Shown here one piece after another: positions 1-44,526 of a stretch of 44,526 bases of DNA. Each line of letters opens with the position of its first letter. Position 1 is the stretch's first letter. The translations under genes were made by a program, and so were the position numbers. Under the pieces are notes generated by a model. That model made no database searches. It saw nothing but the letters and a program-made list of their open reading frames with translations, and was not told where the DNA came from. Source of the stretch: an uncultured bacterium (lineage in GTDB: Bacteria > Bacillota > Clostridia > Oscillospirales > Oscillospiraceae); NCBI GenBank assembly GCA_949840775.1, contig CATKXO010000024.1, positions 1 through 44,526 on the forward strand, given 5' to 3'.

Positions 1-32
1 CTTTTTGAGCAAGGAAACGCTTAGTTTTGTTA

Positions 33-74
33 CCCCCCCCCCGCCGAAAAACTACAAAATTTCTTCGGCGTTTT
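33..74 (+). repeat. C10 run and inverted repeat at the left edge
   Basis: A run of ten C (33-42) runs directly into an inverted repeat, CGCCGAA (42-48) against TTCGGCG (64-70), with a 15-base AT-rich loop and TTTT after it on the plus strand. It could be a weak intrinsic terminator for something left of the window, or the end of an inserted element. Recognisable integrase coding stops within about 40 bases of it, so it lies at or near a breakpoint. I do not recognise the sequence to its left. Confidence 0.35.
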
Positions 75-83
75 CTTACAATT

Positions 84-542
84 TCAAATTGGCGTTGACA
101 GGTATGTCAGGTATCTTTGAATCTCAAAAGGGCTGATATTCTGCAAGACAGAACCCTTGAAGTACTTCATGATAGGTTTTGTCATGTCCTCACAGAAAGA
201 GACTGTAGTAGGCTTGTGGCTCCCGCTCCTAACATATAGAGGCAACCATATATCGGAAATGAAGCTGTTAAAATCATCGTTCCTTTGTTCAGGAGGGAGG
301 GAATAGCTTTTACCTGTTGACAGTGCAGCCATTTTCTTTTCATACTCAGCCCTTACAGTATCTTCCCATTCAAGCGCTGCTTTCTCAGCGGCTCTATTAG
401 CTTTAAAAGTCCCCATACCAGCAGGAGGTAGCCAAGTCTTGGTGCGAAAGATTTGCTTACCTTGGGTATCGCGTCCTACACAGGTTTTGAATTTATAGGA
501 TACGATTCTGTCAGATTTCTTCTTTGGAATAATGCTTGCCAT
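84..542 (-). pseudogene. Tyrosine recombinase (phage-type integrase), N-terminal fragment
   Basis: This 152-residue ORF has the layout of the N-terminal half of Firmicutes phage or ICE integrases. It starts with an AP2-like DNA-binding region (basic start, then CVGRDTQGKQIFRTKTW), has a helical linker at about residues 50-70, and ends in the beginning of the SAM-like core-binding domain (FNSFISDIWLPLY at about 95-107, then ISPFEIQRYL). The catalytic domain with the R..HxxR..Y residues is absent: a TGA follows YLSTPI, and no other frame continues the homology. Family members are about 370-400 residues, so this is a broken gene and cannot be an active recombinase. The ATG at 542 is preferred over the upstream GTG at 551 because an AGAAGGGG ribosome binding site sits 8 bases before it. 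The gene reads away from the split tRNA-Pro at 705-748, as expected of an element integrated there. Confidence 0.8.
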
Positions 543-581
543 TGATAACACCCCTTCTGGTGAATCAACGGTTTTTCAAAG

Positions 582-602
582 TGTTGACCCAATTGTTGAC
601 CC
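582..602 (+). repeat. Tandem 9-mer TGTTGACCC, possible integrase arm or regulator site
   Basis: TGTTGACCC occurs at 582-590 and again at 594-602, a 12-base period, about 40-60 bases upstream of the integrase start and between it and the tRNA-side junction. Short direct repeats in this position are typical of integrase arm-type sites or excisionase/regulator sites. No protein assignment can be made from sequence alone. Confidence 0.4.
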
Positions 603-633
603 TCTTACATATTTTTCCGTTTTTCTGTAAAGT

Positions 634-664
634 AAAAAACCTTGCAGTTCGTTGAACCACAAGG
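634..664 (-). terminator. Intrinsic terminator after the tRNA-Pro half
   Basis: On the minus strand, CCTTG pairs with CAAGG and inner GTTC pairs with GAAC across a short loop, followed by TTTTTT. It lies about 40 bases past the end of the tRNA half, so the promoter at 765-793, the half tRNA and this hairpin form a complete short transcription unit. Confidence 0.7.
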
Positions 665-704
665 CTTTCATACACCTACAGATTATGTGTCTCATGATAA
701 AACA

Positions 705-748
705 CTCGGACCCGAACCAAGCGCGATACCAAGCTTCGCCACACCCGG
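705..748 (-). pseudogene. 5' half of tRNA-Pro(CGG), 3' half missing
   Basis: On the minus strand this stretch has the 5' acceptor strand CCGGGTG, the D arm TGGCGAAGCTTGGTATCGCG, and an anticodon arm CTTGG / loop TTCGGGT / CCGAG with anticodon CGG. This is the pattern of bacterial tRNA-Pro. After the anticodon stem the sequence leaves the tRNA pattern: there is no variable loop, no T arm with TTCRA, and no CACCCGG acceptor strand before the terminator at 634-664. Anticodon loops are common crossover sites for tyrosine integrases, and a truncated integrase lies next to it. The simplest reading is an attachment junction. Loss of tRNA-Pro(CGG) is usually tolerable because tRNA-Pro(TGG) can read CCG. 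Confidence 0.7.
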
Positions 749-764
749 ATTGATTAGCTTAATT

Positions 765-793
765 ATTATATTAGTTTTTTCGCTTGCTGTCAA
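765..793 (-). promoter_or_regulatory. Consensus sigma-A promoter of the tRNA-Pro half
   Basis: The minus strand carries TTGACA (793-788), a 17-base spacer and TATAAT (770-765), a perfect consensus promoter. The start would fall about 10 bases before the tRNA acceptor stem. An intact strong promoter marks this as the native side of the tRNA gene. Confidence 0.85.
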
Positions 794-796
794 GAG

Positions 797-825
797 GAAT
801 ATTCCCTGTCCTTCTGGAATAGACT
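797..825 (+). promoter_or_regulatory. Candidate sigma-E sporulation promoter for the SpoIVFA/FB operon
   Basis: GAATATT (797-803), a 14-base spacer and AATAGACT (818-825) resemble the mother-cell sigma-E elements KMATATT and CATACAMT, with 6 of 8 matches at the -10. A start near 833 would exclude the ATG at 834 and fit the ATG at 855. Sigma-E control is the known regulation of spoIVF in Bacillus; here it is inferred. Confidence 0.45.
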
Positions 826-854
826 GACAAAAAATGGGCAGGGGAGGGGCCGGT

Positions 855-1916
855 ATGTATAATAGCCAGAGCACACAAGCGATGAGCCATAGAAGAAGTG
901 TCCGAGACTATGGTGGGCCGTCGGCTCGAAGACGGCAGCAAAGAATATCCAGTCAGGAGAAAGTCCGGCTGCTTCAGCTGACGATCTGCTTTGTGTTATT
1001 TCTGGTCATTTTTTTGTGGAAGGGTGTATTTCCCCAAAAGCTGAACCGGGTACGGGAGGACCTCTTTACACTGATTACCACTGATCTGGACTTTCGGGCG
1101 AGCTTGACAGAGCTGGGAGAAGCTCTGTCTGAGGGAGATTCGGTACTGGCTAACCTGGGGACTTTTTGCGTAGAGGTATTCGGTGCAGGTGAACAAGTGA
1201 AGCCGGAGGCGGAGCCGGAACCAGCTGCATTCACAGCGCCTTTGCTGCCGGCAGACATGCTTGGAGAGGAGCTGTACTTTCTCAGCCGGGCGGCGGATAT
1301 GACCGCCCGTACCGTCCATTATGCAGATCCCACCCCCTTCGGGCTGGAGGTGCGCACCATGGAGCAGGAACCGGTTCCAGAGGAAGCACCACCTGTTGAA
1401 GCGGCAGATGCCGGGGAGCCGCCCGCAGTCCCTGCGGCGGGGACGGTGGTGATGTACTCCGACTACAGCGGAGACCCCCTGCCGGGCAACTATACCATGG
1501 ACCAGCTGTCCCTAGGGGAGCTGGAGACGGTCACGCCCGTAATGGGCCGGCTCACCTCAGAATACGGTTACCGGGAGCATCCTATCCTGGGCAAGGTTCT
1601 CTTTCACGGTGGGGTGGATATCGGCGGGCAGGAGGGGGACCCTGTTGCAGCTTTTGCAGACGGAAAAGTGGAATATACTGGAAAAGATGAATCCTATGGC
1701 CTGTATCTCCAGGTGGACCATGGAAACGGAGTCAAGTCATTTTATGCACATTGCAGTAAGATTGTAGTAACCAAGGGACAGGCAGTGGCGCGGGGAGAGA
1801 AGCTGGCGGAGATAGGGTCCACTGGAATATCCACTGGGCCTCATCTCCATTTGGAGCTGAAATACGGAAAAATGCACCTGAATCCTGCTTACTATGTGGA
1901 ATTTTCAAAGCTATGA
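855..1916 (+). CDS. SpoIVFA-like membrane protein with M23 (LytM) peptidase domain
   Basis: The protein has 353 residues. A basic cytoplasmic N-terminus leads to one membrane segment at about 39-57, a long acidic, proline-rich linker (about 100-225), and a C-terminal M23 domain at about 230-353. The zinc-site residues of an active LytM fold are present: His251 and Asp255 in HGGVD, His299 in YAH, and His330/His332 in HLH. The stop overlaps the start of an M50 protease gene by 4 bases, the spoIVFA-spoIVFB arrangement. In Bacillus, SpoIVFA anchors and inhibits the SpoIVFB protease in the outer forespore membrane during pro-sigma-K processing. The ATG at 855 was chosen because AGGGG lies just before it; the ATG at 834 has no ribosome binding site. 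Any other M23 endopeptidase is possible, but the partner gene makes the SpoIVFA role likely. Confidence 0.8.
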   Translation: MYNSQSTQAMSHRRSVRDYGGPSARRRQQRISSQEKVRLLQLTICFVLFLVIFLWKGVFPQKLNRVREDLFTLITTDLDFRASLTELGEALSEGDSVLANLGTFCVEVFGAGEQVKPEAEPEPAAFTAPLLPADMLGEELYFLSRAADMTARTVHYADPTPFGLEVRTMEQEPVPEEAPPVEAADAGEPPAVPAAGTVVMYSDYSGDPLPGNYTMDQLSLGELETVTPVMGRLTSEYGYREHPILGKVLFHGGVDIGGQEGDPVAAFADGKVEYTGKDESYGLYLQVDHGNGVKSFYAHCSKIVVTKGQAVARGEKLAEIGSTGISTGPHLHLELKYGKMHLNPAYYVEFSKL

Positions 1917-2530
1917 TTCAACTGGGCAGGGTAGAGCTCACCAGTGGTTTTCTTCTCTTGCTGGCCTGGCTGAACTATTTGGACCACTCTCTTCTGGTTC
2001 CGCTGGCAATGGCCGCCTGTGCCGCTCATGAGCTGGGGCATATTGCCGCAATCCGGCTGCTGGGAGGGGGGATCAAAGGGATGCGGCTGACGGCCGTGGG
2101 CGCGGAGCTGGTGCTGGAGTGTCCCCTGGGTTACTGGCAGGAGGGGCTGTCCGCCCTGGCAGGGCCGGGGACCAATCTGGTGTTGGCATTGTCCTGCTGT
2201 AATTTGGAGCGCGGCCTTACCTTTGCGGGGCTAAACCTGGCTCTGGCCCTGTTCAACCTGCTCCCTGTGGGCCGCCTGGACGGCGGGCGGGCACTGCACT
2301 GCACCCTGGCCCTCCTGACGGGGCCAGGGGCGGCAGACCAGGGGATGGCCTGTCTGGAGCATCTGTGCGTCGCCGGGATGTTGGCCGCAGGATTGATGCT
2401 GGCCCGGATTCGTGGAAACGTTACCTTACTGCTGGTGGCCTTTTGGCTGCTGGCCGCTCTGCTGCGGCAAAATATTTACACCGATTATCGAAATAAAGCT
2501 TGCCAGCGGGTCAGGAAAAAGGTACAATAA
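1913..2530 (+). CDS. spoIVFB: SpoIVFB-like site-2 (M50) intramembrane metalloprotease
   Basis: This 205-residue, very hydrophobic protein carries the S2P signature: HELGH at residues 39-43 (His39 and His43 bind zinc, Glu40 is catalytic) and the distal LLPVGRLDGG motif at about 116-125, with Asp123 as third ligand. About six membrane segments are expected. In Bacillus the enzyme cuts pro-sigma-K in the mother cell membrane. It is translationally coupled to the preceding M23 gene (ATGA overlap), its expected regulator. The C-terminus is short and basic, and no CBS domain is visible, as in the Bacillus-type sporulation protease family. Confidence 0.88.
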   Translation: MIQLGRVELTSGFLLLLAWLNYLDHSLLVPLAMAACAAHELGHIAAIRLLGGGIKGMRLTAVGAELVLECPLGYWQEGLSALAGPGTNLVLALSCCNLERGLTFAGLNLALALFNLLPVGRLDGGRALHCTLALLTGPGAADQGMACLEHLCVAGMLAAGLMLARIRGNVTLLLVAFWLLAALLRQNIYTDYRNKACQRVRKKVQ

Positions 2531-2562
2531 GCCTTGTGTTTTACTTATGATCTGGGGGTTAC

Positions 2563-4410
2563 ATGATGAACCGTACCTTGGAACACATCCTGCCGAAGGT
2601 GCAAAAGCCGGCCCGGTACACGGGCGGAGAATACAATGCGGTGGTCAAGGACAGGAGCGCAGTGGATATGCGCTACGCCCTGTGCTTTCCTGACACCTAT
2701 GAGATCGGCATGTCAAATCTGGGCTGCCGGATTCTGTACGGCGTAATGAATGAGCGGCCCGATATCTGGTGTGAGCGGTGTTTTGCCCCCTGGGGGGATA
2801 TGGAGGAGCAGCTGCGCCACGAGGGCCTGCTCCTCTACGGCCTGGAGAGCGGTGATCCCATTGCCGAGTTTGACATCATCGGTTTCTCCCTGGGCTACGA
2901 GATGGCCTACACCAATGTTTTAAATATGCTGGACCTGGCCGGGCTGCCCCTGCGCAGCGCTGACCGCACTGATTTTTCCCCTCTGGTGGTAGCAGGGGGG
3001 ACCTGCTGCTACAATCCGGAGCCCCTGGCCCCCTTTGTGGACTTTTTCGTCCTGGGGGAGGGGGAGGATGTCACCCTGGAGTACATCGACCTCTACCGCC
3101 AGGCCCGGGATGAATGCTGGTCCAAGGAGGAGTTCCTGGAGGAAGTTGGCATGATTGAGGGTATCTATGTGCCCTCTCTGTTTGAGCCGGTGTACCGTCC
3201 GGACGGGACCTTGGAGTCGGTTGACATAAAAGAGGGGAAAAAGGCCCATGCGGTGATTACCAAGCGGATCGTCCAGGACATGGATAAGGCCTATTTCCCG
3301 GTGAAGACCATCATTCCCTCCACCGAGATTGTCCACGACCGGGTGATGCTGGAGCTCTTCCGGGGGTGTATCCGGGGCTGCCGGTTCTGCCAGGCGGGCT
3401 ACGCCTACCGGCCGGTGCGTTCCCGCAGTCCGGAGCTGCTGGCCAAATACGGCAGAGAAGCCATCGAGGACTCCGGCTATCAGGAGATGACCCTGTCCTC
3501 TCTGTCCTCTACCGACTACCCCGACCTGCTCCCTCTGTGCGACGAGCTGCTGGACTACTGCGCTCCCAGGGACATCGGCCTGTCCCTGCCCTCCCTGCGG
3601 GCGGATACCTTCTCCATGAGCCTGATGGAGCGGCTCCAGCGGGTGCGCCGGGGCGGACTCACCTTTGCCCCTGAGGCGGGCACCCAGCGCCTGCGGGACG
3701 CCATCAACAAGAACCTCCGGGAGGAGGACCTGCTCCAGTCCTGCAAAACCGCCTTTGCGGGGGGCTGGAGCGGGGTGAAGCTCTACTTCATGCTGGGCCT
3801 GCCCACTGAGACCGACGAGGATGTGCTGGGCATTGCCGACCTGGCCCGAAAGGTCTACTTCACCTGGCGAGAGTACAGCCCCAATAAGGCCCGGGGGGTG
3901 CGGATCACCGTGTCCACCTCCTGGTTTGTCCCCAAGCCCCACACCGCCTTTCAGTGGGAGGGGCAAATCCCGGTGGAGGAGTACCAGCGGCGGGTGAACC
4001 TGCTGCGGGACGCCCTGAAACGGGACAAGTCCATCACCTACAACTGGCATGATCCCCAGACCAGTTATCTGGAGGCCATTTTGTCCCGGGGGGACCGGCG
4101 GCTGGCCGATGTGCTGGAGTGGGTGTGGGCCCACGGAGGCAAGATGGACGCCTGGACGGAATATTTCGACTACCAGCGGTGGCTGGACGGTCTGGCCGCC
4201 TGTGGGCTGGACGGGGACTTCTACGCCCACCGGGAGCGGGGAAGGGACGAGGTCTTTCCCTGGTGCCGGCTGTCCACCGGCGTGGATCACAGCTTCCTGT
4301 GGCATGAACGGGAGCTGTGCTACCAGTCGGTCACCACCCCGGACTGCCGCACCCGCTGCTCCGGCTGCGGAGCCAATAAGCTGTTGGAAGGGGGGAGGAC
4401 CTGTGGCTGA
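2563..4410 (+). CDS. B12-binding-type radical SAM protein, TIGR03960 family
   Basis: The protein has 615 residues. The first 200 or so form a cobalamin-binding-like Rossmann region (CFPDTYEIGMSNLG near 41, GEGED near 165). A radical SAM core follows, with cluster ligands C269, C273 and C276 in GCIRGCRFC. The C-terminal region ends in a cysteine-rich tail (CRTRCSGCG). The gene overlaps the following TIGR03936 gene by 8 bases. The two are fused or adjacent across Clostridia, often near ribonuclease G and rplU, and their substrate is not established. A possible role in tRNA or ribosome-linked modification is only an association from that neighbourhood. Ribosome binding site GGGGG lies 4 bases before the ATG. 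Confidence 0.88.
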   Translation: MMNRTLEHILPKVQKPARYTGGEYNAVVKDRSAVDMRYALCFPDTYEIGMSNLGCRILYGVMNERPDIWCERCFAPWGDMEEQLRHEGLLLYGLESGDPIAEFDIIGFSLGYEMAYTNVLNMLDLAGLPLRSADRTDFSPLVVAGGTCCYNPEPLAPFVDFFVLGEGEDVTLEYIDLYRQARDECWSKEEFLEEVGMIEGIYVPSLFEPVYRPDGTLESVDIKEGKKAHAVITKRIVQDMDKAYFPVKTIIPSTEIVHDRVMLELFRGCIRGCRFCQAGYAYRPVRSRSPELLAKYGREAIEDSGYQEMTLSSLSSTDYPDLLPLCDELLDYCAPRDIGLSLPSLRADTFSMSLMERLQRVRRGGLTFAPEAGTQRLRDAINKNLREEDLLQSCKTAFAGGWSGVKLYFMLGLPTETDEDVLGIADLARKVYFTWREYSPNKARGVRITVSTSWFVPKPHTAFQWEGQIPVEEYQRRVNLLRDALKRDKSITYNWHDPQTSYLEAILSRGDRRLADVLEWVWAHGGKMDAWTEYFDYQRWLDGLAACGLDGDFYAHRERGRDEVFPWCRLSTGVDHSFLWHERELCYQSVTTPDCRTRCSGCGANKLLEGGRTCG

Positions 4411-5068
4411 CCGGCTGCTGTTCACCAAAACGGGGCGGGCCCGGTATATCTCTCACCTGGACCTGATGCGAACCTTCCAGCGGGCCTTTTCCCGGGCCAA
4501 AATTCCCATCAAGCACACCGAGGGCTTCAATCCCCACCCCTTTGTGTCCATCGCCCTGCCCCTGTCGGTGGGCTTCTCCAGCCAGTGCGAGATTTTGGAG
4601 TTCGGCCTGCTGGAGGGGACAAGCTATGAGGAGGTCCCGGAACGGCTCACCGCCGCCATGCCCGAGGGGATTGTCATCCACCAGTGCTACCCGGCGGAAC
4701 GAAAGTTGAAGGAATTGTGTTATGTCAACTATATCATGACCTTTGACTATCCGGAGGGCAGGCCCCAGGAGACGGAGCCCGCCATGGCCGCCCTGCTCAG
4801 TCGGGAGAGCCTGGTGGTAAAGAAGAAGTCCAACAAGGCCAAGGCAGGCTTTACAGAGGTGGACATCATTCCCTGTGTCCGCAGCTGGCGCATCGAGTGC
4901 CAGAGCGACACGATGATGGTGGACCTGGTCACCTCCGCCCAGAATCCCGGCCTGAATCCCGATTTGATCCGGGCCGCTTTCTGCGCCGAGTACCCGGAAT
5001 ATGTCCCCGATTTCGTCACTTTCCACCGCCGGGATGTGCTGGACGGGGAGGGGAAGTCCTTTCGGTAG
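4403..5068 (+). CDS. TIGR03936 / DUF2344 radical SAM-associated protein
   Basis: This 221-residue protein starts at GTG 4403, inside the end of the preceding gene and after a GGGGGAGGA ribosome binding site. The opening, with RYISHLDLMRTFQRAFSRA, and the following GFNPHP segment are hallmarks of DUF2344, the partner of the B12-type radical SAM protein upstream. No catalytic motif is visible, and a substrate-presenting or accessory role is inferred from the constant pairing. A longer open frame starting at 4049 lies antisense-like over the radical SAM gene in another frame and is not coding. Confidence 0.87.
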   Translation: MADRLLFTKTGRARYISHLDLMRTFQRAFSRAKIPIKHTEGFNPHPFVSIALPLSVGFSSQCEILEFGLLEGTSYEEVPERLTAAMPEGIVIHQCYPAERKLKELCYVNYIMTFDYPEGRPQETEPAMAALLSRESLVVKKKSNKAKAGFTEVDIIPCVRSWRIECQSDTMMVDLVTSAQNPGLNPDLIRAAFCAEYPEYVPDFVTFHRRDVLDGEGKSFR

Positions 5069-5093
5069 GCCGCCCCTACGAAGGAGAAACGTT

Positions 5094-5276
5094 ATGTATA
5101 CCTATGAGTATGAGCGAATCTATGTTGAGGGATTTATAAGTTTAAAAACAAAAAGGTATGAAGAAGTGATTACCCGCCGGGCGGAGGATGGCTGGCGCTA
5201 TGCCGGCTTTCTTCCTATTGTGTGGACGAATGGTGCCCTCACAGAGATAGATCTGATTTTTGAAAAGGAGGTGTAA
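5094..5276 (+). CDS. Small DUF4177-type protein
   Basis: This 60-residue protein has the DUF4177 pattern: an N-terminal YEYERI strand, then EEVITRRAEDGWRYAGF in the middle, and a C-terminal strand ending IDLIFEKEV. Members are small alpha/beta proteins of unknown role. The ATG has a good AAGGAG site 7 bases before it. The gene's own last codons (GGAGGTG) provide the ribosome binding site of the next gene, so the two are probably translated together. Confidence 0.75.
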   Translation: MYTYEYERIYVEGFISLKTKRYEEVITRRAEDGWRYAGFLPIVWTNGALTEIDLIFEKEV

Positions 5277-5279
5277 CCA

Positions 5280-5645
5280 ATGGAAAAACCCACCCAGCAC
5301 AGCCTGACCTGGACGGTGGACGACACCATGACCGCCAAGCGCATCGGGACGGCGGGGGCCAAGATTCTGTCCACCCCCAACATGCTGGCCCTGATGGAGG
5401 CCTGCGCTCTGGAGCTGGCCCAGGAGTATTTGGACGAGGGCATGACCACTGTGGGCGCCGAGGCCCACGTCCGCCACCTGGCCCCCACTCCTGTGGGGAT
5501 GCAGGTGACCGCCACTGCCACTCTGCGGGAGATCGAGCGGCGGAAAATGTGGTTTGACATCGAGGTCCGCGATGAGAAGGGCAAGTGCGGCGAGGGCTCC
5601 CACCTGCGGATTATGGTGCCCCAGAAAGACCGGAGCCAAGGCTGA
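5280..5645 (+). CDS. Hotdog-fold thioesterase, FlK-like
   Basis: This 121-residue protein matches the thioesterase family related to fluoroacetyl-CoA thioesterase FlK. It has the STPNMLALMEACALELAQ helix with its acidic residue, TVGAEAHVRHLAPTPVGMQV in the middle, and a terminal strand GEGSHLRIMV. Members hydrolyse acyl-CoA or act on short acyl groups. The physiological substrate here cannot be named. It ends the run of genes starting at 855. A riboswitch-controlled unit follows after a 30-base gap to its promoter. Confidence 0.78.
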   Translation: MEKPTQHSLTWTVDDTMTAKRIGTAGAKILSTPNMLALMEACALELAQEYLDEGMTTVGAEAHVRHLAPTPVGMQVTATATLREIERRKMWFDIEVRDEKGKCGEGSHLRIMVPQKDRSQG

Positions 5646-5675
5646 TTTTTTGGCGGAAAATTTATCCGGGCCCCC

Positions 5676-5704
5676 TTGACAAGGGAGCGAGGGTGTGGTA
5701 ATAT
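5676..5704 (+). promoter_or_regulatory. Sigma-A promoter of the riboswitch-oadB unit
   Basis: TTGACA (5676-5681), a 17-base spacer and TAATAT (5699-5704) sit just upstream of the structured leader. Transcription would start near 5711, at the base of the aptamer. Confidence 0.8.
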
Positions 5705-5709
5705 GCCCC

Positions 5710-5815
5710 ATACGACAAGGGGAGTAGTCAGCGCGCCTTAACTGGTGCGCGGCGCCAGTCAACAAGCATGTGCGGGCCGCGAGCCCGCTCTGGCTGCGTC
5801 TGAAATGACCAGACC
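5710..5815 (+). promoter_or_regulatory. yybP-ykoY-type (manganese) riboswitch aptamer
   Basis: The leader holds the family's signature AAGGGGAGTAG (5717-5727), a hairpin GCGCGCC/GGTGCGC, then GCCAG...CTGGC enclosing the conserved TCAACA segment and a GCGGGC/GCCCGC hairpin. It ends with ATGACCAGACC. This order matches the Mn2+-sensing yybP-ykoY RNA. The last bases of the aptamer (GACCTGTG) are also the first arm of the terminator at 5812-5847, so ligand-stabilised aptamer pairing would prevent termination. That predicts expression on metal. The ligand is inferred from family resemblance. Confidence 0.75.
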
Positions 5816-5847
5816 TGTGTTCCGAGTACTCGGAACACAGGTCTTTT
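5812..5847 (+). terminator. Riboswitch expression-platform terminator
   Basis: GACCTGTGTTCCGAG pairs perfectly with its complement across a 3- to 4-base loop and is followed by TTTTTT. It lies between the aptamer and the oadB-like gene, so it is a regulated attenuator rather than an operon end. Confidence 0.9.
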
Positions 5848-5901
5848 TTATATAGATATCGCAAAATTGGAAAGAATATCAGAAAAAAGGAGCGTATGTA
5901 T

Positions 5902-7047
5902 ATGGATTTTTCCTTCCTTTGGCAGGGGCTTCTGTCTATCTCCTGGCAGCAGCTGGTTATGTACGGCATCGGCGGCCTGTTGATCTGGCTGGCCATCGAA
6001 AAGGGGCTGGAGCCGGCTCTCCTTATGCCGATGGGGTTCGGGGCGATCCTGGTGAACCTGCCTTTATCCGGCGTGGTAGATCAGTTCAGCGCCGGCGTGG
6101 GGGAGACCCGCGGCATCATTCAGTGGCTCTTTGAGACGGGGATTGAGGCCAGCGAGGCCATGCCCCTGCTGCTCTTCATCGGCATCGGGGCCATGATCGA
6201 CTTCGGGCCTCTGCTGGCCAACCCCAAGCTCTTCCTGTGCGGCGCGGCTGCCCAGGCGGGCATCTTCCTCACCATTATCATCGCCGCGCTGCTGGGCTTT
6301 GACCTGAAGGACGCTGCCTCTATCGGCATCATCGGCGCCGCCGACGGCCCTACAGCCCTGATGGTGTCCCAAAGCCTGCGGTCCAGCTACGTGGGCGCCA
6401 TTGCCGTAGCCGCCTACTCCTACATGGCGCTGGTTCCCATCATCCAACCAGCCGCCATTAAGCTGGTCACCACCCGGCGGGACCGGGCGATGAAAATGGA
6501 CTACAGGCCCCAGAGTGTCACCCGTAGCATGCGGATTCTGTTTCCCATTGTGGTAACCGTCGTTGCCGGGCTGGTGGCCCCCGCTTCAGTGGCGCTGGTG
6601 GGATTCCTCATGTTCGGCAACCTGATCCGGGAGTGCGGCGTCCTTTCCTCACTGGCCAACACCGCCCGGAACGATTTGGCCAACCTGATTACGCTGCTGC
6701 TGGGGATTACCATTTCTTTTTCCATGAGGTCCGAGCAGTTTGTCCGGTGGGAAACTCTTCTGATTATGGGGCTGGGCCTGGTCGCCTTTGTGCTGGACTC
6801 TGTCGTAGGGGTTCTCTTTGTCAAGGCGCTGAACCTTGTAACGCCCGGCAGCCGGATCAACCCCATGGTGGGAGCGGCGGGGATTTCCGCGTTTCCCATG
6901 TCCTCCCGGGTGATTGAGAAGCTGGGGCAGGAGGCTGATCCTCAAAATCACCTGCTGATGCACGCCATTGCCGCCAATGTGTCCGGACAGATCGCTTCCG
7001 TAGTGGCGGGCGGCGTGGTGCTGCAATACTTTGCCAACATAGGCTAA
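5902..7047 (+). CDS. OadB/GcdB-like sodium-pump decarboxylase beta subunit
   Basis: This 381-residue polytopic membrane protein belongs to the beta-subunit family of Na+-translocating biotin decarboxylases (oxaloacetate, methylmalonyl-CoA, glutaconyl-CoA). Family landmarks are visible: GIGAMIDFGPLLANP, GAADGPTALMVS, the region IQPAAIKL, SRINPMVGAAGISAFPMSSRV, and a C-terminal segment with the HLLMHAIAANVSGQIASVV region. In known pumps this subunit carries Na+ and receives CO2 from carboxybiotin. Here no alpha (carboxyltransferase) or biotin carrier gene is near, only a tiny gamma-like peptide follows. An upstream metal-type riboswitch suggests a stand-alone or separately controlled role. ATG 5902 lies 9 bases after AAGGAG; the in-frame ATG at 5896 lies only 3 bases after it. 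Confidence 0.85.
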   Translation: MDFSFLWQGLLSISWQQLVMYGIGGLLIWLAIEKGLEPALLMPMGFGAILVNLPLSGVVDQFSAGVGETRGIIQWLFETGIEASEAMPLLLFIGIGAMIDFGPLLANPKLFLCGAAAQAGIFLTIIIAALLGFDLKDAASIGIIGAADGPTALMVSQSLRSSYVGAIAVAAYSYMALVPIIQPAAIKLVTTRRDRAMKMDYRPQSVTRSMRILFPIVVTVVAGLVAPASVALVGFLMFGNLIRECGVLSSLANTARNDLANLITLLLGITISFSMRSEQFVRWETLLIMGLGLVAFVLDSVVGVLFVKALNLVTPGSRINPMVGAAGISAFPMSSRVIEKLGQEADPQNHLLMHAIAANVSGQIASVVAGGVVLQYFANIG

Positions 7048-7064
7048 CAGGGGGGAAATAAAAG

Positions 7065-7187
7065 ATGAACGAAACACTGAGGCAGGCGGTAGAGCTGTTG
7101 GGACAGGGAATGCTGGGAATTTTCGTGGTGCTGGGACTGATTGCCCTGCTGGTGGTTTTGATGCAGAAGCTGAGCGGAAAAAGATAA
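7065..7187 (+). CDS. Tiny OadG-like gamma subunit (40 residues)
   Basis: The 40-residue protein has a short amphipathic start (MNETLRQAVELLGQG) and one membrane helix (GIFVVLGLIALLVVLMQKL). This is the shape of the gamma subunit that stabilises the beta subunit of sodium-pump decarboxylases. It lies 17 bases after the beta gene, with GGGGGGA upstream of the ATG. The usual zinc-binding, proline-rich C-terminal tail of OadG is absent, so it is a minimal version. Assignment rests on position and topology rather than on conserved residues. Confidence 0.65.
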   Translation: MNETLRQAVELLGQGMLGIFVVLGLIALLVVLMQKLSGKR

Positions 7188-7215
7188 GGCTCAAGGCATG
7201 AAAAGTGAAACAGCC

Positions 7216-7482
7216 TTACAGCCAGTCTGCTACCACATCGGCCAGCCCGGCGGGGCCCACCTGGTTGTCCACCAGAAGTGTCATCAGCTCGTCGATGCGC
7301 TGGGCGCTGGTGGTGATGGCGGGGATGGAGGCGTCGCTTCCGTGTTCCTCTGCAATATGGACCCCGTAGTTTTCGCAGAAGAGCTGGGCGGTTTCTTCCT
7401 GGTCAACGGTGAGGAAATAATGAAAGCAGCGCTGAGTTCCAACTGGGTCGGTACAATGGCGTGTTGCAATCTTGATCTCCAT
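7216..7482 (-). CDS. Small DUF6514-type protein
   Basis: This 88-residue protein resembles a family common in Oscillospiraceae: an N-terminal MEIKIATR strand, then FLTVDQEETAQLFCENYGV, followed by ITTSAQRIDELMTLLVDN and a C-terminal VVADWL. No function is known. The ATG at 7482 is preferred, after GAAGGGG. The longer open frame to 7662 crosses the promoter and is not coding. A palindrome lies at the predicted transcription start. The gene converges on oadG. Confidence 0.72.
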   Translation of the reverse strand: MEIKIATRHCTDPVGTQRCFHYFLTVDQEETAQLFCENYGVHIAEEHGSDASIPAITTSAQRIDELMTLLVDNQVGPAGLADVVADWL

Positions 7483-7498
7483 GATATAGTATCCCCTT

Positions 7499-7551
7499 CC
7501 CATCAAAAGACTTGATGGGCACATTATATAGTGTTTATCTCCACAGGGAAA
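7499..7551 (-). promoter_or_regulatory. Promoter and palindrome upstream of the DUF6514 gene
   Basis: On the minus strand TATAAT (7528-7523) has a poor -35 (TTTCCC, 7551-7546) at 17 bases. An 8-base inverted repeat, CCCATCAA/TTGATGGG (7499-7519), covers the expected start. It could be a 5' terminal RNA hairpin or an operator compensating for the weak -35. Confidence 0.5.
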
Positions 7552-7668
7552 GAGAAATATATCGCAGAAAAACAGGTCAAACGACGGTCTTCGCCAGAGG
7601 ATTTGCCGACAAGTGAAAGAATGCGTCGCCGCAGGGCGGAATTTCGGGAAAACTTTTAGCATAGAGCG

Positions 7669-7711
7669 GCCCCTGCCTGTAAAGACAATTACTTTACAGG
7701 CAGGGGCTTTT
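7669..7711 (+). terminator. Long perfect hairpin with T tract
   Basis: A 16-base perfect stem (7669-7684 with 7692-7707), a 7-base loop and TTTT follow each other on the plus strand, the form of an intrinsic terminator. No plus-strand gene ends directly before it. Its loop-proximal CTGTAAAG is shared with the second hairpin at 7773-7811. Confidence 0.55.
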
Positions 7712-7772
7712 CATAAAAACGCCGGTTATAAAAATTGTCGAATCTTCTGGAAAATTTCCAACGAATTGCAAT

Positions 7773-7811
7773 GAAACTCTCTGTAAAGGCAAAACCATTA
7801 CAGAGAGTTTC
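7773..7811 (-). terminator. Hairpin downstream of the small cysteine protein gene
   Basis: GAAACTCTCTGTAA (7773-7786) pairs perfectly with 7798-7811. It lies 8 bases past the stop of the minus-strand gene at 7820 and is the likely end of the ylbJ operon, although the following T tract (TTTCATT) is weak. Confidence 0.5.
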
Positions 7812-7819
7812 GTTATGTA

Positions 7820-8032
7820 TCAGAGCTTGAAATCCTCATCGGACAAAGGGCTGGAGGACAACTTTGCAGGGCGGGGTGGCACCCGCTTCAGAGGATCGTA
7901 GCGAAAAGCCCCACAGTGGGAGCCGGCGGACATGACCCCTCTCTTGGGACAGACCACCTGATCCTGGTCCAGCCCCCGTCCCCTGGCGCAGTAGGCACAG
8001 CGGGGCTCTATAGAAGTCTGAAACAGCTTCAT
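7820..8032 (-). CDS. Small conserved cysteine-containing protein
   Basis: This 70-residue protein has cysteines in CAYC, VCPKRG and SHCGAF, which could make a small zinc site. A basic segment, FRYDPLKRVPPRP, comes next, and the protein ends in an acidic DEDFKL. I have the impression of a conserved hypothetical protein of this bacterial group, with no known function. It follows ylbJ on the same strand after 40 bases, so it is probably co-transcribed. The AAGGAAGTG site before the ATG supports the start. Confidence 0.65.
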   Translation of the reverse strand: MKLFQTSIEPRCAYCARGRGLDQDQVVCPKRGVMSAGSHCGAFRYDPLKRVPPRPAKLSSSPLSDEDFKL

Positions 8033-8072
8033 GATGTGTCACTTCCTTATCATTTGGTCTTTGCAGTCACCA

Positions 8073-9254
8073 TTATACTACATGCCGTCCCTCTTTTCCA
8101 CTGTTTTTTTGCGCCACATAGACCGTCAGCGCCAAAAAAGCCAGCCATATCCCCCAGGAGACTACAGCGGAAATGGTGAGAGCCCGGTGGAAATCCAGTG
8201 TGGCGATGGCTTCCGTCTGCTCTGCCAGATAGACGGAGGCGGGGCTGCTCAGGGGGATGATCCGGAACAGCAACTGGACCAGTGCGGCGGAAAGAAGTCC
8301 GTGGAGCAGCTTGCCCGCCACATAGGTGCGGACGGACAGGCTGCTGTCCCCTAAAAAGGCCAGCACCTGGCAGTGGACAGACACCCCGGCCCAGCCCAGC
8401 ATGAACGCGGCCATGGACAGACGGCCAGGGAGGGCGCCGTCGGTGAGAGAGGTCACCCCGGAGGACACCTCCACCAGGCCGGTAAGCAGCCGCTCCGCCC
8501 AGGTCTGGTCCATCCCCAGAGGCGCCAACAGGAGGGAAAGAAAGCGCCCCAAAGCCTCCAGGATGCCGGCGTGGGCCAGGATGCGGAGGAAGACGGTGAA
8601 GAACAGGATGAAAGCGCAGATATTCAGACCGGACTGGAGGGCCCCGGTGACAGAGCTGACGAAAGCTTTGGAGAAGCGGACCGTCTGAAACTGGGGGCCC
8701 CGGCTGCGGCGAAGGCGCGGGCGCTCCTGTGGCTTGTAGAAGCGGAAGAGGACTCCCACTGCCAGCGAGGCCAGCAAATGGGCCAGATAAAGAAGCAGTC
8801 CCGCCCCGCCGCTGCCAAATACCCCTGCCCCCACCACGCCCAGGATGAAAGCGGGGCCGCTGTTGTTACAGAAGGCCAGCATTCGTTCCGCCTCGGTGCA
8901 GGAGCACTGACCGTTTTCGTAGATCTGGATAGCGGTCCGCGCTCCCACGGGGTAGCCGCCGATAAAGCCCAGGGCCAGAGCTGCGGCGCAGTTCCCGTTG
9001 ACCTGGAACAGCGGGACCATCACCGGTTCCAGCAGCTTGCCCAAGTATCGGGACATCCCCAGCTCCACCACCAGAGAGGACAGCACAAAGAAGGGGAACA
9101 GAGAGGGCAGGATTACGTTGCCGCACAGCTTGAGCCCGTCCCGCATAGCCCCTATGGCCTCTTCCGGCCACAGAATCAGCGACAGCGTGGCCCAGAGCAG
9201 GCCGATTCCCAGCAAAATGTCCCGGTACTGGGCCCTTCCCACAAGCCTTCCCAC
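8073..9254 (-). CDS. ylbJ: YlbJ sporulation integral membrane protein
   Basis: This 393-residue membrane protein has about eight to ten helices and nucleoside-recognition (Gate) domain features. Recognisable segments are PSLFPFFVLSSLV, LALGFIGGYPVGARTA, CNNSGPAFILGVVG and MLGWAGVSVHCQV. In Bacillus, ylbJ is sigma-E dependent and needed for heat-resistant spores. Start GTG 9254 follows GAGGTG by 6 bases. A minus-strand CATAGAGT at 9299-9292 resembles a sigma-E -10, but no convincing -35 precedes it. A 341-codon open frame on the plus strand over this gene is a shadow. Confidence 0.9.
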   Translation of the reverse strand: MGRLVGRAQYRDILLGIGLLWATLSLILWPEEAIGAMRDGLKLCGNVILPSLFPFFVLSSLVVELGMSRYLGKLLEPVMVPLFQVNGNCAAALALGFIGGYPVGARTAIQIYENGQCSCTEAERMLAFCNNSGPAFILGVVGAGVFGSGGAGLLLYLAHLLASLAVGVLFRFYKPQERPRLRRSRGPQFQTVRFSKAFVSSVTGALQSGLNICAFILFFTVFLRILAHAGILEALGRFLSLLLAPLGMDQTWAERLLTGLVEVSSGVTSLTDGALPGRLSMAAFMLGWAGVSVHCQVLAFLGDSSLSVRTYVAGKLLHGLLSAALVQLLFRIIPLSSPASVYLAEQTEAIATLDFHRALTISAVVSWGIWLAFLALTVYVAQKNSGKEGRHVV

Positions 9255-9338
9255 TCAGCGCACCTCGTTTCTCCGGAAAATCTTCTGTGGGACTCTATGC
9301 GAAGAAGAAGGTTTTCTTGCCTGTCCCAAAAGAAACGA

Positions 9339-9367
9339 TTGCAGGAACGGAAATTTTACAGTATAAT
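9339..9367 (+). promoter_or_regulatory. Sigma-A promoter of the DUF2804-rarA run
   Basis: TTGCAG (9339-9344), a 17-base spacer and TATAAT (9362-9367) lie 29 bases upstream of the DUF2804 start. The following genes to 13076 are overlapping or closely spaced, so this promoter may serve all four. Confidence 0.78.
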
Positions 9368-9395
9368 AGGCGGGAACGGAAGGAGGCGGACAGAG

Positions 9396-10427
9396 ATGGA
9401 GCAGCACGAGATCACCGAACCGGGGCCGCTGTTGGACGACCAGGGCAACCTGTGTCAGGCGGGATACGCCAAACGGATGCTGCTGGAGTACGACCGGAAC
9501 GATATTAGGGGCCACACCATGCGCATCAAGGAATGGGACTACTATCTGGTGATGAACGGCCAGTTTGCCCTGGCCCTGACCATAGCGGACAACAGCTATA
9601 TGGGCCTGGATTCCATCTCCCTGCTGGACTTTTGGGAGAGCACCCAGGTGACCAAAAGCCCTATGCGCCTGCTGCCCATGGGGAACACCGGTATGCCCTC
9701 CACCAGCCTGGAGGGGGACAGCGCCTCCGGAGGACACGGCTACTCCCTGCTGTTCCGCCGGGAGGAGGAGCAGCGGCAGCTCTATGCCCATATGGAACAC
9801 TTTGACGGACAAGCCCCCCTGGACGCCCACATCATACTCTCCGATGAGCCGGAGGAGTCCATGGTCATCTGCACCCCCTTCGACAAGCCGGGACACTTCT
9901 ATTTCAACCAGAAGATCAACTGCCTGCGGGCCGGGGGAAAGGTGACGGTGGGGGATAAAGAGTATATGCTGGACCCCTCCGACACCTTCGCTGTGCTGGA
10001 CTGGGGCCGGGGGGTGTGGACCTACCACAACACTTGGTACTGGGCCTCCGCCTCCGGGGTAGTGGATGGGGTGCGGTTCGGCTTTAATCTGGGTTACGGC
10101 TTTGGGGACACCTCTGCTGCCACCGAGAACATGCTGTTCTACAACGGCAAGGCCCACAAGCTGTCCAAGGTGCGCTTCCGCATTCCGGGCCGGCGGCGGA
10201 AGCGCCGGTATATGGAGCAGTGGGAGTTTACCAGCGATGACGGCCGGTTTGAGATGCGGTTTGACCCCATGATGGACCGCGCTGCCTGCACCAGTGTGGG
10301 CGTTATCAAGTCGGATCAGCACCAGGTTTTTGGCAAGTTTACCGGCCTGGCCCTGCTGGACGACGGCACAGAGATTTTTGTCAAGGACTTTTTGGGCTTT
10401 GCCGAGGAAGTGGAGAACAAATGGTGA
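9396..10427 (+). CDS. DUF2804 domain protein
   Basis: The protein has 343 residues. DUF2804 features are the opening EITEPGPLLDDQGNLCQAGY, then KEWDYYLVMN, a central GVWTYHNTWYWASASG, and a C-terminal GLALLDDGTEIFVKDFLGF. The fold is predicted beta-rich and related to lipocalin-like carotenoid/hydroxyneurosporene synthase-type domains. The function is unknown and no membrane segment is seen. The ATG at 9396 sits after GGAAGGAGG. The open frame extends far upstream to 8373, but that part is antisense to ylbJ and lacks a start signal. It overlaps the next gene by 7 bases. Confidence 0.82.
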   Translation: MEQHEITEPGPLLDDQGNLCQAGYAKRMLLEYDRNDIRGHTMRIKEWDYYLVMNGQFALALTIADNSYMGLDSISLLDFWESTQVTKSPMRLLPMGNTGMPSTSLEGDSASGGHGYSLLFRREEEQRQLYAHMEHFDGQAPLDAHIILSDEPEESMVICTPFDKPGHFYFNQKINCLRAGGKVTVGDKEYMLDPSDTFAVLDWGRGVWTYHNTWYWASASGVVDGVRFGFNLGYGFGDTSAATENMLFYNGKAHKLSKVRFRIPGRRRKRRYMEQWEFTSDDGRFEMRFDPMMDRAACTSVGVIKSDQHQVFGKFTGLALLDDGTEIFVKDFLGFAEEVENKW

Positions 10428-11020
10428 GGCAGTCCCCGTTTCAGCTGCGGCTGGTGGACACCCCCCAAGGTCCCCTCACCTATACCCTGACCCGGAAGCG
10501 GGTAAAAAATATCAATCTGCGCATCGGGAGCGGAGGAGAGATCAAGGTATCCCTCCCCATACGGTGCCCCATTCAGCAGGGGGACGATTTTATCCGGGAG
10601 AAAAGCGGCTGGATTGTGGACGCCCTCCGCCGCCGGGAGGAACGGCAGATGGAGCCCCTGCCTCCAGTATCCCGGGAGGAGTGTGCCCGGCTGCTGGCCG
10701 GAGCCTTGGGCCGGGTTTATCCTCTGGTGGAGCCCCTTGGGGTGGCATTCCCTGCGCTGAAGCTGCGCAAGCTGAAAAGTCAGTGGGGCAACTGCCACTG
10801 GACCCAGGGATATATCACCCTGAATACCGCTCTGGCCCGGTGTCCGGCGGAGCTGAGGGACTATGTGGCCCTCCATGAGCTGGTCCACTTCCTCCACCAC
10901 GACCACGGGCCGGGATTCTATACCCGGATGGATGCTCTCATGCCCGACTGGCGGCAGCGGAGGAAGGCGCTGAAATCCTATGGAGGCGCGCTGGAGCGTG
11001 AACAGACAGGAAAGGTGTGA
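10421..11020 (+). CDS. YgjP-like M48/DUF45 metallopeptidase
   Basis: This 199-residue protein has the YgjP layout: an N-terminal strand-rich part with RKRVKNINLRI, the segment KLKSQWGNCHWTQGYITLN, and the zinc motif HELVHFLHHDHGPGF. HExxH gives two ligands, with a third His downstream, and PDW follows. Members are small cytoplasmic gluzincin-like enzymes whose physiological substrate is unknown. Overlaps with both neighbours (7 bases upstream, TGATG downstream) imply translational coupling. Confidence 0.83.
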   Translation: MVRQSPFQLRLVDTPQGPLTYTLTRKRVKNINLRIGSGGEIKVSLPIRCPIQQGDDFIREKSGWIVDALRRREERQMEPLPPVSREECARLLAGALGRVYPLVEPLGVAFPALKLRKLKSQWGNCHWTQGYITLNTALARCPAELRDYVALHELVHFLHHDHGPGFYTRMDALMPDWRQRRKALKSYGGALEREQTGKV

Positions 11021-12291
11021 TGGACATGGCATACCGCCCTTTGGCGGACGAGATCAGGCCCACCAGCCTGGATGAGGTGGTGGGTCAGGGACATATTCTG
11101 GGCAAGGACGGCCTGCTCCGCCGGATTGTGGAGGGAGGCAGCGTACCCAACCTGATTTTCTACGGCCCTTCCGGAACGGGCAAGACTACCGTGGCCAATA
11201 TCATTGCCCAGCGGACCAACCGTCCCCTCCACCGGCTCAACGCCACTACCGCCTCCATTTCAGACATCAAGGACATCATGGCGGACATTGGTACCCTTTT
11301 GGCACCGGAGGGGGTGCTGCTCTACCTGGACGAGATTCAGTATTTCAACAAGAAGCAGCAGCAATCTCTGCTGGAGTTCATGGAGGATGGCCGTATCACC
11401 CTTATCGCCTCCACCACAGAGAACCCCTTTTTTGCCGTCTTTGGTGCGGTGCTGTCCCGGGCCAGCGTCTTTGAGTTTAAGCAGATTACCGCTACAGATG
11501 TGCTTCCCGCCATCGACCGGGGCATTTCCATCATGGGGCAGCGGCTGGGGGCGGAGGCGGTCTGTGAGGACGGTGTGCGGGAGCACATCGCCTCCGCCTG
11601 CGGGGGAGACGTGCGCAAGGCCATGAACGCCATTGAGCTTTTGCTCACTGCTGCCAGACGTGAGCAAGGAAAACTCCTTGTCACCCTGGAAGATGCCCGA
11701 ACCGCCGCCCAGAAGTCGGCCATGCGGTATGATCGGGAGGGAGACGTCCATTTTGACATCGCCTCCGCTCTGATGAAGTCTCTCCGGGGCTCCGACCCGG
11801 ACGCCGCCCTCCACTACCTGGCCCGGCTGCTGGAGGCGGGAGACCTGATTACTGCCATCCGGCGCATCCTCTGCTCCGCCAGCGAGGACATTGGCCTGGC
11901 CTACCCCATGGCGGTGCCCATTGTGAAGGCCTGCGTGGACAATGCCCTCCAGCTTGGGCTGCCCGAGGCCAAGCTGCCCTTGGCAGAGGCGGTAATCCTC
12001 TTGGCCACTGCGCCCAAGTCCAATACCGCCTGTGCCGCCATTGACGCGGCCCTGGCAGATGTCCGGGCCGGGCGGACGGGGAGCATCCCCCGGGAGCTGC
12101 AAAATGTCCATGCCGACTCCGCCGGCCAGGAGCGCAGCCAGGGGTATAAATATCCCCACAGCTTTCCCCGGCACTGGGTGGCCCAGCAGTATCTGCCCGA
12201 TGAGCTGGTGGGGACCCATTACTACCAATATGGGGACAACAAGACCGAACAGGCCGCCAGGCGGTACTGGGAGGAGATCAAAGGGAGTTAG
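11020..12291 (+). CDS. rarA: Replication-associated recombination protein A (RarA/MgsA)
   Basis: This 423-residue AAA+ ATPase acts at stalled replication forks. It shows the family start MRPxSLDE-like (RPTSLDEVVGQGHILG), Walker A GPSGTGKTT at about 49-57, Walker B LYLDEIQYF near 101, sensor 1 STTENPFFAV, an arginine-finger region LSRASVFEF, and the C-terminal tetramerisation segment with RELQNVHADS. Length matches the family (about 420-440). Of three possible starts (GTG 11017, ATG 11020, ATG 11026), 11020 overlaps the previous stop and lies after AGGAAAGG. A true fork role is known from E. coli and Bacillus homologues. Confidence 0.93.
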   Translation: MDMAYRPLADEIRPTSLDEVVGQGHILGKDGLLRRIVEGGSVPNLIFYGPSGTGKTTVANIIAQRTNRPLHRLNATTASISDIKDIMADIGTLLAPEGVLLYLDEIQYFNKKQQQSLLEFMEDGRITLIASTTENPFFAVFGAVLSRASVFEFKQITATDVLPAIDRGISIMGQRLGAEAVCEDGVREHIASACGGDVRKAMNAIELLLTAARREQGKLLVTLEDARTAAQKSAMRYDREGDVHFDIASALMKSLRGSDPDAALHYLARLLEAGDLITAIRRILCSASEDIGLAYPMAVPIVKACVDNALQLGLPEAKLPLAEAVILLATAPKSNTACAAIDAALADVRAGRTGSIPRELQNVHADSAGQERSQGYKYPHSFPRHWVAQQYLPDELVGTHYYQYGDNKTEQAARRYWEEIKGS

Positions 12292-12302
12292 GAGAGAGAA
12301 AG

Positions 12303-13076
12303 ATGGAGCTGACAGAACTGGCCCATATTTGGATGATTGTCGGTCCTCTTGTGTTTCTGGGCGGAGTGATTGACGCAGTGGCCGGGGGCGGCGGGCTAAT
12401 TACCCTGCCAGCCTATTTGATTGCCGGCCTGCCGGCGCATATGGCAACCGGGACCAACAAATGCGGAAACGCGTTTGGGACTTTTTTGTCCACTGGCCGC
12501 TTTTTAAAGCAAGGAAACGTCCATTATCCCACCGCCATAGCCGGTGCGGCCGGCGCGCTGGTTGGGGCCTGGATTGGGGTCCAGATCAACCTGATTATGC
12601 CGGAACGGGTCCTTTATTATGTCATGTTGGCGATTGTTCCGGTGATGACGGTGGTGCTGCTGTTTAAGAGCAATTTCGGGCAGGAGGATCATTCCGGGGA
12701 GCTGGGAACGGTCCAGCTGCTGGCCATGGCCCTGGGAATCGGACTGGTGATTGGTTGCTACGATGGCTTTTTTGGTCCGGGTGCGGGGACGTTTCTGATG
12801 CTGGCCTTTACCGGGCTGTGCCGGTTTGATTTGCTCACCGCGTCCGGAAACACCAAGCTGGCCAACTCAGCCAGCCTTTTGGCGTCACTGGTCACATTTG
12901 CCTTGGCGGGGAAGGTGCTGTGGAGCGTGGGCATACCTGCGGCCATCTGCGGCATCGCCGGCAACTATGTGGGCTCCAGCCTGGCCCTGAAGGGCGGAGC
13001 AAAGGTAATCCGGCCCATGTTTTTTGTGGTACTTGCGCTGCTGTTGGCCCGGCTGATATATGGTTTATTTGTGTGA
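12303..13076 (+). CDS. TSUP (TauE/SafE) family membrane transporter
   Basis: This 257-residue protein has about eight membrane helices. It carries the two inverted TSUP motifs: GGVIDAVAGGGGLITLPAYL near 17-36, then GCYDGFFGPGAGTFLMLAF near 146-164. The family exports sulfite, sulfoacetate or related organosulfur anions, and the substrate here cannot be told. The gene lies 11 bases after rarA with an AGGAGAG site, and a terminator follows immediately. Confidence 0.87.
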   Translation: MELTELAHIWMIVGPLVFLGGVIDAVAGGGGLITLPAYLIAGLPAHMATGTNKCGNAFGTFLSTGRFLKQGNVHYPTAIAGAAGALVGAWIGVQINLIMPERVLYYVMLAIVPVMTVVLLFKSNFGQEDHSGELGTVQLLAMALGIGLVIGCYDGFFGPGAGTFLMLAFTGLCRFDLLTASGNTKLANSASLLASLVTFALAGKVLWSVGIPAAICGIAGNYVGSSLALKGGAKVIRPMFFVVLALLLARLIYGLFV

Positions 13077-13113
13077 AAAAGCCGCCCGATTGGGCGGCTT
13101 TCTCATATTTTTG
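13077..13113. terminator. Bidirectional terminator between converging genes
   Basis: GCCGCCC (13081-13087), loop GATT, GGGCGGC (13092-13098), with A residues before and T-rich sequence after. It serves the TSUP gene and overlaps the end of the DUF3810 gene on the other strand. Confidence 0.8.
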
Positions 13114-14203
13114 ATTTGTAGTAGTTTACCAGCAGGTCCACACAGGCCCCATAGGAGCGGATGCCAAGCTCCTGGTCGTTGCTCCTGAGAAAGGAGTCGT
13201 ACATGTCTCCCGCCATATCCTCCGCAGGGGACTCCAGGGCCTGCCAGTAGGCGTTATTGTCCGTCCAGTCCACGGTCAGTTCCAGAGAAAAGGCCTGCCC
13301 AGCGATGCTGTACCAGGCATCGGGGGAGACGGAATAGAGCGCGTTGCACAGCTGAATCAGGCCCATGAGATAGCCGGAGTACTGGAATATCACGTCATCA
13401 CAAGAGGTACAGGCAGCAATTCCCACAAAGTTGGCTTCCTGCTCAGAGGCGACCATCCGCTGGTGGGCCATCTCGTGGGCAATGGTGGCGGGCACCAGGC
13501 AGGCGGGGGCATCCACATTCACGTTGGCCTCGCCGGTAAAGGGAAAGTAGACGCCGGTAAAGCCCAGGATGCTCTGCAATCTGGAGCAGAGCAAGGGTTT
13601 TGCCTTAACAGCTTTCACGTCCAGAGAAGAAAACTCCAGGGCAATGTTACGATAGAGCTCCGTCCCCTGGTCAAAGCAGACAGGCAGCGCTTCGGCAAAA
13701 TGTCCCCCATCCTCCCGAGGTATTTGAGGCGCCAGAGCGGCGGCCTGCCGGGCAAAGTATTCGGTGACGGCGGCCAGCTCCTCCACAGAATAGGGATTGG
13801 TCTCCAGCCCTTCCCGCTGGGCGAAGGTGGGGACATAATAGGCGGCGTTCCACAGCCAGCACAGTCCCGCCCACAGCCACAGCCAGACGGTTCCCAGTGC
13901 AATCAGCCTCCGCAGGAAGGGGAGGGGCGCCCGCTGACGGAGCAGCAGTACCGCCGCCCGCACCAGCCAAATAACACAGCCGGCCAGAAACAGGGTGGTG
14001 AGCAGTTCAGCGGCAGAGAAGGGAACAAGGGACCACAGCCGCCCAAAAAAACGTTCGACAGGGGCCATCACGCTGAAGACCCAGCCGGTCATCACAGCTT
14101 GATTGCCCTTCAACAGCTCAAACAGGATGACCAGCGACAGAGGGATGGTAACAGCCCCCAGCCAGAGCCACACTGCGTTGGTTTTTGTATGCTTTGTTTT
14201 CAT
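13103..14203 (-). CDS. DUF3810 membrane protein with HExxH motif
   Basis: This 366-residue protein has three membrane helices in the first 120 residues, then a soluble domain containing HEMAHQRMVASEQEANF, a zinc-metallopeptidase pattern (HExxH plus a downstream Glu). Family DUF3810 is common in Firmicutes and its substrate is unknown. It follows tmcAL with a 6-base gap, and its ribosome binding site AAGG lies in the end of tmcAL, so the two form an operon. Confidence 0.83.
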   Translation of the reverse strand: MKTKHTKTNAVWLWLGAVTIPLSLVILFELLKGNQAVMTGWVFSVMAPVERFFGRLWSLVPFSAAELLTTLFLAGCVIWLVRAAVLLLRQRAPLPFLRRLIALGTVWLWLWAGLCWLWNAAYYVPTFAQREGLETNPYSVEELAAVTEYFARQAAALAPQIPREDGGHFAEALPVCFDQGTELYRNIALEFSSLDVKAVKAKPLLCSRLQSILGFTGVYFPFTGEANVNVDAPACLVPATIAHEMAHQRMVASEQEANFVGIAACTSCDDVIFQYSGYLMGLIQLCNALYSVSPDAWYSIAGQAFSLELTVDWTDNNAYWQALESPAEDMAGDMYDSFLRSNDQELGIRSYGACVDLLVNYYKSKI

Positions 14204-14209
14204 AGGTCT

Positions 14210-15373
14210 CTACCTTTTTACAACGGGGTTGGAGGTCCACTCCAGCCCTCCGGGCCGGGGGGAGGGAAAGCATAGGGCAAACAGGTCGGTAAATCGCTCC
14301 TCCTGAGCGAAGAGGGTTTGAGCCTCAGGGGAGAGACGGCGGACATGGGCAGGCTTGACAAAGAAGGGGAGAGAGGACTTTTGGTTCATCTCTCTCAACA
14401 GCGCCTGTCCCCGGCGGTTAAAGCCCAGCACCCGGATATAGGGGGGCGCGGCGGGGATGTTTTCCCTCCGAAGGCCCAGAAGAGCATAGAGGGCCAGCCG
14501 GCGGACCCGGGCGTGGGTATAGGTTCGGGTCTTGGTCAGGGCATACAGCTCGTCCAGATTTGCCGTTTGCCGGGCGGCGTACAGCAGGCGGGCGGCCAGA
14601 CCGTCGCCGCTGTCCGGAAGGGCCTCCGCCTCCGCCAATGTCATGGATCGCAGCCGGGCGATAAGAGCCCGCTCCAAGTGCCTCATGTCAGCAGCTTCGC
14701 CCTTCCAGGGCAGGGACAGAAAAGGGGAAGCGCTTGTCACCTCTCCCGCCCGAATCCACCGGCGCAGAAGGGAGGCGGAAGCAAATTCTTCCGCCGTCTC
14801 CCCGTCGTGTCCCGGTCCCCGGCGGGGGATTGTGACCGCTTCCATGTTTGGGGGCAGGAATCGCAGGTACTCCACCCCAAGGCTGTTGTTGGGGAAGTCC
14901 AGCAGGGCGGCCCGCTCCGGGCCCAGCAGCCGCACTACCGCCTGACGGCGGCAGTGGGCGAAGGACATCCTTGGTTTCAGCTCCCGGCGCAGGGCGGCGG
15001 GGAAGTCCGGGCTGTTGAGGCACCGGGCCACCTCCCGCAGAGGGGCGATATTTCCGCATTCGCTGCCGAAGGAGAGAACGTCCACCACCCCGGTGGCCGC
15101 CAGAATGGATATCGCGCCCCTGGCAAAGCCCTCGGCGGAGGCTGTGGACCACACGGCAGGCAGTTCCAGCACCAGGTCCGCGCCCCCGGTCAGAGCGCTC
15201 TCCGCCCGGGACCACTTGTCGGTAATGGCACACTCCCCCCGCTGGACCCAGTTGCCGCTCATGACGGCGACAACGGCGGTTTCCTCCGGAAAAAGCCGCC
15301 GGGTCTCCCGGATATGCCAGGCGTGTCCGGTGTGGAAGGGATTGTATTCGGCGACAATTCCGATGGTTTTCAA
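14210..15373 (-). CDS. tmcAL: tRNA(Met) cytidine acetate ligase (TmcAL, YlbM)
   Basis: The 387-residue protein opens with the nucleotidyltransferase signature IGIVAEYNPFHTGH at residues 4-17. It continues with VMSGNWVQRGECAITDKW and ADLVLELP. Later segments, SFGSECG and SLGVEYLR, are also typical of the family. TmcAL activates acetate with ATP and forms N4-acetylcytidine at the wobble base of elongator tRNA-Met. The start is TTG 15373, after GGGAGGA; an open frame extends upstream but lacks homology. It faces acetate kinase across a shared intergenic region; both enzymes use acetate, which may be coincidence. In Bacillus ylbM and ylbJ also lie close together. Confidence 0.93.
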   Translation of the reverse strand: MKTIGIVAEYNPFHTGHAWHIRETRRLFPEETAVVAVMSGNWVQRGECAITDKWSRAESALTGGADLVLELPAVWSTASAEGFARGAISILAATGVVDVLSFGSECGNIAPLREVARCLNSPDFPAALRRELKPRMSFAHCRRQAVVRLLGPERAALLDFPNNSLGVEYLRFLPPNMEAVTIPRRGPGHDGETAEEFASASLLRRWIRAGEVTSASPFLSLPWKGEAADMRHLERALIARLRSMTLAEAEALPDSGDGLAARLLYAARQTANLDELYALTKTRTYTHARVRRLALYALLGLRRENIPAAPPYIRVLGFNRRGQALLREMNQKSSLPFFVKPAHVRRLSPEAQTLFAQEERFTDLFALCFPSPRPGGLEWTSNPVVKR

Positions 15374-15443
15374 GGGCGGTCCTCCCGATAAAAAATTTTG
15401 TGGATCAAGTAAAAAATATTTGGAAGAAAAGTAAAAAAATAGG

Positions 15444-15472
15444 TTGTCCAAAGGGAGAAAAAGCGTTAGAAT
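15444..15472 (+). promoter_or_regulatory. Sigma-A promoter of ackA
   Basis: TTGTCC (15444-15449), a 17-base spacer and TAGAAT (15467-15472) give a start near 15479 and a leader of about 78 bases. Confidence 0.7.
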
Positions 15473-15496
15473 AGAAGCATCAGCCGGGCTGTCTCT

Positions 15497-15525
15497 ATTG
15501 TAATACATTCCCTGGCTTGAGGCAA
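15497..15525 (-). promoter_or_regulatory. Sigma-A promoter of tmcAL
   Basis: On the minus strand TTGCCT (15525-15520), a 17-base spacer and TACAAT (15502-15497). The resulting leader of about 115 bases runs through the ackA promoter on the other strand, so the two units transcribe across each other. Confidence 0.65.
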
Positions 15526-15557
15526 CCTAAATTTGATTTGAGAAGGAGACGATTCCC

Positions 15558-16751
15558 ATGAATATTCTGGTAATCAATGCCGGCAGCTCTTCCCTGAAGT
15601 ATCAGCTGCTCAACCCCGAGACCCAGCAGGTGCTGGCCAAGGGCCTGTGTGAGCGCATTGGCATCGACGGCAAGTTCACCTACAAGCCCGAGGGCAAGGA
15701 GGCCGTCAAGGAGGCCGACGTGTCCATGCCCACCCACAACGAAGCGATCAAGGCTGTGCTGGACGCCCTGGTAGACCCCAAGAACGGCGTTATCGGCTCC
15801 ATGAAGGAGATTGACGCGGTGGGGCACCGGGTGGTCCACGGCGGCGAAAAATTTGCCAAATCCGTCCTCATCACCGACGAGGTCATGGCCGCCATTGAGG
15901 AGTGCAACCCCCTGGCTCCCCTCCACAACCCCGCCAATATCATCGGCATCAGGGCCTGCCAGGACCTCATGCCCGGCACTCCCATGGTTGCCGTGTTCGA
16001 CACCGCCTTCCACCAGACCATGCCCCCCGCCGCCTATATGTACGCCCTGCCCTATGAGTACTACGAGAAGGATAAGGTCCGCCGCTACGGCTTCCACGGT
16101 ACCAGCCACAAGTATGTCACCCAGCGGGCCGCCGCCATGCTGGGCAAGCCCATCGAGGAGCTGAAGCTCATCTCCTGCCATCTGGGCAACGGCTCCTCCA
16201 TCGCCGCCGTGGACGGCGGCAAGTCCGTGGATACCTCCATGGGCTTTACCCCCCTGGCCGGTCTGCCCATGGGCACCCGCTGTGGTGACATCGACGCGGG
16301 CATCCTCCAGTATCTGATGAACAAGTACGGCATGGACATCGACAAGATGCTCAATGTGCTGAACAAAAAATCCGGTGTGGAGGGCCTGAGCTGCGTCAGC
16401 TCCGACTTCCGTGACCTGGAGGCCGCCGCCGGGAAGGGCGACCGGAAGGCCGCTTTAGCCCAGGAGAAGTTTGCCTATGAGGTGCGCAAGTATGTGGGCG
16501 CTTATGCCGCCGCCATGGGCGGGGTGGATGCCGTTATCTTTACCGCCGGTGTAGGCGAGAACGATAAGACCATCCGCTCCATGGTCTGCAAGGGCCTGGA
16601 TTTTATGGGCCTGAAGCTGGACGATGCCGCCAACGACGTTCGGGGCAAGGAGACCGTCATCTCCGCCGCCGACTCCAAGGTGAAGGTGCTGCTCATCCCC
16701 ACCAACGAGGAGCTGATGATCGCCATCGACACCGCTGCTTTGGCCAAATAA
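15558..16751 (+). CDS. ackA: Acetate kinase
   Basis: This 397-residue enzyme converts acetyl phosphate and ADP to acetate and ATP in acetate fermentation. Family motifs are all visible: [16 protein letters not shown] at the start, [45 protein letters not shown] and FTAGVGEN. The length is normal (about 400). No pta gene is adjacent. The strong AAGGAG site and codon use rich in C/G third bases suggest high expression. It is followed by its own terminator. Confidence 0.96.
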
Positions 16752-16767
16752 AGTCGATTAACCGGAA

Positions 16768-16798
16768 ACGGGCGGACGCATCTGCGCCCGCCCGTTTT
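16768..16798 (+). terminator. Intrinsic terminator of ackA
   Basis: ACGGGCGG (16768-16775) pairs with CCGCCCGT (16788-16795), followed by TTTTATT. Confidence 0.85.
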
Positions 16799-16816
16799 AT
16801 TCTTATAAGTCATAGG

Positions 16817-17335
16817 TCAAAAAATATCTGTATTAGCAGGATAAGTATTATCAATCAGCAAATAATCCACATCATATTGCTGGCACATGTTCAGTGCTTC
16901 TGCATTATCACGAATCAGGGATTCCATTGTACAACCTGAATCATCAAGCCTCGTTTCTACTATATTGGCGTTTGCCTGTATCTCATGATAATGGTGTCTT
17001 ATATACGATTCACTCATTACCAGACAGCGGTATTGAATGCACCGAAGATAATCCGCCTCAAAATCTTTTGCCCAGTTAAACGGAATGTAGCAGCCCTCAA
17101 CAATCAGATTTTGCTGGTTTTCAACCACCGTTTTTACAATTTCTCTTACAATCGGCCATAAATAGTCTGTCAATGCGCGGTCGTCACTCATCGGTGTAAG
17201 CGCTGTATTTCCACTTCGAATTAAGCCCATTTTTAGGTGGTCAATCGAAAGGTACGGGAATCTGTATTTTTCCAGGAGACTTTGGGCAAAAGCGGTTTTC
17301 CCCGTATGTGACGCACCCGCTATCAGTAAAACCAT
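16817..17335 (-). CDS. Small P-loop kinase-like protein
   Basis: This 172-residue protein has a Walker A GASHTGKT at residues 7-14, followed by FPYLSIDHLKMGLIRSG, a pattern of small nucleotide/sugar or 2-phosphoglycerate-kinase-like P-loop proteins, and a VEGCYIPF strand further on. The substrate is not known. It lies 30 bases after the GNAT gene on the same strand. Its DNA is visibly richer in A/T than its neighbours (25 of 60 bases are G/C at 16861-16920), suggesting a later arrival. Confidence 0.72.
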   Translation of the reverse strand: MVLLIAGASHTGKTAFAQSLLEKYRFPYLSIDHLKMGLIRSGNTALTPMSDDRALTDYLWPIVREIVKTVVENQQNLIVEGCYIPFNWAKDFEADYLRCIQYRCLVMSESYIRHHYHEIQANANIVETRLDDSGCTMESLIRDNAEALNMCQQYDVDYLLIDNTYPANTDIF

Positions 17336-17365
17336 GCCATTTCCCTCAAATCCCAGTAATTGCTT

Positions 17366-17848
17366 TTATAGGTCCAGTTTCATGTAGATACAGCCGTCGA
17401 TGGGGTTGTCGTTGTAGCGCTCGATCTCATAAAAACCTAAGGCCCGGTACATGCGGATGGCGCTGTTCAGGAAGGGGAAGGTATCCAGCAGCATGTGGGA
17501 ATAGCCGATGGCTCTGGCGTCGTCGATGACCTGACGGACCAGCTTCCCGCCGATGTGCTTGTCCCGGTACTGGGGGCGGACATAGAGCCGCTTCATTTCG
17601 CAGTTCTCCTCGTCCATCCGCCGCAGGCCAATGCACCCCGCCGGTTCTCCGTTCCAGAGGGCCAGATACAGCCGTCCTCCGGGCATACCGTATTTTTGCT
17701 CCAGGTGCCGGACCTCCTCATCGTAGTTTTGCAGGGAGAGGTAGCCGGCAAAGGAGGGCTCCCCGGCGAGGAGCGCCTGGGTATACTCGGAAAATAACGT
17801 GCCTATTTCCTGGGAATGCTCATAGGCGGGGACAATGGTCAAACTCAT
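17366..17848 (-). CDS. GNAT family N-acetyltransferase
   Basis: This 160-residue enzyme has the GNAT fold pattern. The N-terminal part recognises substrate, AGCIGLRRMDEENCEMKRLYV is the central beta hairpin, and RPQYRDKHIGGKLV is the acetyl-CoA pyrophosphate-binding motif A, followed by MYRALGFYE. The acceptor is unknown. Transcription is predicted from the minus-strand promoter 17875-17903, which overlaps the divergent DUF951 promoter. Confidence 0.87.
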   Translation of the reverse strand: MSLTIVPAYEHSQEIGTLFSEYTQALLAGEPSFAGYLSLQNYDEEVRHLEQKYGMPGGRLYLALWNGEPAGCIGLRRMDEENCEMKRLYVRPQYRDKHIGGKLVRQVIDDARAIGYSHMLLDTFPFLNSAIRMYRALGFYEIERYNDNPIDGCIYMKLDL

Positions 17849-17874
17849 ATTGGATGCCTCCTTTGGTAACAGCT

Positions 17875-17903
17875 ATTTTATCATGTTAGAGGGGCGTTGA
17901 CAA
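17875..17903 (-). promoter_or_regulatory. Divergent promoter of the GNAT gene
   Basis: On the minus strand TTGTCA (17903-17898), a 17-base spacer and TAAAAT (17880-17875). The -35 overlaps the plus-strand -35 at 17897-17902. Confidence 0.7.
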
Positions 17904-17925
17904 GGAAGAAAAGCTTATTTATAAT
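17897..17925 (+). promoter_or_regulatory. Consensus promoter of the DUF951 gene
   Basis: TTGACA (17897-17902), a 17-base spacer and TATAAT (17920-17925): a perfect sigma-A promoter, with the -35 shared with the opposite promoter. Confidence 0.88.
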
Positions 17926-17955
17926 GGGTTGCAGTAGGAAGAGGTGGGAAAAGTT

Positions 17956-18156
17956 ATGGACATCCACGTCAACGACATACTAAAGATGAAAAAGCCCCAC
18001 CCCTGCGGCAGCCAGGAGTGGCTGGTTCTGCGGGTGGGGATGGACTTCAAAATGCGTTGCCAGGGCTGCGGCCGTGAGGTGATGCAGCCACGGAGCAAGG
18101 CGGAGAAGAACATCAAAAAGGTTTTCCGGGACGGCCAGCCTGTGGAGAACCTGTAA
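17956..18156 (+). CDS. DUF951 family protein
   Basis: This 66-residue protein shows the complete DUF951 pattern: MDIHVNDILKMKKPHPCGS, then LRVGMDFKMRCQGCG and a final EVMQPRSKAEKNIKKV. The cysteines suggest a small metal site, and homologues are seen as small nucleic-acid-associated proteins of unknown role. ATG 17956 is preferred over GTG 17944 because the family begins at MDI and GAGGTG lies at the right distance. It shares a promoter with the radical SAM gene 19 bases downstream. Confidence 0.85.
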   Translation: MDIHVNDILKMKKPHPCGSQEWLVLRVGMDFKMRCQGCGREVMQPRSKAEKNIKKVFRDGQPVENL

Positions 18157-18175
18157 AGGAAAGGAGCCTTACGAT

Positions 18176-19063
18176 ATGCGTTACGACAGCGATCTGCTGT
18201 ACCGGCCGCCGGGGGAGTGGAAGAGCTATCTGCTCCAGTGCACCATCGGCTGCTCCAACAACCAGTGTACCTTTTGTGGGATGTACAAGGAGAAAAAATT
18301 CCGCATCCGTCCGGTAGCAGAGATTTTGGAGGACATCGACATGGCCCGGGACTACTACGGCCCGGAGCTGCGGCGGGTGTTCCTTATGGACGGCGACGCT
18401 ATCATTATGAAGACGGAGGAGCTGCTCCAGATTCTCCGCAAGCTGTACGACCGTTTCCCCAAGCTGGAGAAGGTCACCCTCTACGCCGGACCCAAAAGCA
18501 CCCTGTCCAAGACCCCGGAGGAGCTGCGCACCCTCCATGAAGCCGGGCTGTCCCGGGCCTACCTGGGAGTGGAAAGCGGCAGCGATCAGGTGCTCCGCTT
18601 CATTCACAAGGGCTGCTCCGCCGAACAGATGCTGCTGGCGGGCCGGCGGCTGGTGGAGGCGGGCATCGACCTGTGGGTCACCATTATCCTGGGGATGACC
18701 GGCGCCAACGGCGAGGGCGGCGACTGGGAGGAGCACATCTTGTCCACCGCCAAAATGATCAACGCCATGAATCCCCGGCACCTGTCCGCCATGACCTTCG
18801 CTCCCGCCAAGGGCACCCCCCTGGGAGAGGATGTGCTGGCCGGGCGGTTTGAGGTCTGCTCCGCCGACCATGTGCTGGAGGAGTGCCGCCTGCTCATTGA
18901 GCACCTGGACGTGGACCCGCTCCACTTTACCAGCAACCACGCCTCCAACTATCTGCCTTTAAAGGGCGGCCTGCCTGAGGACCGGGAAAAGTTCCTGAAC
19001 ATGATCGACCAGGCCCTGGCAGGAAAAATCCGCCTGCGAAAAACCCTGAACCGCGGCATTTGA
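18176..19063 (+). CDS. Radical SAM protein with Elp3-like core
   Basis: This 295-residue protein begins RYDSDLLYRPPGEWKSYLLQ and carries the cluster motif CTIGCSNNQCTFCGMYK (CX4CX2C spacing for the last three Cys). FLMDGDAII follows, then YLGVESGSD and TIILGMTG. This family (annotated as radical SAM, HemN/Elp3-like) is widespread in gut Firmicutes and its product is not known. No C-terminal extra cluster is seen. An intrinsic terminator ends the unit. Confidence 0.86.
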   Translation: MRYDSDLLYRPPGEWKSYLLQCTIGCSNNQCTFCGMYKEKKFRIRPVAEILEDIDMARDYYGPELRRVFLMDGDAIIMKTEELLQILRKLYDRFPKLEKVTLYAGPKSTLSKTPEELRTLHEAGLSRAYLGVESGSDQVLRFIHKGCSAEQMLLAGRRLVEAGIDLWVTIILGMTGANGEGGDWEEHILSTAKMINAMNPRHLSAMTFAPAKGTPLGEDVLAGRFEVCSADHVLEECRLLIEHLDVDPLHFTSNHASNYLPLKGGLPEDREKFLNMIDQALAGKIRLRKTLNRGI

Positions 19064-19075
19064 CCTGTAAAAGTT

Positions 19076-19116
19076 CCCCGTCTTCCGGTACGTTTGGCCT
19101 GGAGGCGGGGATTTTT
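19076..19116 (+). terminator. Intrinsic terminator after the radical SAM gene
   Basis: CCCCGTCTTC (19076-19085) pairs with GGAGGCGGGG (19101-19110, with G-T pairs), followed by ATTTTT. Confidence 0.75.
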
Positions 19117-19240
19117 ATGGATACACGCTTTCTGTCATAATATGGGAGTGAAAGGAGAAGAAGGGGAAAAATTCGGTTATTCCTATGAATTTATAACAAT
19201 TTATACAATATTAGCGGGGTAAATCTAGTTAGTTTTGCCC

Positions 19241-19269
19241 TTGTTTTGCATTTCGGAATTGGTTACAAT
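19241..19269 (+). promoter_or_regulatory. Candidate promoter of the SleB-type gene
   Basis: TTGTTT (19241-19246), a 17-base spacer and TACAAT (19264-19269) give a start near 19276 and a 70-base leader. The -10 lies inside the WalR-like box. Confidence 0.55.
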
Positions 19270-19278
19270 GTGGTTACA
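19262..19278 (-). promoter_or_regulatory. WalR (YycF)-like box
   Basis: Read on the minus strand, TGTAAC-CACAT-TGTAAC fits the WalR consensus TGTWAH-N5-TGTWAH exactly. A further GTAAC lies 3' on the plus strand (19281-19285). WalRK controls cell-wall hydrolases in low-GC Gram-positives, and a SleB-type hydrolase follows. Overlap with the -10 suggests repression if this promoter is the real one. Confidence 0.5.
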
Positions 19279-19346
19279 AAAGTAACAGCAGTTGCTTTTG
19301 GTTGTCATAATTTTGACATAATTCGCAATTAAAAGGAGTGCAGACA

Positions 19347-20387
19347 ATGAAGCGAAAGCTGATTTCCGTTATGCTCAGCGTCTTTGCCATGCTCCTCCTG
19401 ATGGGCGCCGCGGCAGATACCGAGCCTGCGGCCGCCCTCGTGGCAGAGGAGGAGAGCGCCGTCTCTCAGGAGGTGGAGCTTGAGACTGAAGCGCAGGTAC
19501 CCGGTGAGACATCTGACCCGGAGGTTACCGATTCATCTGATCAGGAGGAGCCCGGCACCCCCGGCGACCTGACAGACGATGAAGGTCTGGACCAGACGGA
19601 CCCCGACGGCGGTGACAGCACTGTGGTTCCGCCCGTTGTGGTGACAGGGGACCCCAATCTGCTGATTAACGGCCAGCCCGCGCCCCTGGAGCTGAATAGG
19701 GAGCTGCAAAACGGTGTTACCTACGTGTCCCTGTCTGTGATGGCCCGCCAGCTGGCACCTTTTGCCCAGATCAGCTGGGACGGTTCTGCGGCCTATGTGG
19801 TTACCGATACCCTGTCTCTCACCGCCAGGGTGGGCCAGCTCTATGTGGAGGCCAATGGCCGGTATCTCTATGTGCCTGAGACTGTGCAGCTGACCCCGGC
19901 GGGGCAGGTAATCGTCCCCCTGCGGGTGGTGGCAAAGGCTTTTGGCGCAGAGGTGGGCTATGACCCCGCTACCGGCAAAACTACTGTCACCAGCGGCTAT
20001 ACCACCCTTCAACATGGCGATACCTTCTATAATCAGGATGACCTCTTTTGGCTGTCTCGGGTGATTCAGCGGGAGAGCGGCAACCAGCCCTTGGAGGGTA
20101 AGATGGCCGTGGGCAATGTGGTGCTCAACCGGGTGGCCGACCCCGTCTTCCCCGACACGGTGGAGGGGGTGCTGGCCCAGAAAAATCAGTGCAGCACCTA
20201 TAAGTCCGGGGTCCTGGCCGCTACCGATCCCTCCGAGTCCAGCATCATCGCTGCCAAGCTGGTGATGGACGGCGGAGAGGTGGAGGAGGCAAAGGGTGCG
20301 CTGTATTTCGACTCCGGCTCCAACAGCTGGGCCGCCCGGAACAAGCAGCACATCACCACCATCGGCGGACACAAATTTTATGGATAA
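19347..20387 (+). CDS. Secreted cell-wall hydrolase, SleB/CwlJ domain with stalk domain
   Basis: The 346-residue protein has a signal peptide (MKRKLISVMLSVFAMLLLMG, cleavage near 23-25). An acidic, Pro/Thr-rich linker covers about 28-100, a copper-amine-oxidase-N-like beta domain about 105-215 (LLINGQPAPLELN, then TYVSLSVMARQLAPF and VIVPLRVVAKAFGAEVGY), and a C-terminal SleB/CwlJ hydrolase domain about 230-346 (WLSRVIQRESGNQPLEGKMA, then VGNVVLNRV and GALYFDS). The catalytic Glu is probably in RESG. SleB domains are lytic or muramidase-like enzymes acting on peptidoglycan, often spore cortex. The acidic linker and stalk domain suggest wall attachment. ATG 19347 is preferred over GTG 19338 by its AAAAGGAG site. 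Confidence 0.87.
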   Translation: MKRKLISVMLSVFAMLLLMGAAADTEPAAALVAEEESAVSQEVELETEAQVPGETSDPEVTDSSDQEEPGTPGDLTDDEGLDQTDPDGGDSTVVPPVVVTGDPNLLINGQPAPLELNRELQNGVTYVSLSVMARQLAPFAQISWDGSAAYVVTDTLSLTARVGQLYVEANGRYLYVPETVQLTPAGQVIVPLRVVAKAFGAEVGYDPATGKTTVTSGYTTLQHGDTFYNQDDLFWLSRVIQRESGNQPLEGKMAVGNVVLNRVADPVFPDTVEGVLAQKNQCSTYKSGVLAATDPSESSIIAAKLVMDGGEVEEAKGALYFDSGSNSWAARNKQHITTIGGHKFYG

Positions 20388-20388
20388 A

Positions 20389-20424
20389 CAACAGGGACGC
20401 CTGCGGGCGTCCCTGTTGCTCTTT
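20389..20424. terminator. Strong terminator between converging genes
   Basis: AACAGGGACGCC (20390-20401), loop TGCG, and the exact complement (20406-20417), followed by GCTCTTT. Converging genes on both sides. Confidence 0.8.
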
Positions 20425-20425
20425 C

Positions 20426-21016
20426 CTAGATCGTCTGCATCCGTTTGACAATATCGGACAGGATATTCACCGATTCCATCTTTTGGCGGCTGCCCCCGCT
20501 GCTCCCCTGATCCTGCTGGGCCAGTATGCTTTTCAGCCAGCGCATCAGATCGCCGTCTGCGTCCTCCAGCGACTGTATCGGTCCGTCTTCTGCGCTGGTA
20601 ACATAGGACGAACCGCATCCGATACCACCGGCCGCAAATGTCCCCGGGTCGATGTCTAGAATCCGCCACCCGTGATGCCCCAACTGCATCGCATCGAAGC
20701 GCGACAGCGCCCCCTTTTCGATCAGGTCATCCAGAAATGTGTCGTACTGGTCCTGCGTCATATTGCGCGGATCGTATTTGCCGGCCAGTTCAGCAATCTC
20801 CTGGCCAGACAGCTCGGTCCGGGGAACCTGTTCTCTCTCATAGGTGTCGAAGTTTTGAGGCTGTGGCGCACCGCTCTTGCGGGCGTTGTCCGTTTGTTTC
20901 AGGATTTCGTCAAAATGTTTCGCGTGCCAGCTTCCGTCGGGTCTCTGGGTCAGATTCAGTTTTGTTTGGACCGGTGTACCCCCGAGGAACGCTACGGCTG
21001 TTAAAGTAATGTCCAT
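20426..21016 (-). CDS. Hypothetical protein paired with an XRE regulator
   Basis: I do not recognise this 196-residue protein. It starts with a beta-rich stretch (MDITLTAVAFLGG), has a polar middle with LSGQEIAELAGKYDPRNMTQ and DQYDTFLDDLIEKGALSRFD, and a glycine-rich segment (GTFAAGGIGCGSSYV). The C-terminal helix ends KMESVNILSDIVKRMQ. No signal peptide or membrane helix is seen. An AAGGAG site lies 8 bases before the ATG. It is 43 bases downstream of the membrane-anchored XRE gene and probably in the same transcript. Confidence 0.6.
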   Translation of the reverse strand: MDITLTAVAFLGGTPVQTKLNLTQRPDGSWHAKHFDEILKQTDNARKSGAPQPQNFDTYEREQVPRTELSGQEIAELAGKYDPRNMTQDQYDTFLDDLIEKGALSRFDAMQLGHHGWRILDIDPGTFAAGGIGCGSSYVTSAEDGPIQSLEDADGDLMRWLKSILAQQDQGSSGGSRQKMESVNILSDIVKRMQTI

Positions 21017-21059
21017 CGTCTATACTCCTTTATAAATTGAATCTTGAAATTTCTAAAGC

Positions 21060-21596
21060 TTATCGTGCCGTTATTTGGTCTAACAGGGATTGATAAGAAT
21101 CTGTCAAAGAATAATCCTCATAGGTCCCGTCCGGATTCATTCTGTAGGAGTGCGGCTCATCCGGGTCACTTTGAAATCGTTGGGGGTTGTCCGTTATGAT
21201 GCGAATACCATCAACATCTACAACCACAGCACGCTCCACTGCTTTTCGCACCTGATAATTTTGATAAAGCTGCCAGGCGGCTGTGGCCATCAGGGCTCCA
21301 GCGGCAATCAGACACAGCGCCAGCGCCGCCCGCTTGATAAGGCGGCGGGGCTTCGTTTGGGGACGGCCAGCTTCCTCCGGCGCTTTCGACGGCTTCTCCA
21401 CCTTGTCATGTACCAGGTAGTCCAGCGGTACATGGTATAGATTACTTAAGGCCACCAGATTGTCCAGCGTGGGGACCGCCGTTCCCACCTCCCATCTCGA
21501 TATGGCTTGGCGCGAGACTGACAGCATCTCGGCCAGCTCCAGCTGGGTCAGCCCCTTGCCCTTGCGCAGGTCCGCCAGCTTCTGCTTCAATTCCAT
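21060..21596 (-). CDS. XRE-family regulator with a membrane anchor
   Basis: In this 178-residue protein, residues 1-60 form a Cro/CI-type helix-turn-helix (GLTQLELAEMLSVSRQAISRWEVG). A basic linker (KPRRLIKR) leads to a membrane helix at about 87-108. An extracytoplasmic tail of about 70 residues, rich in Asp, Pro and Tyr, follows. Such architecture suggests signal transfer across the membrane to the DNA-binding domain. The target may be its own unit with the unknown gene downstream. RBS GAGGTGAAG precedes the ATG. Confidence 0.82.
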   Translation of the reverse strand: MELKQKLADLRKGKGLTQLELAEMLSVSRQAISRWEVGTAVPTLDNLVALSNLYHVPLDYLVHDKVEKPSKAPEEAGRPQTKPRRLIKRAALALCLIAAGALMATAAWQLYQNYQVRKAVERAVVVDVDGIRIITDNPQRFQSDPDEPHSYRMNPDGTYEDYSLTDSYQSLLDQITAR

Positions 21597-21752
21597 ATAT
21601 CTTCACCTCGTTCAGTCTAGAGGAAACGCCCCGGAAAGTAAACCGCATCCCCGTTGCATTAGGGAAACCAGCGGTTGCGCGGGCTGTTTTTCTATATATC
21701 GACCGAAAACAACGGGGAATGACAGCGCCTGAAAAGATTTTCAAAATAGGGC

Positions 21753-21781
21753 TTTTCTTTTTGTATATTCATGTATATAAT
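21753..21781 (+). promoter_or_regulatory. Candidate promoter upstream of nusB
   Basis: TATAAT at 21776-21781 with only a weak -35 (TTTTCT, 21753-21758). No other promoter-like element lies in the gap before nusB, and the genes up to recN follow without long gaps. Confidence 0.45.
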
Positions 21782-21822
21782 ACTCTAGGAAGTTTATGGA
21801 CCAATAACAGGAGGCCGTACCT

Positions 21823-22320
21823 ATGACAAGAAGCAGCGCGCGTGAGATTGCCGTACATATCATCTTCGCCTTGGGGTTTGACAACCGCAGTGCTCAGGAG
21901 GTGCTGGAGGCCGAGCTGACCCGGGAGCGGTTCCAGGAGCTGACGGAGGAGCTGCCCCTCTATGAGCAGTTTCCCAACGAAAAGCAGGAGAAATACATCC
22001 GGGACCTGGTTCAGGGCGTGTTTGCCCACGGGCCGGAGCTGGACGACTGCATCAGCCGCTATTCGGTGGGCTGGGCCTTTGCCCGCATCCCCCGCATGGC
22101 GGCGGCCATCATGCGCACCGCCATGTATGAGGTGCTCTATATGCCGGAAATCCCCAACGCCGCCGCCATCAATGAGGCAGTGGAAATCGCTAAGAAATAC
22201 GAGCCGGCAGAAGTGGTCTCCTTTGTCAACGGCATTTTGGGGACCTTTGTCCGAACTGAGATTGAGGACGCCCCACCCAAGCCGGAGAAAAAGCCTGTCC
22301 AGTCCGAGGGGGAGACGTGA
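21823..22320 (+). CDS. nusB: Transcription antitermination factor NusB
   Basis: This 165-residue protein has the all-helical NusB pattern: SSAREIAVHIIFALGF (R-box binding helix), VQGVFAHGPELDDCISRYS, RIPRMAAAIMRTAMYEVLY and NAAAINEAVEIAKKYEPAEV before FVNGILG. NusB with NusE binds boxA RNA and promotes rRNA antitermination. A short acidic/proline tail is present. AGGAGG lies 7 bases before the ATG. It opens the long DNA-metabolism and isoprenoid cluster. Confidence 0.92.
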   Translation: MTRSSAREIAVHIIFALGFDNRSAQEVLEAELTRERFQELTEELPLYEQFPNEKQEKYIRDLVQGVFAHGPELDDCISRYSVGWAFARIPRMAAAIMRTAMYEVLYMPEIPNAAAINEAVEIAKKYEPAEVVSFVNGILGTFVRTEIEDAPPKPEKKPVQSEGET

Positions 22321-23243
22321 TGCCTGTCCTGGGTTTGGATACCAGTAATTACACCACCTCTGCCGCCCTGTTCGACGGGGCGGTGGGGGAGAACCTGGGC
22401 CGTCTGTTGGAGGTGCGTCCAGGGGAGCGGGGCCTGCGCCAAAGCGAGGCCCTGTTCCAGCATGTGAAGCGGCTGCCCCAGATACTGGAGGAGCTGCTGA
22501 GGGAGAGCCCCGATATCCGGGCTGTAGGCGCCTCCACCCGGCCCAGAGCGGTGGAAGGCTCCTATATGCCCTGTTTTCTGGCGGGAGAGAGCCATGGCCG
22601 GGGGATTGCTGCCGCACTGGGCGTCCCTTTTTACCCCCATTCCCACCAGGAGGGACACCTGGCCGCCGCCGCCTGGTCCGCCGGGCGGCTGGACCTGCTG
22701 GACACGCCGTTTCTGGCCTGGCACCTGTCCGGAGGGACCACTGAACTGCTGCTGGTAAAGCCCAAGGGCTATACTCTCGCCGCTGAAATCATCGGAGGCA
22801 CCAGCGACCTGTCCGCCGGCCAGCTCATCGACCGTACTGGGGTGTTGCTGGGTCTCCAGTTCCCGGCAGGCAAGGCGTTAGACGGTCTCTATCCCCAGGC
22901 GGATGCCTGCTATGAGCCGAACGTAAAGCTAAATAGCCTTACATTTTCTCTGTCCGGGATGGAGAACCGGGTGAAGGGGCTGATGGAGGAGGGAGCGCGC
23001 CCGGCCAACGTCGCCCGCTTTGCCATTGATGCAGTCTCCAACGTGGTATGTCGTGCCACGCAAGAGGCCCGGCGGAGGTATCCCGGCCTGCCGGTGCTGT
23101 GCTCTGGTGGGGTGGCCTCCAATACCCGGTTAAGGGCGGCGCTGTCGGAGGCAGTTTTTGCTCAGCCCCAATACTCCACCGACAACGCCATGGGCGCCGC
23201 GATTCTCACCTGGCGGGCAGCTCAAAAGGAGGGAAACCTGTGA
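22320..23243 (+). CDS. Kae1/TsaD-like (M22) ASKHA-fold protein
   Basis: The 307-residue protein is related to the tRNA threonylcarbamoyl transferase TsaD but is a separate Clostridial group. It begins VLGLDTSNYTTSAALFDG, has SHQEGHLAAA in place of the classic HxEGH site, LSGGTTELLLV, and ends with SGGVASNTRLRAALSEA and DNAMGAAIL. The metal-binding histidine pair is changed (His-x-x-Gly-His), so threonylcarbamoyl transfer cannot be assumed. The start ATG overlaps the nusB stop (TGATG), and its end overlaps xseA by 4 bases. Confidence 0.82.
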   Translation: MPVLGLDTSNYTTSAALFDGAVGENLGRLLEVRPGERGLRQSEALFQHVKRLPQILEELLRESPDIRAVGASTRPRAVEGSYMPCFLAGESHGRGIAAALGVPFYPHSHQEGHLAAAAWSAGRLDLLDTPFLAWHLSGGTTELLLVKPKGYTLAAEIIGGTSDLSAGQLIDRTGVLLGLQFPAGKALDGLYPQADACYEPNVKLNSLTFSLSGMENRVKGLMEEGARPANVARFAIDAVSNVVCRATQEARRRYPGLPVLCSGGVASNTRLRAALSEAVFAQPQYSTDNAMGAAILTWRAAQKEGNL

Positions 23244-24499
23244 GCGAACGGAAGATATTGACCCCCAGTGAGGTGGGAGAATACCTAAAGGGTATTATGG
23301 AACGGGACAGTAAACTGTCTGGCCTGCTGGTGCGGGGTGAGGTGTCCAACTACACGGAATCCACGAAGGGGCACCACTACTTCACCTTGAAGGACGAGGA
23401 AGGGGCTATGCGGTGCGTCATGTTCCGGGGCCGGGCCCAATTTCTGCGCTTCAAGCTCCGAAACGGGATGCGGATCATCGCCGAAGGACAGGCCACGGTC
23501 TACATTGCCAGCGGCCAGTACCAGCTGCTTTGCAGCCGTCTTATTCCGGACGGCGTGGGGGAGCTGGCGATAGCCTTTGAGCAGATGAAGGAGCAGCTGA
23601 ACCGGGAGGGGCTCTTTGACCCCGCCCACAAAAAGCCCCTCCCGTTTATGCCCAGGCGGATTGCCCTTATCACCTCCCCGGTCGGGGATGCGGTACACGA
23701 CATGATCCAAATTTTGGGGACGCGGTGGCCCATGGCCCAGGTGAAGGTGGTCCCGGTCCGGGTCCAGGGGGTGGAGGCCCCCGGTGAGATTGCCGCCGCC
23801 ATCCGGTGGGCGGACCGGCACAGGGCAGCCGATCTGCTTATCACTGGCCGGGGAGGGGGAACTGCCGAGGAGTTGTGGGCCTTTAATGAGGAGGTCGTGG
23901 CCAGGGCCATCTACAATGCCGAGACTCCTGTTATCTCCGCTGTGGGCCACGAGCCCGATGTGACAATCTCCGATTTGGTGGCCGACTTTCGGGCGCGCAC
24001 CCCCTCCAACGCGGCGGAGGAGGCGGTCCCGGATCAGGAGGCCATCCGTGAGCGGCTGGACCAGGATAAGAGACGGCTGGAGAGGGCTATGACCAATATT
24101 CTGCTCCGCCGCCGGCACACGGTGGAGCGGCTGGCCGGCAGCCGGTGTATGACGGACCCGGGCGCCTATTTCCGGGAAAAGCGGCTGTGGCTGGACTACC
24201 ACCACAGCGGACTGCTCCGCAGTCTGGAGCACGCCCTGGCGCGGAAGCGGGAGCGGCTGGAACGGCTGTCTGTCAGACAGTCCGGAGGAGTGGAGCGGAC
24301 CCTCTCCCGAAAACGGGAACAGCTGCGGGCAGAGGCCGCCGCCTTAGACGCGATGAGCCCCTTGAAGGTGTTGAGCCGGGGCTACTCCGTCGCCCAACGG
24401 GAGGACGGAAGGGCCATTCTCTCTGTAAAGGACGTAGCCGCCGGCGATAAGCTGAAACTTACCCTAAAGGACGGCAGTGTGGACTGCCGGGTACTATAG
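23240..24499 (+). CDS. xseA: Exodeoxyribonuclease VII large subunit
   Basis: This 419-residue nuclease starts at GTG 23240. It has an N-terminal OB-fold (SGLLVRGEVSNYTESTKGHHYFTLKD), the central catalytic domain (GRGGGTAEELWAFNEEVVARAI, then SAVGHEPD and DFRARTPSNAAE) and long C-terminal coiled coils rich in Arg/Glu. The enzyme with XseB degrades single-stranded DNA from both ends. The upstream in-frame extension to 23048 overlaps the Kae1-like gene and is not part of the protein. xseB follows after 12 bases. Confidence 0.95.
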   Translation: MSERKILTPSEVGEYLKGIMERDSKLSGLLVRGEVSNYTESTKGHHYFTLKDEEGAMRCVMFRGRAQFLRFKLRNGMRIIAEGQATVYIASGQYQLLCSRLIPDGVGELAIAFEQMKEQLNREGLFDPAHKKPLPFMPRRIALITSPVGDAVHDMIQILGTRWPMAQVKVVPVRVQGVEAPGEIAAAIRWADRHRAADLLITGRGGGTAEELWAFNEEVVARAIYNAETPVISAVGHEPDVTISDLVADFRARTPSNAAEEAVPDQEAIRERLDQDKRRLERAMTNILLRRRHTVERLAGSRCMTDPGAYFREKRLWLDYHHSGLLRSLEHALARKRERLERLSVRQSGGVERTLSRKREQLRAEAAALDAMSPLKVLSRGYSVAQREDGRAILSVKDVAAGDKLKLTLKDGSVDCRVL

Positions 24500-24511
24500 A
24501 AAGGGAGTAAC

Positions 24512-24751
24512 ATGATGGACGAAAACAAGACGCTGGATTTTGAAAGTGCGATGGCCCGGCTGGAGCAGATCGTCTCACTGCTGGAGAAGGGAGACGCCCC
24601 CCTGGGACAGGCCATGACTCTGTTTGAGGAGGGGGCCAAGCTGCTGCGGGAGTGCACCAGGCAGCTGGACGAGGCGGAGCAGAAAGTAACCCTGCTCACA
24701 GCCGGAAAAGACGGAGAAATAGTGGAGGAGCCCTTCTTGGGCAACAGCTGA
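24512..24751 (+). CDS. xseB: Exodeoxyribonuclease VII small subunit
   Basis: This 79-residue protein has the family core LDFESAMARLEQIVSLLEKG, then FEEGAKLLRECTRQLDEAEQKV. Several small subunits bind the coiled coils of XseA. The first of two successive ATG codons (24512) follows GGGAG. The next gene starts 1 base after the stop. Confidence 0.93.
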   Translation: MMDENKTLDFESAMARLEQIVSLLEKGDAPLGQAMTLFEEGAKLLRECTRQLDEAEQKVTLLTAGKDGEIVEEPFLGNS

Positions 24752-24752
24752 C

Positions 24753-25631
24753 ATGGAAAATACCTTTGCAGAGAGAATGGCCCGGGACAGGGCGCTGGTG
24801 GAGAATTATCTGTCAAACGTATTTGAGTTTGAGCCTCGTGATACCGATTTGCAGGAGGCCATGGAGTACTCCCTGCTGGCCGGGGGAAAGCGGATCCGCC
24901 CGGTACTGACGCTGGAGACCTGCCGCATGTGCGGAGGGGAAGTGGAAGCGGCTCTGCCCTTCGCCTGCGCCGTGGAGATGGTGCATACCTACTCCCTGAT
25001 TCACGACGACCTGCCCGCCATGGACAACGACGAGCTGCGCCGGGGCAGGCCCACCAACCACATCGTCTACGGGGAGGCCACCGCCATCCTGGCGGGAGAC
25101 GCTCTGCTCACCGCCGCCTTTGAGCAGCTGACCAAGGCCAGGCTGCCCACCGACCGGATTGTGAAAGCGGTGAGCTGCCTGTCTCAGGCCGCCGGCTCCT
25201 CCGGTATGGTGGGGGGGCAGGCCCTGGATATGGCCGGGGAGGGCCGAACGCTAGAACTGGATGAGCTGGAGCTGCTTCAGCTTCGGAAAACCGGGGAGCT
25301 GATCGCCGCCGCCGCTGTGCTGGGCTGTATCGCCGCAGGGGGGACCCTGGAGCAGCAAGCCCAGGTCCGCGCCTACGCCCAGACCCTGGGCCGGGCCTTC
25401 CAGGTCCGGGACGACATGTTGGATGTCACCAGCTCCCAGGAGGAGCTGGGCAAGCCGGTGGGCTCCGACCGGGCCAACGGGAAGAGCACTTTCGTCACCG
25501 CTTTGGGACTGGAGGGCTGCGCCGCCCTGGTGGAGAAGCTGACCCGGCAGGCCATCGAAGCTGTCAACGGCTTTCAGGACCCCGGCTTTCATATCTGGCT
25601 GGCTCAAGAGTTGGCCCAGCGGACAAAATAA
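24753..25631 (+). CDS. ispA: Short-chain polyprenyl diphosphate synthase (farnesyl type)
   Basis: The 292-residue protein has both Asp-rich motifs of trans-prenyltransferases: HDDLPAMDNDELRRG (first DDxxD at 85-91) and RDDMLD near 218, together with GGKRIRP and GEATAILAGDALL. It condenses IPP with DMAPP/GPP, feeding quinone-free cell wall lipid carriers and other prenyl products. It sits directly before dxs, which supplies the same pathway. Length fits farnesyl or geranyl synthases. Confidence 0.92.
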   Translation: MENTFAERMARDRALVENYLSNVFEFEPRDTDLQEAMEYSLLAGGKRIRPVLTLETCRMCGGEVEAALPFACAVEMVHTYSLIHDDLPAMDNDELRRGRPTNHIVYGEATAILAGDALLTAAFEQLTKARLPTDRIVKAVSCLSQAAGSSGMVGGQALDMAGEGRTLELDELELLQLRKTGELIAAAAVLGCIAAGGTLEQQAQVRAYAQTLGRAFQVRDDMLDVTSSQEELGKPVGSDRANGKSTFVTALGLEGCAALVEKLTRQAIEAVNGFQDPGFHIWLAQELAQRTK

Positions 25632-25657
25632 GTCCGTACTCCGGGAGGGATTTTGTT

Positions 25658-27520
25658 TTGACTGAACCCACCGTGAAACATGACTATAAACCGATTCTCT
25701 CCCACCTGAGCGATCAGGAGGGGGAGGCTTTGTGCACCCAGCTGCGCCGGGAGCTGGTGGAGGAAGTGTCCCAGACAGGCGGCCACCTGGCCTCCAATCT
25801 GGGGGCGGTGGAGCTGACCGTGGCCCTTCACCGGGTATTTGACACCTCGGTGGACCGGCTGGTCTTCGACGTGGGCCACCAGTGCTATATCCACAAGCTG
25901 CTCACCGGGCGGTCGCTGTCCAACCTGCGGCAGTATGGCGGCGTGGCCGGATTCCCCAAGCCGGCGGAGAGCGGGCATGACGCGTTTATTGCCGGGCATG
26001 CCTCCAACTCGGTGGCGGTGGCCCTGGGTATGGCCCGGGCTCGGACCATGCTGGGGGAACAGTACAAGGTGATGGCCCTCATTGGTGACGGCGCCCTTAC
26101 CGGCGGCCTGGCCTACGAAGGGCTGTCCAACGCCGGGGAGTGCGGCCAGCAGCTGCTGGTCATCCTCAATGACAACGGCATGTCCATTACCCCCAATGTG
26201 GGAGGGGTGGCCGGCCACCTGGCCAAGCAGCGGCTGAAACCCCAGTACCTCACCTTCAAAAAACACTACCGCCGCGTTATGAACGCCACCGCCCTGGGAC
26301 GGGCGGTATACCGGGTGACGCACCAGGTGAAGCAGGCCCTGAAGCAGTCCCTATTGCCTTGCAGCATGTTTGAGGACATGGGCTTCCGCTACCTGGGGCC
26401 GGTGGACGGGCACAATCTGTCTTTCCTGACCAAAATTCTGCGGTACGCCAAGGATATGGACGAGCCCGTTTTGCTCCACGTTAAAACGACCAAGGGAAAA
26501 GGGTTCCTGCCCGCCGAGGAGAATCCGGATGCGTTTCACGGGGTGGCTCCCTTTGATCCCCTAACCGGAACGGTGAAACGGGTGCCCGGGGACAATTTTT
26601 CTGCTGTCTTTGGGCGAACCTTGACCCGTTTGGCGGAGCAGGACAGCCGGGTGTGTGCTGTCACCGCCGCCATGACCGGAGGGACTGGGCTGGAGCGGTT
26701 TTCAAAAAAATTCCCGGACCGCTTTTTTGATGTAGGTATTGCCGAGGGCTGCGCCGTCTCTATGGCTGCCGGTATGGCCAAGCAGGGGGCTGTCCCTGTT
26801 TTTGCAGTGTACTCTACCTTTTTGCAGCGGGCCTATGATATGCTCCTCCACGATGTGGCCATCGACAACCTCCATGTGGTGCTGGGGGTTGACCGGGCCG
26901 GGCTGGTGGGGGAGGACGGCGAGACCCACCACGGCGTTTTTGACATCTCCTATCTGGACAGCGTGCCCAACATGACGGTGCTGGCCCCTGCCAGCTTTGC
27001 CGAGCTGGAGGTTATGCTGGAACGGGCTCTGTTCCGCCTGGAGGGACCGGTGGCGGTGCGCTACCCCAGAGGGGGAGAGGGCAGCTATGTGGGCACCGGC
27101 GGGGAGGACCCCGCAGTTGTCCTGCGCTGGGGAACGGATATCACTCTGGCGGGCTATGGTACCGAGATTAACGATATTCTGGAGGCCGCCGGCCTTTTGG
27201 AGGAGCAGGGCATCCAGGCGGAAGTCATAAAACTGAATCAGCTTACTCCCCTTGTGACGGACCTGGCAGAGCTGTCCGTCCGCAAAACAGGAGTCCTTCT
27301 GGTGGCGGAGGAACAGTCTGCCCGGGGCAGCGTGGGCCAGCGGCTGGCCGCCCGGCTGGAGGAGGCCTGCCTGCCTTCGAAGACTGTGCTGATTAACTGT
27401 GGCAAGGGCTTTGTTCCCCACGGGGCTTCGGCGCTGTTAAAGCGGGACTTGTATCTGGACGGGGCCGGAATCTGCAAAAAAGCGTTGGAGGTGTTGGGCC
27501 GTGGCCAAACGTCGGCTTGA
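25658..27520 (+). CDS. dxs: 1-Deoxy-D-xylulose-5-phosphate synthase
   Basis: This 620-residue thiamine diphosphate enzyme starts the MEP isoprenoid pathway. Motifs seen are GGHLASNLGAVELTVALH, DVGHQCYIHKLLTGR, GDGALTGGLAYEGLSNAG with NDNGMSI (ThDP/Mg2+ binding), then PVDGHN, TTKGKGF, the pyrimidine-domain YSTFLQRAYD and GVDRAGLVGEDGETHHG. The start is TTG 25658, 8 bases after GGAGGG; no ATG lies near. The N-terminus is shorter than in many Dxs, although all catalytic parts are present. The end overlaps tlyA by 20 bases. Confidence 0.94.
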   Translation: MTEPTVKHDYKPILSHLSDQEGEALCTQLRRELVEEVSQTGGHLASNLGAVELTVALHRVFDTSVDRLVFDVGHQCYIHKLLTGRSLSNLRQYGGVAGFPKPAESGHDAFIAGHASNSVAVALGMARARTMLGEQYKVMALIGDGALTGGLAYEGLSNAGECGQQLLVILNDNGMSITPNVGGVAGHLAKQRLKPQYLTFKKHYRRVMNATALGRAVYRVTHQVKQALKQSLLPCSMFEDMGFRYLGPVDGHNLSFLTKILRYAKDMDEPVLLHVKTTKGKGFLPAEENPDAFHGVAPFDPLTGTVKRVPGDNFSAVFGRTLTRLAEQDSRVCAVTAAMTGGTGLERFSKKFPDRFFDVGIAEGCAVSMAAGMAKQGAVPVFAVYSTFLQRAYDMLLHDVAIDNLHVVLGVDRAGLVGEDGETHHGVFDISYLDSVPNMTVLAPASFAELEVMLERALFRLEGPVAVRYPRGGEGSYVGTGGEDPAVVLRWGTDITLAGYGTEINDILEAAGLLEEQGIQAEVIKLNQLTPLVTDLAELSVRKTGVLLVAEEQSARGSVGQRLAARLEEACLPSKTVLINCGKGFVPHGASALLKRDLYLDGAGICKKALEVLGRGQTSA

Positions 27521-28313
27521 TGTGGTCATTGCGGAGCTGGGACTGGCAGAGAGCCGTCAGAAAGCCCAGGCCCTGATTATGGCCGGGGAGGTCTATGTCA
27601 ACGGCCAAAAGCAGCTGAAAGCGGGGGCCTCTGTAGAGGCGGATGACGCCATTGAGGTGCGGGAAAAGAAGCCTCTCCGCTATGTGAGCCGGGGCGGATT
27701 GAAGCTGGAGAAGGCCATGGCCCTGTGGCCGATCGACCTGAAGGACAAAATATGCGCCGATATCGGCGCCTCCACTGGCGGTTTTACCGACTGTATGCTC
27801 CAAAATGGGGCCAAGCTGGTGTACGCCGTGGATGTGGGCTACAATCAGCTGGACTGGCGGCTGCGCACCCATCCTCGGGTGGTGTGCATGGAGCGCACCA
27901 ACGCCCGGTATCTCACCGAGGAACATATCCCTGAGCTCCTGGATTTTTTCTCTGTGGATGTCTCCTTTATCTCTCTGAATCTGATCCTGCCTGCCCTTCG
28001 GCCGCTGATAAAGGAGGGGGGACTGGCGGTATGCTTGGTCAAGCCCCAGTTTGAAGCGGGGAAGGACAAGGTGGGCAAGAAGGGGGTGGTCCGAGACCCG
28101 GCGGTCCATTTGGAGGTGCTGGAGCATTTTCTGGACCACGCCGTCTGCGCCGGCTTTGCGGTAAAGGATATCACATTCTCGCCCATCAAGGGCCCGGAGG
28201 GAAATATTGAATATCTGGGCCTTCTCCAGGCCGGGAAGGGCCCTGTCTATGAGGGAAGCCTGAGCGCGCTGGTGGAACAGTCCCACAGTTCCTGGAAGGG
28301 GGAACAGGCATGA
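27501..28313 (+). CDS. TlyA-type rRNA 2'-O-methyltransferase
   Basis: The 270-residue protein begins (GTG) with an S4 RNA-binding domain (RLDVVIAELGLAESRQKAQA, residues 3-60). An FtsJ-like methyltransferase domain follows: YVSRGGLKLEKAM, ADIGASTGGFTDCML (SAM site), DVSFISLNLILP and KPQFEAGKDKVGKKG. TlyA enzymes methylate 16S/23S rRNA ribose in actinobacteria. The Firmicutes target is less certain. Its place between dxs and nadK is conserved. Confidence 0.88.
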   Translation: MAKRRLDVVIAELGLAESRQKAQALIMAGEVYVNGQKQLKAGASVEADDAIEVREKKPLRYVSRGGLKLEKAMALWPIDLKDKICADIGASTGGFTDCMLQNGAKLVYAVDVGYNQLDWRLRTHPRVVCMERTNARYLTEEHIPELLDFFSVDVSFISLNLILPALRPLIKEGGLAVCLVKPQFEAGKDKVGKKGVVRDPAVHLEVLEHFLDHAVCAGFAVKDITFSPIKGPEGNIEYLGLLQAGKGPVYEGSLSALVEQSHSSWKGEQA

Positions 28314-29182
28314 AGATTGTACTCAGCTCCAACCCCTATCGGGATAAGGGCCTGCGGGTGGCGCTTGAGGCCCGGCGGATTCTGGAGCACGCCGGGGCAA
28401 AAACAGTGATGTGCCTGCCATTTCAGCCAAAAAAGGGGGACCGGCTGGACCTGCCCCGTCAGCTGAACCTGTCTTTGATGGACAAGGAGCTGGCCACCGC
28501 GGACCTGTTGATCTGCTTCGGCGGAGACGGAACCATCCTCCACGCTGCCCGTGACGCCACCCTCCACGGGGTTCCCATCCTGGGAGTGAATCTGGGCAGC
28601 GTGGGCTTTATGGCCGAGCTGGAGCGGAGCGAGCTGCCCCTGCTGGCCCCGTTGGCTCACGGGATGTACACCACCGAGGAACGGATGATGTTGGATGTCA
28701 GGGTCCTTCGGGGGGACCGGCTGATCAGCCAGGACACTGCCCTCAACGATGCGGTCATCTCCAAGGGGTCCATGGCCCGGGTGGCCGAGCTGGAGGTCCT
28801 CGCAGATCGTGTAAAGGTAACTGCCATTACAGGAGATGGCGTCATTATTGCCACCCCCACCGGCTCCACCGCCTACTCCATGTCGGCCGGAGGCCCCATC
28901 GTGGAGCCTACCTCCAAGAGCATTATCGTCACCCCTGTCTGTGCCCATCAGCTGGCTGCCCGGGCAATGGTGCTGGCTCCGGAGCGAGTGGTCACAGTCC
29001 AGCTCCCCAGAGGGAATCGCAAGTATTTATACTTGTCAGTTGACGGGGGCAAAGCGGTGCGGCTGTCCGGTGGAGACCGGGTGGAGATTGGGTGTTCCCA
29101 GCGGGCTACTCAGCTGGTGCGGCTGGCCGACCGAAGCTTTTATCAGATCATCAATCAAAAACTGGGAGGGTTGAGCCAATGA
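28310..29182 (+). CDS. nadK: NAD kinase
   Basis: The 290-residue enzyme shows the NAD kinase signature ICFGGDGTILHAAR (GGDGT at 71-75), NLGSVGFMAE, the NE/D-type site as TALNDAVISKG, and TPTGSTAYSMSAGGPIV. It phosphorylates NAD to NADP. The start overlaps tlyA, and its stop overlaps argR (ATGA). Confidence 0.94.
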   Translation: MKIVLSSNPYRDKGLRVALEARRILEHAGAKTVMCLPFQPKKGDRLDLPRQLNLSLMDKELATADLLICFGGDGTILHAARDATLHGVPILGVNLGSVGFMAELERSELPLLAPLAHGMYTTEERMMLDVRVLRGDRLISQDTALNDAVISKGSMARVAELEVLADRVKVTAITGDGVIIATPTGSTAYSMSAGGPIVEPTSKSIIVTPVCAHQLAARAMVLAPERVVTVQLPRGNRKYLYLSVDGGKAVRLSGGDRVEIGCSQRATQLVRLADRSFYQIINQKLGGLSQ

Positions 29183-29631
29183 AAAATGTCCGCCAGAGCG
29201 AGATTTTAAATATTGTACAGTCCAAGGACATTGATACCCAGGAGCAGCTTCTGGAGGAGCTGCGCGGCCGGGGTTTTACCACCACCCAGGCCACCATTTC
29301 CCGGGACATCAAGGAGCTTCGGCTGGTGAAGGAGCTTACCAGCTCCGGGGGCTACCGCTACGCCCTGTCGGAGCGAAAAATGTCCTCTGCCTCAGACACC
29401 CGCCTGCGCAATATCTTTAAGGAGGGCGTACTCTCTGTGGACGTGGCCCAAAATATTGTGGTGGTCCGCACCATGCCCGGTCTGGCCTCCGCCGCCTGCT
29501 CTGCGCTGGACGCCATGGATATCGACGGTATGGTGGGAAGCCTGGCCGGGGATGATACCGGTATCCTCATTATGCGGGACAATTCCCTGGCCCAGCAGTT
29601 CAACAGCGAGGTACACAAGCTGTTACGATAG
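29179..29631 (+). CDS. argR: Arginine repressor family regulator
   Basis: This 150-residue protein has the ArgR winged helix (SEILNIVQSKDIDTQEQLLE, then TTTQATISRDIKELRLVK) and the C-terminal oligomerisation and arginine-binding domain with GLASAACSALDAMD and GSLAGDDTGILIM. It represses arginine synthesis or activates catabolism. No arginine genes are near; its place before recN is the usual Firmicutes one. Confidence 0.92.
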   Translation: MKNVRQSEILNIVQSKDIDTQEQLLEELRGRGFTTTQATISRDIKELRLVKELTSSGGYRYALSERKMSSASDTRLRNIFKEGVLSVDVAQNIVVVRTMPGLASAACSALDAMDIDGMVGSLAGDDTGILIMRDNSLAQQFNSEVHKLLR

Positions 29632-29660
29632 ACAGATCAAGAGAACAGGAGGGAACAAAT

Positions 29661-31349
29661 ATGCTGTCCCTGCTTCATATTGAAAATATCGCCATCATTG
29701 AATCGGCGGATATCACCTTTGACGGCGGCTTTAATGTGCTTACCGGCGAGACAGGCGCCGGTAAGTCCATCGTGATCGACGCCATCGGCGCTGTACTGGG
29801 GGAGCGCACCAGCCGGGAGCTGATTCGGACCGGGGCCAAGTCGGCGGTGGTCAACGCGGTTTTTAGCGGGAGCCTGCCTCAGAAATGGCTGGAGGACAAC
29901 GGCTTCCCGGTGGAGGAGGAGCTGATGCTCCAGCGGGAAATCCAGGGGGATGGCCGCAACGTCTGCCGGGTAAACGGCCGGCCGTTGACGGTGGCCCAGC
30001 TTCGGGAGCTGGGACGGCAGCTGCTGAACATCCACGGCCAGCACGACGGCCAGCAGCTGCTGGACCCGGACTGTCATCTGGATTATCTGGACAGCTTCGG
30101 CAAAACCGGAAAGCTTCTGGAGGAGTATCAGGCGGCTTACCGCTCTATGGCTGACCTGCGCAGGCGTATTGCGGGGCTGGAGATGGACGAGGCGGAGCGC
30201 TCCCGGCGGGTGGACACCCTGGAGTACCAAATCAAGGAGCTGGAACGTGCTGAGCTCCGCCCCGGCGAGGACGAGGAGCTGGACGCCCGGAAACAGCTTC
30301 TGCGCAGCTCCGGCAAGCTGATGGAGGCCATTCAGGAGGCCCAGTTCGCCTTGTCCGGGGGAGAGGACAGCCAGGGGGCCTGCGACCTCATCAGCGAGGC
30401 GGAGGGAGCAATCCGCTCCGTGACCCGGCTGGGGCCCCAGCTGGACGAGCTGGCGGAGAAGCTCACCACCTTGCGCTGTGCCGCCGACGATGCGTCAGAG
30501 GTCCTGCGGGATTTTGCCGACGCATTTGACTTCTCCCCGGAGGAATTGGACCAGCTGGAGGGCCGGCTGGACGTAATTTATCGCCTGAAAAAGAAGTACG
30601 GTCCCACTGTGGCCGACATGCTGGATTATTTGGAACGCTCCAAAGCGGAGCTGGAGCAGATCCAGGACGCCGACGATACCATCCAGCGGCTGGAGAAGGA
30701 GCTGGAGAAGGCCAAAAAGGAGTCCCAAAAGAGGGGAGAGGCCCTGTCCGAGGCCCGGAAGAAGGCGGCGGACGACCTCCAAAAGCGGGTGCAGCAGGAG
30801 CTGCGGCAGCTGGACATGCCCAAGGTGCAGTTTGTCACCGATTTTTCACCCAGCTCCGGTCAGGACGGCATGGACGATACCGGAATGGACCAGGTCCAGT
30901 TTTTGATGTCCGCCAATCTGGGCGAGGCCCTCAAACCCATCCAGAAGGTGGCCTCGGGCGGAGAGCTGGCCCGGATTATGCTGGCCCTGAAAAATGTGCT
31001 GGCTGAGGATGACGGCGTCGGGAGCCTGATTTTTGACGAGGTGGACACCGGCGTGTCCGGACGGGCCGCCCAGAAGGTGGCCGAGAAGATGGCGGACGTA
31101 GCCCGGCGCAAGCAGGTGCTATGTGTTACCCACCTGCCCCAGATCGCCGCCATGGCGGACACCCATTTTTCCGTGGAGAAGGGGGAGCGGAAGGGACGGA
31201 CCTTCACCAATGTGGAGCGGCTGGACAAAAAAGGCAGGGTAGAGGAGCTGGCCCGGCTGATCGGCGGGGCGGCTGTTACCGAAGTCCTGCGTCAGAGCGC
31301 CGGGGAGCTGCTGGAGCAGGCGGAGGCTTATCATAAAAAAGAGAAGTGA
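29661..31349 (+). CDS. recN: DNA repair protein RecN
   Basis: This 562-residue SMC-like ATPase has Walker A GETGAGKS at 29-36, long coiled coils (about 160-360) and the C-terminal ABC signature and Walker B: VASGGELARIMLALKNV, then LIFDEVDTGVSG near 455-466, followed by the H-loop VTHLPQIA. RecN acts early at double-strand breaks. The length is normal. Confidence 0.95.
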   Translation: MLSLLHIENIAIIESADITFDGGFNVLTGETGAGKSIVIDAIGAVLGERTSRELIRTGAKSAVVNAVFSGSLPQKWLEDNGFPVEEELMLQREIQGDGRNVCRVNGRPLTVAQLRELGRQLLNIHGQHDGQQLLDPDCHLDYLDSFGKTGKLLEEYQAAYRSMADLRRRIAGLEMDEAERSRRVDTLEYQIKELERAELRPGEDEELDARKQLLRSSGKLMEAIQEAQFALSGGEDSQGACDLISEAEGAIRSVTRLGPQLDELAEKLTTLRCAADDASEVLRDFADAFDFSPEELDQLEGRLDVIYRLKKKYGPTVADMLDYLERSKAELEQIQDADDTIQRLEKELEKAKKESQKRGEALSEARKKAADDLQKRVQQELRQLDMPKVQFVTDFSPSSGQDGMDDTGMDQVQFLMSANLGEALKPIQKVASGGELARIMLALKNVLAEDDGVGSLIFDEVDTGVSGRAAQKVAEKMADVARRKQVLCVTHLPQIAAMADTHFSVEKGERKGRTFTNVERLDKKGRVEELARLIGGAAVTEVLRQSAGELLEQAEAYHKKEK

Positions 31350-31362
31350 CGGAGGGATTATT

Positions 31363-31851
31363 ATGTTTCGGGAGCTGCGCAGAAAAAAGCAGCAGCTGTC
31401 TCACCAGGAGGCTGCTGCCGTATTGGACCGGGGAACTTCCGGTGTGCTGGCCCTGTCGGGGGATGACGGCTACCCTTACGCCGTCCCCATCAGCTATGTG
31501 TACAGTGAGGGAAGGCTCTATTTCCACTGTGCCGGGAGCGGCCACAAGCTGGACGCTGTCCGGAGGAACGAAAAGGCATCCTTCTGTGTCATTGACCAGG
31601 ACCGGGTTGTCCCGGAGAAGTACACCACCTATTTCCGTAGTGTCATCGCCTTTGGACGGATCCGTGTCCTGGAGGACGAGGGGGAGAAGCGGGCCGCCAT
31701 TGAACGGCTGACCTTGAAATATGCCCCGGACAGCTCTCCGGAGCACAGGGATGCTGAGATTCAGCGGGAGTGGATGTCACTGTGTATGCTGGAGATGGAG
31801 ATTGACCACCTCAGTGGCAAGGAGGCCATTGAGCTGGTTCGGGCAAGATAA
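31363..31851 (+). CDS. Pyridoxamine 5'-phosphate oxidase-like flavoprotein
   Basis: This 162-residue protein has the split-barrel FMN-binding pattern typical of NimA-like or PPOX-class proteins: GVLALSGDDGYPYAVPISYVY, then LYFHCAGSGHKLDAVRRNEKASF and a C-terminal SLCMLEMEIDHLSGKEAIEL. The reaction is not known, and the related nitroimidazole reductases are one possibility. It lies 13 bases after recN and ends the cluster before a strong terminator. Confidence 0.86.
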   Translation: MFRELRRKKQQLSHQEAAAVLDRGTSGVLALSGDDGYPYAVPISYVYSEGRLYFHCAGSGHKLDAVRRNEKASFCVIDQDRVVPEKYTTYFRSVIAFGRIRVLEDEGEKRAAIERLTLKYAPDSSPEHRDAEIQREWMSLCMLEMEIDHLSGKEAIELVRAR

Positions 31852-31856
31852 AAACG

Positions 31857-31889
31857 GAGCACACAGCTGAACTGTGTGCTCTGTTTTTT
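31857..31889. terminator. Bidirectional terminator between converging units
   Basis: GAGCACACAG, loop CTGAA, CTGTGTGCTC, then TGTTTTTT; A-rich sequence before the stem gives a T tract on the other strand, where the NSS transporter gene ends at 31895. Confidence 0.88.
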
Positions 31890-31894
31890 ATCAT

Positions 31895-33331
31895 TCAGGT
31901 GGAGACAGTGAAGAACTGCATAAGCTGTCCGTAAAGGATAAAGGCCATGCCCAAGGGGGCGATGAAACGGATGCAGATGTTGAAAAAACCATACAGGCCG
32001 CTGCTCATCTTGTGGTCCCCCAGCTCTACCTCGTCCCGGATCAGCTTGGGACTGATGAACCAGCCTACCACAATAGACATAATCAGCGCGCCCAAAGGCA
32101 TTGCCACGCCCTCGGAGATGGAGTCCATAAAGTCCAGCCAGCTGGCAGAGAAGGGCAGGCCGGTCTCATGGAAGGGAATCCACAGGCCGTTGGCCCCCAG
32201 GCCGTCGGCGGCCACCAGGGCGGCCTCGGCAAAGACCACCAGACAAACTATGGTCACCAGCTTTTTCCGGTCAGGGGTACGGCCCTTCAGGGCGATGCGG
32301 TCGGACAGGAACGTGACCAGCACCTCAAGCAGGGCGATAGCAGAAGTAATGGCGGCCAGGATGACCAGCAGGTAGAACAGGATGCCGAAGAGGGGACCGG
32401 TGGGCCCCATGGCATTGAACACGTCCTGGAGAGTGATGAACAACAGCGCAGGGCCAGCCTTGGCGGAGTCAGGGCCGCCCAGGGCGAAAGCCGCAGGCAG
32501 AACAGCCATACCGGCCATAATCGCCACGATGGTGTCGGAGATGATGATAATCAGGGAGTTCTTCACCAGGCTCTCCTTCTTGCTCAGGTAGGAGCCGTAG
32601 GTGACGGTGATACCCATGGCCAGAGACAGGGAGAAGAACATCTGCCCGCCGGCGGTGGAAAGGACGCTAAAGAAACCTTTGACGCTGGTTAGGGGAGTGA
32701 GGTCGGGGGCAAACATGAAAGCCAGCCCTTCGCCGGCCCCGGGCAGGGTGACCGCCCGGGCGATGACAATGACCAGCATAATAAACAGAGCGGGCATGCC
32801 GACCTTGTTGAACTTCTCGATACCGTCCTTAATGCCGCCCCGGATAATCAGGAAACAGATAAAGATGAAAATAAAGGTAAAGGCAACAGCGCCAAACTGA
32901 TTGGCGCGCACAGCGGCAAATGTGTCACCGCCGGACATGCCAGCAGCAGCAGCCACGTCAAAGGCCAGGTCAGCCATGTTCAGAGCCATATACTCCACAC
33001 AGTAGGCGCCCAGAACGGTGTAGAAGCTGAGAATCAGGAAGGGGGAGAGCATTGCCAAAAAGCCCAGGAAGGTGCCCACGGGACCGGCTACCTGCTGATA
33101 GCTCACCAGTACGCTGCGGCCCGCCTTGCGGCCGATGGCCAGCTCGCACAGCATGATGCTGAAGCCCACCGTGGCGGCCAGAATCAGATAGATGACCAGA
33201 AAGGCGAAGCCGCCACTGGCGCCCATTTTGTAGGGGAAGCCCCAGATGTTGCCCAGGCCCACAGCTGAGCCCACGGCGGCCATGAGGAAGCCCAGATTGC
33301 TGCCCCATTCTCCTCTGTGATGATGTTCCAT
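31895..33331 (-). CDS. Sodium-dependent transporter of the NSS (SNF) family
   Basis: This 478-residue protein has about 12 membrane helices and LeuT-type features: WGSNLGFLMAAVGSAVGLGNIWGFPY (residues 8-33, sodium and substrate site), GGFAFLVIYL, AIGRKAGRS and FSLSLAMGITVTYGSYL. Transporters of this family bring in amino acids with Na+. The substrate cannot be told. Its own promoter lies at 33382-33410; AGGAGG precedes the ATG. Confidence 0.92.
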   Translation of the reverse strand: MEHHHRGEWGSNLGFLMAAVGSAVGLGNIWGFPYKMGASGGFAFLVIYLILAATVGFSIMLCELAIGRKAGRSVLVSYQQVAGPVGTFLGFLAMLSPFLILSFYTVLGAYCVEYMALNMADLAFDVAAAAGMSGGDTFAAVRANQFGAVAFTFIFIFICFLIIRGGIKDGIEKFNKVGMPALFIMLVIVIARAVTLPGAGEGLAFMFAPDLTPLTSVKGFFSVLSTAGGQMFFSLSLAMGITVTYGSYLSKKESLVKNSLIIIISDTIVAIMAGMAVLPAAFALGGPDSAKAGPALLFITLQDVFNAMGPTGPLFGILFYLLVILAAITSAIALLEVLVTFLSDRIALKGRTPDRKKLVTIVCLVVFAEAALVAADGLGANGLWIPFHETGLPFSASWLDFMDSISEGVAMPLGALIMSIVVGWFISPKLIRDEVELGDHKMSSGLYGFFNICIRFIAPLGMAFILYGQLMQFFTVST

Positions 33332-33381
33332 AATTTCCTCCTGTTAACAATTTATTCACACTGAAATGCCAGATAAGCGCC

Positions 33382-33410
33382 ATTTTACCAGAAATCCCCG
33401 GCCCCGTCAA
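33382..33410 (-). promoter_or_regulatory. Promoter of the NSS transporter gene
   Basis: Minus strand TTGACG (33410-33405), a 17-base spacer and TAAAAT (33387-33382). Confidence 0.75.
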
Positions 33411-33492
33411 CGGTGAAAGTGCTAAAAACAAACCGAAAAAGCGAAAATTTGTGAGGAAAAAGCTGAGAAAATAGAAAAAGGCAAAGTGCTGA

Positions 33493-33520
33493 TTGCGTTT
33501 TTTCCAGAGTCTAGTATAAT
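33493..33520 (+). promoter_or_regulatory. Promoter of the malic enzyme gene
   Basis: TTGCGT (33493-33498), a 16-base spacer and TATAAT (33515-33520), 50 bases before the start codon. Confidence 0.7.
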
Positions 33521-33569
33521 GAGTTCGGCAGAAACTATACTGATGTTGTAAGAAGGGGAGAATATCTCG

Positions 33570-34742
33570 ATGGATTATGCACAGGAGAGCCTGCGTCTGC
33601 ATGGCGAATGGAAGGGAAAAATTGAGGTAGTGGCCACTGTACCAGCCAACGACAGGGAATCCCTGTCCCTGGCCTACACCCCCGGAGTGGCCCAGCCCTG
33701 CCTGGAGATTCAGAAGGATATCGACAAGAGTTATGAGCTCACCCGGCGGCACAATCTGGTGGCTGTCATCACCGACGGCTCCGCAGTCCTGGGCCTGGGG
33801 GACATTGGGCCCGAGGCGGGGATGCCCGTGATGGAGGGCAAGTGTGTGCTGTTCAAGACCTTCGGCGGGGTGGACGCCTTCCCCCTGTGTGTCAAAACCA
33901 AGGACGTGGACGAGTTTGTCCAGACGGTGTACAACATCTCCGGTTCCTTCGGGGGTATCAACCTGGAGGACATCGCCGCCCCCCGGTGTTTTGATATCGA
34001 GCGGAAGCTGAAGGAGAAATGCGACATTCCCGTCTTCCACGACGACCAGCATGGCACCGCCATCATCGCTCTGGCCGGGCTGACCAACGCCCTGCGGGTG
34101 GTGGGGAAGAAGAAGGAGGAGGTCCGGGTGGTCTTCTCCGGGGCGGGTTCCGCCGCCATCTCCATTACCAAGCTGCTGCTGCTGGCCGGGTATCAGGACA
34201 TCACCTTGGTGGACAAGTTCGGCGCGGTATATGAGGGCTGTGAGCAGCTCAACTGGGCTCAGCGGGAGATCGCCAGGGTGACCAACCGGGACAAGCGCCA
34301 AGGGACGCTGGCCGATATTATGGTGGGGGCCGACGTGTTTATCGGCGTCTCCGCTCCCAACCTGGTCACCCCGGAGATGGTATCTACCATGAACAGGGAT
34401 GCCATCGTCTTCGCCTGCGCCAACCCCACCCCGGAGATATTCCCCGAGGACGCGAAGGCGGGCGGGGCGCGGGTCGTCTCTACCGGCCGCAGCGACTACC
34501 CTAACCAGATTAACAATGTGCTGGCCTTCCCGGGGCTGTTCCGGGGGGCGCTGGATGTCCGGGCCAGCGATATCAACGAGGAGATGAAGCTGGCCGCCGC
34601 CCACGCTCTGGCCGGGCTCATCTCCGACGGCGAGCTGAGCGAGGACTACATCATCCCCCAGGCCTTCGACCCCCGTGTGGGCCCCGCCGTGGCCAAGGCC
34701 GTGGCCGAGGCTGCCCGCAAGTCTGGTGTTGCAAGGCTTTGA
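33570..34742 (+). CDS. Malic enzyme (NAD(P)-dependent, decarboxylating)
   Basis: This 390-residue enzyme makes pyruvate and CO2 from malate. It has LAYTPGVAQPCLEI, VAVITDGSAVLGLGDIGPEAG, KTFGGVDAFP (metal/substrate region), PVFHDDQHGTAIIALAGL (metal binding), the Rossmann segment FSGAGSAAISI and ACANPTPEI. The length is that of small bacterial malic enzymes without the phosphotransacetylase tail. The coenzyme cannot be decided. An AAGAAGGGGAG site precedes the ATG. Confidence 0.93.
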   Translation: MDYAQESLRLHGEWKGKIEVVATVPANDRESLSLAYTPGVAQPCLEIQKDIDKSYELTRRHNLVAVITDGSAVLGLGDIGPEAGMPVMEGKCVLFKTFGGVDAFPLCVKTKDVDEFVQTVYNISGSFGGINLEDIAAPRCFDIERKLKEKCDIPVFHDDQHGTAIIALAGLTNALRVVGKKKEEVRVVFSGAGSAAISITKLLLLAGYQDITLVDKFGAVYEGCEQLNWAQREIARVTNRDKRQGTLADIMVGADVFIGVSAPNLVTPEMVSTMNRDAIVFACANPTPEIFPEDAKAGGARVVSTGRSDYPNQINNVLAFPGLFRGALDVRASDINEEMKLAAAHALAGLISDGELSEDYIIPQAFDPRVGPAVAKAVAEAARKSGVARL

Positions 34743-34777
34743 GGGCGAGGGAAGTAATTTAAGATAGGGGAGAGCCA

Positions 34778-35125
34778 ATGTTCAATGAAATTTGCATTTA
34801 TGAAGCAAAAATTGATAAGCAGGATGAAATTGAAAACTTGATGAAAGAGGTTGCCCAATTTTATCGTTCTCAACCTGGAGTTATTGATGTGAAATACATT
34901 AAGCGTACTCACCGGCAAGAGGATTTCAATGCTGTTCAGGAAGGAAAACCGCCGATTCGATTGACAAAATGGGTGGGTAAAGTTACATATATTTTACACT
35001 GGACCCTCGAAGATGCAGAAGCCCACGCCCGTGTATCAAAGCTCGGACTAGAGAAGTTCTATAAAAGGTGGAATCGTTGCCTAACTACAATGCCTAAAAT
35101 TTTATTGGGTGAAAATATTGTGTAG
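34778..35125 (+). CDS. Small ABM-like (antibiotic biosynthesis monooxygenase fold) protein
   Basis: This 115-residue protein resembles dimeric alpha/beta-barrel proteins: ICIYEAKIDKQDEIENLMKE is the first strand and helix, QFYRSQPGVIDVKYIKRTHR the second pair. Its catalytic role is uncertain. The gene is A/T-rich compared with its neighbours (24 of 60 bases G/C at 34861-34920, against 41 of 60 at 34561-34620 in the malic enzyme gene), which suggests transfer. GGGGAGAG precedes the ATG. Confidence 0.55.
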   Translation: MFNEICIYEAKIDKQDEIENLMKEVAQFYRSQPGVIDVKYIKRTHRQEDFNAVQEGKPPIRLTKWVGKVTYILHWTLEDAEAHARVSKLGLEKFYKRWNRCLTTMPKILLGENIV

Positions 35126-35145
35126 TGTACCAGAGAGGAATTGCT

Positions 35146-35670
35146 ATGAGCGTATTTTTCTACGGCTGTGTCACTCTGGACGGCTATCTCGCCGACAAAA
35201 ACCACGGTCTGGCCTGGCTCCATGAGACAGGCAGTGCGGAGGAGACCGGTTACGAGGACTTCTATCGGAAGATGGACGCTGTCATTATGGGCAAGCGGAC
35301 CTTTGAGGAGGTCGCCCGGCTGGAGAACGCCGCCAGTTTCTATCCCATCACGGAGAACTATGTGTTCACCCACGCCGCCAGCCTGCCGCAAAAGGGATTT
35401 ATCCCTGTGAGCGGGGACGTAGCGGAATTTGTGGCGGGGCTGAGCCCGGATAAGAACGTCTGGATTGTTGGCGGAAACACTGTCCTGGCCCCGCTGCTGG
35501 ACCGGGATATGGTGGATTACCTGATTATCCAAGTCGCCCCAGTTCTGCTGGGGGAGGGTATCCCGCTGTTTACCCAGAAGGAGGGGCTGCGGCGGTTCCG
35601 CCTGGATGAGGTGAAGCGGTATGGGCAGTTTGCGGAGTTGGTTTACAGCCGAAACAATTCAAGAAGGTAA
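35146..35670 (+). CDS. Dihydrofolate reductase-like (RibD C-terminal) protein
   Basis: The 174-residue protein has the RibD_C/DHFR-like pattern: YGCVTLDGYLADKNHGLAWL, DAVIMGKRTFEEV, KNVWIVGGNTVLAPLLDRD and LIIQVAPVLLGEGIPLF. Proteins of this type bind NADPH. True dihydrofolate reductase activity is not implied. ATG 35146 was chosen by the AGAGGAA site. The gene has normal G/C-rich codon use, unlike the genes on both sides. Confidence 0.82.
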   Translation: MSVFFYGCVTLDGYLADKNHGLAWLHETGSAEETGYEDFYRKMDAVIMGKRTFEEVARLENAASFYPITENYVFTHAASLPQKGFIPVSGDVAEFVAGLSPDKNVWIVGGNTVLAPLLDRDMVDYLIIQVAPVLLGEGIPLFTQKEGLRRFRLDEVKRYGQFAELVYSRNNSRR

Positions 35671-35676
35671 CACATT

Positions 35677-36042
35677 ATGTATACGTATTTTAAAGATTTA
35701 GAGGCGCTGAAAGCGTGTTGCCCAATAGAAAACGGAGTCTGGAATAAAGACATCTTACAGGGGTATATGATATACTGCTGTGTGGAAGGGTTTACACAAT
35801 ATATTGACGAATTTATGGCAAACTATCAAGACGATGAGAGCTTAGCTGAACTGCTGTTTGATTTTTTGCTGAATGACGACTATGACGGTTCGGATTGCCA
35901 AATCGGCGCCGCAATATACATTGCCAAAATGGACAGGGAACTGTTGCGGCAGAAAAAGGATTTGCTCTTACAGGCACAGAAAAATGAAGTCTATTGGAAA
36001 CGGCCCTTTCGGGAAAATGGGACTTTGGACTGGCTGCAATAA
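35677..36042 (+). CDS. Hypothetical acidic protein
   Basis: I do not recognise this 121-residue protein. It is soluble and acidic, with two Cys near the start (KACCPIEN), a WNKDILQGYMIYCCVEGF segment, and LLFDFLLNDDYDGSD. A Lys/Gln-rich helix and WKRPFRENG close it. The DNA is A/T-rich (24 of 60 G/C at 35821-35880). It follows the reductase gene after 6 bases with an AAGAAGG site, so it may share its transcript. An immunity-type protein is possible but unproven. Confidence 0.55.
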   Translation: MYTYFKDLEALKACCPIENGVWNKDILQGYMIYCCVEGFTQYIDEFMANYQDDESLAELLFDFLLNDDYDGSDCQIGAAIYIAKMDRELLRQKKDLLLQAQKNEVYWKRPFRENGTLDWLQ

Positions 36043-36060
36043 AAGCATGTGATTTCCCGG

Positions 36061-36089
36061 TTGACAAAGGCTCAAAACTGTGGTAGAGT
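36061..36089 (+). promoter_or_regulatory. Promoter of the T-box operon
   Basis: TTGACA (36061-36066), a 17-base spacer and TAGAGT (36084-36089), directly before the T-box leader. Confidence 0.8.
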
Positions 36090-36100
36090 GTGACCACTGC

Positions 36101-36360
36101 GAAGAAAAGGACAAGTAGCACCGCGATTTCCCGCACAGAGAGCCCCTGGTTTGGTGGAACAGGGGAGGGGAGCGCCCTGTGAATACCCCTTGGAGCAGCC
36201 GCACGAACCGCGCAGGCGCAGTAGGGGACAGGCCGGGCCGCGCCCGTTACCGCGCTGGAGCCGCGTGCTCCACAAGGTCCGCCCCGCGAGGGCCGGACGA
36301 ACCAGAGGTGGTACCGCGTAACTACGCCCTCTGTCCGGTTTGCCGGGCGGAGGGCTTTTT
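36101..36360 (+). promoter_or_regulatory. Tyrosine-specific T-box leader
   Basis: The leader has the T-box parts in order: GGACAAGTAG and AGAGAGCC near the start of stem I, a specifier loop GTGAATACCCC with the tyrosine codon TAC at 36184-36186, and the antiterminator T-box sequence AGAGGTGGTACCGCG (36304-36318). A 13-base terminator hairpin and TTTTT follow. Uncharged tRNA-Tyr would pair with TAC and with the T-box bulge, favouring the antiterminator. The TyrS gene downstream agrees with this specificity, which is independent evidence. Confidence 0.93.
36326..36360 (+). terminator. T-box terminator
   Basis: GCCCTCTGTCCGG (36326-36338) pairs with 36343-36355 (13 pairs, two G-T), followed by TTTTT. 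Confidence 0.92.
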
Positions 36361-36377
36361 GTAAGGAAGTGATTGTC

Positions 36378-37226
36378 TTGTCAGCGCGTCAAAGAGGAAC
36401 GCTGTGTGTGTTCCTGGCCGCTGTGCTGTACAGCATCGGTGGACTGTGTATCAAGCTCATCCCCTGGGGCGGCATGGCCATCAACGGCGGCCGCACCGCC
36501 ATCGCATTGGTGGTTATTGGGGCATATTTGAAGCTCACCAACCATAGACCCCAGATGAACCTGTGGGTGCTGGTGGGGGCGCTGGCCGTCTGCGGCACCA
36601 ACATCCTGTTCTCCATCGCCAACAAACTGACCACCGCCGGCAATGCCATTGTGCTCCAGTTCACCGCACCCATCTTTGTGATCGTGTTTTCCGTCCTCTT
36701 TTTCGGCAAAAAGCCCCAAAAGCTGGACATGCTGGCCTGCGGGCTGGTGCTGGGCGGGGTGCTGCTGTTTTTCATTGACAGCCTGTCAGCGGGGGGGATG
36801 CTGGGCAATATCCTGGCTCTGGTGTCCGGAATATCCTACGCCGGGGTCTTCCTGATGAACGACATGCCCGACAGCGACCCCATCTCCTCGGTATTCTGGG
36901 GGGATGTCATCAGTGCGGTGGTGGGTCTGCCCTTCCTGGGGTACGAGACGGAGTTTTCCGGGAATACGCTCATCGCTTTAGTAGTGCTGGGGGTGTTCCA
37001 GGTGGCGGTGGCCTATATCCTGATGGTGGAGGGGCTGAAAACCACGCCTCCCGTCACTGCCAGCCTGGTGTCCGGCATAGAGCCGGTGCTCAACCCCGTT
37101 CTGGTGGCGGTGTTCTACCACGAGATGATCGGCCCCATCGCCCTGGTGGGTGCGATGGTCGTGGTGGGCAGTGTGGTGCTGTACAATGTACTTTTGGCCC
37201 GGCAATCGACATTGGAATATCAATAA
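36378..37226 (+). CDS. EamA/DMT family transporter under a tyrosine T-box
   Basis: The 282-residue protein has two EamA repeats and ten membrane helices: [20 protein letters not shown], then [14 protein letters not shown] and the [20 protein letters not shown] segment; the second repeat ends [20 protein letters not shown]. The family moves amino acids or metabolites, in either direction. It starts at TTG 36378, about 10 bases after AAGGA; a GTG at 36369 lies only 1 base after that site. Being the first gene after the Tyr T-box and before tyrS, it is likely induced by tyrosine shortage, which points to uptake of tyrosine or a precursor rather than export. Confidence 0.85.
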
Positions 37227-37249
37227 CAATGACAAAGGAGAGACAATCA

Positions 37250-38473
37250 ATGACCTGTTATGAGGAACTGAAAGCCCGGGGCCTGATCGCCCAGGTGACC
37301 AATGAAGAGGAAATTTCCAAGATGGTAAACGAGGGCAAAGCGGTATTTTACATCGGCTTTGACCCCACCGCCGACTCCCTCCACGTGGGCCATTTTATGG
37401 CCCTGTGCCTGATGAAGCGTCTGCAAATGGCGGGCAACCGCCCTATTGCCCTCATCGGCGGGGGCACCGGCATGATCGGCGACCCCTCCGGCCGCACCGA
37501 TATGCGCTCCATGATGACCCCTGAGACCATCCAGCACAACTGCGGCTGCTTCAAAAAGCAGATGGAGCGGTTCATCGAGTTCGGCGAGGGAAAGGCTATG
37601 ATGATCAACAACGCCGACTGGCTGCTGAAGCTGAACTATGTGGAGGTGCTCCGTGAGGTAGGCGCCTGCTTCTCCGTGAACAATATGCTCCGGGCCGAGT
37701 GCTACAAGCAGCGCATGGAGAAGGGCCTGTCCTTCCTGGAGTTCAACTATATGATTATGCAGTCCTACGACTTTTACTACCTCTTCCAGCACTACGGCTG
37801 CAACATGCAGTTTGGCGGCGACGACCAGTGGTCCAACATGCTGGGGGGCACCGAGCTGATCCGCCGCAAGCTGGGCAAGGACGCCCACGCCATGACCATC
37901 ACCCTGCTGCTCAACTCCGAGGGCAAGAAGATGGGCAAGACCGCTAAGGGCGCAGTGTGGCTGGACCCCAACAAGACCTCTCCCTACGAGTTTTACCAGT
38001 ACTGGCGCAACGTGGGCGACGGCGACGTGCTCAAGTGCTTGCGGATGCTCACGTTCCTGCCCCTGGAGCAGATCGACGAGATGGACAAGTGGGAGGGCAG
38101 CCAGCTCAACACCGCCAAGGAGATTCTGGCCTTTGAGCTGACCAAGCTTGTTCACGGGGAGGAGGAGGCCGCCAAGGCCCAGGAGGCCGCCAAGGCCCTG
38201 TTCGTGGGGGGCGGTGACATGTCCAACGTCCCCGCTACCCAGCTGACCGCCGGTGACCTCACCGACGGAGCTATCGGCGTGCTGGACCTGATGGTCAAAT
38301 GCAAGCTGGCTCCCTCCAAGAAGGAGGCCCGCCGCCTGGTGGAGCAGGGCGGAGTGGAAGTCAACGGCGAGAAGGTGGCCGCCGCCACCGTCAGCTACTC
38401 CGCTTCCGACCTGTCCGGCGACGGCCTGATGGTGAAAAAGGGCAAGAAGGTGTACCACCGGGTGCATATGTAA
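37250..38473 (+). CDS. tyrS: Tyrosyl-tRNA synthetase
   Basis: The 407-residue class I synthetase shows [17 protein letters not shown] (HIGH-type site HVGH at 45-48), [24 protein letters not shown] and KMGKT (the KMSKS loop, 227-231). A C-terminal S4 RNA-binding domain follows ([20 protein letters not shown]). This is the TyrZ/TyrS long form. It lies 23 bases after the transporter gene, with AAAGGAG before the ATG. Control by the T-box upstream is expected. Confidence 0.96.
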
Positions 38474-38480
38474 GAATGAA

Positions 38481-38517
38481 ACAAGGGAGAGGTGCAGAAC
38501 ACCTCTCCCTGTCTTGT
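38481..38517 (+). terminator. Hairpin after tyrS
   Basis: GGGAGAGGTG (38485-38494) pairs with CACCTCTCCC (38500-38509), extended by ACAAG/CTTGT with a bulge. There is no T tract, so it is either a weak terminator or an RNA-processing hairpin; the kinase gene's ribosome binding site follows it. Confidence 0.5.
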
Positions 38518-38529
38518 AGGAGAAAAACC

Positions 38530-39021
38530 ATGCAGAAAGTCATTATAATCGGCAGTCCCGGGGCGGGGAAAAGTACCTTTGCGCGGAAGCTGCGGGATAA
38601 AACCGGGCTCCCGCTGTATTATCTGGACATGCTGTGGCATAAACCGGACCGGAGCACCGTTTCTCGGGAGATTTTTGACGAACAGCTGAACCAAATTATG
38701 AAGCGGGACAGGTGGATTTTAGACGGAAACTTCCAGCGCACCCTTGAAGTCCGTCTGAGAGCCTGTGACACCGTATTTCTGCTGGACCTGCCCTTGGAGG
38801 TCTGCCTGTCCAGCGTGGAGGGGCGGATCGGCCAGGTGAGGGATGATATGCCCTGGGTTGAGAGGGAGTTCGACCCGGAGTTCCGGCGGTGGATTATGGA
38901 CTTTCCCCAGGACAGACTGCCACAAATCTATGACCTGCTGGAGCAGTACCATAAGAATTTGGAAATCGTGATCTTCAAATCCAGAGATGAAGCGGGCCGG
39001 TATTTGAAGAAGGTTCGGTAA
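38530..39021 (+). CDS. FlaR-like P-loop kinase (topology modulation protein family)
   Basis: This 163-residue adenylate-kinase-like protein has Walker A GSPGAGKST at 8-16. YYLDMLWHKPDRSTVSREIF and WILDGNF follow, the typical pattern of FlaR/AAA topology modulation proteins. The substrate is unknown. It is separated from tyrS only by a hairpin and may be read through from the T-box operon. AGGAG lies 8 bases before the ATG. Confidence 0.82.
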   Translation: MQKVIIIGSPGAGKSTFARKLRDKTGLPLYYLDMLWHKPDRSTVSREIFDEQLNQIMKRDRWILDGNFQRTLEVRLRACDTVFLLDLPLEVCLSSVEGRIGQVRDDMPWVEREFDPEFRRWIMDFPQDRLPQIYDLLEQYHKNLEIVIFKSRDEAGRYLKKVR

Positions 39022-39062
39022 ACAAAAACTTTGTTTTGTGGAACAAAATGACAAATGTTAAC

Positions 39063-39122
39063 TTTGGTTGACAGATTTCCAGGGCCATTTGGTTGACGTT
39101 GCAGGGGAGTATCTGCTATGGT
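39063..39122 (+). promoter_or_regulatory. Promoter and direct repeats before the XRE-repeat gene
   Basis: TTTGGTTGAC occurs at 39063-39072 and 39088-39097, 25 bases apart. The second copy contains TTGACG (39093-39098), the -35 of a candidate promoter with an 18-base spacer and -10 TATGGT (39117-39122). The repeats may be the operator of the XRE protein encoded downstream. Confidence 0.5.
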
Positions 39123-39146
39123 GAGGGCAGAAAAGGAGGTTTTACC

Positions 39147-39932
39147 ATGGGCTTTGCAGAAAATTTAATGGCCCTGCGGCGGCAGCGGGGCTGGTCACAG
39201 GAGGAACTGGGCAGTCAAATCGGTGTGACCCGGCAGACGGTGTCCAAGTGGGAGATGGGGCAGAGCACTCCGGAACTGGAGAAACTGGTGGAGTTGTCCA
39301 GGCTGTTCGGCCTGTCCATTGACCAGCTGGTAGGATTAGAACGTTTTGAGGAGCGGAGCGACCCTTGGGAGGTACAAAAGAAGGGCTCCAGAGTCCGGTC
39401 CTGCGGTATTTTTTACGAGTATGTCAGCCCTATAAAGGTATTTGGCTTGCCACTGATCCATGTCCGCTGGGGACTGGGTCCCCGGCTGGCCAAGGGGGTC
39501 ATCGCCATCGGCAACTGTGCCGTGGGGGTGATAGCCATTGGCGGCAGCTCACTGGGCTTGCTCTCTTTTGGCGGCGTCAGCGTAGGGCTGCTCTTGGCTC
39601 TGGGCGGGGTCAGTTTCGGATTGGCTGCCTTGGGCGGGCTGGCTGTGGGCGGCTTTGCGATTGGTGGATGCGCCGTGGGACAGTGGCTTGCCATGGGTGG
39701 AGGGGCATTTTCCAACTATCTGGCCATCGGGGGCGGGGCCTGGTCCAGGGGGCTGGCAATCGGCGGGTCAGCCTTTGGGCATGTGGCGGTTGGGACAAAT
39801 GAGGCGGAGGGCCTGTTTGCCTATGTCCGGGAGTATGGATACCACATAGAAGATGTCTGGCTCACAGTAAAACAGGAGCATCCCCACATGTGGGAATGGG
39901 TCAAAGCCGTTATTCAGTGGGCGATCAAGTGA
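39147..39932 (+). CDS. XRE-type DNA-binding protein with glycine-rich repeat tail
   Basis: In this 261-residue protein, residues 1-66 form a helix-turn-helix domain (RGWSQEELGSQIGVTRQTVSKWEMG). A linker (about 67-110) is followed by roughly ten degenerate decapeptide units at about 115-215 of the form AIGGxxxGxx, such as GVIAIGNCA, VGVIAIGGSS, LGLLSFGGVS, FGLAALGGLA and YLAIGGGAW. The last 45 residues are amphipathic and rich in Trp. The repeats are small/hydrophobic and could form a beta-solenoid or membrane-embedded sheet rather than simple helices. No ligand is known. ATG 39147 lies after AAAAGGAGG. Confidence 0.82.
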   Translation: MGFAENLMALRRQRGWSQEELGSQIGVTRQTVSKWEMGQSTPELEKLVELSRLFGLSIDQLVGLERFEERSDPWEVQKKGSRVRSCGIFYEYVSPIKVFGLPLIHVRWGLGPRLAKGVIAIGNCAVGVIAIGGSSLGLLSFGGVSVGLLLALGGVSFGLAALGGLAVGGFAIGGCAVGQWLAMGGGAFSNYLAIGGGAWSRGLAIGGSAFGHVAVGTNEAEGLFAYVREYGYHIEDVWLTVKQEHPHMWEWVKAVIQWAIK

Positions 39933-39986
39933 CAGGCACAATAGCTTGTCGGTCCGCATAGCATAGGGGAAAAGGAGGTTTTCCCT

Positions 39987-40484
39987 ATGACGCTGCGCCC
40001 CTATGACCGCCAGGCGGCGGTGGACTACGCCCACCGCTGGGCCTACTACCGGAATCCGGATTTTTACAATTTCGACGAACTGGGGGGCGACTGTACCAAC
40101 TTCGCCTCCCAGTGTCTTTATGCTGGCTCAAAGGTGATGAACTACACCCCGACCTTCGGCTGGTTCTACAACAGTCAGTACAGCCGCGCTCCCGCCTGGA
40201 CGGGGGTGCCCTTTTTCTACAACTTCCTTACCCGGAAGCAGGAGAGCCCCGGTCCGATGGGGGAGAACGCCGCTCTGAACCAGGTGCTTCCCGGCGACTT
40301 TGTGCAGCTGCGCTTTGCCCCAGGGCCCTTTGCCCACAATCCGGTGATTGTGGCCGTGGGCAGTCCGCCCGCACCGGACAATATTCTGGTGGCCGCCCAC
40401 AGCGAGGACCACGATTACCGCCCCCTGTCCACCTACCCCATCCGGGAGGTGCGTTTCATCCACATCACGGGGGTGTACCGTTGA
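39987..40484 (+). CDS. Amidase_6-type putative amidase
   Basis: This 165-residue protein matches the putative amidase domain (Amidase_6): YDRQAAVDYAHRWAYYRNPDF, GGDCTNFASQCLYAGS (the catalytic Cys region, CTNFxSQ), then PGDFVQL and VVAAHSEDHDYRP with the likely His. It has no signal peptide, unlike many wall amidases, so a cytoplasmic or unusual export route is implied. An AAAAGGAGG site precedes the ATG. Confidence 0.83.
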   Translation: MTLRPYDRQAAVDYAHRWAYYRNPDFYNFDELGGDCTNFASQCLYAGSKVMNYTPTFGWFYNSQYSRAPAWTGVPFFYNFLTRKQESPGPMGENAALNQVLPGDFVQLRFAPGPFAHNPVIVAVGSPPAPDNILVAAHSEDHDYRPLSTYPIREVRFIHITGVYR

Positions 40485-40533
40485 CCGGCGGGGGAGTTCT
40501 ATGGTAAGATGAGTCAAAAGGGAGGGAAAGCCG

Positions 40534-41385
40534 GTGAGACAGCTGAAAAAAGCCTATCTGGAGATTACCAATGTGTGCAATCTGTGCTGCTCCTTCTGTC
40601 CGGGGACCCGTCGGCCCGCCGGCTTTCTTACCCCAGAGGATTTTCAGTGCCTGGCCGCTAAGCTGCGGCCCCATACGGAATATCTCTACCTCCACCTCAT
40701 GGGGGAACCCCTGCTCCATCCCCGGCTGGGGGAGATTCTGGACCGGGCTGGGGGGCTGGGGTTCCGGGTGATGATCACCACCAACGGCACGCTGCTGGAA
40801 AAACAGGGCGGGCTGCTGATGGCCAGCCCGGTGGTGGAGAAGGTGAGCGTCTCCCTCCACTCCTTCGAGGGTAACGAAGAGGGAGACCTGGAGGGCTATC
40901 TGGACGGATGTCTCCGGTTTGCAAAGGGGGCCTCCGCCGCAGGAAAGCGGTGCGCCCTGCGGCTGTGGAATCTGGACGGTGCTCTCCCTGGGGCCAACCG
41001 CCAGAACGATATGATTTTGTCCGCGCTGGAGAGGGCCTTTCCGCCCCCCTGGAAGGAGGGCCGCCGGGGGACGACGCTGGCCCCCAACGTCTTTTTGGAG
41101 TGGGGGGAGCGGTTTGAATGGCCTGATCTGTCTGCGCCGGAGGAGGACAGCCCCAGCTTCTGCTACGGCCTGCGTGACCAGGTGGGGGTGCTGTGGGACG
41201 GGACAGTGGTGCCCTGCTGCCTGGACCACGAGGGGGACGTGCCCCTGTGAAACCTCTACCGCCAGAGCCTGGATGAGATTCTGAGCGGTCCCAGGGCTAA
41301 GGCCATTTATGACGGCTTTTCCCAGAAAACTGCCCAGGAGGAGCTGTGCCGCCGGTGCGGATTCGCAAAGCGGTTCCGGACATAG
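40534..41385 (+). pseudogene. Radical SAM protein with C-terminal cysteine cluster, interrupted by an in-frame TGA
   Basis: Reading starts at GTG 40534. The protein shows the cluster motif CNLCCSFCPG, HLMGEPLLHPRLGEI and MITTNGTLL, then VSLHSFEGNEE and a C-terminal SPASM-like part with VPCCLDHEGDVPL. At 41248-41250 a TGA stops it after 238 residues. The same frame continues to TAG 41383-41385 as NLYRQSLDEILSGP... ending EELCRRCGFAKRF, with the expected last cysteines. In related proteins a glycine usually stands where the TGA is (one base from GGA). So the gene is probably broken by a single nonsense change, or read through at low level. It follows the amidase gene after 49 bases. Confidence 0.8.
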
Positions 41386-41391
41386 TCCCGC

Positions 41392-42714
41392 TTACCGGAA
41401 ATGTTCCTCCGCATACTGCGTCAGCTCCTGATGGAAATCCGGGTGGGCGACGGAGATCATGGCCTCGGCGCGTTCACGGAGGGTAAGGCCGGAGAGCTTG
41501 ACAACGCCGTATTCCGTGGCTACATACTGGACCATGGTCCGTGGAGCGGAAATAGTGCTGCCGCCGGGGATGGTGGGGACGATATTGGATTTCCGTGTTC
41601 CTGTTTTGTCAATCCGGGATGAGTTGATGCAGATAAAGCCCTTGCCGCCCTGAGAGCGGTAGGCGCCCTCCAAAAAGTCCAACTGGCCGCCGGTCCCGGA
41701 AAGCTGACGCCCTCCGGCAGACTCCGCATTTTCCTGCCCCATCAGGTCCAGCTGGACGCCGCCGTTGATGCTGATAAAGTTGGACATCTGCCCCATCCGC
41801 TCCGGGGAATGGATGTAATCCACGTCAGAGGGGCGGAACAGCTCCGGTTCCTCAGCAATCCAGCGGTAGAGCTCCTGAGTACCCATAGCCAGGTTCCAGC
41901 CGGACCGGCCGGTGTCGGTCTCCTTGCGGCGGTTGGTCAGCTTGCCCGCATTGTGCAGGCAGAGAAACGCATCACTGATGGTTCCGGTATGACAGCCCAG
42001 GTCCTTCAGGTCGGAGTTGGCAATCATCTTGGCCACCGTAAATGGGACGCTGCCCACTCCCAGAGACAGGACCGCACCGTCCGGAATTTCCCGGACCACG
42101 TTCCTGGCAATGGCCTCGTCTGTGGAGGAGGGCTCCTTGTAGCTGCGAGTGGGCAGGGGCTCATGCTCGCCCTCCACGATGTAGTCGGCCTCCGACAGGT
42201 GGACGCGGTGAGAGCCGTCTACTCCCTGGAGCCTGGGCAGATGCTCGTTGATCTCAAAAACCACAGTGCGGGCGTTTTCAAAGATTGTGCGCCAGGCGTA
42301 GTTGGAGATGCCCAGCCCGCAGTATCCCTGGCTGTCAGGTTGAGACACGGGAACAAAGGCCGCGTCTACCCGGATATGGTGGCGGTACAGGTTGGGGAGA
42401 AAGCGCAGGATCATGGGCATAAAGCTGCACAGCCCACGGGACTGGAGCTTGCGCTCATAGTCGCCAATGTGCCAGCTGTGGTAGGAGAAAGAGCTCTGTT
42501 CCGGGTCCTGTTCCACCACTTCAATGCGGGGGCGGATGACCAAGCCGCCCCGTATTTTTACGTTGGACAATGCTCCCTTTCGCCCGGCAAGGGCCCTGTC
42601 CATGAGTTCAGGAAACCCTCCGCCAAAACCGTAGTCGACCCAGTCTCCGTCCCGGACCGCCTTTTCGGCGGCCTCCGCTGGTGATACAAATCTGCTTTTA
42701 TCCATGCACAGCAT
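41392..42714 (-). CDS. Butyryl-CoA / 4-hydroxybutyrate-type CoA-transferase
   Basis: This 440-residue enzyme belongs to the family I CoA-transferases that exchange CoA between acetate and butyryl-, propionyl- or 4-hydroxybutyryl-CoA. It shows DWVDYGFGGGFPELMDRALAG, VKIRGGLV, then GVGSVPFTVAKMI, the catalytic Glu motif GQENAESAGGRQLSGTGGQLDF and a C-terminal YGVVKLSGLTLRERAEAMIS. The overall architecture is that of Roseburia-type butyryl-CoA:acetate CoA-transferase, which would be the last step of butyrate formation. The exact acyl substrate is not certain. ATG 42714 has AAAGGAG 8 bases before it. Confidence 0.87.
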   Translation of the reverse strand: MLCMDKSRFVSPAEAAEKAVRDGDWVDYGFGGGFPELMDRALAGRKGALSNVKIRGGLVIRPRIEVVEQDPEQSSFSYHSWHIGDYERKLQSRGLCSFMPMILRFLPNLYRHHIRVDAAFVPVSQPDSQGYCGLGISNYAWRTIFENARTVVFEINEHLPRLQGVDGSHRVHLSEADYIVEGEHEPLPTRSYKEPSSTDEAIARNVVREIPDGAVLSLGVGSVPFTVAKMIANSDLKDLGCHTGTISDAFLCLHNAGKLTNRRKETDTGRSGWNLAMGTQELYRWIAEEPELFRPSDVDYIHSPERMGQMSNFISINGGVQLDLMGQENAESAGGRQLSGTGGQLDFLEGAYRSQGGKGFICINSSRIDKTGTRKSNIVPTIPGGSTISAPRTMVQYVATEYGVVKLSGLTLRERAEAMISVAHPDFHQELTQYAEEHFR

Positions 42715-42828
42715 ATCCTTTTCTCCTTTCGTTCTTCTGTTTTGTGGTCCTCACAATTCGCTGTCATTTATCTCCTGTTGGGCGGGCTCGTAAAAAGGAT
42801 TGGGACAGGCGCTTGTCAAATGCAGGCT

Positions 42829-43521
42829 TCACGTATAAAATTCCTCCATGGTGTCCAAACACAGACAGCCCAGCCGGCCGCTGGGAGCCGCACAGCCGCA
42901 GTCAATATCGATCCAAGTCTTTTGTCGTAGTATTTTGTCCTGTCCGCTGAGGTAGCGGGTAGGGGTGTGACCGAAAATCAGGAACTTATCCGGGAAATAG
43001 ACCGTATCCATGCCGGGACGGCAGAAAAGGAAGTCCTCCAGGTTATAGTCTGACAGGGGCCGGCCGGGGGAGAAGTTGCTCAAGCCGGAGTGGGTCAGCA
43101 CAAAGGACCGGCCATTGGTTTCCACCTCGGCAAAGAGTTCCATCTCCCGAAAATACTCTAAAATTTCCTCCCGCTCCTCTGTAGCCAGCCCCTTCAGGCT
43201 CCGGAGGGTAACTCCGCCGCCATTGGCAATCCATTCGCTGAGAGCCGCAATCTGGGTCCCGTCCAGGGCGTTCAGGCTCTGGTCGGTGACCTCCTGCATC
43301 AGCCAGGGGAGGCAGATGGCGGCGGTAAACTCGTGGTTGCCCAAGAGGGGGAAGATGTTGGGCCGAAACATCATGTCCTGCAAAATCTTTATGCCGTCAG
43401 GTCCCCGGTCGATCACATCGCCCAGCACATAGAGAGTATCGTCTAAGGTGAACTTGATAACCTCCAGCATCTGTTGATACCTGTCGAAACGGCCATGAAG
43501 GTCGGATATCACATAGATCAT
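42829..43521 (-). CDS. Serine/threonine-phosphatase-like metallophosphoesterase
   Basis: The 230-residue protein has the PPP-type metal motifs: YVISDLHGRFDRY (DxH), VLGDVIDRGPDG (GDxxDRG), LLGNHEF (GNHE), THSGL, and FGHTP. It resembles small bacterial phosphatases of the PrpA/diadenosine-tetraphosphatase kind. The substrate (phosphoprotein or nucleotide) is unknown. ATG 43521 follows GGAGGAAATAAA, and the ORF's upstream Met at 43548 lacks a ribosome binding site. The CoA-transferase follows 114 bases downstream on the same strand. Confidence 0.88.
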   Translation of the reverse strand: MIYVISDLHGRFDRYQQMLEVIKFTLDDTLYVLGDVIDRGPDGIKILQDMMFRPNIFPLLGNHEFTAAICLPWLMQEVTDQSLNALDGTQIAALSEWIANGGGVTLRSLKGLATEEREEILEYFREMELFAEVETNGRSFVLTHSGLSNFSPGRPLSDYNLEDFLFCRPGMDTVYFPDKFLIFGHTPTRYLSGQDKILRQKTWIDIDCGCAAPSGRLGCLCLDTMEEFYT

Positions 43522-43572
43522 TTTATTTCCTCCTTTCAAAACATTCAATCAGGGAAGATATCCAGTTTCTAT

Positions 43573-43680
43573 TCAGCTAGATGTATTTTCGCACATGCTC
43601 TGTAAAAATGCAAGGAATGGTTTCCGGTTACAGTTTTCATAAAACTCCTGATTTGTGTTCCTCAGGTCAAAAATAATCAT
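43573..43680 (-). CDS. Possible 35-residue ORF
   Basis: A short frame (MIIFDLRNTNQEFY, then CNRKPFLAFLQSMCENTSS) lies upstream of the phosphatase gene on the same strand, with GGGGG about 10 bases before the ATG. No family is recognised, and it may be chance. The rest of the 43522-43832 gap holds no gene other than this candidate and the terminator at 43736-43773. Confidence 0.25.
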   Translation of the reverse strand: MIIFDLRNTNQEFYENCNRKPFLAFLQSMCENTSS

Positions 43681-43735
43681 GTGATTTTAGCCCCCTTCGG
43701 GAACAAGAACGCGAAAAAATTGAGACCAATAGAAA

Positions 43736-43773
43736 AGGCTCCTGCCTGAAATTGTTATTTCAGGTGAGAGCCT
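43736..43773 (-). terminator. Intrinsic terminator of the broken cotJC-like gene
   Basis: On the minus strand AGGCTC...CCTGAAAT and ATTTCAGG...GAGCCT form a long stem over a 4-base loop, followed by TTTTCT. It lies 60 bases past the stop of the coat-gene fragment, so the gene's 3' end is otherwise intact. Confidence 0.8.
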
Positions 43774-43832
43774 ATGGTTTTTCAGATGAAACCGATCATC
43801 TTTGTTGGTAGATGGGTAATTTTCTTTGCGGT

Positions 43833-44080
43833 TTAACCCCGTACAGAGCCCTGGGACTGGATTTTGTCAAAGGCTGGGTTGGTGAGATAAACGTTCCGGG
43901 CATCCATCTTCTCTTTGCACAGGCGCAGGCACTCGCCAAAACGCTGGAAATGGACAATTTCCCGCTCACGCAGGAAACGGATGACGTTGTTCACGTCCGG
44001 GTCGTCGGACAGCCGCAAAATGTTATCATAGGTAAGACGGGCTTTCTGCTCTGGTGCAATCACGCAAGTGCAACCTGGGG
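43833..44080 (-). pseudogene. 3' fragment of a CotJC-like (manganese catalase-fold) spore coat gene
   Basis: The frame encodes IAPEQKARLTYDNILRLSDD, PDVNNVIRFLREREIVHFQ and RFGECL, then NVYLTNPAFDK. This is the conserved C-terminal region of CotJC and related manganese-catalase-like proteins (two-helix ferritin-type bundle). It has a GTG at 44063, but the same frame runs open upstream through the last codons of the recombinase gene, so it is the truncated 3' part of a longer gene, not a short gene. About 75-80 residues remain of about 190. The first two thirds are missing because the serine-recombinase element lies directly adjacent. Confidence 0.8.
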
Positions 44081-44526
44081 CTAAAAATTCCAGTGTATCT
44101 CAATGGGAACGTCACGAGTGCCAAGGATGCGCTTGCCTACAGTGATGTGGTCGATAAGGATTTCTACGATTTCCCGTGTCAAGTGTTCCAGGTTTACATA
44201 CCGCTCCACCAGGGCCTTTCGGTTGTCTCCCACGGCAATCCTGTCCTCCAGCTCCGCAAGCTGCCGCTGGCCGTCCAGCAGGATACGCTCCAGCCGGGAT
44301 TTTTCGGAGGAAAACTCTTTGGAGAGGGCGGAGAAGTCGCTGTTGTTGAGCAGGCCCTTGACTTTATCCATGTATAAATCCCGCAGGCCCTTGGTGTACT
44401 CTGTAATCTTCTTCTCGTAGGCGGAGAGGGTTTCCAAGAGCTGTCGTTTCTGGCCCTGGAGGTTTTCGCAAAACTCAATGCTCCGTTCCAACTCGTCCTT
44501 GTCCAGATACTCCGCCGCCAGCCGGT
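44081..44526 (-). CDS. Large serine recombinase, C-terminal part (runs off the window)
   Basis: The frame is open to the window edge. It carries a long coiled coil (SIEFCENLQGQKRQLLETLS, then EFSSEKSRLERILLDGQRQL) and the ending LTREIVEILIDHITVGKRI, then PIEIHWNF, typical of the C-terminal domain of large serine recombinases of the Tn/ICE and phage type. The catalytic resolvase domain and zinc ribbon would lie to the right, outside the window. The stop is 17 bases from the GTG of the broken cotJC-like frame, the usual location of such a gene at the end of its own element. The element extends to the right. Confidence 0.88.
   Translation of the reverse strand, partial: RLAAEYLDKDELERSIEFCENLQGQKRQLLETLSAYEKKITEYTKGLRDLYMDKVKGLLNNSDFSALSKEFSSEKSRLERILLDGQRQLAELEDRIAVGDNRKALVERYVNLEHLTREIVEILIDHITVGKRILGTRDVPIEIHWNF

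Follow-up and report, generated by a model that had tools for sequence, protein, structure and literature searches.

Recurrent splitting of the spore-coat gene cotJC by large serine recombinase elements in Oscillospiraceae, with probable restoration of the gene during sporulation

The skin element of Clostridioides difficile and Bacillus subtilis lies inside sigK, a mother-cell sporulation gene, and is excised to restore it. As described for C. difficile, the large serine recombinase (LSR) of skin is constitutive and control is provided by a directionality factor of the mother cell (PMC5025042). Other mobile elements described in sporulation genes include SPbeta in spsM, vfbin in spoVFB, gin in gerE, and yin in yabG (PMC5595907, PMC10747680, PMC4191935). 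In a survey of heterocyst-forming cyanobacteria, 10 of 87 interrupted genes had multiple elements, and nifD of Rivularia had four (PMC4874684). Distantly related LSRs are reported to be able to share one conserved site in one gene, and DUF4368 to mark mostly multi-targeting LSRs (63% of that clade vs 0.73% of site-specific ones) (PMC10083194). The C. difficile prophage phi027 is described as having its attachment site beside the gene of a CotJC homologue (PMC11222575, PMC12122855).

The DNA analysed here (the window) is a stretch of 44,526 bases and makes up the entire contig C24 of a 64-contig genome, 97% complete. At its right end, the 3' end of an LSR gene adjoins the last third of cotJC, a spore-coat gene whose product is Mn-catalase-like. 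The C-terminal 147 amino acids of the LSR are encoded at 44084..44526 (-), truncated by the contig end, and match DUF4368 (E=6.2e-9); the stop codon, TAG, is at 44081-44083 (-). A frame of 76 amino acids at 43833-44063 (-) matches Mn_catalase PF05067 (profile positions 147-198, E=1.3e-10). These two matches confirm what the earlier note had described at this end, an LSR gene abutting a cotJC-like 3' part, and the reading frame is open from 44080, 17 bases before a GTG at 44063, just as it had stated. Comparison with relatives shows that the cotJC-derived DNA starts with the GA at 44051-44050 and that the preceding 23 bases (44052-44074) are element DNA. These 23 bases (44052..44074, -) resemble the arms at the same border in relatives and would be the element-side arm, the left half of attP; where both element ends are known in relatives, the two arms are inverted repeats of each other. 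The GA (44050..44051, -) is the putative crossover dinucleotide and forms bases 1-2 of cotJC codon 137 (GAG), in which the window copy is cut; GA is found on both sides in 13 of 13 two-sided elements at this site, called site C below. As aligned to relatives, the 3' part of cotJC from codon 137 to the stop codon (43833..44051, -; PF05067) is in frame and free of internal stops. It is followed by a terminator-like hairpin with a T-rich tail (43736..43773, -), predicted by RNA folding; the fold of 43725-43790 has -22.2 kcal/mol and a z of -4.4, with none of 200 shuffles equally stable, and a simple terminator scan of the hairpin stretch flagged nothing. Over its 147 amino acids, the LSR fragment is 93.9% identical to its counterpart in the site-C cotJC element of G003, a related genome. 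Since the same junction recurs in many relatives, it is not due to chance, and in the window as in these relatives the insertion lies within the coding region of a sporulation gene, as that of skin does.

Across relatives, cotJC is cut recurrently near codons 32 (site A), 62-65 (site B), 137 (site C), and 176 (site D), as well as near codon 52 in G061. Site B comprises two clades of the LSR tree, with crossovers placed at nt 184-185 (B-I) and nt 193-194 (B-II). CotJC aligns with the Mn catalase 1jku, whose metal ligands we take to be E35, E66, H69, E148, and H181. By these presumed ligands, the ligand codons in cotJC are 35, 65, 68, 137, and 170; a ligand codon is itself cut at sites C and B-II, and every other site is at most 6 codons from one. 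The closeness is nominally significant (P 0.003-0.006), as a pattern that was looked for post hoc and that depends on the presumed ligand numbers. As to the sites being the most conserved DNA of the gene, there is no significance (P 0.16; site D at the 30th percentile).

The fetched stretches yielded 48 two-sided elements (49 intervals minus G010s_212, which joined two different gene copies) with lengths of 1.9 to 28 kb. All 48 have an LSR match, that is, the site-specific recombinase typical of a skin-like element, of which the window shows the C-terminal part only; in 41 of them the best LSR is at most 250 bp from an element border. In two elements, L207 (332 aa) and L210 (379 aa), the LSR frame appears to be short, and in G010 two stops fall within the last 13 residues of the LSR frame. 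The 5' part of cotJC lies at the far end of the elements, together with a short shared core. The crossover dinucleotide is specific to the lineage, being GA for C, D, and B-II and GG for A and B-I. When the gene halves are joined at this shared core, the frame is open again in all 47 elements and the two sides carry an identical dinucleotide, the crossover centres having been picked from these very data; L070, cut near codon 52, is outside the 47, its crossover position being ambiguous. In 42 of the 47, all 25 local residues of the joined gene are within the set seen in intact genes, whereas either side of the unjoined gene matches just 11-20 of the 25. The inverted-repeat arms of the rebuilt attP beat all but at most two of 200 shuffles in 28 of 48 elements (B 14/27, C 10/13, D 4/5, A 0/3); this analysis and that of start codons use longest-match cores, by which several joins are wrong or unusable (L071, L213_69, L227, L231).

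A CotJC match (query, CotJC of G012) is present in 56 of the 64 genomes of the genus; it is full-length in 17 and falls short of that in 39. By our reading of the search and alignment tables, the piece borders are at the recurrent sites in 37 of these 39, eight of the 37 having a single piece found. The remaining two are G010 and G074. G010 has an apparently intact cotJC over two contigs with an exact shared end of 77 bases, and a split copy as well; the split copy is 8 kb beyond the intact one (C114 end, C54; L145, L082, L083), and the two are 99% identical at their 3' ends and 91% identical in their middles. In G074 (contig C75, L116), cotJC is damaged and without an element, with two parts in different frames and a gap of approximately 14 codons near site C; it may be an empty site that was damaged. 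Among the 31 genus genomes that are at least 90% complete and at most 5% contaminated, cotJC is intact in nine, split only in 21 (in two of these as one piece), and both in G010. In the same 31, the control TyrS has a single full-length match in 29 (it is on two contigs in G006 and has a frameshift-like break in G075). For the control SpoIVA, 30 genomes have the ATPase domain, and 29 have it as a single stretch. No element parts either of the two control genes.

In the family, 358 of 399 genomes (at least 90% complete) match CotJC. Fifty-six split-looking genomes from 27 genera, which are not a random sample because they were picked by hand for looking split, were read in the same way, and in 55 of them the pieces end at the same sites; G189 is an unclear exception. 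Up to three elements are present in one cotJC gene. G356 has four pieces: three follow one another on a single contig, parted by elements at A and B-II, and the last, beyond the break at C, is on a different contig. In G175, G273, G113, and G260 the pieces from two serial breaks are on one contig.

In a tree of 48 LSRs, for which the program warns that long branches may join falsely, the LSRs of C (13) and A (3) are each behind a 100/100 branch, those of D (5) are behind a 90/81 branch, and those of B (26) fall into two clades. The site labels change four times on this tree, which is the minimum possible, against a shuffled mean of 19.7. Genus-wide, each of the 15 near-full-length LSR matches of at least 61% identity shares its contig with a site-C cotJC piece, as does the window fragment; the partial match of 61% in G053 has no site-C piece on its contig. 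The window LSR carries DUF4368, yet in the genus-wide search its lineage is confined to site C in cotJC. In viral contigs, six of ten loci found with the site-C LSR have a cotJC piece within 3.4 kb, two others end in or directly behind the LSR, and two are only 42-46% identical. Three viral contigs (L252, L253, and L254) have site-C LSRs beside a more distant cotJC (50-57% identity), apparently also cut at B, a pattern that may reach beyond Oscillospiraceae. A search of named phages with the site-C LSR gave 698 matching records, all below 60% identity.

The 5' part of cotJC is not visible to the right of the window junction, as the window is the entire contig. The earlier note had proposed a matching 5' part and core at the other end of the element, and both are found in relatives as shown above; in the assembly that contains the window, neither the direct 5' partner of the window piece nor the N-terminus of the window LSR was found. 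A search of this genome with the site-C LSR returned only the window fragment at high identity, the next listed match being at 45%. A serine recombinase at the end of contig C29 was considered as the missing LSR half and rejected as a short resolvase unlike the site-C LSRs. The same assembly does hold a 5' part of cotJC, codons 1-32 (contig C46, 2409-2504, -; PF05067 match), which is preceded by a cotJB-like frame, as judged by eye, and after codon 32 gives way to other sequence. Since this piece stops after codon 32, it is not the direct partner of the window 3' part, and since the two pieces do not meet, there are at least two breaks in cotJC of this genome. The second break, at codon 32, would also need removal. 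Codons 33-137 gave nothing at E up to 10 in a search of this genome run without a positive control; the region between the codon-32 and codon-137 pieces is either missing from the assembly or lost. The earlier note had foreseen neither the second break in this genome nor the several sites across the family.

Up to codon 196, internal stops are absent from all 244 cotJC pieces, which come from 200 loci, some of them split and others intact, with some genomes represented twice and tblastn pieces below 55% identity excluded. The omega of the 3' pieces after site C is 0.045 in split genes (n=20) vs 0.035 in intact genes of genus genomes (n=17), and in the other sets the median omega is somewhat higher for split (0.09-0.18) than for intact genes (0.04-0.11). 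The absence of stops and the low omega by themselves would also fit a recent insertion. At site C, close LSRs have a pS of 0.2-0.4 and the adjoining cotJC a pS of 0.4-0.9; since the LSRs are less diverged than the gene, these elements are mobile and the insertions may be young. There is no correlation between LSR and cotJC divergence at this site (Spearman 0.01, 120 pairs), which is read as horizontal movement. At site B, elements of like build recur within the genera g83 (four genomes), g30 (two), g51 (two), and g60 (two). In nine site-B pairs (a tenth pair, from site C and two genera, is kept out of this count), the LSR pS is 0.53-0.75 and the cotJC pS 0.34-0.83, with a cotJC omega of 0.00-0.10 where computable. 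The simplest reading, with some doubt as pS is near saturation, is that the site-B insertion predates the species split in each of these four genera, and that cotJC has been under purifying selection while split.

Cargo was characterised for ten proteins in all by a Pfam scan. The site-C element of G003 carries MobA_MobL and RepA_N, and with MobA_MobL it has the relaxase of an integrative and mobilizable element. Other cargo includes a pyrimidine nucleoside phosphorylase (G145), MatE with HATPase and HD-CE (G194), FeoB (G165), and a CspB-type protease (G271). The last is a subtilase with a CspB prodomain, accompanied by two neighbouring large frames, in a site-B element (L225, G271:C20:507800-518700, 4591-9340), so a spore germination gene seems to lie inside an element of a spore-coat gene. 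In genus g83, the site-B elements L208, L209, L210, and L220 are just 3.0-3.7 kb and consist of the LSR and a pyrimidine nucleoside phosphorylase-like frame, the identity of which was checked by Pfam on L209; here a housekeeping-type gene is within the intervening element.

Upstream of the cotJ operon, CATAGNNTG is common to 14 of 14 aligned intact loci. The motif CATAGNNTG presumably resembles mother-cell promoters. Inspection of 23 LSR upstream regions revealed no consistent motif of the mother-cell type, a result that is compatible with developmental control because in C. difficile the skin LSR is constitutive and the directionality factor belongs to the mother cell. Three site-C LSRs (G003, G007, and G260) have a sigma-A-like TATACT upstream, within an inverted repeat. 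In L071, L072, and L226, this repeat around the TATACT box before the LSR start is near perfect and is a possible operator. No directionality factor was identified in the elements, and a search for excised circles with the site-C attP pattern, run without a positive control, gave no match in viral contigs and none in 400 family genomes.

Overall, it is probable that these are skin-like intervening elements in cotJC that are removed during sporulation, restoring the gene. We infer the excision, its link to sporulation, and the use of a directionality factor from the anatomy of the elements, the in-frame join, the pairing of LSRs with sites, the divergence, and the selection described above. In the proposed scheme, an LSR lineage bound to a single site would insert its element in cotJC by recombination of attP with attB, at the GA of codon 137 in the case of the window, and cotJC would stay split in growing cells. 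During sporulation, most likely in the mother cell since coat genes are used there and its DNA is not inherited, the LSR and a directionality factor would recombine attL with attR at the same dinucleotide, by which the element would be deleted as a circle and the frame of cotJC would be unbroken again. The earlier note had suggested a restorable element of this kind, and the relatives speak in its favour with the 5' part at the other end, the shared core, the 47 of 47 joins, the many palindromic attP sites, and the purifying selection on both gene parts.

A different, unlikely explanation is that mobilizable elements or prophages use cotJC as a safe-harbour attB because its loss costs growing cells little; excision would then serve transfer, be infrequent and free of developmental control, and restore cotJC only by chance. 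The MobA_MobL and RepA_N of the G003 site-C element, the six viral contigs with the same LSR lineage beside cotJC, the movement of site-C LSRs between species, and the sigma-A-like TATACT before three of these LSRs would all fit. However, in four genera the divergence of the site-B elements is about that of cotJC, which has remained under purifying selection, and none of the 244 pieces has an internal stop. The lack of stops also argues against a passive insertion that inactivated cotJC and left its pieces as relics, as do the low omega, found also where element and gene have diverged alike, and the crossover dinucleotide kept at both junctions in 47 of 47. This reading, for which one could cite the middle of cotJC not found for the window alone and the damaged G074 copy without an element, is quite improbable.

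That the cotJC pieces are translated separately and act as a split protein is scarcely credible. Some in-frame start codon is present at most 120 bases upstream in 28 of 48 3' pieces, but a start codon with a Shine-Dalgarno-like motif is present in just two, which makes separate translation unlikely; in 20 of the 48, the upstream stretch up to a stop or to 120 bases has no in-frame start at all, and G356 would have to assemble one protein from as many as four pieces. An assembly artefact might be suspected since the LSR of the window runs off the contig end and many relatives are draft or metagenome assemblies. For the relatives it is already refuted: each two-sided element lies on a single contig, some of them in genomes that consist of one contig (G007, G145), the split genomes include named isolates, and the two control genes are not parted by elements. 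As an account of the whole, it has a negligible chance.

The larger finding is a spore-coat gene multiply split across a bacterial family. It seems fairly likely that in many genera of Oscillospiraceae cotJC is in two to four pieces, entered by at least five site-bound LSR lineages and requiring up to three mother-cell deletions for one coat enzyme, and that some of the elements, being small, old, and inherited with the gene, are a step towards a fixed host programme. In the accounts cited here, sporulation rearrangements are single elements in single genes; cotJC adds recurrent sites and dedicated recombinases in a major gut family. It can thus be tested why mobile elements settle in terminal-cell genes, by what means a cell coordinates several excisions, and whether elements that persist for long are taken up into development. 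The splitting is also relevant to annotation because cotJC looks absent or broken in many such genomes, and the elements offer many natural sets of recombinase and attachment sites.

In the literature searched, which was limited to open-licence PMC papers, no report of a split cotJC was found. The prophage phi027 differs from the elements described here in that, in the published descriptions cited above, the CotJC homologue is a separate bacterial gene downstream of attR and is not described as split. The window LSR departs from the reported DUF4368 trend (PMC10083194), since it has DUF4368 and its lineage keeps to site C genus-wide. Like skin in sigK, the cotJC elements are LSR elements inside a mother-cell sporulation gene; unlike skin, they target a coat enzyme gene at several sites with several LSR lineages and up to three elements per gene, and excision, known for skin, is here a probable outcome. 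Short shared cores and rebuilt genes are features common to SPbeta, vfbin, gin, yin, and the cotJC elements, whereas in the cited accounts of those four there is one element per gene and cotJC is not among the targets. The interruption elements of cyanobacteria, as far as they are described in the cited survey, are similar to those in cotJC in that several can be present in one gene used in a terminal cell, but they concern nitrogen fixation and employ both serine and tyrosine recombinases, while the 48 cotJC elements have LSRs only.
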